From: Sporobolomyces roseus
Taxonomy: Eukaryota; Basidiomycota; Microbotryomycetes; Sporidiobolales; Sporidiobolaceae
Assembly (NCBI GenBank): GCA_016617785.1
Contig: JADILM010000011.1
Span: 186,001-250,000 of the forward strand
Direction: 5' to 3'
Length of the DNA stretch: 64,000 nt
A model generated the notes under the pieces. It had not been told where the DNA came from. It searched no databases and saw only the letters and a program-made list of their open reading frames with translations. Below, one piece after another: positions 1 to 64,000 of this stretch. The first letter of the stretch is position 1. The number at the start of each line of letters is the position of its first letter. A program made the translations under genes and the position numbers.

Positions 1-621
1 TTCCCCTCGTCTCCGGCCTCTCTTCCCTCTGCCCCTCGACCGATCCCTCGATCTCTCGCAGTCTGCGCGTTCGATCGTCAGGTCTCGCTAACGTCAAGAT
101 GCCGACCAGCACACGTATCCGTCAATGATCGTCAATATACGTCAGCTTGCGGCAGAGGACTCGACCGGAGCAAGCGCTCGACAGGTTCAAGATCAAAGCT
201 GAGAGAAGGAATGAAGATTGAAATCGACGACTCTGAAAAGATTCGGATCAAATGTATAATGACAGAGCTTTGTCGAGACTACGTGGAGACAGAGCGGACA
301 ATAGTGTAGTCGCCGGTTGGGACGCAGAACGGGGAAAGGGCGAAATGAGGAGGGAGGGCTGAAATCTGGTCTTGATTTTTCCTCTTCACCTCGCAATCAG
401 TATTTCTCTTTCACTCCCTCTAGACCTATATACCATCCCTCTCGAATAGAGTCGCAAAAAAGACGAGTGGAGTCTTCGTTTTCCACCGAACATCGCTCAG
501 TCCTTTTTTCCCCTCTCTGTCCCACTTCTTCCTCTCTCCCTTCTTTCTCCCCCCCTTCACCCTTCTTCAAGCTGCTTCGAACAATTCTCAAGCTTAATAA
601 CAACGCACGGTATCAGCTAGA
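1..621. other. Left-edge region without a supported gene
   Basis: No reading frame here looks like protein. The last 250 bases before the ATG at 622 are pyrimidine-rich on the plus strand (runs of C and T around 500-570), as in the promoters of other genes in the window, so this is probably the promoter and 5' UTR of the coiled-coil gene at 622. The first 150 bases could be the end of a gene lying to the left, but nothing supports that. Confidence 0.5.
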
Positions 622-2408
622 ATGGTAGGCAAGATCAACATGAAACAATTGAGGAGACAAGAGGAAAGGGCACAGAAGAAACAAGCAGCAAGAGAGATGG
701 AAGAGGAACAATGTACAGAGTACTTTGAAGAGACTTCAGAAGGTGCAGTTAATGCAAAGGGAATCAAGGGGAAGGGAAAGGGAAACGAGGAGAAGAAACG
801 AGAACGAAGAGAGGAGGAGGAGGGATCAGAAACGATCTCATGGTATGGAGAGGAGGAGACCGACAGTATCACGTACCCTAAGGATTTGGAGACAGCCTAC
901 GAGGCGTTGAAGATCAAAGCCACGACGAGCGACGCAGTGATCGTCGAATACTTATTGGACAAAGTCGAATATCTCTCGTCCGCTGGTCACCCTGAGGACA
1001 GTAAAGCAAACTCGTTGGAACTCGGTGAGCATAATCATAGCTATGCTTTACGACAGGTGCTGACGAGCGCAATCGACAGGATGCATTCTCCTGGTTCTCT
1101 GCAATCGCACAACTTGCTTCGATTCTCCCTACTTCACCCTTCTTCAATTCGTCTTTGCCGTTGAAGCGAACAAGTATCTCCAGAGCCTACGTCTCCCCTT
1201 ACCTCGTGCCTTGGGCCTTGACTTTCCGACACCATCGATTCTTCCAAGATTCCCAGCACTGTCAGACGATCCTCTCTCAATCAAGGCAAAGCTTTCGCAG
1301 ATTCTCATCGTTCGTCAATATCCAATGCCGACTAAACCGCTATTCGAGAAAGAAGCGGCAACGTACATCAGACACGATCCCGAGCACAAAGAAGCGGTCC
1401 GTCAAGCGATCAAGAACGCAAATCGCTCCGAGGTTGAACATGTCACTGGAAGCTCGTCAATGGGACTGATGAACGAGGAACTGGATAAGAAGATCGCCGA
1501 ATTGGAGAAGAAGAACGATGCATTATATTCGGAACTGAATATGAAGATGAAGATCGCAAGCAAGTTCCTCGATTCCTCTCTTCGTCATCTCGTTTCTGAC
1601 ATTCGCGTTGTCGACAGGTTCAAATGCTGCTGTCTCACAGGTCAACAAGAACTCGAATGGGCAGACCAAAGTTTCATCCGACGTCTCAAAGTTGAAAGTA
1701 GAGTTGGAGGGAGCTCGCCACGAAGCTTCCGTCAGTCGAGCTGAGATCAAGTGCCTAAAAGAACGTGAAGAGAAGACTCATTCGGAAAATAAGAAGATGC
1801 GGGAAAGGTCGAGGCAGCAATTGAGCGAGAAAGACGAAGTGATCAAGGGATTGAGGGAATCGAATGCGACACTATCGAGTGAGCAGCTGTCTTCCTCTTT
1901 CACTGCACACTCACTGACGACAAGACTCCAACTCGTAGAGGATCTCTCGATTACAACTGCTCAATCAACCTCAGAGGACAAGCTCGAGACTGAACTAGCG
2001 GACATTAAAGTGCAGCTACGAGAAGCTCAAGCGAAATCTACGAGCTTCTCCGAGTTCAAAGAATGTATCACCTTGCAAAGTAAAGTATCGAAGGAGCTCG
2101 CTATCGAAGTTGCGAAATTGAAAGGTGAGCTCTCGATTCGAGCTTGTTCGACTTCAGAGAGCGCTGACAAATCTTTAACTCTGCAGGTTCTTCCTCTTTC
2201 TCAACCTCTACACCGTCGTCTACAGATAAGAAAGACTTTGTCATCTCGACTTTGAGCAAGAAAGTGATCGATTTGAGTAAACAAGTCAAGGAACAGAATG
2301 AGCAATTAGGTGAGCTCTCTCTTAAAGTTACTCTGTTTCTCGCGCTGATGCTGTGCTCGTCGATTAGCGGAGATGATGATTGTGATGAGCAAACCCGACG
2401 ACAACTAG
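622..2408 (+). CDS. Coiled-coil protein of unknown function, paralog 1
   Basis: I do not recognise a named family. Six exons join in frame (622-1024, 1080-1555, 1641-1878, 1939-2124, 2187-2309, 2368-2408), giving about 488 residues. The N-terminus is rich in K, E and R; a globular part follows (residues about 85-250); the rest is heptad-like coiled coil (KKIAELEKKNDALYSEL, ELAIEVAKLKG). It is a paralog of the gene at 15912-17132: both have an ELGCILLVLCN / EIGAVLLIACS block, then LRLPLPRA / LRLPMPKA, and both end in a 41-base exon encoding QLAEMM followed by a short tail and stop. That shared ending fixes the C-terminal exons. The second intron is the weak point: only a GC donor at 1556 keeps the frame. 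The paralogy is visible; any cellular role would be a guess. Confidence 0.7.
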
Positions 2409-2637
2409 CGAGACATTGTAGCGTTCGAAACCAAAAATTGAATCTTGCTTCTTACCTCTCTCGGTCTCGTTGTCTCGAGAGCACGTTTGGATCAGCGCCA
2501 TCGATAGGCGAACAGAAAGCTAGGACATTCAAACACAGATCAATAGCTTTGACGTGCAAAACGAAGAACCGCACAAAAAGGTTGACTAAGTGAAAAGAGT
2601 CCCACAACTAACACGATCCCTCTTACTCTCGCTTCAT

Positions 2638-4146
2638 CTAAACCTCGTTCTCTCCTTCGACGCCTAATCTCGGTGCCTTCCTCCTCAGACTCAGTATGTA
2701 CCAATTTCGTTCAGGTAGTTCTGTTTCGACGATTTCAACATTGTCGACGGATTCTGCATCTTCGAGGGAAGGAAGCGGCCAGCCGGCGTCGCGAGCCCGT
2801 TCGCGAGCCCGCCGAAGAGCACAGTGAGTTCTCCAAGTCTTGACCACAGCTCGATTGTTCTGCTCGAGCGAGAAGGCCTCCACGACTCGAGGAGCGTGCA
2901 GAACTTGCCCTCGTATCTCGACTCCATTCTGCTTCGCGACCTCGATCAGCGTCACGAGCTGATCGAAATTGAGCGATCCAGGAGACCAGTCGCTGTAGGG
3001 TAGCACTCAACCGGTCATCTTGGGGTTGGCGTCCGAATCGAAATGATCATCGAAATCGGGGTTCGAGGGGCGAGGTGTCTTTCCTCCCATGGCGGCTCCA
3101 GTCTGACAGTCCAGAGTGATGGATCGGAGGGAAGCCAACCGTGATGGGTCTAAGATGAGTGTTCGGAGTCCTACGAGGTTGATTGGGCTGTTTCCTAGAC
3201 GGAGATTGGCGAGACAGGGCAGCTGGAGGAGCGCGAAATGAAGATTTCTTGTGTAAGAGCCGTCATCGAGGTGGAGGGACCTCAGTTGTTTGAATCGGGG
3301 GAGTGACGAGTCGAGCGGGTTATTCGGTCTGACGGAAGATGTGAGGGCGAGGGAGTATAGAGTGTCCGGAAGGTGAGGCAGAAGCTGACGCATCAATTCG
3401 CCATTACGACCGTTCCCAGGATCGAGAGTGAGGTGTCTCAACGAAGGGCAGGCATCGACCAAAGCCCGACCGCTCCACCTCCAGTAACCTTGAGAGATGT
3501 GATCTTTGGAAGGACGAAGTTGTTCGAGCGACGTACTTGATCGCGGTCCTCCTCGTCCCAATCGTAGATCTCGAGCGTCTCCAGGTTTGGGAGCGATTCA
3601 TAGCGAGAGAGATCGGCGACGTCGATACGGTCCTCCTCACTGGCGCCGAGAGAGGTAACTAGTTTACGAAGGTGTGGGAAGGAGTACGTTGGCGGGCTCG
3701 TCCCGTTAAGAAGAGGAGGGGTGTAGGAGGACATGAATTCGCGAAGATTCGAGAGGAAGGGTGCCACCTTGAGGAGATTGCCTTCGCGCTCAGCGTTGTC
3801 TTCCCCCTCCGGATCGGGCATGAAGAGAATCTTGATGAGATTGCCTTTCTCTGGGTACCTTTCGAGGGTTCTGACGAGGTGACTGAAGGCTTCAAAGGAC
3901 GTTGGATAAGCGTCGCGATAAAGAGCTCGTTCGATGGAGGGTTGTGAACGCTTGGATAGGACGAGCGGGATACTCCTCCAGGAAGACTCCTCATAGTAGA
4001 AGATATGATCGAGGAGCTCAATCGGTAGAGCGGAGAGGTAATCGATTCGAGGAGGAGACTGAAGAAAGGGAGAGGTCAATCAGCACAGAGAGGATAGGGA
4101 GGATTGTGAGGTTTACTAGCTTCGAATCTGAGGGTACTGGAACCAT
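2638..4146 (-). pseudogene. F-box family copy A, broken
   Basis: Downstream member of duplicated unit 1. Exon 1 (4117-4146) encodes ten residues starting MVPVPSDSK, followed by a 58-base intron; exon 2 runs from 4058 leftward. The F-box is recognisable (LPIELLDHIF and a downstream LYRDAYPTSF segment), the leucine-rich part is degraded, and the family C-terminus is present (VEIVETELPERNWYILSL). Two lesions break it. The frame changes between 3438 and 3561, best placed near 3465-3475, where several codons found in the other copies are also missing before LVDACPSLRHL. An in-frame TGA lies at 3007-3009, just after PKMTG, and the family sequence resumes in the same frame behind it. No GT-AG intron repairs either site. 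It may still be transcribed from its intact-looking promoter, and a truncated F-box product is possible. Confidence 0.8.
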
Positions 4147-5018
4147 CCTAGACTAGTCTCGAGTCGATCTGAGTTGGTGAAGTGAAGGGAGGGAACGAGA
4201 GAGATGAAAGAATCGAAACAGCTCTTGGACCTCGATCAGTCACTCCGAATAGCTAAATGAACCGCTACAGAGTACTAGACGCCTCTCAAGATCCATTAGA
4301 GAGCGCGACTGTCCTCTCTGGACTAATCCCTCACCTTTCTTCTCTTCACTCTCATCCTCTCGACTCGACTCCTTCAACCTCGCTCAAGGACGTTCAGACA
4401 GCACTTGACCCGCTCGAATGGAGTCTGATACACTACACGTAGAAGAGAGTACATCGAAGTAATAGTAGGAAGCGAGAGGAAAAGACGATGTTCGATTTCG
4501 CAGGAGACACGGGTAGCTGAGATCCGCTAGTTCCAGTCCGTTGGTGAGGTGTACGACGGGTCAATGAAGCGATCGACTCGAGTCTCGGAAGGGGATCGAG
4601 TCACTCCAATTGAGGCAAGGAAACTACGAACAATTTTGTGAAAAGAGTCGTAGAATTGTCAAGTTTGTTTGACAGAATCATGCAAGGTAGCTATGACGGT
4701 ATTCACTCTGTCTCTTCACCGTCGGAATGGCCCGAGCCGTTGATGAGAGTAAGCGAAAGCAAAGAGACAGCAAGGTAACGTCGATTTCGCAAGCAGGCGT
4801 CGAATTCAGCCTCTCATCGTCTCCCGATTCACGATTGCTCTCTCGCTTGGAGGTACTCTGAAACTCTCGCACGTGCCATCATTTGTCAGAGAGTACAGGT
4901 AGTATCATTCCGTTTCGACAAAGCAAGCGATTACAGACTTCGTTTCCGTTCCTCCTCCACTCGTTCCCTCGTTCAAGCGTTTCGTTCTTCCCGATTTCCC
5001 TCGACCTCATTCTCAGCT
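4147..5018 (-). repeat. Conserved inter-gene module, unit 1
   Basis: This is the 872-base spacer between the 3' end of F-box copy B and the 5' end of copy A. Read on the minus strand it matches, with scattered differences, the spacers at 24719-25570 (plus strand) and 40709-41582 (minus strand). Shared landmarks are AGCGATTACA / AAGCGATTAC near the B end, GATCCGCTAGTTCCAGTC with TGTACGACGGGT in the middle, and CGATCAGTCACTCCGAATAG beside AAACAGCTCTTGG close to the downstream start. It must hold the 3' UTR of one gene and the promoter of the next. No shared reading frame runs through it. Within about 110 bases of the ATG lies the family promoter block (GAGCTGTTTCGATTCTTTCA on the coding strand). 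Confidence 0.8.
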
Positions 5019-6489
5019 TCACTCCTTGTTCCTCAAGCTCAACATGAACCACTCGCGCTCGGGTACATCGTTTTCGACGATTTCGAGCCGGTCCAAATCG
5101 AGTGAGTCGAGGTCGAGCGGTGGCAGAGTGACTCCATACTCGGCGGCGATAGATCTTGCCCTGATCAGATGAGCGAGGTCATTTAGATGAAAGGCGTAGA
5201 GAATGGATCGGTTGTGCAGCTCGATGCCGCAAGAGTGAGTTTCGAGTGCAGCGAAGACACTTCCCTCGACCTTGATCCCATGCTCCTTAGCTGCCTCAAC
5301 CACTTGCTGTACTCCTGCTTGGTCAAATGAGTCGCCGTCCTCTGCTCCCGGCAGCGTCCAGTCAAGTAACTCGATTTTGCACCTATTCAACTCTGCGACG
5401 ATGCTGAAGTCCGCGCTCGATGGTTGTACGATTTTGAAGCCCTGAATCCCTGTGTCGAAGTCGAGCGTGATCGTCTGAAGTAGAGAGAGGCGAGTCGAAC
5501 CGGTGATGAGGGAAAGGAAACCGGCAGTGTCAAGTTCTCCTGGTCCGAGGTGAATGTGAGCGAGCAAGGGAAGTTGAAGGAGGGCGGAATAAATTGTGCG
5601 ACCGTAGCATCCGTGGCCGAGGCGGAGGAATTGGAGCTGAGATAGTCGGGGAAGAATCGAATCGATGGGGGCTTCGGAAATGCTGTCACCGTGGAGACTG
5701 AGTGATCGGAGTGTAGCCGGAAGTAATGGAAGTCTCGTTGCAAACTCCAGACCTCCTTCGAATGTCGATTGGAGCTCCAAGTGAAGAATCGAAGGGCAGG
5801 CGTCAATCAAGATTTTGATGACTTCTATGTCTGCCGCTGCTCCTCGAATCTTGAGCGTCTCGATGTTGCCCAGCAACGTTAAGTCAGACAACTGATACTC
5901 CGTTTCCCCCCAATCGTAGACCTCGAGGCTCTTCAAAGCGGGGAGCAGTGCGAGTTGTGCGAGATTGTCGAGATTGAGAGGTTTCGATTCTTTCGAAGGA
6001 GGGGAGGTGGCAAAGGATTTTAGGCGTAAAAGAGAATGCGGAGAGTAGTTGGGCTCGCCTGGCGAGGCTAAGAGCTTCGGGATGTAGGGAATGTCGAGGT
6101 CGATGAGGTTCGGAAGGAGAGAGATCAGCTTTTGAAGGTCATCTTTAATCATTGGTAGTTGCACCCTAAGGAAGCTAGTGAGTTGGCCTAGGCGCGGAAT
6201 GGTAGAGATAGAATTTAGGAAGCGAGCGTTCTTTTGCGAGGAAGACAACTTCAAGACTTTGCGATAGAGGTGTTTCTCGAAGAAAGGGGAGAGGTGTTTC
6301 GAAAGGGGCTGAGAGGGAGGAGATTCATTGTAGGCGTAATGGAAGATGTCATCGAGGAGTTCGTTGGGAAGGGAGGAGAAGTAATCGATTCGAGGGGAAG
6401 GCTGAAGAAGAAGACGTTAATCAGCTTGATAGATAGCATGGGAGACTTTTGACGCTTACCTGATTCGATTCTGAGGTCACTGAACTCAT
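5019..6489 (-). CDS. F-box protein, family copy B (intact)
   Basis: Probable substrate receptor of an SCF ubiquitin ligase, inferred from the F-box. Exon 1 (6460-6489) encodes MSSVTSESNQ; a 58-base intron and exon 2 (5019-6401) follow, giving 470 residues. The F-box is at about residues 12-55 (YFSSLPNELLDDIF, then PLSKHLSPFFEKHLYRKV). The middle consists of leucine-rich stretches of the LRSLSL / LQFLRLGHGC type. The C-terminus has the family signature LPPLDLDSLDLDRLEIVE followed by EWFMLSLRNKE. It is the upstream member of unit 1 and is closest to copies D and G, which share the LPPLDLDSL motif. An ATG for the second exon is absent, so the short first exon is needed for translation. The F-box is visible; the target is unknown. 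Confidence 0.85.
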
Positions 6490-6899
6490 TCCAAGGTGGT
6501 CTCGAGTCGATCTGAGTAGTTGGTATGGAGGGAAGGAAGGAGAGAGTCGAGAGGAATTTGCAAGACCTTTTTGCTCTGAACCGCGTCCTTCGGCACGTTG
6601 AACAGCTAGATACTACCGATAGCCTCTTTGGACAAGGACAAGCGCGCGATTGATCCGAATTGAGCGAGCCTCCCTCTCGATTCTTTCGTTCGCTTCGACT
6701 TTGGTACTCTCACTCCGTCTCCTCTCGCTCTTCGTCCCTCGAATCGCAACTCACGAATCAAAGCCGACAAAGACCGTCGACCATGGAAGAAGGACTTGCA
6801 AATGCGATGTGTCGTTTTTCAATCAAACGATTCCCTTTTCCCATTTCTACCCGAAAGACCTATTCTATAACCCTCTTCCCCGTTCTCAATTTACCCATT
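6490..6899. other. Promoter of F-box copy B and 3' flank of PAN6
   Basis: No gene is supported. The side next to 6490 is only partly like the other F-box family promoters: CGAGTCGATCTGAGT is kept, but the GAGCTGTTTCGATTC block is not obvious. The right half is C/T-rich and probably belongs to the 3' UTR of the pantothenate synthetase gene, which ends at 6900. Confidence 0.5.
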
Positions 6900-8279
6900 C
6901 TATCCCTTATGATTCAGATCAAACTCCCCGAGCACAAAGTTATCGATAAGCCTCGTCTTCCCCAGCATTACTGCACCACTCAATAAAGCTCCTTTCCCCT
7001 TCTCCACCTTTCCTTCGAGATCCCCCAGTTCCTCCGGGTCATTCATCGCTATATATAACAGCTTAACCTCCACTCCCTTACCCTCCTCTTTCACTGCAAC
7101 CTCAATCTTCTTGACATGTTTCTCAGCCCTTTCAATCACTCGTCGAACATCAACCGCTCCATCCCCTTCCTCCCTCTGTGAATCCCATTCCTTCTTCGCC
7201 TCTATCAGTGCATCGACGAGAACGGTGCTCCATCTGAACTCATCGGTCGAGAGGTAGGCGTTCCTACTTGATAAAGCTAGGTGGGTTTTCGGATCCCGAT
7301 AAGTTGGAAAGATGATCAAGTTTTGAGCTAGTGGTTGAGGGACATGAAGGTCGAGACAAAGTCGTCGGAGGAGTAAAGCTTGTTGGATATCTTTTTGACC
7401 AAAGTAAGCGTGCGTTGGCTGGAATCGATTTCGAGAGCTGATCAGTTTGAGAAAAGAGTAGAGTATGGTAATGGAAGAGGAAACACACTTGTACGAGATT
7501 GAAGAGTTTCAAGACGACTGTAGCTACACCTCTGAAGAATCCAGGTCTCGATTTCCCTTCCATACTGTCTTGTAATCCTTTCACTTCGATAAACGTTCCC
7601 CTTTGTTTACTCACTTCCGTGGTGATTCCACTTGGATAGAGAGCTTCGACGGGAGGAAGGAAAAGTGCTGATACTTTGCGAGGAGTTGAAGAAGAGGGAG
7701 AAGTGTAGGAACAGGTCGAGAGGGAAGAGAGATCGGATTCGAGCGTGCGAGGGTAAGTCGAGAGGTCCTCGTGAGGTGCGAATTGAGCGGGGTTGACAAA
7801 GATTGAGACGATTGTCGCGTCGTTATTCTTGAGTGACTCGTCCACTGGCATTATGGGAGAAGAGGAAAGAGTCAGTGAGACGAAGTTGGGAAGAATGTTT
7901 CCTTGCTGGAGTGAAAACGGCTCCTAACTCTTCACTCTGCGCACGAGAGCTGTAGGATACCCTTCTGAACATGTCTAGAGCTCCTCCCACCCGCTCAGAG
8001 CTAGCCTCGAAGCTAAAGGTGCTTGACGAGATCTACTGTTGTTTACCTTTCTCCCGCTCCCTCGACTCCCTCTGAGCTCCCGTCGAGGGTATAGAAAGTT
8101 CCCTTTAGAGACATAGAAGACTTACCGAGGCTCAAATGACCATCATGAAGTGCTCCCATCGTAGGAACGAACCCTACAGATTTCCCCTCTTTCTCGAATT
8201 CGGCACGCCATTCTCGTAGCTGCTTGATTGAAGTGAGGATTGGAAAGTCTGATTGAGGTAGTTGGCCATTCGTGGACAT
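6900..8279 (-). CDS. PAN6: Pantoate-beta-alanine ligase (pantothenate synthetase)
   Basis: Joins pantoate and beta-alanine using ATP to make pantothenate, the precursor of coenzyme A. Three exons (8126-8279, 7489-7844, 6900-7418) give 342 residues, near the usual fungal length. Family motifs are clear: [16 protein letters not shown] (ATP-binding HIGH-like site, about residues 36-52), [46 protein letters not shown] and the KMSK-like SSRNAYLS. The first intron is 281 bases, long for this window, and the HDGHLSL to VDESL junction keeps the frame. It starts head-to-head with the caleosin gene over 278 bases, so the two promoters probably overlap. A stretch rich in S and T ([18 protein letters not shown]) is inserted between the second and third motifs, where bacterial PanC has a shorter loop. 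Confidence 0.95.
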
Positions 8280-8557
8280 GGCGAATGAAGCTGAGAGGGG
8301 AGAGATGAAAACTTTCGCTCATTTCGTGAAATTTCGTAAGTTTCGCACTCTCGAATTTTCGCTCGCCTCTGTAAGTAATTCGATGAGTATCTTGAAGAGT
8401 GTTCAATTTACCCGTAGAAAGAGAAAAGTTTGAAAGAAAGGGGCTACAAACGTCACTCCTCGGTTTCTCTCTCTTTTCAGCTTCAACTTCCCTCGCTCTT
8501 CCTCTCTCACTTCTCACACTCTCTCCAATTCAACCTCAAGCTACCGTCCTCAAAATC
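8280..8557. promoter_or_regulatory. Divergent promoter, PAN6 / caleosin
   Basis: A 278-base gap separates the start codons of two genes facing away from each other. It contains paired TTTCG / CGAAA elements on the PAN6 side and a C/T-rich stretch leading into the caleosin ATG at 8558. No TATA box is obvious. Confidence 0.5.
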
Positions 8558-10353
8558 ATGTCCTACGCCGACGCAGCGCACCACGCGCCCTCAACTTCGG
8601 ATCCTACTCCCGACCCTTCCCTTCTCGAGTCGAATCAACCAGCAAACTCTCCCGAACACGCTGAACAAGTCAAACATGTCAGAGTAGCCTCCTCGACTCC
8701 AGCTACGCAAGATACCCCCTCCACTGTTCCCCAAAAGAGGGAGAATGAACAATCTTCTTCTTCTACCGCTACCAACGGATCAACCGCAGCAAGTGGAAAG
8801 AAGAAGAAGGGAAAGAAAGGTAACAAGAAGGTAGAGTCTAGCGAAGAAGAGAAAAAAGGAGAGGAGAAGAAAGTAGAGGGTGGAAAGGTTAAAGAATCGG
8901 AGAAAGAGTCGAAACCTCCTCAATCGAAGAAAGAGGTCGAGCAACCGAAGAAGGAGGAGGTTACGAAGGAAGACGACAAGAAGAAACAAGAGTCGAAGGT
9001 CGAGGAGAAGGAGGAGGAGGAGGAACCGAAACAAGACAAGAAGGAATCCGAGGAGAACTCTGTTTCGAAGCCTAGCAACGACAAGGATGAATCTTCGAGA
9101 CCTACCAACGACGAGGAAGTGTCGTCGAAGGAGGAGGAGAAGAGTAAACCTGCTGGAAGTGGCTTCAAGACTGAACTCGAAGGTCACCCTTCGATGAAGG
9201 AGCGTCCCACTGCTCCCAAAGATTTGGACAAGAAGTTGGCGGACCCTTGTGAGTCTCTACGCTCGTCCTATCCTCTCTCGTTTCCACAGATAGCTGATAG
9301 GCGCTCGTTTTTTTCTCACAGATGTCGCTCGCGCTAACATCGCTGCTACCGTCGATTCTCCAAACGGAACTACCGAGAATGACTATGCTGAGAAGCACAA
9401 GTCCGAGTCTGTTTTGCAACAACATGTGGCTTTCTTCGATAGAGACAACGATGGAATGATCTGGCCTACCGATACGTGCGTACGAGAACTCATCAACTCG
9501 ATTCTCCCGAGAACTGACTTCAGGAACTTTCCCGTATCACAGCTTCATCGGTTTCCACCGACTCGGTTACTCTTTGATTTGGTGTATCCTCGCTGTCTTG
9601 TACGTCTCCCCTTCTTCTTCACGCCGAGCTCGAGCTGATTTTCGCTCCTTTTCGCGAAAACAGCTTGATTCACCCGACATTCTCGTATTGGACGCTCAAC
9701 TCGTGGATTCCCGACCCCTTCTTCCGAGTCTCCGTCAAGAACATTCACCGTGCGAAACACGGATCAGATACCGGAGTTATCGATAGTCAAGGTCGTTTCA
9801 TTCCTGCTAAATTCGAAGCGTTGTTCGCAAAGTACGTCTATCCTTCCCTCTCTTCCTCCTTCTCCACTTCTATCTGCCAGCTCGATGGACTGATTGGGTA
9901 CCTCACCTCACAGATTCGACAGAGGAAACAAGGGCGGGCTCACTTTTGTCGAAGGATTGATGATGATTCGAGAGAACCGCAACATTCTCGATCCCGTAGG
10001 ATGGAGTAAGTTCCATCTCTACCCTCTTCCTCATAGTGAAGCTGACAAGGTTCGCTTCGTTGATAGTCGGCGCATTCTTCGAGTGGTTCGCTTCCTACCT
10101 CCTCAGTGAGTTTCCGACCTTCCCTCTCTTTCGCAATTTTCGCTAAACTCTTGTACTGACTTTCTCGCTCTTCACAGTCTGGCCCAAGAATGGTGTCGTA
10201 ATGAAGGAGGACCTTCGCACTGTCTACGATGGCTCCCTCTTCTACGCCGTCGCCGAGAAGGAATCGACCACTCGTTCGAAACAACCTTTCTGGGCTGGAT
10301 TTTTCAACGAGAACCGAGCTGGTGACATCAAAAGGTACAAGAAGATCGAGTAA
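8558..10353 (+). CDS. Caleosin-family protein with a long charged N-terminal extension
   Basis: Caleosins are lipid-droplet or membrane-bound calcium-binding proteins, many with haem-dependent peroxygenase activity. Seven exons (8558-9248, 9322-9475, 9543-9599, 9664-9831, 9914-10005, 10067-10105, 10178-10353) join in frame to 458 residues. Family marks: VLQQHVAFFDRDNDG (EF-hand loop; its His is one of two haem ligands in plant caleosins), the segment FHRLGYSLIWCILAVLF (membrane and proline-knot region), KNIHRAKHGSDTGV (second haem His), FDRGNKGGLTFVEG and YDGSLFYAVAEK. The caleosin core starts near residue 230. Before it lie about 215 residues rich in K, E and S, unlike the short N-termini of plant and mould caleosins. 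Red yeasts store much lipid, so a droplet role is a reasonable inference. Confidence 0.92.
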
Positions 10354-10601
10354 GTGATCAGACAAGGTGTAAATAGGCTGCAGTCAGACGAAAGATACGC
10401 TTTTCCCGCTTTCGATATCCCTCCATTCTTTCCAGTATCAGTACCCTCTCTCGCGCAATTCGCAACAATAGAAAATGGAAATTGTAAATAGCTTTCGATC
10501 AGTTCTACACTACTTTAAGATTAGCGAGAGTAAAGCGAGATAGAACGTCGAGATTTCGCAACAGAAAAAGATAGTTCCCTCCTCCTCCCCTCTCCCCTCG
10601 C
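10354..10601. other. Tail-to-tail gap, caleosin and transporter
   Basis: About 250 bases between two convergent stop codons. They should hold both 3' UTRs and polyadenylation signals; no gene is present. Confidence 0.5.
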
Positions 10602-13017
10602 TCAAATCCACCTCCTGACGTTCAGCTTCTTCCTGACACTCTTCTCCCACCTCGTCTCTCCAATGAACCTCGTGATTAAACTCCCAATCAACGCCAACAC
10701 TCCCGTCGCTCGAAACAACCAAACAATTTCATCCGTATCCCTTTCCGTCTCTCCTCCCAACTCTTCTGCATCGAATCGTTCATTGACAAACTTGAATGCT
10801 GCTGCTGCTAGTAGTGCGATGAGTGCTTGAGGGAGCAGCATAGAAAGGTTGTGAAGAGTGACGATAGTGGTTGATAGACCAGAGAGCGAGGACGCTGGAT
10901 CACTCAGCTCGGAATCGTCAAGTAAGCGGGAAGAGAGGGAATGGGGACGTTGGAAAGGTCGATCGGAATCAAAGGGATCGTAGTTTGGGTGTTCGGGGCA
11001 GGTCGAGTGATGGTCGTAATCCGAAGTCGAGGGAGGAGGAGAAGACGATGGGGGTTTGGCCGAAGAGGTGGAAGCGGCTCGCTTCCGACGATGTCGACGT
11101 ATGCGACCGATGATGGGAATGTGATCGAAGTCGATAGAGGAATCTGAATTCATCGCTGCGTTGTATTCAGCTCGCGAAACTGCACCGGCTCCGTCGCAAG
11201 CTGGACAGTCCTTCTTCGCCTTTTGTTCGAGGAACGCTTCGGTGAGAAGAGCGTAGGGTGCCTGTTCACGATTGAATGGACCAGGTGTTAGCTGATGAAT
11301 CGAGATTTGAAAGTGGATCGACCTTGACTTACCCAGAGAGCGATCGAATAGGGAAAGCCCATGAGAGTGACAATCACAACAGCTGACCATTCTGTTCTTG
11401 TCCAGAAGGTACTGAGCATGAGAACACCGTGACCGAATAAAGCCAAACTCCAGGCGTTCCTTGCGGACAAGAAGAGGAGAAGCCGTGCAACTGTCCGTCG
11501 AGAGAAGGTGCTAGGGCCGTTGAGATATGCAGCAAAGTACTTGTTTGACGAGAGAAGGGTGAGGTAGGGAACAGTTGATGCGGTGATGAAGACGACGATT
11601 TGGTGAAAGACGAGGGCGAGGGATCCTAGTCGAGCAGCATCATCTCCAGAGGGTGTAGGATCCATCGATACGATAGCAATATTGGCGACGTAGGTTGTAC
11701 TATCGAAGAGGAGCGAAGTTGTTGAAGTGAAAGGTCAGCTCATGCAAGATCGGAAGATACCTTCGAAGTGAGATCTCACCTGTAGACTAGAAACGGGAAA
11801 AGCGCCATCCAGCTGAAGATTTGCACTGTGCTCTTCGTCGTCTTTGAATTAGCGAGAGATCCTCACTTATCGAAGAAGATGAAGCGTACCATAGCAAACC
11901 ATTCTGATCTCTATCGGTACTTTCCAAACATTGCTCTTCAACTCTCTCCACCTTCCGATCAATCCCACTCTTTTCTGATCCACTCTTTGCATCTCCGGCT
12001 TCTCGTGTTGTGTCAGGCAAGTGACGAGAACAGTCACGACCATAGCGAATGTCGCGAGGTAGGCGAGTTTAGGGAATTGTCCTCCTTCGATCCAGTCGAG
12101 CGGTTTGGACCGGTCGAGAGGAGATGCTCCGACGGCATAGGCGAGGATGGAGCAGACGTCAGATAGTCGGTTGCCGAGAGCGGTTGTTCGTTGTTGTTGC
12201 GATGGAGGAGCGACGTCGATTGCGAGATCCTGTGCGGGGAACAGAACCAAGGACAATCAGCTACGATGACTGAATGTGCTTGAGCAGCGAAACCGCACCT
12301 TGGTTCCCGATTGTAATCCGGTAAGACTAGCGTTCAAGACGTAAACCGAGACGACAGCGATCGTCATCGTGGCAGTCTTCTGCTGTTGCACTTGGTCGTA
12401 CAAGTATAGCGAGAACGTTGTAGCGTTGACGAGGTAGATGATCGATGTTGCGAGGATGAGAGCCGACCCGATAATCCACCCTCTCCTGCGAAATCTACCA
12501 GCTTCATCGTCCGAAAGCGCACCTATCGAAGCGCCGAAGATCAGCATTCTTCGCAAGACTTCTTAGTGACGAGGAGAGATCAGCTTACCGACAATCGGCT
12601 GAACGATCACTTGAGATAAAGGTCCCCCAAGCCAAATCAGAGCTGTAACTTGAGTCGCTAATCCCAATTCGAACAGGTACGTCGAGCCCCATCTAGCATT
12701 CCCTACGAGGTCAGTTCATGCGTGAGAAGTATAGCTGAGGTGGTGACTGACGCAGAAAGAACGCTCGCGACAATTTGAGCTCCTCCAATCGCGATTGTTA
12801 AAGCAAACAATCCCATCAAGCTCTTCTTCTTTATTACCCGCTCTTGCCTTTCTTCTTCATCATCACTTGACGAGGAGCTATCGATGCCCTTTTCGGAATT
12901 GTCGGAGACAGCTGAGGAGGGACGAGGATGAGGAGGAGGAGGTGAGGGAACTTCTCGAGCTCTTGTCGATGGCGAGGTCTTCTTGTCGATGGACGAGTAG
13001 GATAGTTTACGAGGCAT
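10602..13017 (-). CDS. SUT-type sugar transporter (MFS / GPH class)
   Basis: Multi-pass proton-coupled sugar transporter resembling plant sucrose carriers and fission yeast Sut1. At least seven exons, starting with the ATG at 13017. The first about 70 residues are a S- and E-rich cytoplasmic tail. Transmembrane blocks follow in order: LMGLFALTIAIGGAQIV, WGSTYLFELGLATQV, LIWLGGPLSQVIVQPIVG (the WLCGP-like motif of SUT proteins), RRRGWIIGSALILAT, then a loop with SLTGLQSG and DLAIDVAPP, QIFSWMALFPFLVY and MGFPYSIALWAPYALLTE. A cytoplasmic loop of about 130 residues (from EQKAKKDCPACDGAG to SRLLDDSELSD) before the last two helices is rich in S, P, H and R and contains a CPAC pair. The protein ends RKKLNVRRWI. 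The transported sugar (sucrose, maltose or an alpha-glucoside) cannot be read from sequence. Confidence 0.85.
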
Positions 13018-13294
13018 GAGGAGATGGTAATGGGAGGGAGAAGAGTAGCATCGGCTATTTTTCGAATGTTTCGAGGGGTAGTTGCAAGGTATTTCGCTTG
13101 AAGTCCGATAGAATCCGCGGTGCTGCTGCGGGCTGAAAGTGGGCGACCGATCTGAGTCGAAGCTGATGAAAGCGATTGTAGCGTGGCAGAAACGGGTAAA
13201 CCGGCTTGGGATGATGTCGAAAGGAGATTCCCTCGAGAACGAGAAGGCGTCTTCGCGCTACTGAACTACGACGACAGCGCGTTCTACTCCTTCA
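13018..13294. other. Transporter promoter region
   Basis: About 280 bases upstream of the transporter ATG with no supported gene. Some CGAATCGACTG-type sequence near 13360 belongs to the doubtful gene next door. Confidence 0.4.
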
Positions 13295-13858
13295 CTAAAC
13301 TCGTAGTAGGTCCACCTTCCAATAGTTGAACCCGTTCTTCCCTCTCCCGGCGAATCCAACGAATCGACTGAGATCGCTTGAATCGTTCAACACTCTGATT
13401 CGATAAGTCGAGGAGTTGAGAAGTGGTAGAGCAGTGAGGAGTTGAGGCGAGATACTATATAGCGTGAGGTTCAGGATCAGCACAGAGAAGGCGAAGCGCC
13501 TTGAGAGAGGGAGGGAGAGGACTCAAGAACGAGGGAATCGAAGAATGACTTCCCTATCTCCCGCACCTTCATTGTCCTCCTCCAATAGCGCACTCTGAGA
13601 TCGTTGCATCTCTACAATGTCAATCTCGTTCGAGTTGACCCCTCCGGCCGTTCCAAACCATTCCGTCAACTGTTTTTGAAGGAATTGAAGAAGTGTAGGT
13701 TCGTCAATCGGAAGAAACTCGGTTTGAGCTGACAGTGGAGAGCTATGTCATCTCTTCCAGGTCAGCTCCTATGCTCAGACAGTGAGGTAGGGAGTGAGAA
13801 GGGAAGAGAAACGGAGAAACGAACATGAGGAGGAGAGTGTAGTGGTGTTGAGGGACAT
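13295..13858 (-). CDS. Doubtful small gene, weakly like RNase P/MRP Pop5-Rpp14-type subunits
   Basis: An ATG at 13858 begins MSLNTTTLSSS; a short intron (acceptor at 13729-13731) leads into an open stretch containing LLQFLQKQLTEWFG, NSNEIDIVEM, then QSALL and EVILRFP. Farther left, another frame reads FSVLILNLTLYSISPQ, TYRIRVLNDSSDLSRF and ends with a stop at 13295. The two parts look like one small alpha/beta protein, and the pattern (short helix, DIV, ALL, ILRFP, then RVLN) faintly recalls Pop5/Rpp14-type subunits. However, no GT-AG pair near 13500-13530 joins them in frame: the acceptor before GCGCTTCGCC needs phase 2, whereas the donors offer phases 0 and 1. It sits head-to-head with the JmjC gene at 267 bases, a spacing typical here, which favours a real gene. 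The family call is weak. Confidence 0.3.
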
Positions 13859-14125
13859 GCTTCGAGACTGTTCGGCTAGTGGGCATTCTAGTAAGAGCTT
13901 ATTGAGCTGCTGAGCGAGTTCTCAAGAGCAGGAGTGATGTGGAAGAGGAAGAGTGAACATTCTCTCTCTCAACTTTAAACGATTCACTTCAAAGGACTCG
14001 AAGCTCTGTCAGAGACTTTGCAGCCACTCGGATCACTCGATATCTATTCTATCAGCAACCTCAAGTTACTTTAAGCGTTATCAGAGGTGTAGCGGAAGAG
14101 GTCTAGGCGAAAGTTGAAGGAAGGA

Positions 14126-15756
14126 ATGATCAAGGTTCAATCGAGCGAAGGACACACTCGGGAGCTACGGGAGATAGCTAGACAGATCAAGAACACTCCT
14201 GAACGTAAGCTCCAGCCATTTCTCCGCTCAATGTGAGCTGATGTAGTCTTCTTTCGCAGATCTTTCGCTTTGTGGAAACGCTGTCCTCTCCCTCCTCTCT
14301 CGTATCTTTATTCTCCTGGGGTCGACAAGCTCGGAGGCGCATGAGGTGAGAGATTTGACGGCGCTATCTACCTCTCTCCTCCGATTATCAAACGAGAAGA
14401 TCAATAGCTACCCTTATCGAGAAGTCCCTCTCTGTTGGAGACGACTCTACACCGACTCTACCCTACTCAAGTCGATCTCCCAATTGCGTAACTTCGAAGT
14501 AGATGATGATATACTCCTCGAGGTCATTAGAGATCTAGACATGGCGTTGATCGTCGCAGGAGCTCCTGCACGAGATCGACCTGAACTTCTCTTCAAGATC
14601 ATCTCGATCGCCCAATCTCTCCTAACATCGATTACTCCTTCGCTAGATGACAATCCTCGACCTTCGAAACGTCCACGCCTCTCTACTCCCTCGAATCGCC
14701 TCGATCCACCTTACCTCGCTCGACCTATTCCCATTCTCCCATCTCTTCCCGATTTCCTCCTGCCCTCTTCAAACCCATCCCATCAGCGGCCTTTTATTGT
14801 GAGATCAGCAGCATCGGAATGGACAGCGACGAAGAAATGGAAAGACGTCGACTACTTGAGATCGATTGGAGGAAGAGGGAGAGTAGTTCCCGTCGAAGTT
14901 GGGAGCGATTACACGAAAGAAGGGTGGGGTCAACGGATCATACCTTGGGACGACTTTCTCGACTCAATGTTCAATCAAGACGGAGAAGGAGAAGATAGAG
15001 AAACTTTCTATCTCGCTCAACATTCACTCCTCACTCAATTCCCTTCTCTCGCAAGAGACTTTCCAATTCCTTCACTCGTCTACTCGGAACCTCCTGCACT
15101 CGAGGATTATCCCGATTACACTCCGCCTGCAAACGAGGAAGGGTGGATCATGAATGCTTGGTTAGGAAAAGGAGGGACGGTTAGTCAAGCTCATACCGAT
15201 CCATATTGGAACTGCTACGGTACGCTCCTCATCTCTGAGCCTTCTTCGACTGACCCCATTGGATGAGCTGATTCAGTAGGTTTTCTACGCTCTTCGACAG
15301 TGCAAGTCGTCGGTTCGAAATGGGTTTGGATCGCTCCTCTTTCAGTTGGAGCTCACATGGCTGCCTTCGGAGGATCCTCATCAGCAACATCGGATCACGA
15401 AGCCCAAGAAGGAGAATCAACAGCGACGGATTTCATGACGAATACCTCGACTATCGATGTTACTCAAACTCTCCCATCTTCCTCCATCCCCTCGCCTGAT
15501 CAGACCTCTCAATGGCCTTCAGCATTCCTACAAGAGGTCGAACCGAAAGCTCAGCAGATCGTGTTGAAAGCGGGAGATATTCTGGTGATGCCTCCTGGGT
15601 GAGTCTTCTCTTCTCTCCCTCACATTTGCCCTCACCCCGCTGCTCTCCTCCGTCCGAGACTCTCAGTGAGCAAAGCTGAGTGTGTCTTGTGCTCGCAGAT
15701 GGTGGCATGCGATGAAAAGTCTCGAGACGAGTTTCAGTATTAGCATTTGGTTCTGA
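14126..15756 (+). CDS. JmjC-domain Fe(II)/2-oxoglutarate dioxygenase, JMJD5-like
   Basis: Member of the cupin-8 / JMJD5 group of protein hydroxylases and demethylases. Four exons (14126-14204, 14260-15219, 15301-15598, 15699-15756) give 464 residues. The first about 170 residues are helical with no named domain. The catalytic part begins with RPFIVRSAASEW. Metal ligands are visible: His and Asp in SQAHTDPYWNCY, and the second His in the last exon (GWWHAM). VQVVGSKWVWIAP is the conserved strand after the first His. An S/T-rich insert of about 60 residues (ATSDHEAQEGESTATDF and following) interrupts the jelly roll, a common place for variable loops. The last exon is only 58 bases but carries the essential second His. 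Whether it acts on histone or another protein cannot be told. Confidence 0.88.
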
Positions 15757-15911
15757 TCTCTCGACACGCATTGCAAGAACTCAAGCTATCGATCTCTCGT
15801 TCATCACACTAGCAAACTATGAGCTGTCGATGATAAGGTGAGGACTTGATTCTTTTACGTTCCAAGCATTGAGAACTGTTCAAACTGATTCGTCCACTCT
15901 CCCTTCTCAGA
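15757..15911. other. Tail-to-tail gap, JmjC gene and coiled-coil paralog 2
   Basis: 155 bases between convergent stop codons; room only for the two 3' UTRs. Confidence 0.4.
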
Positions 15912-17132
15912 TTACTCGAATCCAACTTTACTCATTTCGACCATCATCTCGGCTGCAGCAGTCAACAAGAACTCCGTCGGCAACACTCGAGTCTATGAAG
16001 AGCAAGAGAGAACTCACCTAGTTGATCGTTCTTCTCCTTGACTTGACGACCCAAATCTTTCACTTGACGACTCAGACTCTTGATGACGAAGGTGGTCTTG
16101 TCGAGAAGCTGCCTGAGAGGAATTGGACGAAGAGGAGGAAGCTAGAGCGATCGAGGCAGTCAGTGAGACGGGCAGAGGGAGAAGAGTGAAGAAGCTTTAC
16201 CTCGTAATTTCGCAAGTTCCTCTTTCAACTTTGCAACCTCACTCTTCTCCTTCTCCAGCTCACTCTTGACAACCTCTTTCTCACTCTTCACCTTCTCTAG
16301 CTCAGCCGCTTTCTCGTCCCTCGCTTTGTACCCTTCTTTCACTTCGGCTTTGTATTCGACTAACTCGATCTTCATCTTCTCCAACGCTCCCTTCGATTCC
16401 TTCACTTCCTTCTCAGACGTGGAAATTCGAGCTCTCTCTTTCTCGGTCAGTTCTTGGGTTCTCTTGAGCGCCTCCAGAGTTTGCGGAGACGTCGCTTCTT
16501 CGCAAACGACCCCGACGAGAGCGGGAGTGTCGTACGTCGGAATCGCCTTGGGCATCGGGAGTCTGAGGTTGCGGAGGTGATAATTCGACTCGTACATGTA
16601 AACCTTCTGCACAAGGGCAAAGAAGAGGTTATTGATCTCGGTCGCTTTCGAGCAAGCGATCAATAACACAGCGCCGATCTCATCACCGGGATCCTTGTCC
16701 GACAGAGCTCCGCTGACCTTTGAAAAGACCGGATTGTCAGCAATGGGACCTTGGAGGGGAAGACTGTGAAGCAACACTGACCATTTTCGTCAATAATTCG
16801 TTCAGAACCGTAAACAGCATCTCATCGTCCAATCCTGGATCTACCTTGAGCATTCGATATGCCTCTCGAACGCTCTCTGTCGAGAAGGTCAACCCGAGAG
16901 GAGCGGTTCCGCCGTTCCAGCGAACTTCGGGCAACTTGATTCCTTCCTTCTTGCCCTGCCCTTCGCCCCCTTTTGACCCCTTTCCAGTTGAAGCTGATGC
17001 TGACTTCCTCATATCCTCGAGAGGTGGCATATCTACGCAGTCATCGTCCTCCTTCGCCTTGTTTCCTCCTCCTTTGTTGTTCTCTTTCTTCTTTCCTCCC
17101 TCAGCTTTCGATTGCTGTTTCTTAGGTGCCAT
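15912..17132 (-). CDS. Coiled-coil protein of unknown function, paralog 2
   Basis: Paralog of the gene at 622-2408. The ATG at 17132 starts MAPKKQQSKAEGGKKK, a lysine- and glycine-rich tail. Then come a short helical domain (VREAYRMLKVDPGLDDEML, LNELLTKM), the shared block EIGAVLLIACSKATEINNLF, YHLRNLRLPMPKA, and a long coiled coil (LEKVKSEKEVVKSELEKE and so on). Likely exons are 16782-17132, about 16170 or 16201 to 16717, 16018-16112 and 15912-15952, about 344 residues. The third junction is uncertain: donor GTAAAG at 16200 breaks the frame, while donor GTCTCA at 16169 with acceptor CTCAG keeps it and restores QLLDKTTFVIKSL, which matches the paralog. The last 41-base exon ends QLAEMMVEMSKVGFE. 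Function unknown. Confidence 0.72.
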
Positions 17133-18239
17133 TCCTGCTCGAGAGTAGAGAAAGCCGTGAAGGAAAGGTATGAAAATGGTCGAGAAAGGTTGACTCGAGA
17201 TGAAAGTGAGAGGGAAGAGAGAGAGAAAGGAAGAGGGAGAAAAGTGGGAAATTCGAGACCGGACTCCTCGGACTTGAGAGATTCGCAGGAGTACAGTCGA
17301 GAGACTCTAATATCTAGCTTTGAGGGAGTGTCGATGTGAGATCACTCGCTCACAGGTGGAGGAGAGAAACAAGCGAAAGTCGTGTCTCCTTCGCTGTCAT
17401 TTTTCGACCTTTTACCTCCGTCTACCTCTACCTCACGCAAGGGTCAGGTGTCAGGTTATCGTCGAGATGTGCACCTACGAAAGATACGCAAGTCTCCGAC
17501 GAGGTCAGACTGGGCGAATTTCTGCCGCTTTCTCCCATCTTTTGCGATCGATTCTGACCGCTGACTCCCTGTAACTTCTAGTGGGCCGTCCTATCACGTA
17601 ACGATCTCCACCAGAGCTACTCATCGCTCGTCAGCCTTGCCCAGGGTCTGCTCTATCCAACATTCAGTTGATCTCCAAGGGATTTCCTCCCTTTCGCATC
17701 CATCGGCTTGACACTTCCCTCCCTGACTCAGTGCTTCCGCCTTGTCACCCTGGAAGTTGTTGGATTGAGGTGGTACCGTTCAGAGATGTGATATCGAAGC
17801 AGGAGCCAAGTCGACGTACAGAGTTCGACAGATCTGAGTGAATCGCAAAGCAACGAATCGACACCGCAGCGAATTGAAGCGCGACAAGCAGCAGGAGTCC
17901 CTGTAATAGATGAAGACAGACCTGACGCCAAATCCCGAGAAACATAGTAGGAGAGGAGGGCTAGAAGAGGGACGAAAACGAAACGAGCGAAGGATCGAGA
18001 GCAATACAAGCTGAGAGATGGATGAGTGCTTCGTGAAGGAAAGAGTGGTGCTTGACGGCACATATCATATCGGTATAGCTAGCCCTGAGCCTACTAGAGA
18101 GGTAGAGTCGAGATTGAGGCGAAAGGAAGTTGAGGGAGGAGAGAAGGGGCGAAAGGGAGCTGCGATTTCTACTTGCGGGTGTCGATGGAGTTGTGTAGGT
18201 CTTGTGTTACTGTCTTGATGTCTGGCTAGCTATTCGAAG
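17133..18239. other. 1.1 kb without a supported gene
   Basis: Promoter side of coiled-coil paralog 2 on the left and far-upstream DNA of F-box copy C on the right. The short open frames have no domain, no plausible splice partners and no resemblance to anything else in the window. Confidence 0.5.
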
Positions 18240-18335
18240 TGGTTGGTCGAGGGTCAAGAGCTGTTTCGATTCTTTCATCTCTCCCGTTCCGTCCCTTCAC
18301 TTCAGCAACGCAGAACGACGCGAGACTAGTATAGG
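18240..18335 (+). promoter_or_regulatory. F-box family proximal promoter (copy C)
   Basis: About 95 bases directly before the ATG at 18336 are shared across the family: GTCAAGAGCTGTTTCGATTC, TTTCATCTCTC, CCCTTCACTTCAGCAAC, then CGAGACTAGTATAGGATG. The same block lies upstream of copies A (4147-4250), E (25490-25570), F (40709-40815) and G (43097-43200), and in shorter form before D. The C version is closest to the G version: both have AGTGGTTGGTCGAGGGTCAA where A, E and F have the GTCACTCCGAATAG / CGGAGTGAC form. It is probably the core promoter and 5' UTR. Confidence 0.7.
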
Positions 18336-19916
18336 ATGGCTCTTGTACCCTCAGAATCGCGTTAGGTAAGCTCTCCAAGTATCCCCGCTGTCTCTCTAAG
18401 TTGATTGACCTCTCTCTCTCCTCAGTCTTCCCCTCGAATCGATTACTTCTCCTCCCTCCCCAACGAACTCCTCGATAACATCTTCGGATACCTCTATGAT
18501 CAAACCCCTCCCCCTCTTCCTCTATCCAAGCGCCTTCGACCCTGGTTCGAGATACACTTATATCGAAAACTCTCGTTCTCTTCCTTCGATTCTCTCGCTC
18601 AGTTCGCCGATGGCCTGTTCAAATCGCCGCAGATAGCGCAATACGTGCGTGTACTTAGACTGGAGGAGGAGGACACCTCAAACGATGACAGCTCGGAGGA
18701 GGACAGCAGCGAAGAGGACGCCTCCGAGGAACCGTCTCGTAAAAGTCACAGGAAGTTTCGAGAGCTGCACTCCCTCCTTCCGGCTCTGCTTCCTCTCCTG
18801 GCACACCTCGTCAAGCTCGATGTACCCTGCACCCCATCAATCCTGCCTTCCTTCGACAAACTCCTCTCCGCTCAGCCCTTTCTCCCTCGATTGCGATATC
18901 TCACAACGTCGTTCGAGACCGACGATGATGGTTTCGTCGCGCTGGACGCTCTGAAACAGTATGCCAAACTTCCCGTGCTCAAGCGGCTCAGAATCTACGA
19001 CTGGGACGAGGACGACTTTCGAAATTGTCATCGATCAGAATCTACTCTTCTCCCCGGCGTCACCACCCTCGAAATACGCGGACATGCGGCCTTCAAGTCC
19101 AGCGTTCGAACTCTTACCAGTGTCTTTCCTTCGCTTCTCCACCTCGAACTACGCTCCACCGAATCGTACGGCTCGGGCCATGTCGATTACATCCAGTGCC
19201 TTCCGAATACCCTCCTCTCACTTTCCATCTCTGCAGCCGATTTCTACGATTTTAACCCAGAATTGGCTCATCTAAGTCGACTTCGATACCTCCATCTCGG
19301 TTCCGCCTTTTCCTCCGAAGATATCTTCGAAACCCTTCTCGTTCACCTTCGCCTCGTAGAAGGAGACTACTCCCTCGACAGATTAGCGTTACTCATTCCT
19401 CGACTTCCCTGCCTCGAGATGCTCACTCTCGATATCCATGAAGGAGTGAGAGGGGAACGAATCTTGGGACCTTCAAGCGTCGGATTTGATGTCGAATCAG
19501 AAACGGGGAGATGTTCGATCCGCAACATGGAAGATGATTGGACATTGCCGGGAGAGGGAAGTGGAGGGGATCATGTCGATGTTGTAGGGCTGAGGAGAGT
19601 GATCGGGGCAGCTCAATCAAGGGGAGTAGCCGTCAACGAGAGCGCTTACTCGGTTCTTCAACTGGTGGCGGACTATCACGTCGAAGCAAATAATCGAGCT
19701 GTCGTGGCCGCCGTCAATGGAGACGATCTATGGTATCTCGAGCAAAGTTGGGAGCAAGCGGCTGTTGACGAAGTCGATTTGCCGGATTACGACCTCGGAC
19801 CGCTCATAGACCTCGAACCGGAGCAGCTCGAGATACTGGAGGAGGAGCTACCGGATAGGGATTGGTACATGTTGAGTTTGGCGAGGAAGGAGCAATATTC
19901 AGAGGAGGAACAATGA
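18336..19916 (+). CDS. F-box protein, family copy C (in-frame stop in exon 1)
   Basis: Lone family member, not part of a pair. Exon 2 (18426-19916) is fully open for 496 residues: F-box YFSSLPNELLDNIFGYLY, a unique acidic insert (SEEDSSEEDASEEPSRK) at about residue 105, leucine-rich stretches, and the family C-terminus LEILEEELPDRDWYMLSLAR. Exon 1 (18336-18365) reads MALVPSESR and then TAG, where copies B, D and F have CAG as the last codon before GTAAGC. With the intron position used by all relatives, the protein stops after nine residues. No in-frame ATG lies near the start of exon 2, and the alternative GT at 18361 shifts the frame. Either the gene is recently dead, or it uses another start, splice site or read-through. 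Exon 2 shows no other damage. Confidence 0.7.
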
Positions 19917-20626
19917 TCCTGTAAGTCGAGCTCCTCCATCGTTTCTCTCGCACCTGGCTGATGATCGCCTGTCTTGTCTGCGCGGAGTCTCTGTCAAGTG
20001 ACCCTCTGCGATCGACCCAGCCCTGCGGTCCACTTTCGTCGGACACGAAACGACGATTCTCGCCGGAACATCTCGAGCAAATCAAGGTCAAGCGTCAAGC
20101 GGGAAGAATCAGCAAACGGAGACTTCGGAATATGAATAGGATTCGGGTGTTTCGACTCGGTTGTGGGTATGAGTTGAGGAGGAGTTTAAGTAGGCAGTGA
20201 TGCGAATGACGAGAAGCAGACGATAGCTCTATCGATGCTAGGTGACAGTCATGCAAGTAGTGTCACGCTTTTGAATCGCTTTCAGTCGCGAGCAATCGAG
20301 AGGGCTGCGACTCCGTCGGCGAACCTTGAGAAGACGAAAATGAAGTTTTCGTTTTTCTTCATTCCTGCTCGTTCCTGTTTGAATCGGATCATCTTCGAGT
20401 CCTTCCATCCTACGTTGCTGAACAGCAGAGAAGTATGTAAACAAATTTACACGTGGTTTGCGAAAAAAATTAAGATCTGCGATCGCACAGTCCGATTTCA
20501 CAGATTCCCAGCCTCGCCGCTGATTACGTTTTGTCTCCTTCCCTCTCTACTACATTCTCTTCAGCTTCTTTCAGATACCCTCAAGACACACCTCAAGAAG
20601 GTCGACTATCAAGCGCAAACCGTCTA
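19917..20626. other. Gap between F-box copy C and ALO1
   Basis: About 700 bases with no supported gene. The right third is C/T-rich and is the likely ALO1 promoter. The left part, with a GTAAGTCGAGC directly after the copy C stop, may be its 3' UTR. Confidence 0.5.
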
Positions 20627-22844
20627 ATGGTTGCAGCTGCTCCTAAACCAGAATCTCCTTCTCTTTCAGATCTTTCAATCTCCGATCTCACTCAACGCCT
20701 CTCTCCAATCACTCATTACCCTGGTACACCTCCATCAGTCTTCACCAATTGGGCTACTACATTCAGATCTCAGACTCAAGCAACTTTCAAGCCAAGATCG
20801 GTCGATCAAGTGAGATGGATCGTTGAACTTGCCAGGAGAGAGGGTAAGGAACTGAGAGCAGCGGGGGCCGGTCATTCGCCTAGTGATATTGTATGCACTG
20901 GAGGATTCGTGATGGATTTGAGAGGATTAGATCAGCTGTTGGAGGTGAGTTGCTTCTCCCGGACTCTCCCAACTTTTTCCCAATCTGCCCGATCTCGAAG
21001 ATTACTCGAGATCGCATTCATCTACCGAGTACTGACACCTCCTACTTCTAGACTGATTCGGAAACGATGACTTTTCATGCTGAAGGAGGTGTCATTCTTG
21101 CGAATCTTCACCCTCAACTCGCAAAAGTCAACCTTTCGATCTCTTCCCTCGGCTCAATCTCAGATCAAACCCTCGCCGGTGCCATCTCGACTTCGACTCA
21201 CGGAACTGGTGTCACTTACGGATCATTATCGACCTTCGTCACCTTCCTCGACATCGTCCTCCCTCTTGAAGATGCACCAATCGTTCGAGTTTCACGAGAA
21301 GAAGATCACGACTTGTTCATGAGCGCTTTATGTGGACTAGGAGTAGTAGGAGTCATCGTCGGAGTAGGGATGCGAGCGGAACCAAACTTCAAACTGGAGG
21401 AGGAATGCTTCAGTATGAGGTTCGATACGTATCAGAAGCACTGGCAGGAGATCGCAGAGAGTGCGGAACATGTCAGATGTTGGTGGTTCCCTCAGATTGG
21501 AAGGGTCAAGATCTCTCGACTGAATCGAACTCAAAAGGTGAGTCTGCGATCTTTCAATTTCGACGAGAGCCCGAATTCACCTTCAATTGCTCGTGATCTA
21601 GGCTATTACCGCCAAACCGAATGCTATCAAGACTTGGATTGTCGAATCCTTCTTCGCCAACCATTTCCACGCCGCCGCTCTCTTCCTCTCCCGAACTTTC
21701 CCCTCGATTCTCCCTTATCACGCTCACATTATGTGGAATCTCGTCCACCAACCTGGTCCTCTCCGTCTGACTGAGCTATTTGGTCGCATTCAATGGCCTC
21801 AACCTCGGATACAGATCAAGTCTTCGAAAGCAACAGAAAAGACCCCTCTCTTGACCGTGCCCAGAAACGACGTCAAGAATCAAGTCCTCGCATCTCCTCC
21901 TAGCGACATCATCTCACCTCCTCAGACTCCTCCTTCCCTTTCTCCTACTTCTTCGTCAGAAAAGATCGACAGATCCCCTTCTCCTCTTTCCCAATCTACC
22001 ATTCCATCCGATCTCGAACTCCCTGAAGCTCGTTCATCCGATATCAAGGAAAACACTCATCCCGCTCTTCCTTGGCCCATCCTCGAAGACGAACCTACAT
22101 ACCGCGTTGACAAGTCAATCGGAATCTTCAATTACGATTGTGGATTGTGAGTTTACTGTTCTCATTCACTAGTTCGATGATTGAGCTGACCCTGTCGAGC
22201 TTATAGCCCTCAATATACCTACGAAGCATCAGTACCATATACCTCTACTACAGCAGCTCTCACTTCCCTCTCCGAATGGCACGTTCGAGAGCTTTACAAC
22301 CCCGAAGGTTACTCTATCAAAGCGCACTTCCCTATCGAGATCAGATGGACCGAGAAGGACGACGTATGGCTCAGCCCTTGTTACGAACAGAGAGGAACTT
22401 TCCTCGGAGCTATTCAATACAGGTGAGCTACTTCCTCTCGATTCTCCCTTCTTTCTTCTGTACTGATCACTCACCTCAATTTCTAACAGACCCTACAACC
22501 TACCCGTCGCTTATCGACAAGTCTTCAACACTTTCGCATCCCTCATCACCCTCCACGGCGGTCGACCTCACTGGGCGAAAACCCATGGTCTCACTCCCTC
22601 AGTCCTCGAGAAGACCTACCCTAAATTCAAGGACTTCATGCAAGTACGACAACGGGTCGATCCCGAAGGTGTTCTCGTCAACGGTTACGTTCGAAGGCAT
22701 CTTTTGGGAGTCGATGAGTTTGGAGAAAAAGTAGAGAAGGAGGAGGAGAGATGGGAAGAGAGGAGTCGGGAATGGAAAGTTAGGAAGAACGTCGTCGAGA
22801 GGAAAGTAGAGGTTCCGAGGGAATCAGTTCAGATGGTTTGTTAA
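20627..22844 (+). CDS. ALO1: D-arabinono-1,4-lactone oxidase
   Basis: FAD-dependent oxidase of the outer mitochondrial membrane; it makes D-erythroascorbate, the fungal vitamin C analogue, and releases hydrogen peroxide. Five exons (20627-20944, 21052-21537, 21602-22146, 22207-22422, 22490-22844) give 639 residues. Marks: RSVDQVRWIVELAR, AAGAGHSPSDIVCTGGF (vanillyl-alcohol oxidase-type FAD site), TLAGAISTSTHGTG, WWFPQIGRVKISRLNR, and the C-terminal GGRPHWAKTHG, the HWAK motif of aldonolactone oxidases. An insert of about 90 residues rich in S, P and T (residues about 295-385) makes it longer than the yeast enzyme (526 residues). An in-frame ATG farther upstream is absent, so MVAAAPKPES is taken as the start. 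Confidence 0.95.
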
Positions 22845-23219
22845 GGAGAAGTATGGACAGTTTTTTTCGTTATTATCATTCTTTGCTTTGTTTTTGCCCA
22901 TCTTCCGTCTAGTCTCGTGTAGCACTTTACTCTATAGCTTGGCATTCATCTATCTCTATCTCGCAGCAACCTAAGCAACCTAATCCTGTGCTCACAGCAT
23001 TACTCGCACAAGTTGCGAAAATCGGGAATTTGCGAGGAACTTGTTCGTTCCATCTCTGCTTTTGCGCTACTGCAGACTACGCGTATTCGCTCGTCGCTCA
23101 TTCGCTACGCACGCGGCAGTCCCCAATCGAGAAGAGACTTCAAGGATTCCTTATACTTTCATCTCTCTCATTCCCGCCCTTCACTTCAGCAACTCAGATC
23201 GACTCGAGATTAGTATAGG
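22845..23219. promoter_or_regulatory. ALO1 3' flank and F-box copy D promoter
   Basis: 375 bases. The last 90 carry the family promoter in shortened form (ACTTTCATCTCTC, CCGCCCTTCACTTCAGCAAC, CGAGATTAGTATAGGATG). The GAGCTGTTTCGATTC element of the other copies is not recognisable here. Confidence 0.5.
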
Positions 23220-24718
23220 ATGGCTTCAATGGCCTCAGAAATGAATCAGGTAAGCTCTCCAAGTCTCTCTACTGTCTCTGTCAGCTGCTTGACCTCTCTC
23301 CTCAGTCTTCCCCTCGAATCGGTTACTTCTCCTCCCTTCCCAACGAACTCCTCGACGACATCTTCGAATACGCTTACACCGAATCGTCTTCCTCGCAACC
23401 CCTCTCGAAACATCTTCAGTATTGGTTCGAAAAGGACTTCTATCGCAAAGTCAGCCTCAGTTCTTCCAGGCAGTTCAGCAAGTTTGCAACTCTTGCCTCT
23501 GGGAGACCCTCGATAGGACGACACGTTAGATCTCTCAAATTTGAGAACAAAGGGACGTTCAAGGTTGGACTGCATCAACTCTTTCGACATCTACCGAATC
23601 TCGTCAAACTCGACATCCCTTGCCTCCCGGCTCTCTTCCCTTCCACAGATCTTCCTGAAACTCCTGCTCCTTACCTTCTGCGACTCGAGTGTATCGCCAC
23701 ATCCCTCCCCGGTGCCCCTGAGTCAGAAGCTGTCGACCTAGATTGTCTCGCACAGCTGGCGACACTAACAGCTCTCAAGCAGCTCGGGATCTACGACTGG
23801 CACCAAGCCGATCCTCCGAACATACAGCGATCAGCCACAACACTCCTACCCGCTATCGAGACATTGTGGATTCGGGGAGACGCAGCCGATTATTCGACTC
23901 CTCTTTCACTCATCAAAGCCTGTCCTGCGCTTCTTCACCTCGAGCTCAACTCTACGTTCGTAGAAGGTTCTCTCGAGTTCCACACGTACCTTCCGTCTCT
24001 TCCGTCCAACCTTCACTCACTCAGCATTCACGGTTTGACCGACGCTCAACCTCGTGTCGACTCGGTCCTTCCATCGTTTGCCCAACTCCGTTTTCTCCGC
24101 CTCGGTGATCACTCCTACTCTCATCTTATCCACTCCGTCCTCCTCCCACTCTCATCACTCGTCCGGATCCACCTCGGCAAAGGAGTAATCGACCCCGCTG
24201 GTTTCGTCTCGCTCATTACTGGCTCGTCTCGACTCCCTTCCCTTCGAACGATCATTCTGGACTTCGACGCTGGAATCGTCGGCAGAAGGATCAAGAGGCC
24301 TTCGCGTGCTGGGTTCAACATCGAATTTGAGATGAGAAACTGTGATGTAAACATGGGTGACTGGAGTTTGTCCGGCGCGAATGACGGTCATCAATTCGAC
24401 CCTGTAGGACTGCAGCTACTTATTGAGGTAGCTAGGGAGAATGGTGTGGTCGTCGAAGGAAGCATTTTCGACGCCCTCGAGAACGCCGTCGCCTATCGCA
24501 TCGAGGCGAACAATCGAGCGACTATCGATGGCCTCGACGACAAGTATTTCGATCACCTTGAGGATGTCAGATACTTCGCCTCTTGCGATGGAGTTTCTCT
24601 TCCCCCTCTCGATCTCGACTCGCTTAATTTGGACCGACTCGAAATCGTCGAGACAGAGTTACCGGAACAAGAATGGTTCATGTTGAGCTTGAGGAACAAG
24701 GATCGCAGCGGGGAATGA
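23220..24718 (+). CDS. F-box protein, family copy D (intact)
   Basis: Upstream member of unit 2. Exon 1 (23220-23249, MASMASEMNQ), a 56-base intron, and exon 2 (23306-24718) give 480 residues without interruption. The F-box YFSSLPNELLDDIFEYAY is followed by PLSKHLQYWFEKDFYRKVSL. Leucine-rich repeats run to about residue 330. The next block, GDWSLSGANDGHQFD, occurs in related form in every copy, as does RIEANNRATID, and the end is LPPLDLDSLNLDRLEIVE with EWFMLSLRNK. By these C-terminal motifs it is the counterpart of B and G. The role in an SCF complex is inferred from the F-box alone. Confidence 0.87.
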
Positions 24719-25570
24719 GGTTGAGGGAAAGAGGGAACAACGAAACGCTTGAACGAGGGAACGAGTGGAGGAGGAATGGAATTTGTAATCGCTTGCTTTG
24801 TCGAAACGGAATGATACAGCCTTTACACTAGAACAAGTGACGGCTCGTGCGAGAGCTCAGAGTGTTTCCAGGCGAGAGAGCAGCTGTGCTTGGGCAGAAT
24901 ACAAGAGGCTGTAGTAGACGGAAGTTTGCGAAATCGACGTTGCCTCGCACTCTCGCTTCTGTATTCGCTGAGATCACTCAAGAGTCAGAAAACTGGAATC
25001 AAGAAAGGGTGCTCAACATTGCAGCTGCTTTGCATGATTCCGTCACACAGACTCGACAATAGCACGACTCTTTGCGCGAGATCTTTCGTAGTTTCCTTGC
25101 CTCGATCCGAGTGACTCGCTCCCTTCCCAGACCTCCCGTAGAGTCGATCGCTTCATTAACCCGTCGTACACCTCACCAACGGACTGGAACTAGCGGATCT
25201 CAGCTAGCCGTGTCTCCTGCGAAATCGAACATCGTCTTTTCCTCTCGCTTCCTACTGTTGCTTCGATGTTCTCTCCCCTACATAGAGTAAATCTGACCTG
25301 TTCGAGCGAGTCATTTGCTGTTTGAAGGTCCTTGATCAAGATTGAAGAAGTCGAGTCGATAGGACGAGAGAAAGAGGGAAAGGTGAGAGGTTAGTCCAGA
25401 GAGGACAGTTGCGCTCTCTAATGGATCTTGAGAGGCGTCTTGTACTCTGTAGCTGTTCATCCAGCTATTCGGAGTGACCGATCGAGGTCCAAGAGCTGTT
25501 TCGATTCTTTCATCTCTCTCGTTCCCTCCCTTCACTTCAACAACTCGGATCGTCTCGTGACCAGTCTAGG
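24719..25570 (+). repeat. Conserved inter-gene module, unit 2
   Basis: Spacer of 852 bases between copies D and E, homologous to the spacers of units 1 and 3. It begins at the D stop with GGGAACAACGAAACGCTTGA (reverse complement of TCAAGCGTTTCGTTCTTCCC in unit 1), passes through ATTCCGTCACACAGACTCGA, CCGTCGTACACCTCACCAAC and GACTGGAACTAGCGGATCTC, and ends in the family promoter just before the E start. No frame is conserved through it in all three units. Confidence 0.8.
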
Positions 25571-27114
25571 ATGGCCTCAGTACCCTCGGACTCGAATCAT
25601 GTGAGCACTAGTAGCCTCCCCGCTGTCAAACTAAGCTGATTGACGGTTGACCTCTCCCTCTTCCTCAGTCTTCCCCTCCAATCGACCACTTCTCTCATCT
25701 TCCCAACGAACTACTCGATAACATCTTCGAACTCGCTCACTACCACTCTCGTCGTCCACTTTCGAAGCGTCTTCTCCCCTTCTTCGAACCTTACCTCTAT
25801 CGCAAAGTCTCGCTCTCCTCCCTTCGACAATGCTCCCTCTTCCTCGAGTCAATCACCGCTCAATCACACAGGAGCAAGCTCGTGCAAACGCTGTCGCTCC
25901 CGTATTTCACAGAGCTGAGACCAGACTATCTCCGAATTCTCGAAAACCTCTTCCCGCTTCTCTCGAACCTCTCACACCTCGATTTCCATCATATCCACGT
26001 CTTATTCGGCCCAAAACTCACCAAAGTCAAACTACCTCCCAGTCTACGATCCCTGACAACCTCTCTCCACGATGATGATTCCTACTACGACTCGGACGAA
26101 TTTGAGCCCGACCTCGACCAACTAGTGAAGCTCGCAGACCTGCCAAACCTGAATGAACTCAGGATAGTGGGATGGGGGCCAATGTACGACTTCAGATATT
26201 CCCTGCCAACTTGGAGCACCACCGTCGAAACGCTGCGGATCGAATTCGGACACGACAACGAGTACGACGACGACACTTATTTCCTGAGGGGAATCTGCCC
26301 GGCGCTCAAGCACTTGGAAATCGTCAGTGACTCGACCAGATCGACGGACTTTGACTTACGAAATTATTCGACTTCCCTCGAATCTCTCTCTCTCACGGTC
26401 AAAGAGCGTTTTCTCGAAGACAGAGCTCCACAATTCGGAAGGTTCACTCAACTCCGCTCACTCACCCTCGGCGACGGTTGCTACACTCACCTCCTTCCCT
26501 CCTCCCTCCATTCCTTACCGTCGCTCGTCGACATCACCCTCGGCAAAGGAATCATCGACCCTGTCGCCTGGCACCCTCTCGTTTCTGGTCCAACTCGTCT
26601 CAAACATCTCAGGGTCCTCAAGCTCGACATCGCGGCCGCTGAAAGAGGTTACAAGATTCCGAAGCCCTCGACAGCCGGTTTTGAAGCAAAACGCGCAGTG
26701 AAACTTTACCCGGTCGACATGAGCGATTGGAGATTACCGAATGAATACGACCCATTCAATGACGATTTCGATGGGCAGGGAACCAGGAAATTGATCAAAT
26801 TAGCAAAGGAGAATGGGATTCAGGTCGAAGGAACGGTACTCGTAGCGCTCGAGATAATTACGGATTATTGGATCGAGAAGTACAATCGACTCACCATAGG
26901 GTTTCAAGTCACAACAGACTCTTCAGAAATCGTCTTCGCTCAAGATCAAGCTTGGAACGAGGGAGGAGTCGTTTTACCTGCCTGCACTTTCAAACCGAGG
27001 GATCGCAACTTGGTCGCGATTGATTTGCCGAAAAGGAATCGGTTCGTCTTGTGTATCAGAGACAGTGGAGGAGACAGACATCGGGAAGAGTTGGAGGACT
27101 GGGAGGATTATTAG
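25571..27114 (+). CDS. F-box protein, family copy E (intact, divergent)
   Basis: Downstream member of unit 2. Exon 1 (25571-25600, MASVPSDSNH) and exon 2 (25669-27114) give 491 residues. The F-box is LPNELLDNIFELAH with PLSKRLLPFFEPYLYRKVSL. The middle has an extra acidic stretch (DDDSYYDSDEFEPDLDQL) and FGHDNEYDDDTYFLRG, absent from B, D and G. The C-terminus has drifted: IEKYNRLTIGF replaces IEANNRAVI, and LVAIDLPKRNRFVLCIRD replaces the EIVETELPEQDWF form. The donor is GTGAGC, not GTAAGC. It is the positional counterpart of A and F, but the most diverged complete member. Confidence 0.85.
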
Positions 27115-27457
27115 TCGATTGGAGTTTTGCGACGATCATGCATTGCATCTTGGCTGATCACAAGCGCTCTAGCTCACATTCTCGAACGCACAAACGAGTC
27201 ACTCGAGCAGAGAGAAGAGCAGAACAATGAGAGATCGTGAATTAATGAAAGTAAAGGGAAAGTGCTAACGGACAATGCTACACAAAAGAGAGATCGAGAG
27301 AGAGAACAACGAGACCAGTAAAATGGGGGTTTCGTAAACGCGAGAGAGAGAGGGAATACGAAGGGGGGAAAAGTGTCTGTAGTTGCTGAGATAGTATCGT
27401 AAAAAGAATAAGCAGTTAATCAAAAAAAAGCGTGAATGAAGTCCTCTCATTCTTCCT
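27115..27457. other. Tail-to-tail gap, F-box copy E and deacetylase
   Basis: About 340 bases with AGAGAGA-rich tracts and an A-run at 27422-27428. No gene is supported; it holds the two 3' UTRs. Confidence 0.5.
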
Positions 27458-29277
27458 CTACAGAGCCAAAGCGATCGCACCAACGCCCAACAGCATAGCC
27501 GTTACACTCGCACCAACCTTTCCAGCTCCATTCTGTTTGACCGGAGCAGTCCTTTCCGCGGCACTAGCTCTCTGCGTCGCACTCCCACTGGCACTCGCTC
27601 CATCCCCTCCCAAGTTGGTCGAGTAGTTTCCGATCGATTTCGTCGTATCGGTGAAAGCACAATCTGAGGAAGTGCATAGACATTGGTTCGTTTGAGGGTT
27701 GAAGAAGGGGGTCGAACAGTTCGAGGGGAGAGTGTAGCGTGTATCGCCAGTTGCGGGAGGTGGGACGGGGTTATCAGGTGTAGGCTCGGTTGCTGGGCAG
27801 TAGTAACATCTGAGAGAGGGAGGAGAGGTTAGCATAGGGAAACGGAGGGGATAAAGAGAGAGAGGTTTTTACGTTTGCCAGGGGAAATCTTCGAATGGAC
27901 AACGATTCAAAAGACCAGCCTGTACGCGCCGACTCGGAGATCCTATCAGCATGTCCCCACGAATGTAGAAGCGATATGAAGATGAGAGCGAACGTACCAT
28001 ATTTTGAGGAATTCCATTACAGATTTTCTCATCCGCCGGTACATCAGGTACTTTACAACCCAAACTCTCACTCTGACTGATCTCACTATTCCTCTTTGGG
28101 TCCCTCAACCATCCCATCATTTGTTGATTGCTGACTAACCAAACATTCGGGAAAGCTTGTGCCCAGTCGAGGAAGTTTTGAATCATGTTACGAATCTCGA
28201 TGGGATCTTTCACTCCTGGGTAACCGACGGCGAGATGAATTGGGTGAGAGTAGAGTCCGAAAGGTGCTCGGTTGCCGTGGTCTATCGAGAGTCACGGGTT
28301 CGACTCAGTTTTCGCCGTTCTCGTGAAGGGGTTAAACGAGGAGGGAACCCACAGTGAGAGAGGAAAGAATCTTTCATCCATTGTAAAACAGCATCCGGTG
28401 AACCTTCAAGCCAAGGATCCATCAAGTGAATCTGTCAGACGGAAAAGTACAAGACATCAGTTTCGAAATCCGAGGTTGATGTCAGACGAACTACAGACTG
28501 ACCTTTGAAGGATCGTTATTCTCGAAGATCGCATACATAGGGATTTCCCACAATCCAGGTAACTTGAGTTGTCCCCTACAAGCATCAGTGACAACCAAGC
28601 AATCGTTCGCTAATCCATTGTCGAGGGTGTAGGGCCAGTACTACATGACCCACTTTCTCTGATCAGCTTCCTACAGATTTTGAGCTAACAGCAGAGAGTT
28701 TATCACGTACAGCATCGGTTCCGGAAGCGTTGGCAGGAATTGAAGAAGTCGCAGAAGAATCATACTGTTTCGAAGGAAAATGCGAAAATAAGATCAGCTT
28801 GGAAGTCCTCGAAATCCGTCAATGCGACAATAGACGCAGAAGAATGAGAGAATGGGAATAGGGAACGATGAACTTACGACGAAGTTTGCATCGTGCAACA
28901 ACTTGAGGGTTTCACTCGTCCAGTTCAACATGGGAGCTCGGAACCCAATAATATCCGACATAGGGATACCAGCTACGTCGACGTTCAAGCTCCTCTATCA
29001 GCTTTCTGTTGCTGTTGGAAGAGAAAGGATGCGAAGAGAGAACGTGAACGTACCGAAAGCGTTCAGAGCTCGTAAGTTACCGTAGATCTCGGAAGCGTTG
29101 GGAGATCCGACGTGAGTCATCGTGTGCTATCAGAGAGTGTCATCGTGTCAGTATGGTTGCGAGCGAGACCGAGAGGGAGAATAGGGACAGGAGAGACGTA
29201 CATCAGCAATTTCGTTTCCAGCGACTGAATCGAGTTCAAGTCAAAGTTCGAGGGTCGAGTCAGCTCCGCCCTCCAGA

Positions 29278-29309
<32 letters not shown>

Positions 29310-30174
29310 TGTGATGTAGGCTTACCATACCATTCCGTAACCTGTCAGTTCAAGGATCTGTGGAGTCAGCTCTATTCTATTCTTCTGCCTCAATACGGAC
29401 TTTGAACTGACCATGGAGTAATTCGAGTACTGCAGAGAATTGAAGAAAGTCATCTTGGGCGAACAACCGTTGGGGTTCTGTGTTTCGTCGACAATATCTT
29501 CTTCCCATCAGTTCCCTTTTTCTCTCGAGTAAGAAATTGATTGAAAGGCGAATGTCGACGAACCTTTCTTCGAGACAAGAAGAACTCCAACACTTCTTGA
29601 GTATAGGATTGGATCGCATCATCAGCGGTGAAAGCTGTACATTCGAAACAATCGCTCATCAGTCAACGGATCCAGAATCGGCCACTGATTAAAAAGGATG
29701 AGCTGAACGTACTGATGAACATTGGTACATCTTGAGGACTCAATCCACCTGGTGGACTCGTTGATGCGCACTAGAAACGAACAACAATACTCATGAGATT
29801 TGTGCGAGGGTTCAACTGAGAAAGGGGAAAGGGAGTGGACTCACTTGACATGAAGGTAATTTACACTGATTCGGATCACAACTGTATCCAGCCGCATCTG
29901 CACACACACACTCAAAGGTCGTGAGCGCTCTCTCCAGAGAATGGGAGTGGAGGTTCCCCTCGCTAGTTTCCTCCCCCTTGCAATTTCTCCCTCACCACGT
30001 CCTAAAAGCGAGAGACTCACCAGTAGATGAAGTAGGACCTGATAATCCAGCACCTTCACCGGAAGAGACGAGTCCTTGTGCAGTGACTTGAAGGGGAAGA
30101 GATGAGATCGAGAGGGAAGAGAGGAGCACAGTGGCGCTGAGGAAGGATGACAGGAGGGACAGGGAGCGCGTCAT
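27458..30174 (-). CDS. Secreted GPI-anchored polysaccharide (chitin) deacetylase-like protein
   Basis: Cell-wall protein of the NodB / carbohydrate esterase 4 type. The ATG at 30174 begins a signal peptide (SLLSSFLSATVLLSSLSI). A cysteine-rich stretch follows (SCDPNQCKLPSCQCAST), then the catalytic domain: FTADDAIQSYTQEVLEFF (motif 1, Asp-Asp pair), ADHTMTHVG (HxxxH metal site), IIGFRAPMLNW (motif 3, Arg-Ala-Pro), and FGLYSHPIHLAVGYPG. After it come CYYCPATEPTPD and a second Cys group (CLCTSSDCAF). The end is a GPI signal, with GASVTAMLLGVGAIALAL as hydrophobic tail. The gene is cut into many short exons, some under 60 bases. Motif 1 reads TADDA where bacterial NodB has TFDDG; insect chitin deacetylases have a similar DDA form. 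The enzymatic substrate is inferred. Confidence 0.88.
29282..29309. repeat. GA dinucleotide repeat in a deacetylase intron
   Basis: About 14 GA units without interruption, inside an intron of the deacetylase gene (CT on the coding strand). It lies in the pyrimidine tract of the intron and is likely to vary in length between strains. Confidence 0.9.
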
Positions 30175-30542
30175 TACGGCTCAGAGGGTGTTGAGGGGCG
30201 ATACAACGAGAGAGAAGCGAGTTTGAGTGGAAGAAGGGTCAAAATTGAGACGGTCGTTCGTTTTCTCCCTCAAATTTGGGTCGGCGTTCGCAAGGTATCG
30301 GAATTCACTAAATCCTACTCCTTCGCAAAGGCGACGCCAGTGCTGATCAAAAGCGATTCGCGAATACGAGCAAAGAGCAGTTTCGGGAGAAAAGACACTC
30401 GGAAGATCTCGTTACAGAATCGTAAAAACCAAAACTAAACACCACCGTCGCAAGCGATCACACTACTCCTTCCTCATAATACACAGGGCTCCCCCTGACC
30501 AGTGTCCTCCATTCTCATATACTCCCTGCCTACCTCTCCAGT
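30175..30542. other. Deacetylase promoter and MADS gene 3' flank
   Basis: 370 bases with no supported gene. Confidence 0.45.
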
Positions 30543-33026
30543 TCAAGCGCCTCCCCCTTTGTCCCCCCTCTCTCGCTCCAATCTCCCTTTCACTTCCTCC
30601 CACCTTCCCTGCCCCTCTCCACTCTCAAACGCACACAACCTATCATGCGTCTCCTCGTCAATCAAAGAATGACCTTCTAACCAATCGAACCAACCAACCA
30701 AATGTTGTTTAACCATATTCAATCCTTTCCCTCCTTCTTGCTCTTTACCTATTTTTTTCATCCAAAATCTCTCATCAGTACCACCTCTCTCCTATCAAGA
30801 AAGAAAGAGAGAGAAAAAAGAGACTCACTCTCCAACTCGTTCAAGAACCCTTCAATTGTTCCTTCGAGTACTCCTCCTTGATGACTCAAATTCGTATCCC
30901 CCAACCCTCTCGTCCCTCCAACGAATCGAGCGAATTCCATCATGACCCATTCTTTAGTTCCTTTGATCAAAGGTAATCCAATTTCTTCGTACCCACCAGA
31001 GAGGCAAGTCGAGGGTGGTAGAGGTTGCAAAGAGAATTGAGAGAGTAATGAAGCTTGTAAGAAATTCAATAAAGTTGGTGACTAAACCCACCCCCACTCA
31101 ACGCAAAACCGTCAGTCTCTCGTGTGGAAAAGGGAGAGAGAGGAAAACGTACGGAACTTGAAAGTCGAATCATGATTTCAGATTTCTCTTTCCAAAACTT
31201 TCTCCGATCTTCAATACTCACCTTGTCCTTTTCTCCTCCTCCTTCATTCGCTTGCACTTGTACTTGCTCTCGTGATTGAGCTTGAGCTTGAGGAGATGGG
31301 AAGGAGAGTGGTGATTGTGGTTGTGGTCCTTGAGGATGAAAACTACCTTTTTTAACCTTGTTGTTCCAATCCAACAAGACCGGTCCGAAATCTTTCATTC
31401 CCAATTTCAAACTCTTCTTCCTCCTCCCAAACCCATCATACAGATCGTCCTCGTTCTCTTCGGCACCCGCACTTCGAGGTCTCTTCTTTCCTTGCACTTC
31501 TGTCGTGGTGGTAGGTGATCTTGAAGTCCTCGTGCCTTCTCCATCGATTGAATCGGGTTCGTCAATTGGTTCAGCGGCGGGAGTTTGTCCGAGTAAGAGA
31601 GAAGCGTTCATTCTCCTCTCATAATTCTCAAATGCCAATTCATGTTCCTTACTAGCCCTCTCAAAATCAACCATCCCTTCTCTGGGTCCTTCTTCTGCTT
31701 GTCCCGTGAGAGTAGAAGCGGGAGGTAAAGGATAAGAAGTATGAGGGAAAGCTTGTTGCGGTAATAGATTCGGGTAGGAGGAGGAAGAAGGAGGATTCGA
31801 AGTTTGTGGGTAGTAGAAAGGGTAGAGGGATTGCTGAGGGTTCAAAGGGTCGTAACCTTGAGAAGAAGAAGAAGAGGAAGAGGGTGGTAGTGAAGTAGGA
31901 GGAGGGATCGGGAGAAGGTTCTGAGGGTAAGAGTTGAGAATGGGCGGGTTTGGAAGTCCGTATTGATTCGAATTATGATCGGGTAACGTGAAAGCGGCAT
32001 AAGGATCTGTAGCTGTCGAAGAAGTCGAGGGTAGAGGATAATGTTGCTCTCCTCCTCCTAAGGACGGATCGATTCCCATTCCCAATAACAATTCATTCCT
32101 TTCCCTCTCCTTGTCTCCTCCTCGTCCCAAATCCAAATCCAACTCGAACCCACTCCCTCCTCCATTGCTCGGAGTCGTACTTTTCTCCTTCTCCTTCTCC
32201 TTCTCTTTGCCTTTTCCCTTCTTCCCACCACTTCTCTTCCTCCCATCCCCTTCTCCTCGACCAATTCCCCCCTCTTCGCCATCGTCGTCGTCAATAGGTA
32301 ATTCACCTTTCAAAGCCAACCCAATCACTTCTTTCCCCCTACTAGATTCGGTAACTCCTTTCAAACTAGGAGTTGCGAAAGTATACACCAAACCACTCTC
32401 ACTCACTACGACGACTAAACAATCCGTTCCCGTCAAAGTACTCAACTCGAAAGCCTAAGTTACACGACTGACTCATCAGCTCGAAAACTCACTCACTCCC
32501 CTGATTTCAGAATAGAATAGGGCTTTTTTGAACTTACTTTCTTCATCAATCCACTTTTCCTTTTAGTAAAAGTAACAGTTCTCCTATTCTTCTCCTCAAT
32601 ATAACTCATAGCAATCTTCCTCCTTCCAACACTGCCACTATTCCTCTTGTTCAAATTCTTCTCCTTCTCCTTACCCTTCTTCTTCTTTCCCTTCTCCTCC
32701 TCTTCTTCCTGATCTTCTTCTTCTTCTACTTCATCATCTTCATCAACCTCCAAATCCCCCTCTCCTTCTTCTTGTTCTTGTAATTCCCCTTCTTGAACCT
32801 GAGCGTCCAATTCAACCTCTTCTTTCCTAGTCCTAGTCCTACCACTCATACTCATGAACCTAGGCCTCTCTACTTTCTTACCGGCACTCGCATAAGCCGG
32901 AAGGGATTGAGATAGTTTGTATTCGAGTTGGGAGGATTGACGAGAGGAAGAACCGGATGCGTTTGAGAATCGGATCGAGGGTTTCATTAGAGGTGTTGGG
33001 GAGGGTGCGAGGGAACGAGGAGGCAT
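30543..33026 (-). CDS. MCM1: SRF/Mcm1-type MADS-box transcription factor
   Basis: DNA-binding regulator of the type I MADS group; fungal Mcm1 works with partners in mating, cell cycle and cell identity. Four exons (32538-33026, 31153-32454, 30829-31081, 30543-30784) give 761 residues. The MADS domain spans the first intron: GRRKIAMSYIEEKNRRTVTF then KRKSGLMKK, joined to AFELSTLTGTDCLVVVVSES and GLVYTFATPSLKGV. It starts near residue 135, behind an unusually long acidic tail (about 50 residues of E, D, Q and K). After it come a K/E/G-rich spacer and a long P-, S-, Q- and Y-rich region, likely activating. The last exon depends on an acceptor chosen among overlapping AGs (GAGAG before GTGGTACT), the only one that stays open. 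The pheromone gene at the right edge would be a plausible target class; this is inference. Confidence 0.88.
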
Positions 33027-33574
33027 CCCTTAGCAATATGAGTGAATAGAGGGAATTTGAGGAAGAGGAGGAGGAGGGAGGGAAAAAGGCATGTGGGAGA
33101 TTCTTGGAGCTAGAGGTTTCAGGTTTTCAAGTGTTTTGACATCTCCTTCCGGGAGAGACAGTGTAGCAGCGTGTCGAGCATAACGATTAAAGTGAATAGT
33201 AGAGAAGCAAGAACTGTTCAACCATTTTTTTTTTGCCTTAGAGAAACTCGTCTGTTGCCTTCGAGAGAGCAAGTTGAAAAAGTTGCCTTCGCAGAGGGAT
33301 GCGAGAGGATTCAGGTGTGAAGGAAAGTCAAGCTGTAATTGTTTCGAAGGGAAAAGACTATGTGTACCCCAAAGAGGAACCAGAAAAAAAGGCGAGAGTA
33401 ACGAGAGAGAGAGGGAAGGAAAAGCGTATCATCCTAACGAGAGAGGTGAAGAAGTGAAAAAATGCGAGGGGGTATGCGAAGGGTCGAAGTGAAGGGGCGT
33501 GTAGAGTAGAGGCGGGGAGGGGCAGAGTTGAAGCATGTCGAGTGGGAAGTAGTAGGAAGTAAGGGTTAGGGTTA
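33027..33574. other. MADS promoter region and E2 gene 3' flank
   Basis: About 550 bases. A T-run occurs at about 33226-33234. No coding frame is supported. Confidence 0.5.
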
Positions 33575-34412
33575 TTAGAACATGTCCTCTGCCGATTTCC
33601 TTGCCAACCTCCTAACTTTCTTCTTGTACCCACTCAAATCTTCCCTAACTTCTTTCTGTAAACACCAAACCAGTTCTTCCCATCAGTCAGTTACAATTAA
33701 AGCGAGAGATGGGATAAGAGAGCTAGTGGGACAAACTTACAGCAGCATCTACATTCGCAGGAGAATTACAATCTGGGATTTCTTGACTCAACAAACTTAT
33801 AACACTTATCAACTGTTTTCCCTCCCCATCCCCATGCCTTCTTTCATCAGCTTTTCCCTCCCTCTCGCTCAAAACCATACTCAAAAGAATAAGTTGGGTG
33901 CTTACGATTGATTCAACTCCATGTACAGGTAACCACCTCTCACTCGCTTCTTCATAACCATACTGATCTACTCCAGGTTCATGTAAAATCGAAATACAAA
34001 CTTCTCCACTCTCTTTGTAAATGTTTGGGTGCCACATTTCAGTGAGAAATTTCATCTTTGGTGGACGTAATGGAAAGTCGGGAGGGAAATTGAGGAGTGC
34101 TCGGAAGAACCCTCCTTCGTATAACGTATCTTGAGGTCTATATGTTTATCAAACACGAGTTGAGTAAGTGTTGGGGGGAAGTGGGAGATGGGGGAGAGAG
34201 ACTTACCCGAAAATGGTGATTTCCCATTCGAATACGTTGTCGTCGTCTACTAATCCAGCTGAGAAACCTTCTACTGGATGTTTCCTCAATTCTATCGGGA
34301 CAGAGAGGGAGCGAGAGAGAGGTTAGCATTCACGCGTAGAGATGAAAGTGGGAGATGAAAGTTTACGTTGTAGTTGACGAGTTAGTTGTAGGGACGCTGA
34401 AGAGTTGGCCAT
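33575..34412 (-). CDS. Ubiquitin-conjugating enzyme E2, UBE2G1 type
   Basis: Carries activated ubiquitin as a thioester and passes it to substrates with an E3. Five exons (34367-34412, 34207-34291, 33906-34137, 33741-33812, 33575-33655) give 171 residues, the standard length for this class. Motifs: HPVEGFSAGLVDDDNVFEWE, FGPQDTLYEGGFF, FPLRPPKMKF, EMWHPNIY (HPN), active-site Cys in VCISILHEPG, and the acidic loop after it (VDQYGYEEASERWLPVHGVE) that marks the UBE2G1 / UBE2G2 / Cdc34 group. The sequence is closest in memory to UBE2G1 and fission yeast Ubc15. It starts head-to-head with the ALKBH6-like gene, 277 bases apart. Confidence 0.94.
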
Positions 34413-34689
34413 GATTAGCTTGTGAGTGTTTGCTAGATGAGGAGAGGCAGGCAAGAGGTAGGAGAGAGAGACGGGAGATGGGAACAAGTCGGTGGCGTGT
34501 TCCGCGTAAGGGGAGAGCTAGAGGGTAGAGTCGCGTTTGATCTAGTCTGTACTGAAGCTTGTTAGACACTAGACGAGTGACTGGAGAGGTAAAATGAGAG
34601 AGAGAGAGAAGCAAGGAACTGTTCCGAATCTCATAGATTCAACTCTCTCTCTCTCTCTCTCTCTCTTCACTCTCGCCTTGCTCCTGCTT
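34413..34689. promoter_or_regulatory. Divergent promoter, E2 / ALKBH6-like
   Basis: 277 bases between opposing start codons. It contains a CT repeat of about 12 units at 34643-34666, right before the ALKBH6-like ATG. If translation of that gene began at the earlier in-frame ATG (34594), the CT repeat would encode an LSLSLSLF stretch; the later ATG at 34690 looks more natural. Confidence 0.55.
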
Positions 34690-35846
34690 ATGCCTTCTCC
34701 TCTCCATGAGATCCCTACTCACGGGATCCCCTCCTTGCGAATAATTTATGATTTCATCTCACCTTCTGAACAATCCCACCTCGTCCGAGTAAGCACTTCT
34801 CTCCTTCTCCCCCTCTCCCTACTGACCCTCTTCAAGATGAAACAGCATATAGATCAGGTAGGTGGTACAGTCACACAAGAAGAACATTTCGAATTGATCG
34901 CCAAATCGAAACACAACAAGAATTGGGGATGGAAAGAGTTGAACGGTAGGAGGTCCATGGTTTGGGGTGGAACCATTTTACCCACTTCAAACGCACTCGT
35001 ACCAACTCCTTTTCCCAAATTCATGCAAGGTGAATGGCCAGATTTGTTGAAGAGGATCGCAAAGACTCGAGTTTATGATAAGTGGACTTGTAAAGACGAG
35101 GCAATAGATCAGGAATGGAAAGATGAGATGAAAGGTACAGAGAGGGGTCCAAATCATGTGAGTTGCGAAACGAAGGGCTAAACGGACAGAAGGAGATTTC
35201 GCAAGAGCTGATCGAGATTCGTTTGCATTCCGGTTCGTATTCACAGTGCTTGGTGAACGAATATTTACCCTCACAAGGGATCCTCCCACACACAGATGGA
35301 CCCGCTTACCTCCCTTGCACAACAACTATCTCTCTCTCATCCCATTCGATTCTCTCACTCCGTCGACCTCCCTCCTCTCCCTCTCCCTCTCCCGATCAAA
35401 TAGATAAACTCGACATCTTCCTCCCCTCACGAAGCCTACTAGTACTCGAAGGAGAATTGTACAGTGAATGGTTACATGGGATTCAACCACTCCCTGTCAG
35501 CCCAATCGAGAGTTTGCGGAATTGTCAGAATTGGGGATCGTGGTGGGTATGGTTGGAATCGAATGAATCTGTTGGATCGGAAGTGACTAGGAAGGAATTG
35601 GGTTTCGAGGATGTTGAGCGAGGGATCGAGAAATTGAGCGTGATTTCAGAGGAAGAGGGAGAAGAGAAGGAGGAGAGAGCGGAAACGGAGCAAGAGAAGA
35701 AAAAGCTAGTGAGGGAGATGAGGAAGAAGATGGAGAGTATGGAGGGGTGGAAGAGGGAGAAGAGGATCAGTTTGACTTGTCGAAGAGCGGCGGGGAAAGT
35801 GAGGGATTTGAGTGGATTGTTGGGAAAGATGAAGGGTCGCAAATGA
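34690..35846 (+). CDS. ALKBH6: AlkB-family Fe(II)/2-oxoglutarate dioxygenase, ALKBH6-like
   Basis: AlkB-type dioxygenases remove alkyl groups from nucleic acids or protein; the ALKBH6 branch is poorly characterised. The start MPSPLHEIPTHGIPSLRII leads to FISPSEQSHLVR. An intron with donor at 34790 follows; its acceptor is unclear (before 34836 or after 34857, both near CAG/AAG). Then come KNWGWKELNGRRSMVWGG (the NWGG motif), an intron from 35158 to 35246, and the catalytic core CLVNEYLPSQGILPHTDGPA (His and Asp ligands), CTTTISLSSHSIL, SRSLLVLEGELYSEWLHGI (second His). The C-terminal exon adds about 80 highly charged residues (EEEGEEKEERAETEQEKKK) before a conserved-looking RISLTCRRAAGK with the 2-oxoglutarate-binding Arg. 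The charged insert is unusual for the family. Confidence 0.9.
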
Positions 35847-36081
35847 GGTGGGATCCGTCAAATGTCAATACGAGTTCACAACGTTCTCATCGAAGGAGGT
35901 CCACAACCGCCAGAGAGCGAACGAGGAGGAGGAAGCGCTCTAAAGGAGCTCTTTTAGTCAACTCGACGAAATCTTTCGAAATCGGAGAGGCAAGCGAACA
36001 AACTCGGCAGAGCAGATATGTGACAGATAGTCGAACATCGATACATTAGATCGCTCTACTCGACACCAATTCCATCCCTCC
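35847..36081. other. Tail-to-tail gap, ALKBH6-like and membrane protein
   Basis: 235 bases between convergent stop codons; no gene supported. Confidence 0.4.
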
Positions 36082-36922
36082 CTACGCCCATTCGACGCTT
36101 CCCGTCTCTCCACCATTCCAGCTCGTAACTCCCTCTCCCGCTTCCTCCCATCCTTCCCCTACTACGCTTCCTTCAGCTATGGCACTCATATCTTGCGAAG
36201 GCACAACTTTCCCCCATTCACTCGTCGCCGTCGCCTCGTTCTCAGGTATCGTCCACTCGGTCGTTTCCACTGGAGTCGGTTCCCAACTCGACGGCACAGG
36301 GGTCCACAGCACCTCACTCGTCTGAGCCTCACTCGTCGACCGCTCCGTGCTAGCACTACTAACTTCAACCTTAGCACTCACCAATTCCTTGCCCTTGCCC
36401 TCTCCCTCTCCCGATTTCCCCTTCCCAAACAATCCCAATCCCAATCCAATTCCCAGCGCGATTCCAATCACAATCAACACTCCCAATCCTCCCACCGCAA
36501 CAACCAACTTCCTCCTCCTGCTCCTTTCAAACCCCTTCGTATTTCTCTCTTCATCCCCCTCTTCATCTTCCCCCTCCTCGGCACTAACTCCTAACAATCT
36601 CTTACGACTCTCGATTTCCCTCGCTCGTTTCTCATACCCCTCTGCAGCTTTCCTCCTAGTACTACTACTACCGATCGTCTCGTTAATCGGAGGAATTGGA
36701 ATCGGAATTGAGGAATAAGAACGAGTCGAGGAAGAGTTTCGTTCGGGGAGAGATAAGAGGGTGGTATCATACCCTTCCTGTAACATCATTTTTTGGGATC
36801 AGGACGAGTATGGGAAGGAGAAGAGAGGGAAAGGGAAAGAGGAAAGGAGGGGAACGTACTTGAATTTCTTCCCTAGTCAAAGGGATCGAATCGAGCGCAT
36901 TCTCTCTGCGCGGAGGGGACAT
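36082..36922 (-). CDS. Single-pass membrane protein, unknown function
   Basis: Exon 1 (36860-36922, MSPPRRENALDSIPLTREEIQ) is joined to exon 2 (36082-36777) by an intron of 82 bases; 252 residues. The cytoplasmic-looking N-half is rich in S, R and E (RKAAEGYEKRAREIESRKRL, then EEGEDEEGDEER). One transmembrane helix at about residues 112-138 consists of V, G, I and L (VVAVGGLGVLIVIGIALGIG), preceded by RSRRRK, which suggests an N-in, C-out orientation. The outer half is S-, T-, E- and W-rich with repeated W motifs (VLWTPVPSSWEPTP, TEWTIPE, TSEWGKVVPS). No known domain. Such proteins with Ser/Thr-rich outer parts can be wall sensors, but Cys motifs typical of the Wsc type are missing. Confidence 0.7.
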
Positions 36923-37513
36923 GGAGTGATAGAGAGACTAGGAACACTCTGATAGATGGGAGGGAGATTGAAAGGGAAAGGGGAAGGGGAGAAGGAGAAA
37001 GATGTTGAGAGGGATTTTAGAGGAGGATTTTTTCGTTTGTCCCCGCGGATCTGGCGGAGATGGACGACGACGATGAAAAATGGAGGATCTGTCTACGATC
37101 AGCTTGTACGAAAGAGGACAGAAGGGTTGTGGAAGTAGCGATTTTTTGTACAAATTCACAATGTCTTCGCGGAAATGTCAAATCTCGACCGTCGTAGCTC
37201 TTCCCTCGCACGACACGAAGAGTGTATGTAATCCGATCAAACCCAAATGTCCTTACAACAGCCCCAAAGAGAGAGAAAAGAGAGAAGGCTACAAGAAACG
37301 AACGAAGAATAGAGTTAAGGGAGAGATCAGAATCGTACAGAGCGATTTCCGAGTGCATAAGAGAGAGAGAGGAGGATACCCGCAACGCCGGCGGTAGAGA
37401 TTATTCTAGGGGTATACTAAACTGAAGAAAGTAGAGAGATAGAGGAAGTGGAGAAGAAGAGCGAAAGAAGGGGGATATAGGATGCTCAGTTATGGAGGAG
37501 AAGTCGGGGAGAA
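36923..37513. other. Gap between membrane protein promoter and wall-protein 3' flank
   Basis: 590 bases with no supported gene; purine-rich on the plus strand near 36950-37010. Confidence 0.45.
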
Positions 37514-38428
37514 TTAAGCGAGGGTGAAGGCGGCGACAGTGAGTGCCGACAGGAGAGCGAAGGTTGATCCAACGATCGAGGAAGCAGAATTGGTGTTGCT
37601 TGCTGCGTTCGCTGCTACTCCTGAAACTTGAGGAGAGACGGATCCGGTGGTCAAGAGAGGGACGGTGGCTGTTGAAATAGGGGTCGAGGCAGCGTCGTAA
37701 GTGGGACGGCTTGAGGCGGTAGAGGAGATGGAAGAGGTCGAAGAGGCTCGGGAAACGGATTTCGTCGATTCTCCAGCTGCGATTGTACCAGTAACGGTTG
37801 CGAGTCCCTCAGTTTGACAGCTATGGAGAAAATTTCGATCAGGATCTAGCAGAGGAGAGGAGAGTGGAGTCCTAGACGTACAGATCAACGAAAGAATTGT
37901 AGGAAACGACAACTTGGGTAGCGTTTTGAGTAGATTTCGTTGAAGTCGAGATGGCGGCGGCGCAAGATCTCAAGTCGCCGAGGGTTTGCGTAGAACAAGC
38001 GCAAGCAGCGATCGACGCTTGATCAGTTCCTTTCGCGCAGGTCTATCATTGCGAAACGAGTTGGAATTTGATCAGTTTTTATTCGGAATCTCCCAAAAAG
38101 TCAAGTTTTGTTGAGAACTCACCTCTAAATCAGCGAGGGGTACTGAACAAGCCTTCTCTGACTTGACGGTTTGGTAGGAGAAGAGGTCCTGAAGGTAGGA
38201 GGATTGGGAAACGGTAGGCGCTCTCTTGGCCAAGAGGGAAACATCGTTCGAGATGCGGGTAGAGGAGAAGGGAGAGGGAGCAGCAGATACGAGGCCTATA
38301 AGAAAGTATGAGAGCGTTAGTTAATCCAGGAGAAGTGAGAGGAGCCGGGAAACAACAACGCGTTGTTTGAAGTGGAATGGGAGAAACTCACCAGTCGCGA
38401 CGAGGGTGACAAAGATTGAGGAAAGCAT
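37514..38428 (-). CDS. Secreted GPI-anchored cell-wall protein with few cysteines
   Basis: The ATG at 38428 starts a signal peptide split by an intron (MLSSIFVTLVATG, then LVSAAPSPFSS). The mature part reads ACSVPLADLE, TCAKGTDQASIAACAC, DLRSCAAAIS, NSFVDLCQTEG: six cysteines, fewer than the eight of a CFEM domain and differently spaced. After that the sequence is S-, T- and A-rich (likely O-mannosylated), ending in a hydrophobic GPI signal (STFALLSALTVAAFTLA). At least three introns; the ASIAACACSTQTLGD part is the best-conserved-looking segment. Wall or surface location is inferred from signal and anchor. Its function is unknown. Confidence 0.72.
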
Positions 38429-39223
38429 AACTTGATTAACGAATGTAGAGAGTAAAGACTGGAGAGAGCTGATTGAAGGAGAGAGAGAGAAAGAGAAAAA
38501 GAGGGAAGTTGGAAAACAGGAGTGAGAAAAAGGTTCCCTCCCTCAAAAAAGATCGACCAAGTCGAAATTGAAAACTTGCTCAGAAGGGAAAGAAGGAATC
38601 GCTTCCGACTCCCCCGGTCGAGAGGTCTCATCTCTATGAACTTCCCAGCTTCCTTCTCGAGTAAGCAGCTCAGTCGAGTTTCGAGGTCAGACCCTCATTT
38701 TTTCATCTTTTGACTGTCCCTTTCCCTCAGGACCTTGTATCTTGCTTGTATCGCATCGCGGGATAGATCCTCGCTTCCCTTTCCTTTGCCCGACGGAGAT
38801 CAACCCGCATCTCAGAGAACGGCGACTGAGAGAAGCCGGAACGAGGGAGAGCTGAGACGGCAAAGTCGAAACGAAATGAAGAGGAAGTGAGCTTTGCGAA
38901 CGCGAGATTGCCTGTTCGAGCTGAGTATCGCTTCAAGTCTACTCCTCAACACACCTGAGCAGCGGATCGAGCGGCTCGGAAGAGTCAGAGAGGGGGAAAG
39001 CGAGAGATAACTCTTTTGAACGATTGCACCTTCTCAAGCTCCATCTTGCTATACCTGAGCAAAGCGACCTCTTACTAGACACTACGTCATAGAGGCTGTA
39101 TTCGATCGACAAAAGGATCAGAAGAAGTAACCTTGAGAAGAGGAAGAAATCACTTACGACAGAACTTCCTCGACGATTCCCAACCCGTTTCTCTTCATTC
39201 CAATGTCACATCCGCTGCTTCCT
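38429..39223. other. 0.8 kb without a supported gene
   Basis: Promoter of the wall protein on the left and the 3' flank of F-box copy F on the right. Short open frames have no domain and no splice partners. Confidence 0.5.
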
Positions 39224-40708
39224 TCACTTCCTCACACTCCTCAAGTCCAATGCAAACCAGTCTTGTTCCGGTAATTCTGTCTCGACGATTTCGAGCTCGT
39301 TCAGTTTGATCGAACAAGGAGGGAAGCCGTCTTCGAGACCCTCGCTCCTAACTTGCCGTAAGCCTACCATGTCGATAAAGTAGGTGGCGATGATGGCTCG
39401 ATTGTTCGCCTCGAGATGATAGTCATCGACCGTTTGAAGAGCTGAAAGTACTCCTCCTCCGACAGTAATCCCGTTCTCCTTTCCAACCTCGATCAGACGC
39501 TTCAAACCCAACACTTCCAGCTTGACACTATCGCTTCGCTTTGGCAACTTCCAATCGCTCATCCCGACTCGACACCTCTGTAATTCCCTCCTGGCATCAA
39601 AACCTGGCGTCGAGGGAGAGGAGATCTTTTCGCCGATACGACCAGTGTCGGCGTCGAGAATGAACGTCTTGAGGAAGAGTAGTCGATCCGGTCCAGAGAC
39701 GAGGGGAAGTAAGTTGTCAGGTTCGAGAAGCCCTTGACCAAGATGAATTTCGACGAGAAGAGGAAGTTTGAGAAGAGTTGAGGGGATACTGCTGGAATAG
39801 CAGTAGTTTCCGAGATGGAGGGATCGGAGTTGGGTGAAACCTTCGAGCGGAACCTCGTCGCGAGCTATTCCGCCGCCTTCGAATGAGATGGAGAGAGATA
39901 CAAGCGAGTTCGGGTGCTGCGACAAAGAGGCATAAAAACACACTGGTCCAACGTACGTGCTGTGCAACTCTAGATGCTCAAGTGTGGAACAGCGAGCCGT
40001 CAGACGCGCGACCGATTGATCTTCAGCTCCTGGACCCTCGACGCGAAGTCTCCGCAAACGAGACAGTGATAGCTTTTGAGCATTCTGGACGCCCTCATTA
40101 TCGACGACCGCCCAGCCGTGAAGCTCGAGGGAGACAAGACTCGGCAAGCTTTCGAGGTCGGCTAGTTGTTCGAGGTCGATACATTCGGTGTCCTCATCGC
40201 TGTAATGCGAGACAATCGAGACAGCAAGGAATTCGAGGCGGCGAGAGAGATGGAGTATGTCGGTGGGCTGCAACGAAAGGGGCGTGATGAGGGGTACATA
40301 TAGGTTGATGAGGTTCGGGAGGAAAGGTAGCAGGGATCGGAGGAAGTCGATATCCTCTTGAGAATCGGAATCACAGGAAGGGAGCGAAAGAGATCTGACG
40401 AGTTTTCCTTTGTATGATCCAGTCGAGAGACATTGGAGGAAGAGGGAACATGAGTGTCCGGAGTAGAGCGAAATCTTCGAATAGAGGTGTTTCTCGAAGA
40501 AGGGGAAGAGATGTTTCGAGAGGGGAGCAGTAGGTGCAAGGTCTTTGTAAGCGTATTCGAAGATGACATGGAGGAGTTCGTTGGGAAGGAAGGAGAAGTA
40601 ATCGGTTCGAGGGGAAGACTGAGGAGAGGGAGAGGTCAATCAGCTTGGAGAGACAGCGGGGAGACCTGGAGAGCTTACCTGATTCGTTTCTAATGGCTCA
40701 GAAGTCAT
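39224..40708 (-). CDS. F-box protein, family copy F (intact)
   Basis: Downstream member of unit 3. Exon 1 (40679-40708, MTSEPLETNQ) differs most in sequence from the other first exons but keeps the 30-base length and phase 0; the 60-base intron is followed by exon 2 (39224-40618); 474 residues. F-box YFSFLPNELLHVIFEYAYKD with PLSKHLFPFFEKHLYSKISL. The middle has LRRLRVEGPGAEDQ and LEHLELHS. The C-terminal part includes YHLEANNRAIIATYF and LNELEIVETELPEQDWFALD. It lacks the LPPLDLDSL motif of B, D and G, as expected for a downstream member. No damage is visible. Confidence 0.87.
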
Positions 40709-41582
40709 CCTATACTAATCTCGAGTCGATCTGAGTCGAGGAAGGGAAGGGCGGGAACGAGAGAGATGAAAGAATCGAAACAGCTCTTGGACCTCGATCA
40801 GTCACTCCGAATAGCTGGATGAACAGCTAGAGACTATCGAAGACCTATCAACATACTTCTGAGAGCGCGACTGCTCGCTATCGATTGATCCCTCTCCTTT
40901 CCCTCTTCTCTCATCCTCTCGACTCGACTTCTTCAATCTCGCTCAAGCACCTCCGAAAAGCAGGGGCTCCCATCCGAATGGAGTCTGATCCACTACACGT
41001 AAGAGAGAGGACATCGAAGCAATAGTAGGAAGCGGGGGAATAGACGATATTCGATTTCGCAGGAGACACGGGTAGCTGAGATCCGCTAGTTCCAGTCCGT
41101 TGTTGAGGTGTACGACGGGTCAAGGAAGGGATCGACTCTACGGGAAGTTTCGAAAGGGAGCGAGTCATTTGAATCGAGGCAATGAAAGTACGAAAGATCT
41201 CGCGAGAAGAGTCGTAGAGTAGTCTGTTTGACAGAGTCATGCAAGGCAGCTACGACGTTACTCACTCTGTCTCTTTTCACCGTCGTAGGAACACGAGTCG
41301 TCGATGAGAGTAAGCGGCAGCGGAATAGAGAGCAAGGTAACGTCCATTTCGCAAACTTCCGTCGAATACAGCCTCTCATCGTTCGCAAAATTCAACGGCG
41401 GCTCTCTCGCCTGGAGACACTCTAGAACTCTCGCACGAGTCATCATTCGTGAGAGAGTAAAGGTAGTATCATTACGTTTCGGCAAAGCAAGCGATTACAT
41501 ATTCATTCCCGTTCTTTCCTCGTTCCCTCGATCAAGCGTTTTCATCCTCTTTCCTTCCCTTCCCTTCACTCCGCCCAATCCT
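40709..41582 (-). repeat. Conserved inter-gene module, unit 3
   Basis: Spacer of 874 bases between copies G and F, read on the minus strand. It matches unit 1 almost throughout: ACTCGCACG-type start region, CAGCCTCTCATCGT, GTTTGACAGA with TCATGCAAGG, GTTGAGGTGTACGACGGGTC, CAGGAGACACGGGTAGCTGA, AGCGATTACA / AAGCGATTACATA near the G end and the promoter block beside F. The lengths (872, 852, 874) are nearly equal in the three units, which argues for duplication of complete two-gene units rather than independent gene copies. Confidence 0.82.
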
Positions 41583-43096
41583 TCATTCCTTATTCTTCAA
41601 GCTCAACACAAACCAATCTCGTTCCGGAAGATCGATTTCGACGAGTTCGAGTCGGTTGATGTCGAGGGAATCGAGGTCGAGAGGGGGAAGAGAGACTCCA
41701 GCACGGCCAGCTGCTCTCCAAATATCCTGCAGACTCTCCAAGTGTTTTTTTCGGTAGGCTGTCACAATTACCCTATTATTTGCCTCGATGTGATAATCCG
41801 TAATCATTCTAACCGCAGACTCCAAATTCCCTCTCAAGGTCAATCCATTCTCCTCTGCGATACTTTGCAACCGTTTCAAATCGAGTACGTTGGACGTGTC
41901 ATTGTCTTCCGTTCCAGGTAAGCCCCAATCCCCCATGAGCAACCCGTACCGCGAAAAGTCGGATTTGAAATCGAAACTAAAATCAGAAGCGACTGTCGAT
42001 GGTTTCGGAATTCGAGAACCGGTTGGTCCCTCGTCCAAGTCGAGCGTGAGGCGCTGCAGGGAAGCGAGACGAGAGGGTCCGACAACGTGAGACTGAAGAG
42101 GGAGAGGATCGAGCGTGCCGTGATCGAGATGAAGTTCAGTGAGGAGTGGAAGCTGCTGAAGTGCAGTGAAGAGCTTCCTTGAGTAACACCCTTCTCCAAG
42201 GTGAAGGTAACGTAGCTGGGTGAGGCGAGAGAGGAGTGAGTCGACGGGAGCTTGGGTGCGTTGTGCACCGTGAAGGTGGAGGGACTGAAGTGTCGAAGGT
42301 AGTGGAGGAAGCCTCGTCCCGAACTCGGGACCTTCATCGTAATCGGAGTCGAGCTCGAGGTGAAGCACGGAGGGACAGGTATCGAGCAAGAACTTGACGA
42401 TTTCGACATCGGCTCCCGGACCTTGTACCTTGAGCCTGGAGACGCAGGGTAGAAGCGTAGTTTCTGAGCGAAGGATGTATTGTGGTTCCGAATCTTGCCA
42501 ATCGTTGATCCTGAGTTGTTGAAGAGCGGGAAGTGCAGAGAAATGCGCGAGTAAATCGAGACTGATCAAGTTATCAGGTCCTCTGTCGGGGAGACTGGTT
42601 TCGAGGGCCTGAAGAAGCGGAAGGAATGAAGGCGAGTCGATGAGAGGGCTGATCGCAGTGCACAGAGTGGAGAGGGAAGGTGCATCAAGTTTGATCAGAT
42701 TGGGAAGAAGGGAAAGCAATCGACGTATTTTGCTTGCGAGCGCTGAAGAGTCGGGACCGGCATCTGATGAAGCGGGGAGCTGGAGAACTCGAACGAAGTG
42801 TCCTTTGGCTGGAGTTCTGCAGATCGTGAGGTGGAGTTGCTCGGAGCGAGAGAGCGAAGAGCGTGGGATGTGACGAAACAGGTGTTTCTCGAAGAAGGAG
42901 AAGAGACGCTTCGAAAGGGGGGCGGTAGGGCGAGAATCTCCGTAAGCGTAATGGAAGATGTCATCGAGGAGTTCATTGGGGAGAGAGGAGAAATGGTCGA
43001 TTTGAGGGGAAGACTGAGGAAAAGAGAGGTCAGCACAGAGAGTGTAGGGAGGATTTTGAGGCTTACTAGTCTCGAATCTGAGGGTACTGGAGCCAT
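41583..43096 (-). CDS. F-box protein, family copy G (intact)
   Basis: Upstream member of unit 3. Exon 1 (43067-43096, MAPVPSDSRL), 53-base intron, exon 2 (41583-43013); 486 residues. F-box HFSSLPNELLDDIFHYAY followed by PLSKRLFSFFEKHLFRHI. Leucine-rich segments LLSLLPNLIKLDAPS, LQQLRINDW, VLHLELDSDYDEG, LRYLHLGEGC. Then GDWGLPGTEDND, YHIEANNRVIVTAY, and LPPLDLDSLDINRLELVE with DWFVLSLKNKE. The ATG and first ten residues are almost identical to exon 1 of copy A although A is a downstream member, so promoter ends may have been exchanged between copies. Confidence 0.87.
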
Positions 43097-43527
43097 CCTA
43101 GATCACTTCGAGTCGTTCTGAGTTGCTGAAGTGAAGGGCGGGAACGAGAGAGATGAAAGAATCGAAACAGCTCTTGACCCTCGACCAACCACTTTGAACA
43201 ATCTGACAGACCAGACTGACAGTACAATGGAGCGAGGGAGTTTCGTCGGACCTCCTTTGCAACCCTGCGATCCCTTTAGTCGCTGCGTTCGCTTCCTCGA
43301 CGCTTCCAACCTCCTTTCAAGCTGGACTAAGCGCTTCCTGCGTCGATCTCCAGCTGGCTAGTGACTCAAGGGGTTGATGAACTACTGCAAACCTGCTCGT
43401 GCTATTCTCTTGACCGAGTCCGTGCTGCACGCTTCGTTGTTTCGCACGGTTTTCGTTTCTTGTCTGCTCCTCCTCATTCTGTCCTCACTCTTGAAGAGTC
43501 AACATACGTCGATCAGCTCTAGCACCC
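43097..43527. promoter_or_regulatory. F-box copy G promoter and flank
   Basis: The first 100 bases hold the family promoter on the minus strand (TGAAGTGAAGGGCGGGAACG, GAAAGAATCGAAACAGCTCT, TGACCCTCGACCAACCACTT), nearly the same as that of copy C. Beyond 43200 nothing is recognised. Confidence 0.55.
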
Positions 43528-44082
43528 TTATCTGTTGGTGCTGTAGGAGGCTATGTGGCCCTGCGTCGTTTCGGCTTCGAAGGAGTCGATTCTGCGATTG
43601 CGATTGCTGAATCTTCGCTGCTCTCGACGACTTCGGACGCTGAATCTAGTCAGATTAGAACCTCTAGACGCCCTCATTTCCATCGACGACGACTACGAAA
43701 TGACTTCGTCAAGTTGAGCACTGAACACCCTTGTCAGCTTGTCTTCTTTTCTTCGCTCTTCTGGTCGTCCCTCGCATTTGATTTGACGACCGAGGATTGA
43801 AGCCTTTCGATGCAGGTACAGATCTCTCCACGTTACTCATCGTATAGTAGAGAGACCAGAGCATAGACTCAAGCGTCGGAAAGATTGCGAAACCCTCGAA
43901 CTTGGGAAAGCTTAACGTTGTCTTTCGATAAGCGCTACATTGCCATCCGAATCCATCCAACTGATCCAGCCACATGAGAGCTTGAGCGAGCTCGAGCAAT
44001 TCCTTTCTTGCGACAATCAGTGTTCGCGCTCTCTCTCTCTCTCGTATCTCTCGCTTCCTACCCGTATTGCGTGATCTCCCAT
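43528..44082 (-). CDS. Possible small gene of unknown function
   Basis: Weak call. The ATG at 44082 gives MGDHAIR up to donor GTAGGA; an acceptor AAAG before GAATTGCTCGAG leads into an open exon ELLELAQALMWLDQLDGF, then QCSAYRKTTLSFPKF and FPTLESMLWSLYYTM, ending at a GT donor after NVERS. A further exon after TTTCGTAG could run RASRGSNLTRFSVRS to a TAA at 43528-43530. The amino acid make-up of the central exon (W, Y, F, L spaced as in a folded helix bundle) is unlike random frames nearby, and splice phases agree. I recognise no family. It may be a remnant. Confidence 0.25.
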
Positions 44083-44291
44083 GTATCAAATCAAGTCGCC
44101 ATGTCAACACACACTCTCTATGGAGATGAAGACCGTTCGAGAAACGTCAAGACAAAGAACAGAGATTCCTCACGTCCGAACAAGAAATAATACGCAAACA
44201 GATCCAAAAACTTCCCAACAGTGATCCGACAAATTCTACAAGCAAGCCCATATCCATATTCATACCTAATGACATCCTTACAATCCCCAGC

Positions 44292-46595
44292 TCAATCAAA
44301 CGGACTCCCCTCGTCCTCCCCTCTTCTACTCTGATTCAACAAGTTTCCCGCACTATTCGTCCTCCTCGCCGGCGGAGGTGGTGGCTGTTTTCTCGGAGTA
44401 GTCGAACCGTTCCTTGCTGGAGGAGGTGGAGGAGGTGGGGCTGGTCTAGGCGAAGAAGAATTGTGAGAAGAGGAAGAGAAAGGTTTCGATGAAGGTTGTA
44501 AACGGGATTTGAAATCATCCTCTTCTGAATCGTTGTCGTCGGTGGAAAACGATCTCGTAGAAGTAGTAGTAGTAGTAGAAGACCTCAATGAATCCTGATC
44601 GATGGATCTCCTCACACCCTCATCATCATCATCAGATCTTCCGTACCGATCTTCATCTTCTTCTTGTTCTTGTTCTTGAAAGACGACATAAGCACTAGGA
44701 AACATTCCTTTCTCTCCCGAGTTCTCATTCCTACCAATCCACCAATCCTTATTGACCTCTTTCTCAACGACGACTAAATCTCCCTTCTCAAACTCCAACT
44801 CGTCCGTATCTCTCACGTTCGGCGAGTACGCCCATCTCGCTCTCACAATTCGAGTACGATGGGTGGTGGTGGAGAAGGTGGATTTGAGCGGTGAGGAAGG
44901 TTGAGTGAAACGACCAGAGGGGGAAGAAGGGGAGGGAGTGGATGATGTGGTCGAAGCTGGCGCAGTTTGAGTACGCTTCAGAGAGGGAGGAACGAAACGA
45001 CGAGAAGAAGAAGTTTTGGAGGGTGAGGCAGTAGTGGTGGTGGTGGAGGAGGAGAAATCTAGTGGTGTGAGAGCAGGCGAAGAGGATGGGGATGGAGCGT
45101 GTTGTTGTTGATCGTCGGAATCCCTTAAACTACCGTAACCGTAAGAAGAGGTAGAAGGTTTCTTTGAGAATGATCCTAAAGTAGGTAACGAAGGAGTTGC
45201 CCATCCTCTTCCCCCACTAGGACTAGCCGTACCACTATTACTCCTCGACCTGTTCCCTTCTTCCTTCTCCAAATTCTCTCCATCTCCATTCTCGTGCTCA
45301 TCTCCATTCGTTTCTCCCGCCGCTGTCGATTTATCTTTCTTCTTCTTCCCCAATGCGAACCGTTCCAACATTGATCCACTCCTAGTACGATTCTTGACTT
45401 CCTTTTCTTTCTCTTTGATCTCCTCAGTTTGAAGTTTCGAGATTGTACTGCTCCTTGATCGTCCAGGTCCGAGGGAAGACAAGATCGAGTTACTGAATGC
45501 TGTAGGAACGTTCTGGGCTGATGACTCGGATAGTGATCGATTCATTCTCGTAGCGGCGAGCGAGGGAGGAGGTTGAAGAGTCGAGGAACGAGAACGAGTG
45601 GCAGATGTAGAATGGGAGACAGAGGCGATAGGGGAGGGAAGTTGGGTTCGGATGGACTGTAGCATGCTTGTATAGTTTGTTGCAAAGTCTGAGCAGCGAG
45701 GGAAGCGAAGAATCAGTCCCAGAAGAAAAAGAGTGATTCGTCTTCTTCGAACACTCACCTAATTGAGCATCAATGACACCTTTCAACGCTTCTACGACAC
45801 TTGCGGTACCCTCTTCCAACTCATCCGCTTTCCTCGTCAATTGCTCACAAGCATCGTTGTACGTCCATTCAGCCTGATCCAATTCATGTTCCAATTCACT
45901 CCTCGTATCTTTCTTTGAATTCCCTTTCTCCAGCTGTTCTCCGACAACACCCCCTACCATCAGCCGAGGTACCTCATGCTAGAGAGCGAATTATCGGAAC
46001 GAACCTTGATCATTACCGCTTCCAATTGACTTCGTTTCTTATCCGCTCTCCTCAATAATTTCTCGAACTCTTTGAAATCCTCCAATTTCTTGTCCAAAGT
46101 GTCCATCAATCCTTCTTGTAACGACTCTGCATAAGCCCTTGTCAAATTACCCAATTCCAAATGAGCCTCTCCTACCAGAGCGAGAGTCGAACCTTTTAAG
46201 TTTCTCGCTCAACTCGAATCAGCTCTCTCCACAACACGCGCTCCTAACACTCTGATAGGCTATGGCTCACGGTATTTGTCTTTTACGTCTCCGTACCCAT
46301 CTAATCCGTCGATCTCTTCTGCACAGTCTGTCATTGTCTCTCCGAACCAAGTTGAACTCTGTTTCTGTTCTCCCTTTCTCAACTCCAATCCCTCTTGCAA
46401 TGGATTACTTCGTGTCTTTGCTACTCCTCTATAGAACGGTGTGAAACTCGCATAGATCTGAGTGATTATTTGTTGATGAGATTCAACGAGGTTCACCCGG
46501 TCGATTGAAATCGGCGGAGGAGTCGGTCGCTCTTCATCTTTAGTCGATCCAAAGGTGGGTAATGCAGCTCCCAAGGACTGCTTCAATCTATTCAT
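44292..46595 (-). CDS. BAR-domain protein with C-terminal SH3 domain
   Basis: Membrane-curvature adaptor for endocytosis or actin patches. The ATG at 46595 begins MNRLKQSLGAALPTF. The BAR coiled coil spans several exons: VNLVESHQQIITQIYASF, MTDCAEEIDGLDGYG, LELGNLTRAYAESLQEGL, DTLDKKLEDFKEFEKLLRRA, ELEHELDQAEWTYNDAC, SVVEALKGVIDAQLG. Then comes a S-, T- and R-rich linker of about 230 residues. The SH3 domain is near the C-terminal third: ARWAYSPNVRDTDELEFEKG, DLVVVEKEVNKDWWIGRNE, GMFPSAYVVF, with the ALYDY position changed to RWAYS, as in other basidiomycete proteins of this type. The tail is proline-rich (RPAPPPPPPPARNG), which could bind SH3 domains itself. There are at least four introns. 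Confidence 0.85.
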
Positions 46596-46886
46596 GAGTG
46601 CGAGTGTTTGAGAGTATGAGGGGAAAAGAAGAGGAAAAGGAGCGAGCGGGCTGCGGGGGGAAACGTTTCCAATCTTTTTCGCAGGAGAGTACAGGTGAGC
46701 AAAACGTTGAGTTGCTCAATCATTCCAGTCCCAGTGCACAAAATGAAAGCTATAAGGAGCTAAGTAAAAAAAGAAAAATAAGAATTTTGAAAGTTGGCGA
46801 ACGATTTTGTTTCGTCCCAATAATCTTTTGCTTTCGCTCCCTTCTCTTCCCGTCTCCTCCGCCCTACCCTCTCTCACTCCCGTCAT
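46596..46886. other. BAR-SH3 promoter and CHO2 3' flank
   Basis: 290 bases; no gene supported. The right part is C/T-rich on the plus strand. Confidence 0.4.
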
Positions 46887-49800
46887 CTATCCATCCCTCC
46901 TATCGCTCTTCCCCTCTCTCCCTTCCCCAGGCCTCTTCAAATATTTCCTAGCCTCCAAAACCCTCCCCACCAATTTACTAGTATTCGCACACCTCATAAC
47001 GACTTCCTTATCCAATTCCACCTCGAAACTTTCTTGAATCGCATAGCTTATATGCGAAGCTTCATCGAGATCGTACAGGATGAAATCATCTGGATCGGAG
47101 AGAGCTATAATTCCAGAGTTGGGCGAGTTGGGTGAGGTGAGAAGAAGATCTTGATCGATTGCTTTTGACTTTTCTTTTGAAGTGGTCGTCGAGAGAGAGG
47201 GAGAAGGAGAAGGAGAGAGGGAAGAGGAGGAGGTGGAGGTGGAGGAAGAGAGGAGGTAACGAGATGAAGCAGGGATGACTTGAGGATCGAGTGCGAGAGT
47301 CTTTGCGACGATTCGAGTAAGGACTTGATGCGCTTGAACAGGCTCATCAGGTTTTTCCGCTTTCTCGACTGTGATCCACCAGCGATTACGAGATCAGTTT
47401 CCTTCGCGAGAAACAGAGAGACAACAGGTCTTGAGTACGCTCAGAGAGAAAACTCACCAAAGATTTCGATAGGACAAGCGCTAGCCATGACACTATGTTT
47501 CCCATCATGATGATACCTCAACTCGTACCTCCCGACTTTCCAAGGTAATTTCTTTCCACAGAACACCAATTTCCCACTCTTGATCCCTTCCTTCTTCTCT
47601 CCACTCTCAACTCCAAGAGGAGAGTGAGGTGTAACATGTTGGTCCCCATCCCACTCTCTATCAAACACACCGACCCATTTCCCTTGACTCGAAACTCTCG
47701 TAACTAATTTAGATTGGTTCGCTCCTAGTCGATAGATTCCTACCCAATCTTTGCGCGAATGGTTCGAGGGAGCAGTCCAGTCGAGAACGATAGATTCACC
47801 GAGATGGTAACGGAGAGCCGGGGCTGAAGAGGTCGAGGCGTGTGGAACGGAGGGAGTGGAGGTCGAGGGTCGGAGAGAGAGAGAGTAGCGTGATGCATCG
47901 TAGGAAGCTAAATCCGTTGCGACTCGACTGTACAAAACCGCTTCACCCTCAGTTCGGAGTGATCAAGAGCTGATAAAAGAGAGAAAGAGATGCGTACGAT
48001 ATAACGAAACGTTCACCAGATTGTTGCAAAAGTAGTTTCGTATCCTCAACATAACCTTTGACAGCAGGACCAGCTGTACAAAAACTCCACAATCCTCAAT
48101 CAGCACTCTACTCGTCCCTTCACAATAAAGAGACGTGGAAAGGAAACCTCACTTTTACCCAAGAATTCTTCCAAAGCTTTCTCAGTTTCCTCCAAAACTT
48201 TCTCGACCGTCCCTTGAACCTCTCTAGATTTCTTGCTGATCTTCTCCTTGACCTCCTCTACAAAGAACCTCCCACCTCCCTTCTTATCCGAGTTGGAGTT
48301 GTCAGGGTTCGAAGTCGAAGAGGTGAAAGATTTCCTTCTCCATTGAGTTTTAGCACTTTCCGTAGCGTTTCGAAGGGTTTTAGTTACTCCCGCATCTTTC
48401 CTCAAAGTGTTTCCATACAATCTCTGCATGTGAGGGCTAACAACTCGACCAGAAGAACAATCCCCATCAGCTCTCTTTCGTGAATATCTCTTTCTAGAGG
48501 GAAAGGGAAGGGGGGAAAACCTCACTTTTCGACGAAAGACAAGAACCACCAATGAGCAACGACCGCGATGAGTGCTTGAACCAAAACGACTTTACTCGCG
48601 GCGATCAAAGTGATACCGAAGAATGCGGCTCCACCCATCGAACGTTCAGGGTTGTTGAGGAATCGATAGATACCCGTGTAATAGAGTTCGTGAGGGTAGG
48701 AAGGGATGAAGAAATCACCTAAAGGTCGTGAGAGATTCCCTACCCAATCAGTACGTGCGAGGGTAGAGAGTGAGAGTGAGATGGAGACTTGCCGTAGAAC
48801 CAACCGAAATTTCCTAGAACTTCGTAAGTTGATTGAGCTGACCAAACGTGAAGACCAATCAAGAGCTGTGAGAATCTCAGCAAAACTATCAGTTCCCGAT
48901 GAAAAGATAGTCTGAAAGATGATGCGACTCACGAGTCCCAAAGTGTATCGAACCAATTCACCTCCAACGGTCCAATCATCGCTCAATCTAAAACATTTCC
49001 AAGCGAGTGCGAGGAACGACCCTGAACACAACACAGAAAGAACAGAACCTCATCATGAGCACTCGAAAATCATCACTTTGACTCCCTCCTTTCCTCTTCC
49101 CCCTCCCCTCGATTCAAGAGAAAAGTGAATGAACTCACCATAAGTCAAACACAAACTCGCATTATAAACACCTTTCCAATTCTCCCAAGCCTCTTTGACA
49201 GCGCCTCCTTCATCCTCGTACCAATAACATTTGATCCAATGTCTCACGACCCAATTCTCCCTACTCTGTTTCCTCAAACACATTCCCAAAACTACCGTAT
49301 GAAACAATCTCCAAGCCAAGGCATTCACGAATAGGAGTACGATTTGAGTTGAGCGAGAGAGGGGGGGTAGGAGTGAGGGAACGAGCGAGTAGAATAAGAC
49401 GAGGAGGAATAATAAATCCCTTGCACTAGTTTCCGAAAGGAGGAGGGAGGGAGGGTTAGTGAGGACAAAAGAAAGGGGAGAAGGAGGACAGAGGACTCAA
49501 CCGGAATGGATCGAAATTTTTAAAGATTAATAAATCTTTTCGAAACCATGTATTGTCCAAGTCGTGTCTAGTAGTGAGCGTAACCTTGTCCTTGTTGTTC
49601 TTGTTCTTGTTGTTGTATCCATTACTGTTGATAGAAGTCGAGGATCTCGAATGAGATTGTAACATTGAATCGTAAGAACTCGTCGAAAAAGTTCTCTGTC
49701 TCGTCCTAGTAGTTGTTCGAGTTTGTTTCTTCTTCTCGTTCGAGTCTCGATGTTCTTCAAATTGATCGTCCTCTTCAGTTTCCGTTTCCACCTCGACCTC

Positions 49801-51225
49801 AGTCTCTCCATCATCTCCATCACTCGTCAATGCCGGTGTCTCTCCCTCCCCTTCCCCTTCCTCCTCTTTCTGAAGAACTAAAGGTACCCTAGCAGCCAAA
49901 GGTTTCCTACCACCCCCATAAACTCGTTCAATATGACCCTCTTCAAAGTACCTCAAGAACCCAAATTGCATAGCGTGAGCGGCGAGACTGACGAACAAGA
50001 CGGCAGGAGAAAACGTCAAGAGTGACATGGCGTAATAACCTGCGTATCCTACTGAATACATTGGATGAGGGGCGAGCTACAATTTGAAATGGTCAGCTGG
50101 GAGGGAGTGAGAAGGGAGGGAAAGAGAGGTACTTCAAATACTCCATCGAATACTAAATTTTGAAGAGAAAGAAAGAATGCATCTCCCCAATACCACCTAT
50201 ATTCACTCAAACCATCCTTATCAGCCCTGTTTTCCCTTCCCCGAGTACTCGAGAAAGAAAGAAAAAAAGTGAAAAAGAAAAACATACGCATAGTCCTTGA
50301 CGATTTTGTGAGCGTCTACTTTAACCCATAGATTGAACAATAACATTAATACTCCACCGATCCAACGAAGGGCATGGAACGTGAGCGAGTGAGAGGGTGG
50401 ACCGGGGAATGTGAGGTAGGTGAGGGTGAACAAGAGGTAAGAGAGGAAATCGTTCAAGAGGATTACATCTACTGAATGACGGAATAAGATCCAGACCTGG
50501 AGGATCGTGTGAAGGGAATAGGGGAGGTTAGCGGGTACCGTTATGGAGAGATGAGAGATGAAAGGGAGGAGAAGGGGGGAGAGAGAGAGAGAGGCTTACG
50601 TTGAATTCGAGTGGAACTGCCTGTGGAAGCGAGGTAAGTATCTCTGTCATCAGTACCTGTCCCTTGCCCAGTTAGATGAGAACCAACTCACCTTTGTATC
50701 ATAACCCTTTCCCATTTTCATTTCGAGTTCCTTCTCTGCCCAAGTCGTCCCCTCTACTCCTCGTTTCTCCTCATTGAACAACCCATATTCCTTGGCTTTC
50801 TTGACGATCCACCTCTCTTTACTCTGTCTAGTCAAAACCCATCCTAATCCGACATTGTACGCTACCCTCCACACGGCAAAACTCATACCAAACACCCACC
50901 TAGCTTTGTCCTTTCCCATTACCAAGAATAATAGGATTTGAGTACTGAGAGTAAAGAGAGTGAGGAGGTCGATATTGGATTTAGGAGAGAAAGGGTTCAA
51001 TAAAGAATGGAGGAAAGACGTGGTTTTTGGAATGGCAAAGATTTGACCTGAAGGAGTCTTGCCGTATGATACCGAGGGATCATCTTGTTGAGTTGTTGAA
51101 GAGGGGAGAGGGAGAGGGAGAGGGGTGGACGTGGTTTGATCGGGTCGAGTGAGAGACTCTTTCGAAGAGTGGTTGCGCTGTCTGAGTCCTGAGGGGAGTT
51201 GATCTAGGGGTGGGAGAGTACCCAT
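46887..51225 (-). CDS. CHO2: Phosphatidylethanolamine N-methyltransferase
   Basis: Integral ER enzyme that makes the first methylation of phosphatidylethanolamine toward phosphatidylcholine, with S-adenosylmethionine as donor. ATG at 51225 ([18 protein letters not shown]); more than ten exons. Fungal Cho2 architecture in order: N-terminal transmembrane region ([19 protein letters not shown]), first methyltransferase half ([55 protein letters not shown]), a long charged loop with poly-N/K, second half ([67 protein letters not shown]), and the C-terminal Cho2 beta domain ([37 protein letters not shown]). The stop is at 46887 after RRDG. It lies back-to-back with the prefoldin gene, 116 bases apart. 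Confidence 0.95.
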
Positions 51226-51341
51226 GATGGATCCGAGCAAGTCTTGTCAATTGAGAGTGACAAGGACAAGCGAGAGAGATGAAAATGAAATCACTCTTCA
51301 ACTTCTTCCTCACTACCACCTTACCAAGAGCACATTCAAAC
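51226..51341. promoter_or_regulatory. Divergent promoter, CHO2 / prefoldin 3
   Basis: Only 116 bases separate the two start codons, the tightest head-to-head pair in the window. TCTTGTCAATTGAGAGTGAC near the CHO2 side contains a CAATTG E-box-like palindrome; CHO2 in yeasts is induced through inositol/choline E-box elements (CATGTG type), so the match is only suggestive. Confidence 0.5.
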
Positions 51342-52307
51342 ATGACTTCAACAGTAATCTCGACAGAAACGAATCCCAGAGGAATCCCAAAAGCAGTTTT
51401 CATCGTTCGTTATCTCTCTATCTCTCTGTGTCCATCTCCCCCATCTCCCTTCCTCTCTCTAACCCCACTGTTTCTGAGGATATCTTGATAGGAATCAGTA
51501 CCTACATTCCTAGGTGGTCCAGAAGGTGATGCAGAACTCGGTTTAAAATCATTAGAAGAATCTCTCGCGTTCGTTCCTTCTTCCCTCTCTCTTCCCTTTC
51601 CCTTTCTCCCTCAAGCTGATCTCGTATGGGTGTGAGAGAGAGATATAGAAAGTATAGATTCATGGAATCTACGTCATTACAACGTCGTGCAGGATTGGAA
51701 GAGAAATGTCCAGAATTGAAAAGAACGATCGAAATGATTAAACTACTCATTCGAAAAAAGGTATATTACTTCTTCCTTATCTTCCCTTTCTAGAAACTGA
51801 GTTCGAGCTGATGTGAAAGGAGTGTAATGGAGAGAGTAGGAAGAAGGGGAGAAATTTGAAACTACTTTCGAATTGAGTGATACATTGTACGCGAAAGGAG
51901 AAGTTGAACAAGTCGAAGAAGTTTACATTTGGTTAGGTGTACGTTTTTCCACTTCTCTCACTCTCATACATGACTCGAGCGATAAGAGAAGAGAAAAGCT
52001 AAATCCTGATCGAATTCCATTCCCTCACTATTGACAGGCATCAACAATGTTATCCTATCCCCTCCCCTCCGCCCTCTCTCTCCTATCCCAAAAACTCTCG
52101 ACTGCCGAACAGTCCTTGAGGAACGTGAAACAAGATTTGGTTTGGTTGAGGGATCAAATCACTGTGAGCGAAGTCAATGTCGCGAGGGTTTATAATTGGG
52201 ACGTGGCGAGACGGAGGGAGAGGAGAGAGAGGGAGAGGGAGAGGGGTCGAGAGGGAGAGGAGGAGGGAGAGGAGGAGGGAGAGGAGGAAGAGGCGAGAGG
52301 CGATTGA
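51342..52307 (+). CDS. PAC10: Prefoldin subunit 3
   Basis: Alpha-type subunit of the prefoldin hexamer, which hands unfolded actin and tubulin to the CCT chaperonin. Five exons (51342-51404, 51492-51568, 51637-51760, 51840-51938, 52038-52307) give 210 residues. Conserved: TNPRGIPKAVFI, PTFLGGPEGDAELGLKSLEE, RYRKYRFMES, CPELKRTIEMIKLLI, TTFELSDTLYAKGEVE, VYIWLGASTMLSYPL, LRDQITVSEVNVARVYNWDV. After that last motif, where most orthologs stop within 15 residues, a tail of about 35 residues made almost only of R, E and G follows. Two introns begin with GTTCG, an uncommon donor, but both joins restore the family sequence precisely. Confidence 0.93.
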
Positions 52308-52509
52308 AACGAGAAGTGGGGAATCGAGCGGGATCAGTAAGGGATCTGGAGCGAGGGGATCTGGGAGAAACTCGAGAGCAGGATCGCGGGGGAAGCGAAG
52401 AAGGGTATTCCGAGAGGCTTGGGATCAGAGGAGTCGAAAGAGGCAGAGCAGACTCGAGTGGATACCGGCGCTTTATTCCAATCTAAAGCTTGAACGGAAT
52501 AGGCTACAG
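52308..52509. other. Tail-to-tail gap, prefoldin 3 and DCN1
   Basis: 202 bases between stop codons; no gene. Confidence 0.4.
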
Positions 52510-53818
52510 TCAGGACTGCAATCGCCGACGTGCACTTCCTACAAAATCGTCGATCAGGGATGGCCACGCAGCTATTAAGCGAGAGTGGAAGATGATCGTC
52601 AAGGAGTGCAGCATGATAGAGGGAACCAGCGATGCTCGTACCTTCTTCGTCGTACTGTTCGAAATTTGGGTCGATCGTTCGAGTGAATTCGAGGAACTGT
52701 CGGAGAGAAAGGGCTCGCTCAGGCAACGGTATGCGATGAGATGGAGGAACAATAGTGAGACTTACTAGGTTCCACGTGTCTTTCGATACGACTTTGCTAC
52801 CATTCTCGATCAGGAAATCCAACCACCAACCGAGACGATCTTTCGGGAACGTCGAAGCTGGATCTAACGGGACCAATAAATTCCAGAGTTCTTGAGCGAT
52901 TTCGAAAGCTACAATACCAATGTAGTTCATTCAGCTAGAGGTAACAGCCGAACAGAGAAAGCTGGAAAGAGGTTCGTACGCATGCTTTTTTGTCCTTCCT
53001 CCTTCGCGTAATCGAAGGTATAATTGTAAACCTCTCGGAATGAATCGGGTTGAGTCAACTTTTGTCGTAGCGTATCGATGTACTCCCGTTGTTGTTCGAC
53101 CGAGTCACGTCTAAAACGAATCCGATTCGAAGGGTGAGCATCGGAATCCACAAAGGTAAAGAAGAGTTCAAGGGGGATCATGAACATACTGCACGTTCAT
53201 CCACGCTTCGACCCAATTCTTCCGATTGAATCGTCCCATCGTAGGTGCTTTCGTGAAGCAAGCGAGAGCCAACATTTCGGCTTGCTCAGGATTGACTTTG
53301 ATGTCTTCGCAATACCGCATCGTTCCCTCTAATCCGATCTCCTCGCCGTTGGTACTATCTACTCGAGTTCCTACCATCTTCAGCCCAATTCGAGATCAGG
53401 AGGAGGATGAGATTTCCCTCACCGCAATAATTCTTCCAGAGAGTTTCGAGATTCTTCGCCGATGCTGCGTTCGTGTTCTGAGATGGTGTAGATGATCTAG
53501 GGTCGTTGTAGTAAGCATCGAGAGCAGCTTCTAACCGCCAGGAGGTCGCTTTGAGGTAACGAGTAGCATCCGTCGATCTGTTCCCAAAAAAAGGCGGAGG
53601 GGACTCCTGAGCCACTTTCAACTTGAAGCAGAAGTGAAGAGGATGGCTTACGATGCACCAGTGATTCCAATAAAATCCCGAGCTCTCGCTTCACGAGTAG
53701 ACTTGCTGACAGAACTCTAGAGGGAGTTCAAGATCAAGGGGAAACGAGTTCAATACGTCAGCTCGCATTCGCATTTGAACGGCACAAGGAACGTTGTACT
53801 GTTTAGTAGACTCACCAT
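52510..53818 (-). CDS. DCN1: Defective-in-cullin-neddylation protein (NEDD8 E3)
   Basis: Scaffold-type E3 that helps Ubc12 attach NEDD8 (Rub1) to cullins and so activates SCF ligases. Eight exons (53818-53816, 53716-53652, 53577-53423, 53358-53190, 53110-52980, 52908-52766, 52696-52642, 52571-52510) join exactly to 260 residues. The first coding exon is just the ATG; the intron starts right after it. UBA-like domain: STREARARDFIGITGAS, then YLKATSWRLEAALDAYYNDP. PONY (DCUN1) domain: EIGLEGTMRYCEDIKVNP, NYTFDYAKEEGQKSM, FEIAQELWNLLVPLDP, VSKDTWNL, then DPNFEQYDEEGAWPSLIDDF, with the DEEGAWP cullin-binding pocket intact. It ends SARRRLQS. It lies in the same window as an expanded F-box family; a functional link through SCF is possible, but the location is probably chance. 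Confidence 0.95.
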
Positions 53819-54021
53819 AGATCGTTGCTCAAGCGATAGAACGTGATAATGAAGCGAAATTGAATGAGCGAACAACCTTTCAACTTGCTCTCCTCACAAA
53901 TCCGCAATTTCGCAAAGGCATTTGAGTCCAACTTTGCAAAAGATCTCACGAGACTCCCAGCATGGGGACATACATTGGGAAAGTAAGCTATCGATTGCGT
54001 CGTTCGCTACACTCGTTATGA
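53819..54021. other. DCN1 promoter and LCL3 3' flank
   Basis: About 200 bases; no gene supported. Confidence 0.4.
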
Positions 54022-55200
54022 CTACCCATTACTTTCTTCCCTCGCAGTTCGCTTTTTGTAATCTGCTGGACTCTCATACGATCTCAAAGACCACATACCC
54101 AGCTTCTTCGCTCTACTCCGTCGTCCCGAATGTGTCAGCGAACTATCGGTGAGGCCCATAATGAGCGAAGACCGTGGACAGACCTGGCTTTCGCTTCCAG
54201 TTCTTCGAATTTTGACAATTGACCGGCATGTACAGCACCTGCTTGACGGTATACGGTAGCGACTGACGACCATGGTTTGATAGAGCACATCAAAATATGT
54301 GAGAAAGGTAGCGAGGGAGAGAACGAGTTGGAGAAACGCACGACCTGCTTTCAAGAGTACCTCCGATACATTCTGTCGTCGATAGAAAGGGAACGATCGC
54401 ACGTAGGCCATTCCAACAACCCGACTATATCGATCTTTCTGATGTAACTCGACCATCACAGCTTTGCCCAATAAGGTTGTGGTCAACCTACCATCGACGT
54501 GAAAAAAAAAAAAAAAAAGAATTCAGTATTGGAAGAGACAAACGAAGAATGTGCCATACAGGTCGAGTGCCTCGCTCGAGAAAGGTTGAGCCGGTTTACC
54601 GAAGTGTGCGAGCTATCGAGCTCGACGAGGGATCAGTCTTTGTTACATGAAGAACGAGATACAGTTGAATTTTGGAGATCTTACTTCAGGAGCATCTACT
54701 CCTGCGAGTCGAACGTGTATCGTCTCCCCCTTGAGGTCTGTCAGATACTCATTGTTAATCAGCAAAGCCTGATGATCGGGAAGAGTAACGGAAACGTACC
54801 AGCGCGAGAAGACGGAACAGTTGCGAAACGTCGCAAGATTGGTCTATGCCACAAACGAAAGTTGTCTGCATCGCCAACGCTGAATGAGCCAGTCAGGTGG
54901 ACAAACAGTGTCATCCATCGCAGCTCGAGGAGTCAAGACAGGTTGTGCTCACCTCGTAACGACTCCTCGAAGTTTCCGAGGAACGAAATCTGACCGCCTC
55001 AAGTCGTCTACTGTTCGTATTCTTCGACCAAACCTCATCCAGCCAAAGTAAGCCGATGTAATGATCAAGCTAGTTGATGCACCAACGAACAAAGGGTTTG
55101 TCGGACTCCAGAGGGAAAGAGAGGTCAAGAATGAGGGAGGTTTCTCGACTTTTCCGTCTAGTTCTGTTGAGGGCGGTGAATTCAGATTATCACGAAGCAT
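54022..55200 (-). CDS. LCL3: Membrane-anchored staphylococcal-nuclease-like endonuclease
   Basis: Fungal Lcl3 family: a thermonuclease domain tethered by one N-terminal helix, reported at mitochondria in yeast. ATG at 55200. Membrane segment PLFVGASTSLIITSAYFGW (about residues 35-55), then FGRRIRTVDDLRRSDFVPRK, GVVT, SVGDADNFRLWHRPI, DLKGETIHVRLAGVDAPE (catalytic SNase core), LGKAVMVELHQKDRYSRVVG, SFPFYRRQNVSEVLLKAG, and QLSKFEELEAKA. The last intron starts at GTCTGTCC and its acceptor GTAG restores the usual ending KKLGMWSLRSYESPADYKKR. At least six short exons. One intron contains a 17-base T-tract (plus-strand A at 54502-54518) as pyrimidine tract. Confidence 0.9.
54502..54518. repeat. A-homopolymer (T-tract of an LCL3 intron)
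   Basis: 17 consecutive A on the plus strand, in an intron of LCL3. It is the longest homopolymer in the window and a likely site of length error or strain variation. Confidence 0.85.
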
Positions 55201-55455
55201 AACTGATCGAGTTGACTAGTGGATAGAGGGTCAAACAGGAGGTAGAGGAGGAGGGAGGAAGAGCGAAAGGAATTTCTCATGTTTCCCCTCACCATTCACT
55301 CCAAATCCGGCCAAGAACTTCCTGGACATACAACAGGGTAGCTCATTAAACCCGCGACAAGCTCAGATACACTCCAAGGTTCGCGATTGTGCGAGATCCG
55401 ACTCGTCAATTCCTCATCTTTCTTGGTCACCTCTACTCCTCCCTCTGCGCCCCTG
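55201..55455. promoter_or_regulatory. Divergent promoter, LCL3 / SRP9
   Basis: 255 bases between opposing start codons; no gene. No clear TATA element. Confidence 0.45.
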
Positions 55456-56018
55456 ATGTACTACACGAACTGGGATAAATTCGTTGGAGCTTGTGCTACA
55501 CTTTGCGATCAGGCAGTGACCCAGGTAAATAATGTTCTCTCCTCTCCTCTTTCTTCTCACTGACTCTTGCTGATCCGTTACTACTTGAGCAGCCTCGGTA
55601 TTGTTTGCGGTGGCGTCACGAACAGAGCTTACTGGTGATCAAAGTGACGGATGACACTCAAGTTGGTCAAGTCTCGCTCATTACGATTCAGGATTCAGAA
55701 AGTATTCTCCTGTACCCCTTACTCACGCTGCTTTGTTCCATTGTTTGACAGTGTATTAAGTTCAAAACTCGCTCGACCGTCTTCCTGAACCGCTTCGATG
55801 CTTTCAATCGCGCGTTGATGGCTCGTTTCCAGAATCGAAATCGTCTCAACTCCAGCAAATCACCTCTGACTGGACCTACAACCGCCGATGTCAGCGCGAC
55901 AACTACCGCAAGTGGATCGTCACAACAAGTCGCAGAGGGAGAGCAGGCTAAAGAAGGGCTCGAAGAAGCGAAGGGCAAGGGGAAGAAGAAGAAGTCGAAG
56001 AAAAAGTCGAAAAATTGA
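55456..56018 (+). CDS. SRP9: Signal recognition particle subunit SRP9 (Srp9-21)
   Basis: Partner of SRP14 in the Alu domain of SRP, which slows translation during targeting to the ER. Three exons (55456-55524, 55593-55661, 55752-56018) give 134 residues. Family match: MYYTNWDKFVGACATL at the start, YCLRWRHEQSLLVIKVTDDT, then CIKFKTRSTVFLNRFDAFNR. The fold is complete by about residue 75; the rest is A-, E-, G- and K-rich and ends in a lysine cluster (KGKGKKKKSKKKSKN), as in other fungal Srp21-type proteins. The second intron has donor GTTGGT. It lies head-to-head with LCL3. Confidence 0.88.
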
Positions 56019-56249
56019 ATCGTTGATTATTATTGCCTAGCTCTCTTCATATCACCTTGCAATGAGTTCATCGTTATCTTGCGCACAGGAATCGACTGCT
56101 GGAGAGAGAGAGCTCCCCTGATTATTTTTTTTCGTTCTTCTTCAACCTTTCCTCTTCCTCCTCTTCTTCCTTCCTTCCATTCTACGACAATACCACTCAG
56201 AGCTTCAGCAGAAGTAGAAGAAGATCAGACGACAGCATTCAACGTAATC

Positions 56250-59043
56250 ATGTCGATCAACGAATCTGAGCCAACTCGACTTCTCTTCACCAGTTTACAT
56301 CCTTCCCTCTCATCCCAACTCTTACGCACCCACCTCTCACAATGTCCTCCTACTCCACCTAGTGTAACCGATATCAAAGTAGTAACTCGACCAGATGGAA
56401 CTTCACGGTGCATCGCTTTTGCTGGATTCAAATCTCATCTCGAGGCAGACAGAGTCAGGAGTTGGGCGAGTGGGGCTTGGATTGCAGGAGAAAGAGGTGG
56501 CTCGAGGATTAAAGTAGACTGGGCTAAAGACGTAAGTACAGTAATTCCTTCGAAAGGCTGTGGAGTTCTCTCGCCTAATTTCCCTTTTTTCCGCTTCTGA
56601 CTCCTCGATGATGAATGAACAGACTCGAGACTCACATCCACCAGCGAAACGTATGAGGTTGGACCGGACAGCTGCCGATGGAGAGACTAGGAGTCAAGCG
56701 AGCGATTCTCGTTTTCAAGATTTCCTCGCTGTAATGGCACCAGCAAGACCGTCTGCTCTTCACGATCAATCCGAGGTCACTCCTTCGACTATACCTCACT
56801 CTGAACAAACTTCCACTGTCGCCGATCCTTCACCAGCACTTTCAACTCCCGTCTCAAAATCAACTACAGAACCCTCCGAAGAGGAATCACCTACGTTCAC
56901 CAACGACGACGCTGCTGCCGATGACGATCTCACAGATGCCGAGTATCTCGCCAAACGAATGAAACGTACGATCGCCGAGACGGAACCGGAGGACCACCTT
57001 GAAATCGTCGACGACTCGGGAGGCAAAGAATGGGAACAAGAACAACTTGTCGGGACAACATCAGCTACGGTTAATGCTGTAGGTTGCCGATATCTATCAC
57101 ATTCAAGGCTGACAAGTGCGAGCGACTGAATCTTGAGTTTGTCCACAGGCCGAAACTACGACACCTGATCTCACGACTCAAGCTATACTCGACACAGGTC
57201 GTCTGTTCCTCCGAAATCTCGCTTTCTCTGCGAACATGGAAGATATCAAGCAGCTCTTCGAAGCTTACGGGGCAGTAGAACAAGTAAAACATCGTTTCAC
57301 AGTCCTTCAGAATGAAGAGCGAAACTTACTCGTTCTTCACATTCCCCGTAGGTTCACCTTCCCATCGACAAAGCCACGGGATCCTCAAAAGGTCTAGCAT
57401 ACGTCACATTCCAGCAACCGCAAGCTGCAGTCGATGCCTACACCGCTCTCGATGGCAGAACATTTCAAGGTCGACTCCTCCACATTCTCCCTGCAGTAGG
57501 GCGACTCGCAAAACCGGATCGAAACCCTGCCCAGTCTTCGCTCAAAGCTGAACGACTCGAAGCTCGCAAACAAACCGGTGGTCAAACCTTCAGTTGGGCG
57601 ACGCTTTACTTGAACGTGAGTCGGACGTCGTTTAGTTTCTGCGTCTCTTGCATGGCCTGATCAACTAACACGCGTCTTCCCCATCTCCTTCCCGACAATT
57701 TCAGTCGAACGCCGCTCTCTCCGCCGTTGCAGATCGACTGGGAGTTGCCAAGTCTGCTCTCCTCGATCCCTCGGCCAGCGATCCTGCGATCAAAGTCGCA
57801 TTGGCTGAAGCTCACACACTCGGTGAGATCAAGCAATACTTTGAGAACGTGAGTCCTATTTCCCTCTGCCCTACTGCGTCTTTGCTCCTCTAGATCTGAA
57901 CCCTGACCCCAACCTTTCCCGATTCTCAGGAAGGAGTGAATATCGAAGCTTTCGGCAAACCTGGACCTCGATCCGCAACGTGCATCCTCATCAAGAACTT
58001 GCCGTACGGATCGACTGTCGCTTCTCTCTCGAATCTCCTCGCACCGTTCGGACAACCAAATCGCCTCCTCGTACCACCTTCGGGAACCATCGCTATCGTC
58101 GAAATGCCTGATTCCCGATCAGCAGGGGATGCTTGGAGAGGATTACTCTACAAGCAATTCGGTGGCAGCGTCCTCTACCTGGAGAAGGCTCCAAACGCAA
58201 TCTGGGCTGGAGAGTCGAGTCGAACGACAACGGACTCTGTCGGAAGCGACGCTCCGACGACTGCCGTCCCGGTTCCCTCGACCAAAGATCTCTCGTCCGG
58301 CACCTCGTCTTCGCAGGATACAGCACCTGGAGCAACTCTCTTCCTCAAGAACCTCAACTTTGTTACGACGACGGCGAGGTTGCAAGCTGCGTTTGGACAC
58401 CTCGATGGATTCAGCTTTGCCCGAGTGCAGACGAAACCGGATCCTCATCAAACCGGAAAGACACTCAGCATGGGTTACGGGTTCATCGGGTTCCGTACGG
58501 TCGAAGATGCGACTCGCGGCAAGGCTGCTCTCTCGAATCAAGCTCTCGATGGTCATCAACTCGACGTCCGTTTCGCCCAACGAGGTACGACACAAGAAAC
58601 GGCTCCGAACAGCAAGAGGACACGAGACGAGACTACAACGAAGATGCTCGTGAAGAATGTCCCTTTCGAGGCGACCCGCAAAGAACTTCGACAGTTATTC
58701 AGGTATGTCGTTGCTCCTGCCTCTGCATTTTGTTCATTCGATCGCCGATCTGACTCGAGGTAATGTCTCGACTCGCAGTGCCTACGGTCAACTGAAATCG
58801 GTTCGACTCCCGCGCAAAATGGACAACTCGACTCGCGGATTCGCCTTCCTCGATTTCGCAACTCGTCGAGACGCCGAAGCTGCTTTCTCAGCTCTCGAAC
58901 ACGCTCATTTGCTCGGTCGCCACCTCGTCTTGCAATGGGCTGGAGAGGACGGCGAGGATGGGGCGAAAGATCAACTTCCTCTCGAATCCGGACGACTCAG
59001 CCATAAAAAGGCAAAATTTACGCTGGACACCGATTTGAAGTAG
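56250..59043 (+). CDS. MRD1: Multiple RNA-binding domain protein Mrd1 (RBM19)
   Basis: Nucleolar protein with several RRM domains, needed for early 18S rRNA processing in the U3 processome. ATG at 56250 (MSINESEPTRLLFTSLHPSL); about nine exons. RRM order: first (RLLFTSLHPSL to GGSRIKVDWAKD), an acidic linker (DAEYLAKRMKRT), second (RLFLRNLAFSANMEDIKQLF, GLAYVTFQQPQAAVDAY), a helical block with TFSWATLYLNSNAALSAVAD and then DRLGVAKSALLD, typical of Mrd1, third (SATCILIKNLPYGSTVASL), fourth (ATLFLKNLNFVTTTARLQAA, MGYGFIGFRTVEDATRG), fifth (KMLVKNVPFEATRKELRQLF, GFAFLDFATRRDAEAAF). It ends with HKKAKFTLDTDLK. Five RRMs, as in yeast. The stop (59041-59043) lies five bases from the stop of the convergent carrier gene. 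Confidence 0.95.
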
Positions 59044-59048
59044 TTGCA

Positions 59049-60255
59049 TTAGATGTATGGTGCTCCTAGCTGATTCCTGAAAACACCGAGAGTGAATTCG
59101 ACGACGAGTAACAACACACCACCACCTGGCGCGAGACGCAAAACTTTTGGCAAGAAACCCGAGTAGAGAGCTCCGAAACCTTCCTCCTTTGCGATGAGGA
59201 CGAGAGACGGGAACGTCCAATTGTACTTCGGCGTCGATCCAGCAACCTACTCGAAGAGAACGTGTTGATCAGTGACTCGCTCCGCAAGCGATAGCGAGAC
59301 TCTATCGACGTACTTTGATCGAATTTTGCACGCGAGATTTGACAACGTCAACTATTTCATGGTACGCAAGCAATCGCGGCTCGTCAGCGTATATGGATCG
59401 CCGTGAAGGTTGAGACTACCTCTTACAGGGTGTGTTGAGAGCAGTACCAACGAAACCTCCGACAGCACCCGATACGAAATCGTTGAAGAGTTGTCCCGAT
59501 TTCGACTGTCCGATCATTACGAATCTTCAGTTCCTGACGCAGACGAGCGACTGGGCGCTGAGGAAATCTGCGGAGACTTACTTGAGCTTTGGGGAGAAGC
59601 GAGCGGACTTGGAAGATGCAACCAAAGTATCCTCCATTCCAAGAAACGTGACTGAGATTGACACGAACGTATTCGAGCGATGAGTGCTGCACATGCCAGG
59701 AGAGAGAGAATAGACTGAGAACTCACCGCCAGAACGTAGGTTCCAACCCAGCATATAGACCCAAGAGACCATCCTTCTTGACGATTTGAGCAACAACATC
59801 CATAGGACCTTTATAGATACTGTTCTTGTCTTGTAATCGGATCTTAACCAACTCGAAAGGTACGACGACGATACTCTCCGTAGCTCCAGCACTGCAACCC
59901 GTCAAAACTGACAGACTTTGAGTCATTTTATCGACACCCATTGCCGATTTGTACGTCTTGCCCCAGAAGTCGTTTGCAGCGAACTTGACGGCACGTTTGG
60001 GAGCTTCTAGCATGAGAGGAGGAACGAGACCTCGATAGAGTCGACCAGCACTGCAGGATAGAAACGGAAGAAGGGGATTTCGCAAAGTCAGTCAACCTCG
60101 GTCGATTCGATGGGAGATGACGAGAGTCAAGGTACTCACCCTTCTTTTGCGATAATCTTTCGGAAACAATCGACCATTCCATTGTAATGTTCCGCTCCAG
60201 CGACAGGTTTCCCAATTTGTAATTGTAGGCGAGTTTTCACCTATTAATCATGCGA

Positions 60256-60288
<33 letters not shown>

Positions 60289-60624
60289 CTAGAGTGAGCG
60301 GAGAGCGAGAGTGTAGAGTCGGTGGGGGGGGGAAGTAGAGACTTGCGACATCTGAAGGAAAAGAGTCAAACGAGAGGGAGAGAAGAGGGGGGGGGAAAGG
60401 AAGCGTCGAATCCATTAGCTCGTTTCGAATGAGTGAGGGAGCTAGCTAGAGATACTCACCGAGAGGATACAAACACAACAATTCAGTCACACCGGCGATA
60501 GCACCCGCTGCGAACTGATAAACGAAAGGGAGAGCTAGAAAACGGGGGAAGGCGGGATTAGCACAAACACGACTCGGGATAAGCTAGAATAAATCGGAAG
60601 GGACTCACGTTTCTTATCCGACAT
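59049..60624 (-). CDS. ODC1: Mitochondrial 2-oxodicarboxylate carrier
   Basis: Inner-membrane carrier exchanging 2-oxoadipate and 2-oxoglutarate, linked to lysine metabolism. ATG at 60624 (MSDKK); about eight exons. Three carrier repeats with signatures: LCLYPLDVKTRLQLQIGKPV (first), VVVPFELVKIRLQDKNS (second), NTPFDVVKSRVQNS (third). Specific to Odc: LYRGLVPPLMLEAPKRAVKF, GPMDVVAQIVKKDGLLGLY, LWNGGYFGCIFQVR, LVLIAKEEGFGALYSGFLPK, LRLAPGGG. It ends GAPYI. The stop is at 59049-59051. A run of AG repeats (60261-60283) and a G-run lie in the introns near the 5' end. Confidence 0.93.
60261..60283. repeat. AG dinucleotide repeat in an ODC1 intron
   Basis: About 11 AG units with one interruption, in an intron of the carrier gene; simple low-complexity sequence. 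Confidence 0.85.
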
Positions 60625-60810
60625 GATCCAGACCAACTAGAGCTACTACTAGAGACAAAGTGAAGTGGGAGGGAAGAGGGAGAAGTCGTCTCTCTCTCTC
60701 TTTCTCCCGATCAACTTGAACTCTTCCACTGATCTTACTCCGGTCACTCAAACTACTCGGTACCCTCAGATTACGACTCTGACAAAATCAACTACAAGGC
60801 AAGGGGAGAA
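60625..60810. promoter_or_regulatory. Divergent promoter, ODC1 / COQ8
   Basis: 186 bases between two start codons of nuclear genes for mitochondrial proteins; shared regulation is plausible. CT-rich tract at 60690-60707. Confidence 0.5.
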
Positions 60811-63133
60811 ATGAACGATGTAGCAACCATTTGTTCAGGCTTGATTCGTTTATCGATCGCAACTCGAAACCTACGAGCGACGAGGTCTACCTTGACTGGC
60901 TTACGAAGTCAGCAACCACCTCAGCATCACCACCACGAAGAAGCCATTCTCCCAGCTCCTCCTTCTCCTTCTCCCCTCGATTCTTCCAAATCGTTCAACT
61001 CTCTCATCGTACCTCGGCCATCGCCTCAACAGATCGAAGTCAAAGATGATATTCAACATGTTCCATCGGATCTTCCAAAGGTACTCCCTCGCTCACGCTC
61101 ACCCGAAACCTCTATCGACCCTCCGATTCCAAATCTCGCAACTCCTCCCTCCATTTCCTCGCCTCGAATACAACCCGTGCAGCCCGAATCTTCTCGTCTT
61201 GTCGACAGTGAGCCGGAGTTAGAGGATAGACTGGACAGTCGATTGGCGAGCAACGAGTCGGGAGACGGTCAAGTTACTGCAGAACAAGTTGTTGACATTG
61301 TGAGATAATCTTCTTTTCTTCTGTCGATGAGAGTCCAGCTAACCAGCTTTCTCCGCAAGTACAGAATAATCTGAAGTCCTCGAAAGTTCCGAGCTCTCGT
61401 TTGGGACGCCTCATGCATTACGGAGGTCAGTTCTCCTTCCCTCGCGAGGCAAAAATCGTAAGGGACTCATTTTCGCTTTTCTTCGATTTTCAGGTCTCGC
61501 TGCCGGTCTCGGTTTCGGTATGGCTTCGGAAGCTATTCGAAGAACTACTTATGGTTCCTCGAGTGGCGCCGATCAGCCCGGACTGCTTCTAAGCGAGGCT
61601 AACATCGAACGTCTCGTCAACAAACTTTCGAAAATGCGAGGTGCAGCTCTCAAACTCGGTCAATTCCTCAGTATACAAGGTGAGCGTCTCGACTGGACTG
61701 TCATAAATCCGTAACGTGGCTCATGTGTTGTGAGCGTCGTGTCAAGATACGAAATTGCTCTCTCCACAACTCGAGGCAGTTTTACATCGAGTTCAGAATA
61801 GTGCGAATTACATGCCGGAATGGCAGACTGAGGTATGCTCTTACTATATCTCTGATCATATACTATTGAGTGCACCCTGACGAGGCTTCGAACAGCGAGT
61901 CCTCTCGCAAGATCTAGGTTCGGATTGGCAGCAACATTTCGAAACATTCGAGATGAGACCATTCGCAGCGGCTTCGATCGGACAAGTACACTCGGCAGTC
62001 CTCTCATCTGACTCGCCGTTGGCCAGCAAGTATGGTCAGTCGCTCAAGGTCGCAGTCAAGGTTCAATTCCCAGGAGTTCGACAGTCAATCTCGAGCGACC
62101 TCTCAAACTTGAAATGGCTCTTACTCGCAACTTCGGTTCTACCTCGAGGACTCTATCTCGACAATACGCTCAAGGTACTCGAGCGTGAACTCGTCGACGA
62201 ATGCAACTATGAAAGGGAGGCAGATTTCGGTCATCGAATGGGCAAGCTCGTTCAATCTTCGAAACTCGCTCGGGATTTCGCCGTACCCAAAGTAGTCAAG
62301 GAGCTGTCCGGCTCGATGGTTCTCACTACCGAAATGATGTATGGCAAGCCATTGAAGGCTGCATTGGATGTAGAGCAGGAGAAACGAGATTGGGTGAGTT
62401 TCGCCTTTTCACGCCCCTTCTCGAAGTTTACCGTTCTAATCGGATATCGGAGGTTCTCGGTGTAGATCGGCACTCGAATTCTCGACTTATGTCTGCACGA
62501 GCTGTTCAGTTTCCGGATCATGCAAACCGATCCAAACTGGAGCAATTTCCTCTATAACGAACGAACAAAAAAGGTGAGTCTCTGTTCTTTCGCTACTCCT
62601 GTTCGCGTGAGTTGACTTGTACACGAATAGATCGAGCTTATCGACTTTGGAGCGAGTCAAGAATACAGCGAACGATTCATCGAAAACTATGGAAATCTAC
62701 TTTCTTGCGCGGTTTCGGAAGACCGTGAAGGGTCAATAAGGTTCTCTCGAGAACTTGGGTACCTCACAGGAGAAGAGAATGAGGTGAGGATCTCGTGTGC
62801 TTTCCCGCTTGACCTAGATCGCTACTGACGACACGCTTGATTTCCTCGACGCAGGAAATGATTTCGGCGCATCTCACTTCTCTATTCGCGCTCGCGCTAC
62901 CGTTCCGTCAATCTTCGCCATCACCCTTTCCATTCGGTACTATGGGCCCACAGATCACCTCGACGGTTCGAAGTCAGATACCGATCATGCTCAAGCATCG
63001 ATTGACCCCTCCTCCGGAAGAAACCTACAGTCTGAATCGCAAACTCAGCGGAGCGTTCCTTCTGTGTGAACGATTAGCGGCTCGCGTAGACTCCCAAGGC
63101 ATGTATCGAAACGCTGTCGGACATACTCGCTGA
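60811..63133 (+). CDS. COQ8: COQ8 / ABC1 atypical kinase
   Basis: ATPase-like member of the UbiB family in the mitochondrial matrix, required for coenzyme Q biosynthesis. ATG at 60811; about nine exons. The N-terminus ([18 protein letters not shown]) looks like a targeting peptide; a P/S-rich stretch follows. Family marks: [16 protein letters not shown] (the KxGQ motif), [17 protein letters not shown] (Ala-rich loop in place of a P-loop), [14 protein letters not shown] (ATP-binding Lys), [65 protein letters not shown] (DFG). The end is [17 protein letters not shown]. It is the nearest neighbour of the pheromone gene, at 760 bases, tail-to-tail. Confidence 0.95.
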
Positions 63134-63891
63134 TGCGTACGCGATCCTTCCTAGCCGCTGAAATCCGCAAGACTTCGTTTCGCACCGTAAAATGCAGAGG
63201 AAGCTAGTCGAGAGTCGAGAGTCGAGAGTCGAGTGCATATCATGAGCTTCGCCGTGTAGGCGCTCTCGCGACCAGTAGGCGCTTGAATCATCGATTGAAG
63301 TTCCCGCCACCGATGGCTCCGCGACTGGTTCTGCACAGTCCTTATACTCTCGCAGCATAGACGTCTAAAGGACATCAATATATTTGCGCGCTTTCCTCCG
63401 ATTCGTTGTTCGCATAGATACCCATTTGCAATTCTTCGTCTGTTTTCCTTTCGAAGCTGCAAAGCCTGCGATTTCTTTCTCCTTGCCGTTCGCCTTATTC
63501 CGCGTTCTGCGCTTCGAGAGAGAATTGAAAGAGAGCAGTATGACAGAGTGCTTCAAACGAGACGAGACGATGTCCGCCGAGCTGAAAACGGCTATAGGGC
63601 GAACGAGGGGAGAAGGAACGAAATAATAAAGATAGTTGCAAACTGCCTAGAACTATGCCACCGACGAACGAACAACATCAAGGTAGAAAGGTAAACAACG
63701 AGTAGGGACAGCAAGCGAGGGGAAGAAGTGGGAATAGGTGCGAAAAGAAGGAAAGATGCGATCCGGATGGAGGAGACTTCTGGGTCGAGTAAGAGACGAG
63801 TCAGCGATGGAGGGAAGCAACGACGATTGTGAGAGGTCTGAAGACGTACCGATTGAGATTGGGTAGCGAAGATCAGTCCTATCGACCGTCC
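63134..63891. other. Gap between COQ8 and the pheromone precursor
   Basis: About 760 bases between two convergent stop codons, longer than other tail-to-tail gaps here (5-340). No gene is supported. It contains a short tandem repeat (63207-63233) and probably the long 3' UTR of the pheromone gene. Confidence 0.5.
63207..63233. repeat. Short tandem repeat, period 7
   Basis: GTCGAGA repeated three times plus a partial copy. It lies between COQ8 and the pheromone gene; no function is apparent. Confidence 0.85.
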
Positions 63892-64000
63892 TTAAGCGAC
63901 AACGCATCCAGGCATAGTGTGTCCAATGGTAGGGTAGCTCTTCGAAACGACACAGCCAGGCATGGTGTGACCGATGGTGGGGTACGCCTTGGAGATAGTG
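63892..64000 (-). CDS. Farnesylated mating pheromone precursor, 3' end (cut by window edge)
   Basis: Reading leftward from the edge: TISKA, YPTIGHTMPGC, VVSKS, YPTIGHTMPGC, VVA, TAA (63892-63894). The same 11-residue peptide occurs twice with a period of 48 bases and synonymous differences. The end CVVA is a CaaX box, the signal for farnesylation of the Cys. Rhodotorucine A, the lipopeptide pheromone of Rhodotorula toruloides, is an 11-residue Y-P-...-G-C peptide with a farnesyl Cys, released from a precursor with several copies. The design here is the same: Tyr-Pro start, Gly-Cys end, and a Lys-containing spacer (VVSKS) between copies. The TISKA before the first visible copy looks like another spacer, so at least three copies are expected. 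The mature form (farnesyl, possibly methylated) is inferred. The 5' part lies outside the window. Confidence 0.88.
   Translation of the reverse strand, partial: TISKAYPTIGHTMPGCVVSKSYPTIGHTMPGCVVA

Follow-up and report, generated by a model that had tools for sequence, protein, structure and literature searches.

A rhodotorucine-A-type pheromone gene, very probably one of three identical copies in the pheromone/receptor locus of a MAT A1 red yeast

Rhodotorucine A, the sequence of which we take to be YPEISWTRNGC, is the classic example of a multi-copy farnesylated pheromone. Its precursors in Rhodosporidium toruloides MAT A1 carry tandem copies of an 11-mer that starts with Tyr-Pro and ends with Gly-Cys, separated by Lys-bearing, CaaX-like spacers. 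The broader picture of the red-yeast MAT A1 locus comes from PMC3236058. In most of the MAT A1 red yeasts examined there, RibL18ae and RibL6/RNAPOL stand on either side of STE3.A1; primers placed in STE20 and in KAP95 served to amplify RHA2 of S. salmonicolor; and in both S. salmonicolor and R. toruloides the MAT A1 pheromone genes lie in conserved inverted repeats, the conservation being likely due to gene conversion. The same source has a supplementary figure the caption of which names RHA1, RHA2 and RHA3 of Sporobolomyces sp. IAM 13481, and reports a disturbed order in R. paludigenum MAT A1 and S. ruineniae; the term "rhodotorucine" is absent from its main text. In the published map of S. 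roseus, PAN6 lies on the STE3 scaffold (scaffold 9; PMC2916851), and the main text of that paper contains none of the terms RHA, rhodotorucine, STE20 and KAP95. A more distant comparison is offered by Microbotryum lychnidis-dioicae, in which the a1 mating-type chromosome carries the pheromone receptor and STE20 and the HD1 and HD2 genes are adjacent and divergent (PMC4469406), as they are here. A broad transposon-rich non-recombining region is a feature of that a1 chromosome.

The DNA described here ends within a gene of this kind. Its last 109 bases very probably belong to a rhodotorucine-A-type farnesylated pheromone gene, of which they form the 3' end and which has three identical copies within the pheromone/receptor (PR) locus of a MAT A1 red yeast, one of the Sporidiobolales or their close kin. 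Both the gene type and the layout are known; the peptide differs from classic rhodotorucine A, sharing six of 11 positions with the sequence given above.

The precursor gene and the predicted maturation of its peptide

The window, that is, the whole stretch of 64,000 nucleotides that was analysed, corresponds to C11:186001-250000, on one of the 15 contigs of a 22.4 Mb genome. The gene, here PHE1, runs across its right-hand end:

Window 63892-64000, minus strand: 3' part of PHE1 (RHA-like), with the last two repeats, CVVA and the stop, from the ORF translation
C11:249892-250137 (63892-64137 in window numbering), minus strand: full coding sequence of PHE1, from the frame extended past the window end

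The minus-strand frame at 63892-64000 reads TISKA-YPTIGHTMPGC-VVSKS-YPTIGHTMPGC-VVA-stop and thus contains what an earlier note on this DNA had described, namely two exact copies of YPTIGHTMPGC, 48 bases apart, and a CVVA-stop end; codon comparison of both copies confirmed that they differ only at wobble positions. The further repeats and the start codon predicted to the right of position 64000 are also there, as three more copies and an ATG at C11:250137 (start context CACCATGG); upstream of this ATG the frame contains no Met as far as the nearest stop. The coding sequence of 246 bases gives 81 residues: five 16-codon units preceded by MVA, with CVVA-stop at the end. The 11-mer is exact in all five units of the precursor, and the Lys-bearing spacers differ in amino acids (CVVSKS, CVVAKA, CTISKA, CVVSKS and CVVA-stop). 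A short precursor with a terminal CaaX box is what is expected of a fungal farnesylated (a-factor-like) pheromone, and tandem identical 11-mers with Lys-bearing spacers are features of the RHA type, as in rhodotorucine A. Compared with the rhodotorucine A precursors, the unit here has 16 codons with Lys and then Ser/Ala before Tyr, and there are three genes, each with five copies and an identical coding sequence. From Pfam, nothing above cut-off was obtained with the precursor, the best match being Hormone_6 (16.4 bits against a cut-off of 25, E = 0.009).

Across the five units, eight of the 11 third positions of the core codons vary and none of the 22 first and second positions does (Fisher p = 1.2e-5), a value to be read with the fact that, the three genes being identical, no more than five units count as independent, and even those share a history of duplication. 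For units with such a history, the codon-position pattern fits selection keeping the peptide, as the earlier note had proposed.

As regards maturation, CaaX-like tetrapeptides begin at each Cys (CVVS, CVVA, CTIS, CVVS and CVVA), and each Cys would be prenylated and carboxymethylated, the precursor being cut at the Lys-bearing spacers to release five peptides. The residue before Tyr is always small (A, S, A, A and S in the five copies), and Lys stands at -2 in four of them, the first copy (MVA-Y) having none. Ser or Ala separates Lys from Tyr, so that trypsin-like cleavage would not by itself yield the 11-mer: a cut after Lys would leave Ser/Ala-YPTIGHTMPGC, to be trimmed further to the 11-mer or kept as a 12-mer with a mixed first residue. 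A mature 12-mer, in which Lys marks the cut site and the next residue is retained, would account for the constantly small residue before Tyr and for the Lys at -2 in four of the five copies; it is nonetheless somewhat unlikely, given that the alternation of Ser and Ala would produce two mature forms from a precursor in which the 11-mer itself is invariant, and that the first copy has no Lys at all. The 11-mer is thus the probable mature peptide, because it alone is invariant. Among the enzymes that such a maturation would require, prenyltransferase-family matches number nine at three places in the genome (none in the 14 control genomes), and there is one match to the ICMT family, a family that also matches in five of 14 prokaryote controls, which makes this match weak support. 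Such enzymes may thus be present; the matches do not imply that they act on YPTIGHTMPGC. The released peptides would bind the STE3 receptor of the opposite mating type, while the strain's own STE3 would detect the pheromone of the partner.

Gene order around STE20 and STE3

The neighbourhood of PHE1 was typed from one or few exons per gene, most often from a single exon, and its main features are the following:

Window 7267-7923, minus strand: PAN6 exon (pantoate-beta-alanine ligase; PF02569, 115.5 bits)
Window 60811-63133, plus strand: COQ8/ABC1-type kinase gene of several exons (PF03109, 116 bits in exon 61953-62465; outer limits by eye)
C11:250722-253426, plus strand: STE20, with PH, PBD and kinase domains (Pfam; stop read by eye)
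C11:254019-254264, plus strand: PHE2, coding sequence identical to that of PHE1
C11:266493-267781, plus strand: STE3, four exons, with a splice model built here
C11:270979-271224, plus strand: PHE3, coding sequence identical to that of PHE1

The order is COQ8, PHE1 (minus), STE20 (plus), PHE2 (plus), a KAP95-like gene (minus), OST48 (plus), RPL18ae (plus), STE3 (plus), RPL6 (minus), an RNA polymerase subunit (plus) and PHE3 (plus), and then ASF1. The proximity of STE20 and of a STE3-type receptor, the latter within 50 kb, had been anticipated in the earlier note: STE20 lies directly beside PHE1, and a complete STE3 stands between PHE2 and PHE3 at 16.4 kb from PHE1. The STE3 protein matches the Pfam STE3 profile with 296.6 bits over 292 of 292 profile positions, and the three STE3 matches in the genome are all exons of this one gene, with none in 14 control genomes; a search of the 22.4 Mb genome found no second STE3 gene, and a search by sequence (E up to 0.1) found no solved structure for the receptor. 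The gene between OST48 and RPL18ae resembles EMC1 by eye, and the exon tested had no Pfam match.

When this order is compared with the text of PMC3236058, rather than by alignment, each of the points given above from that source for MAT A1 is matched. The Pfam families L18A, STE3, L6 and RNA_pol_L follow one another in that order, so that STE3 has the same flanks, RPL18ae and RPL6/RNA polymerase subunit, as in the Sporidiobolales MAT A1 locus (S. salmonicolor, Sporobolomyces sp. IAM 13481). PHE2 lies between STE20 and the KAP95-like importin-beta gene, that is, in the position of RHA2, and the three genes set in inverted repeats correspond to RHA1-RHA3 and to the repeats reported there, including those of R. 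toruloides MAT A1. The architecture is therefore one already known, and the order of the genes and the type of pheromone make MAT A1 the most likely mating type of the strain. PAN6, which PMC2916851 places on the STE3 scaffold, can be used as a synteny marker and is found on C11 as well. On the window side the neighbour of PHE1 is the COQ8/ABC1-type gene, which agrees with the claim that the gene marks the edge of a pheromone/receptor block, the other side having the MAT A1 order of PMC3236058; a COQ8/ABC1 gene bordering the locus was not found in the published descriptions consulted, and ABC1 does not occur in the main text of PMC2916851. Taken together, the full precursor, STE3, STE20 and the gene order support the multi-copy farnesyl pheromone precursor of rhodotorucine A design originally put forward. 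The result is a complete, chemically testable pheromone sequence with its locus (three pheromone genes, receptor and kinase), most likely from a red yeast, and it would allow pheromone-receptor specificity to be compared with that of rhodotorucine A by means of synthetic peptides.

Some other features of the window may be recorded here. The stretch that separates the COQ8-type gene from the outer border of the repeat unit with PHE1 contains a perfect 7-base tandem repeat (AGTCGAG, four times, window 63206-63233). A local cluster of seven ORFs of one family occupies window 3441-6416, 18405-19913, 23219-27111 and 39227-43097; they start with a motif of the LPNELLDDIF type that looks F-box-like by eye, and weak matches to LRR profiles come after it. 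One of the seven (39227-40639, LRR_At5g56370) has a Pfam match above cut-off. With one member as query, 90 genome matches were obtained (86 of 126 candidates scored; several may share one gene), and nine of the ten best, the query included, are on C11 at 133-229 kb, beside the mating-type locus.

Three pheromone genes in near-identical repeat units

A degenerate pattern for the 11-mer has 15 matches in the genome (10 on one strand and five on the other, against none for the reversed pattern), and these are the units of three five-repeat genes with identical coding sequences. No further diverged pheromone genes came out of a protein search of the genome (E up to 10, best candidates scored, introns unmodelled), and a scan of 139 kb for YP.I..T..GC gave nothing beyond the 15 known units. 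Each gene is embedded in a longer repeat:

C11:249268-250679 (window part 63268-64000): repeat unit 1, which holds PHE1
C11:253477-254889: repeat unit 2, inverted relative to unit 1 and 99.8% identical to it
C11:270360-271701: repeat unit 3, inverted relative to unit 1 and matching C11:249415-250756

The units are 1.27-1.41 kb long and 99.8-99.9% identical, with two mismatches and one gap in 1413 aligned positions between units 1 and 2, three mismatches in 1342 positions between units 1 and 3, and one mismatch in 1265 positions between units 2 and 3. Units 1 and 2 face outward on either side of STE20, which lies wholly between them, and unit 3 is 17 kb further on; pheromone genes embedded in inverted repeats are characteristic of the RHA type.

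Tandem repeats are common in wall proteins, and a repeat-bearing secreted or cell-wall protein, unrelated to mating and with CaaX-like repeat ends arisen by chance, could also lack a Pfam match above cut-off as this precursor does. Such a reading has a practically negligible probability and was rejected because of the position and the pattern of the copies: three identical ones lie beside STE20 and around STE3, in places like those of the RHA genes in PMC3236058. Moreover, the protein search described above, at E up to 10, gave only the three genes, and the MVA-Y start was judged by eye to have no signal peptide. The earlier note had named occurrence of the repeat in an unrelated secreted family as evidence against a pheromone; in this genome it is found only in the three PHE genes. 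That they are truly three could be doubted, the units being 99.8-99.9% identical, as would be seen if fewer real genes had been multiplied in the assembly. An artefact of this sort is very improbable: every copy has its own flanks and breakpoints, small differences separate all three pairs of units, and RHA1, RHA2 and RHA3 are likewise figured for Sporobolomyces sp. IAM 13481 (PMC3236058, figure caption).

With three real pheromone genes as the preferred reading, the borders of the units, which differ among the three, bear on their history. The match of unit 2 to unit 1 ends at C11:250679, short of the STE20 ATG, whereas that of unit 3 reaches C11:250756, which is 35 bases inside STE20 (ATG at 250722); the edge of unit 3 (C11:270360-270394) is accordingly a relic of STE20, namely of its first 35 bases. 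Because of this extension into STE20, a pheromone-STE20 junction such as the one at copy 1 is the probable origin of copy 3. Copies P1 and P3 have additional upstream sequence in common, and P1 and P2 additional downstream sequence; at two bases P2 and P3 agree with each other and differ from P1, for which a change in P1 alone would also account. Inverted-repeat pheromone genes are known in other red yeasts and the arrangement is thus probably old; together with the near-identity of the three units, this suggests continued homogenisation by gene conversion, which is the most likely way in which they are kept alike, recent re-duplication being expected to look the same from this genome alone. 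The STE20 relic in copy 3 and the differing unit borders offer a concrete case of multiplication and homogenisation of pheromone genes in a mating-type region. It has also to be considered that the near-perfect inverted repeats that enclose STE20 (2.8 kb) and the STE20-to-STE3 block (about 20 kb) could serve as a switch by which inversions recur within MAT A1. This idea is a doubtful one; if it held, recombination between the units would flip STE20 or the entire receptor block and leave the pheromone genes and their promoters intact, and it would be a source of the inversions that block recombination between mating types.

Promoter motifs and the HD locus

The hexamer ACAAAG, counted on either strand, occurs 117 times in 139 kb (0.84 per kb). 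Each pheromone promoter contains five in the 300 bases before the ATG, and these are the three densest clusters of the 139 kb (Poisson p = 7e-6 for each, uncorrected for scanning; the three clusters are copies of one another). Two sites are found in the 300 bases before STE3 and none in the 300 bases before STE20; around the HD genes the motif is not enriched, its eight occurrences in 10 kb being close to the background. In each pheromone promoter one site is ACAAAGGGA, which we take to be the Ustilago Prf1 response element, and the same 9-mer is present at five other places in the 139 kb. The five ACAAAG sites per promoter are probably HMG-factor response elements that would raise expression on pheromone signalling, and the clusters point to a testable pheromone-response element.

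The second mating-type locus is on another contig:

C8:1183481-1186392: HD1/HD2, divergent homeodomain pair (Pfam and position)

HD1 matches PF05920 with 49.4 bits in the ORF scan, and the HD2 homeodomain scores 23.7 bits in the genome search (cut-off 22.9) and 21.4 bits, below cut-off, in the ORF scan; the last ORF of the span has no Pfam match and was taken as an HD2 exon by position. A pseudo-bipolar system would have the HD and PR loci in partial linkage on a single chromosome. HD1/HD2 are on C8 and the PR locus is on C11, and a chromosome that comprised both contigs would separate the two loci by at least 749 kb. No TTAGGG/CCCTAA telomere repeats are present at either end of C11 or C8, and in the first 600-1000 bases of the 15 contigs only C6 opens with a telomere-like run (three CCCTAA), C3 and C14 having one stray TTAGGG each. 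The first kilobase sampled from C15 (64.5 kb) looks mitochondrial by eye, with a NADH dehydrogenase-like reading frame.
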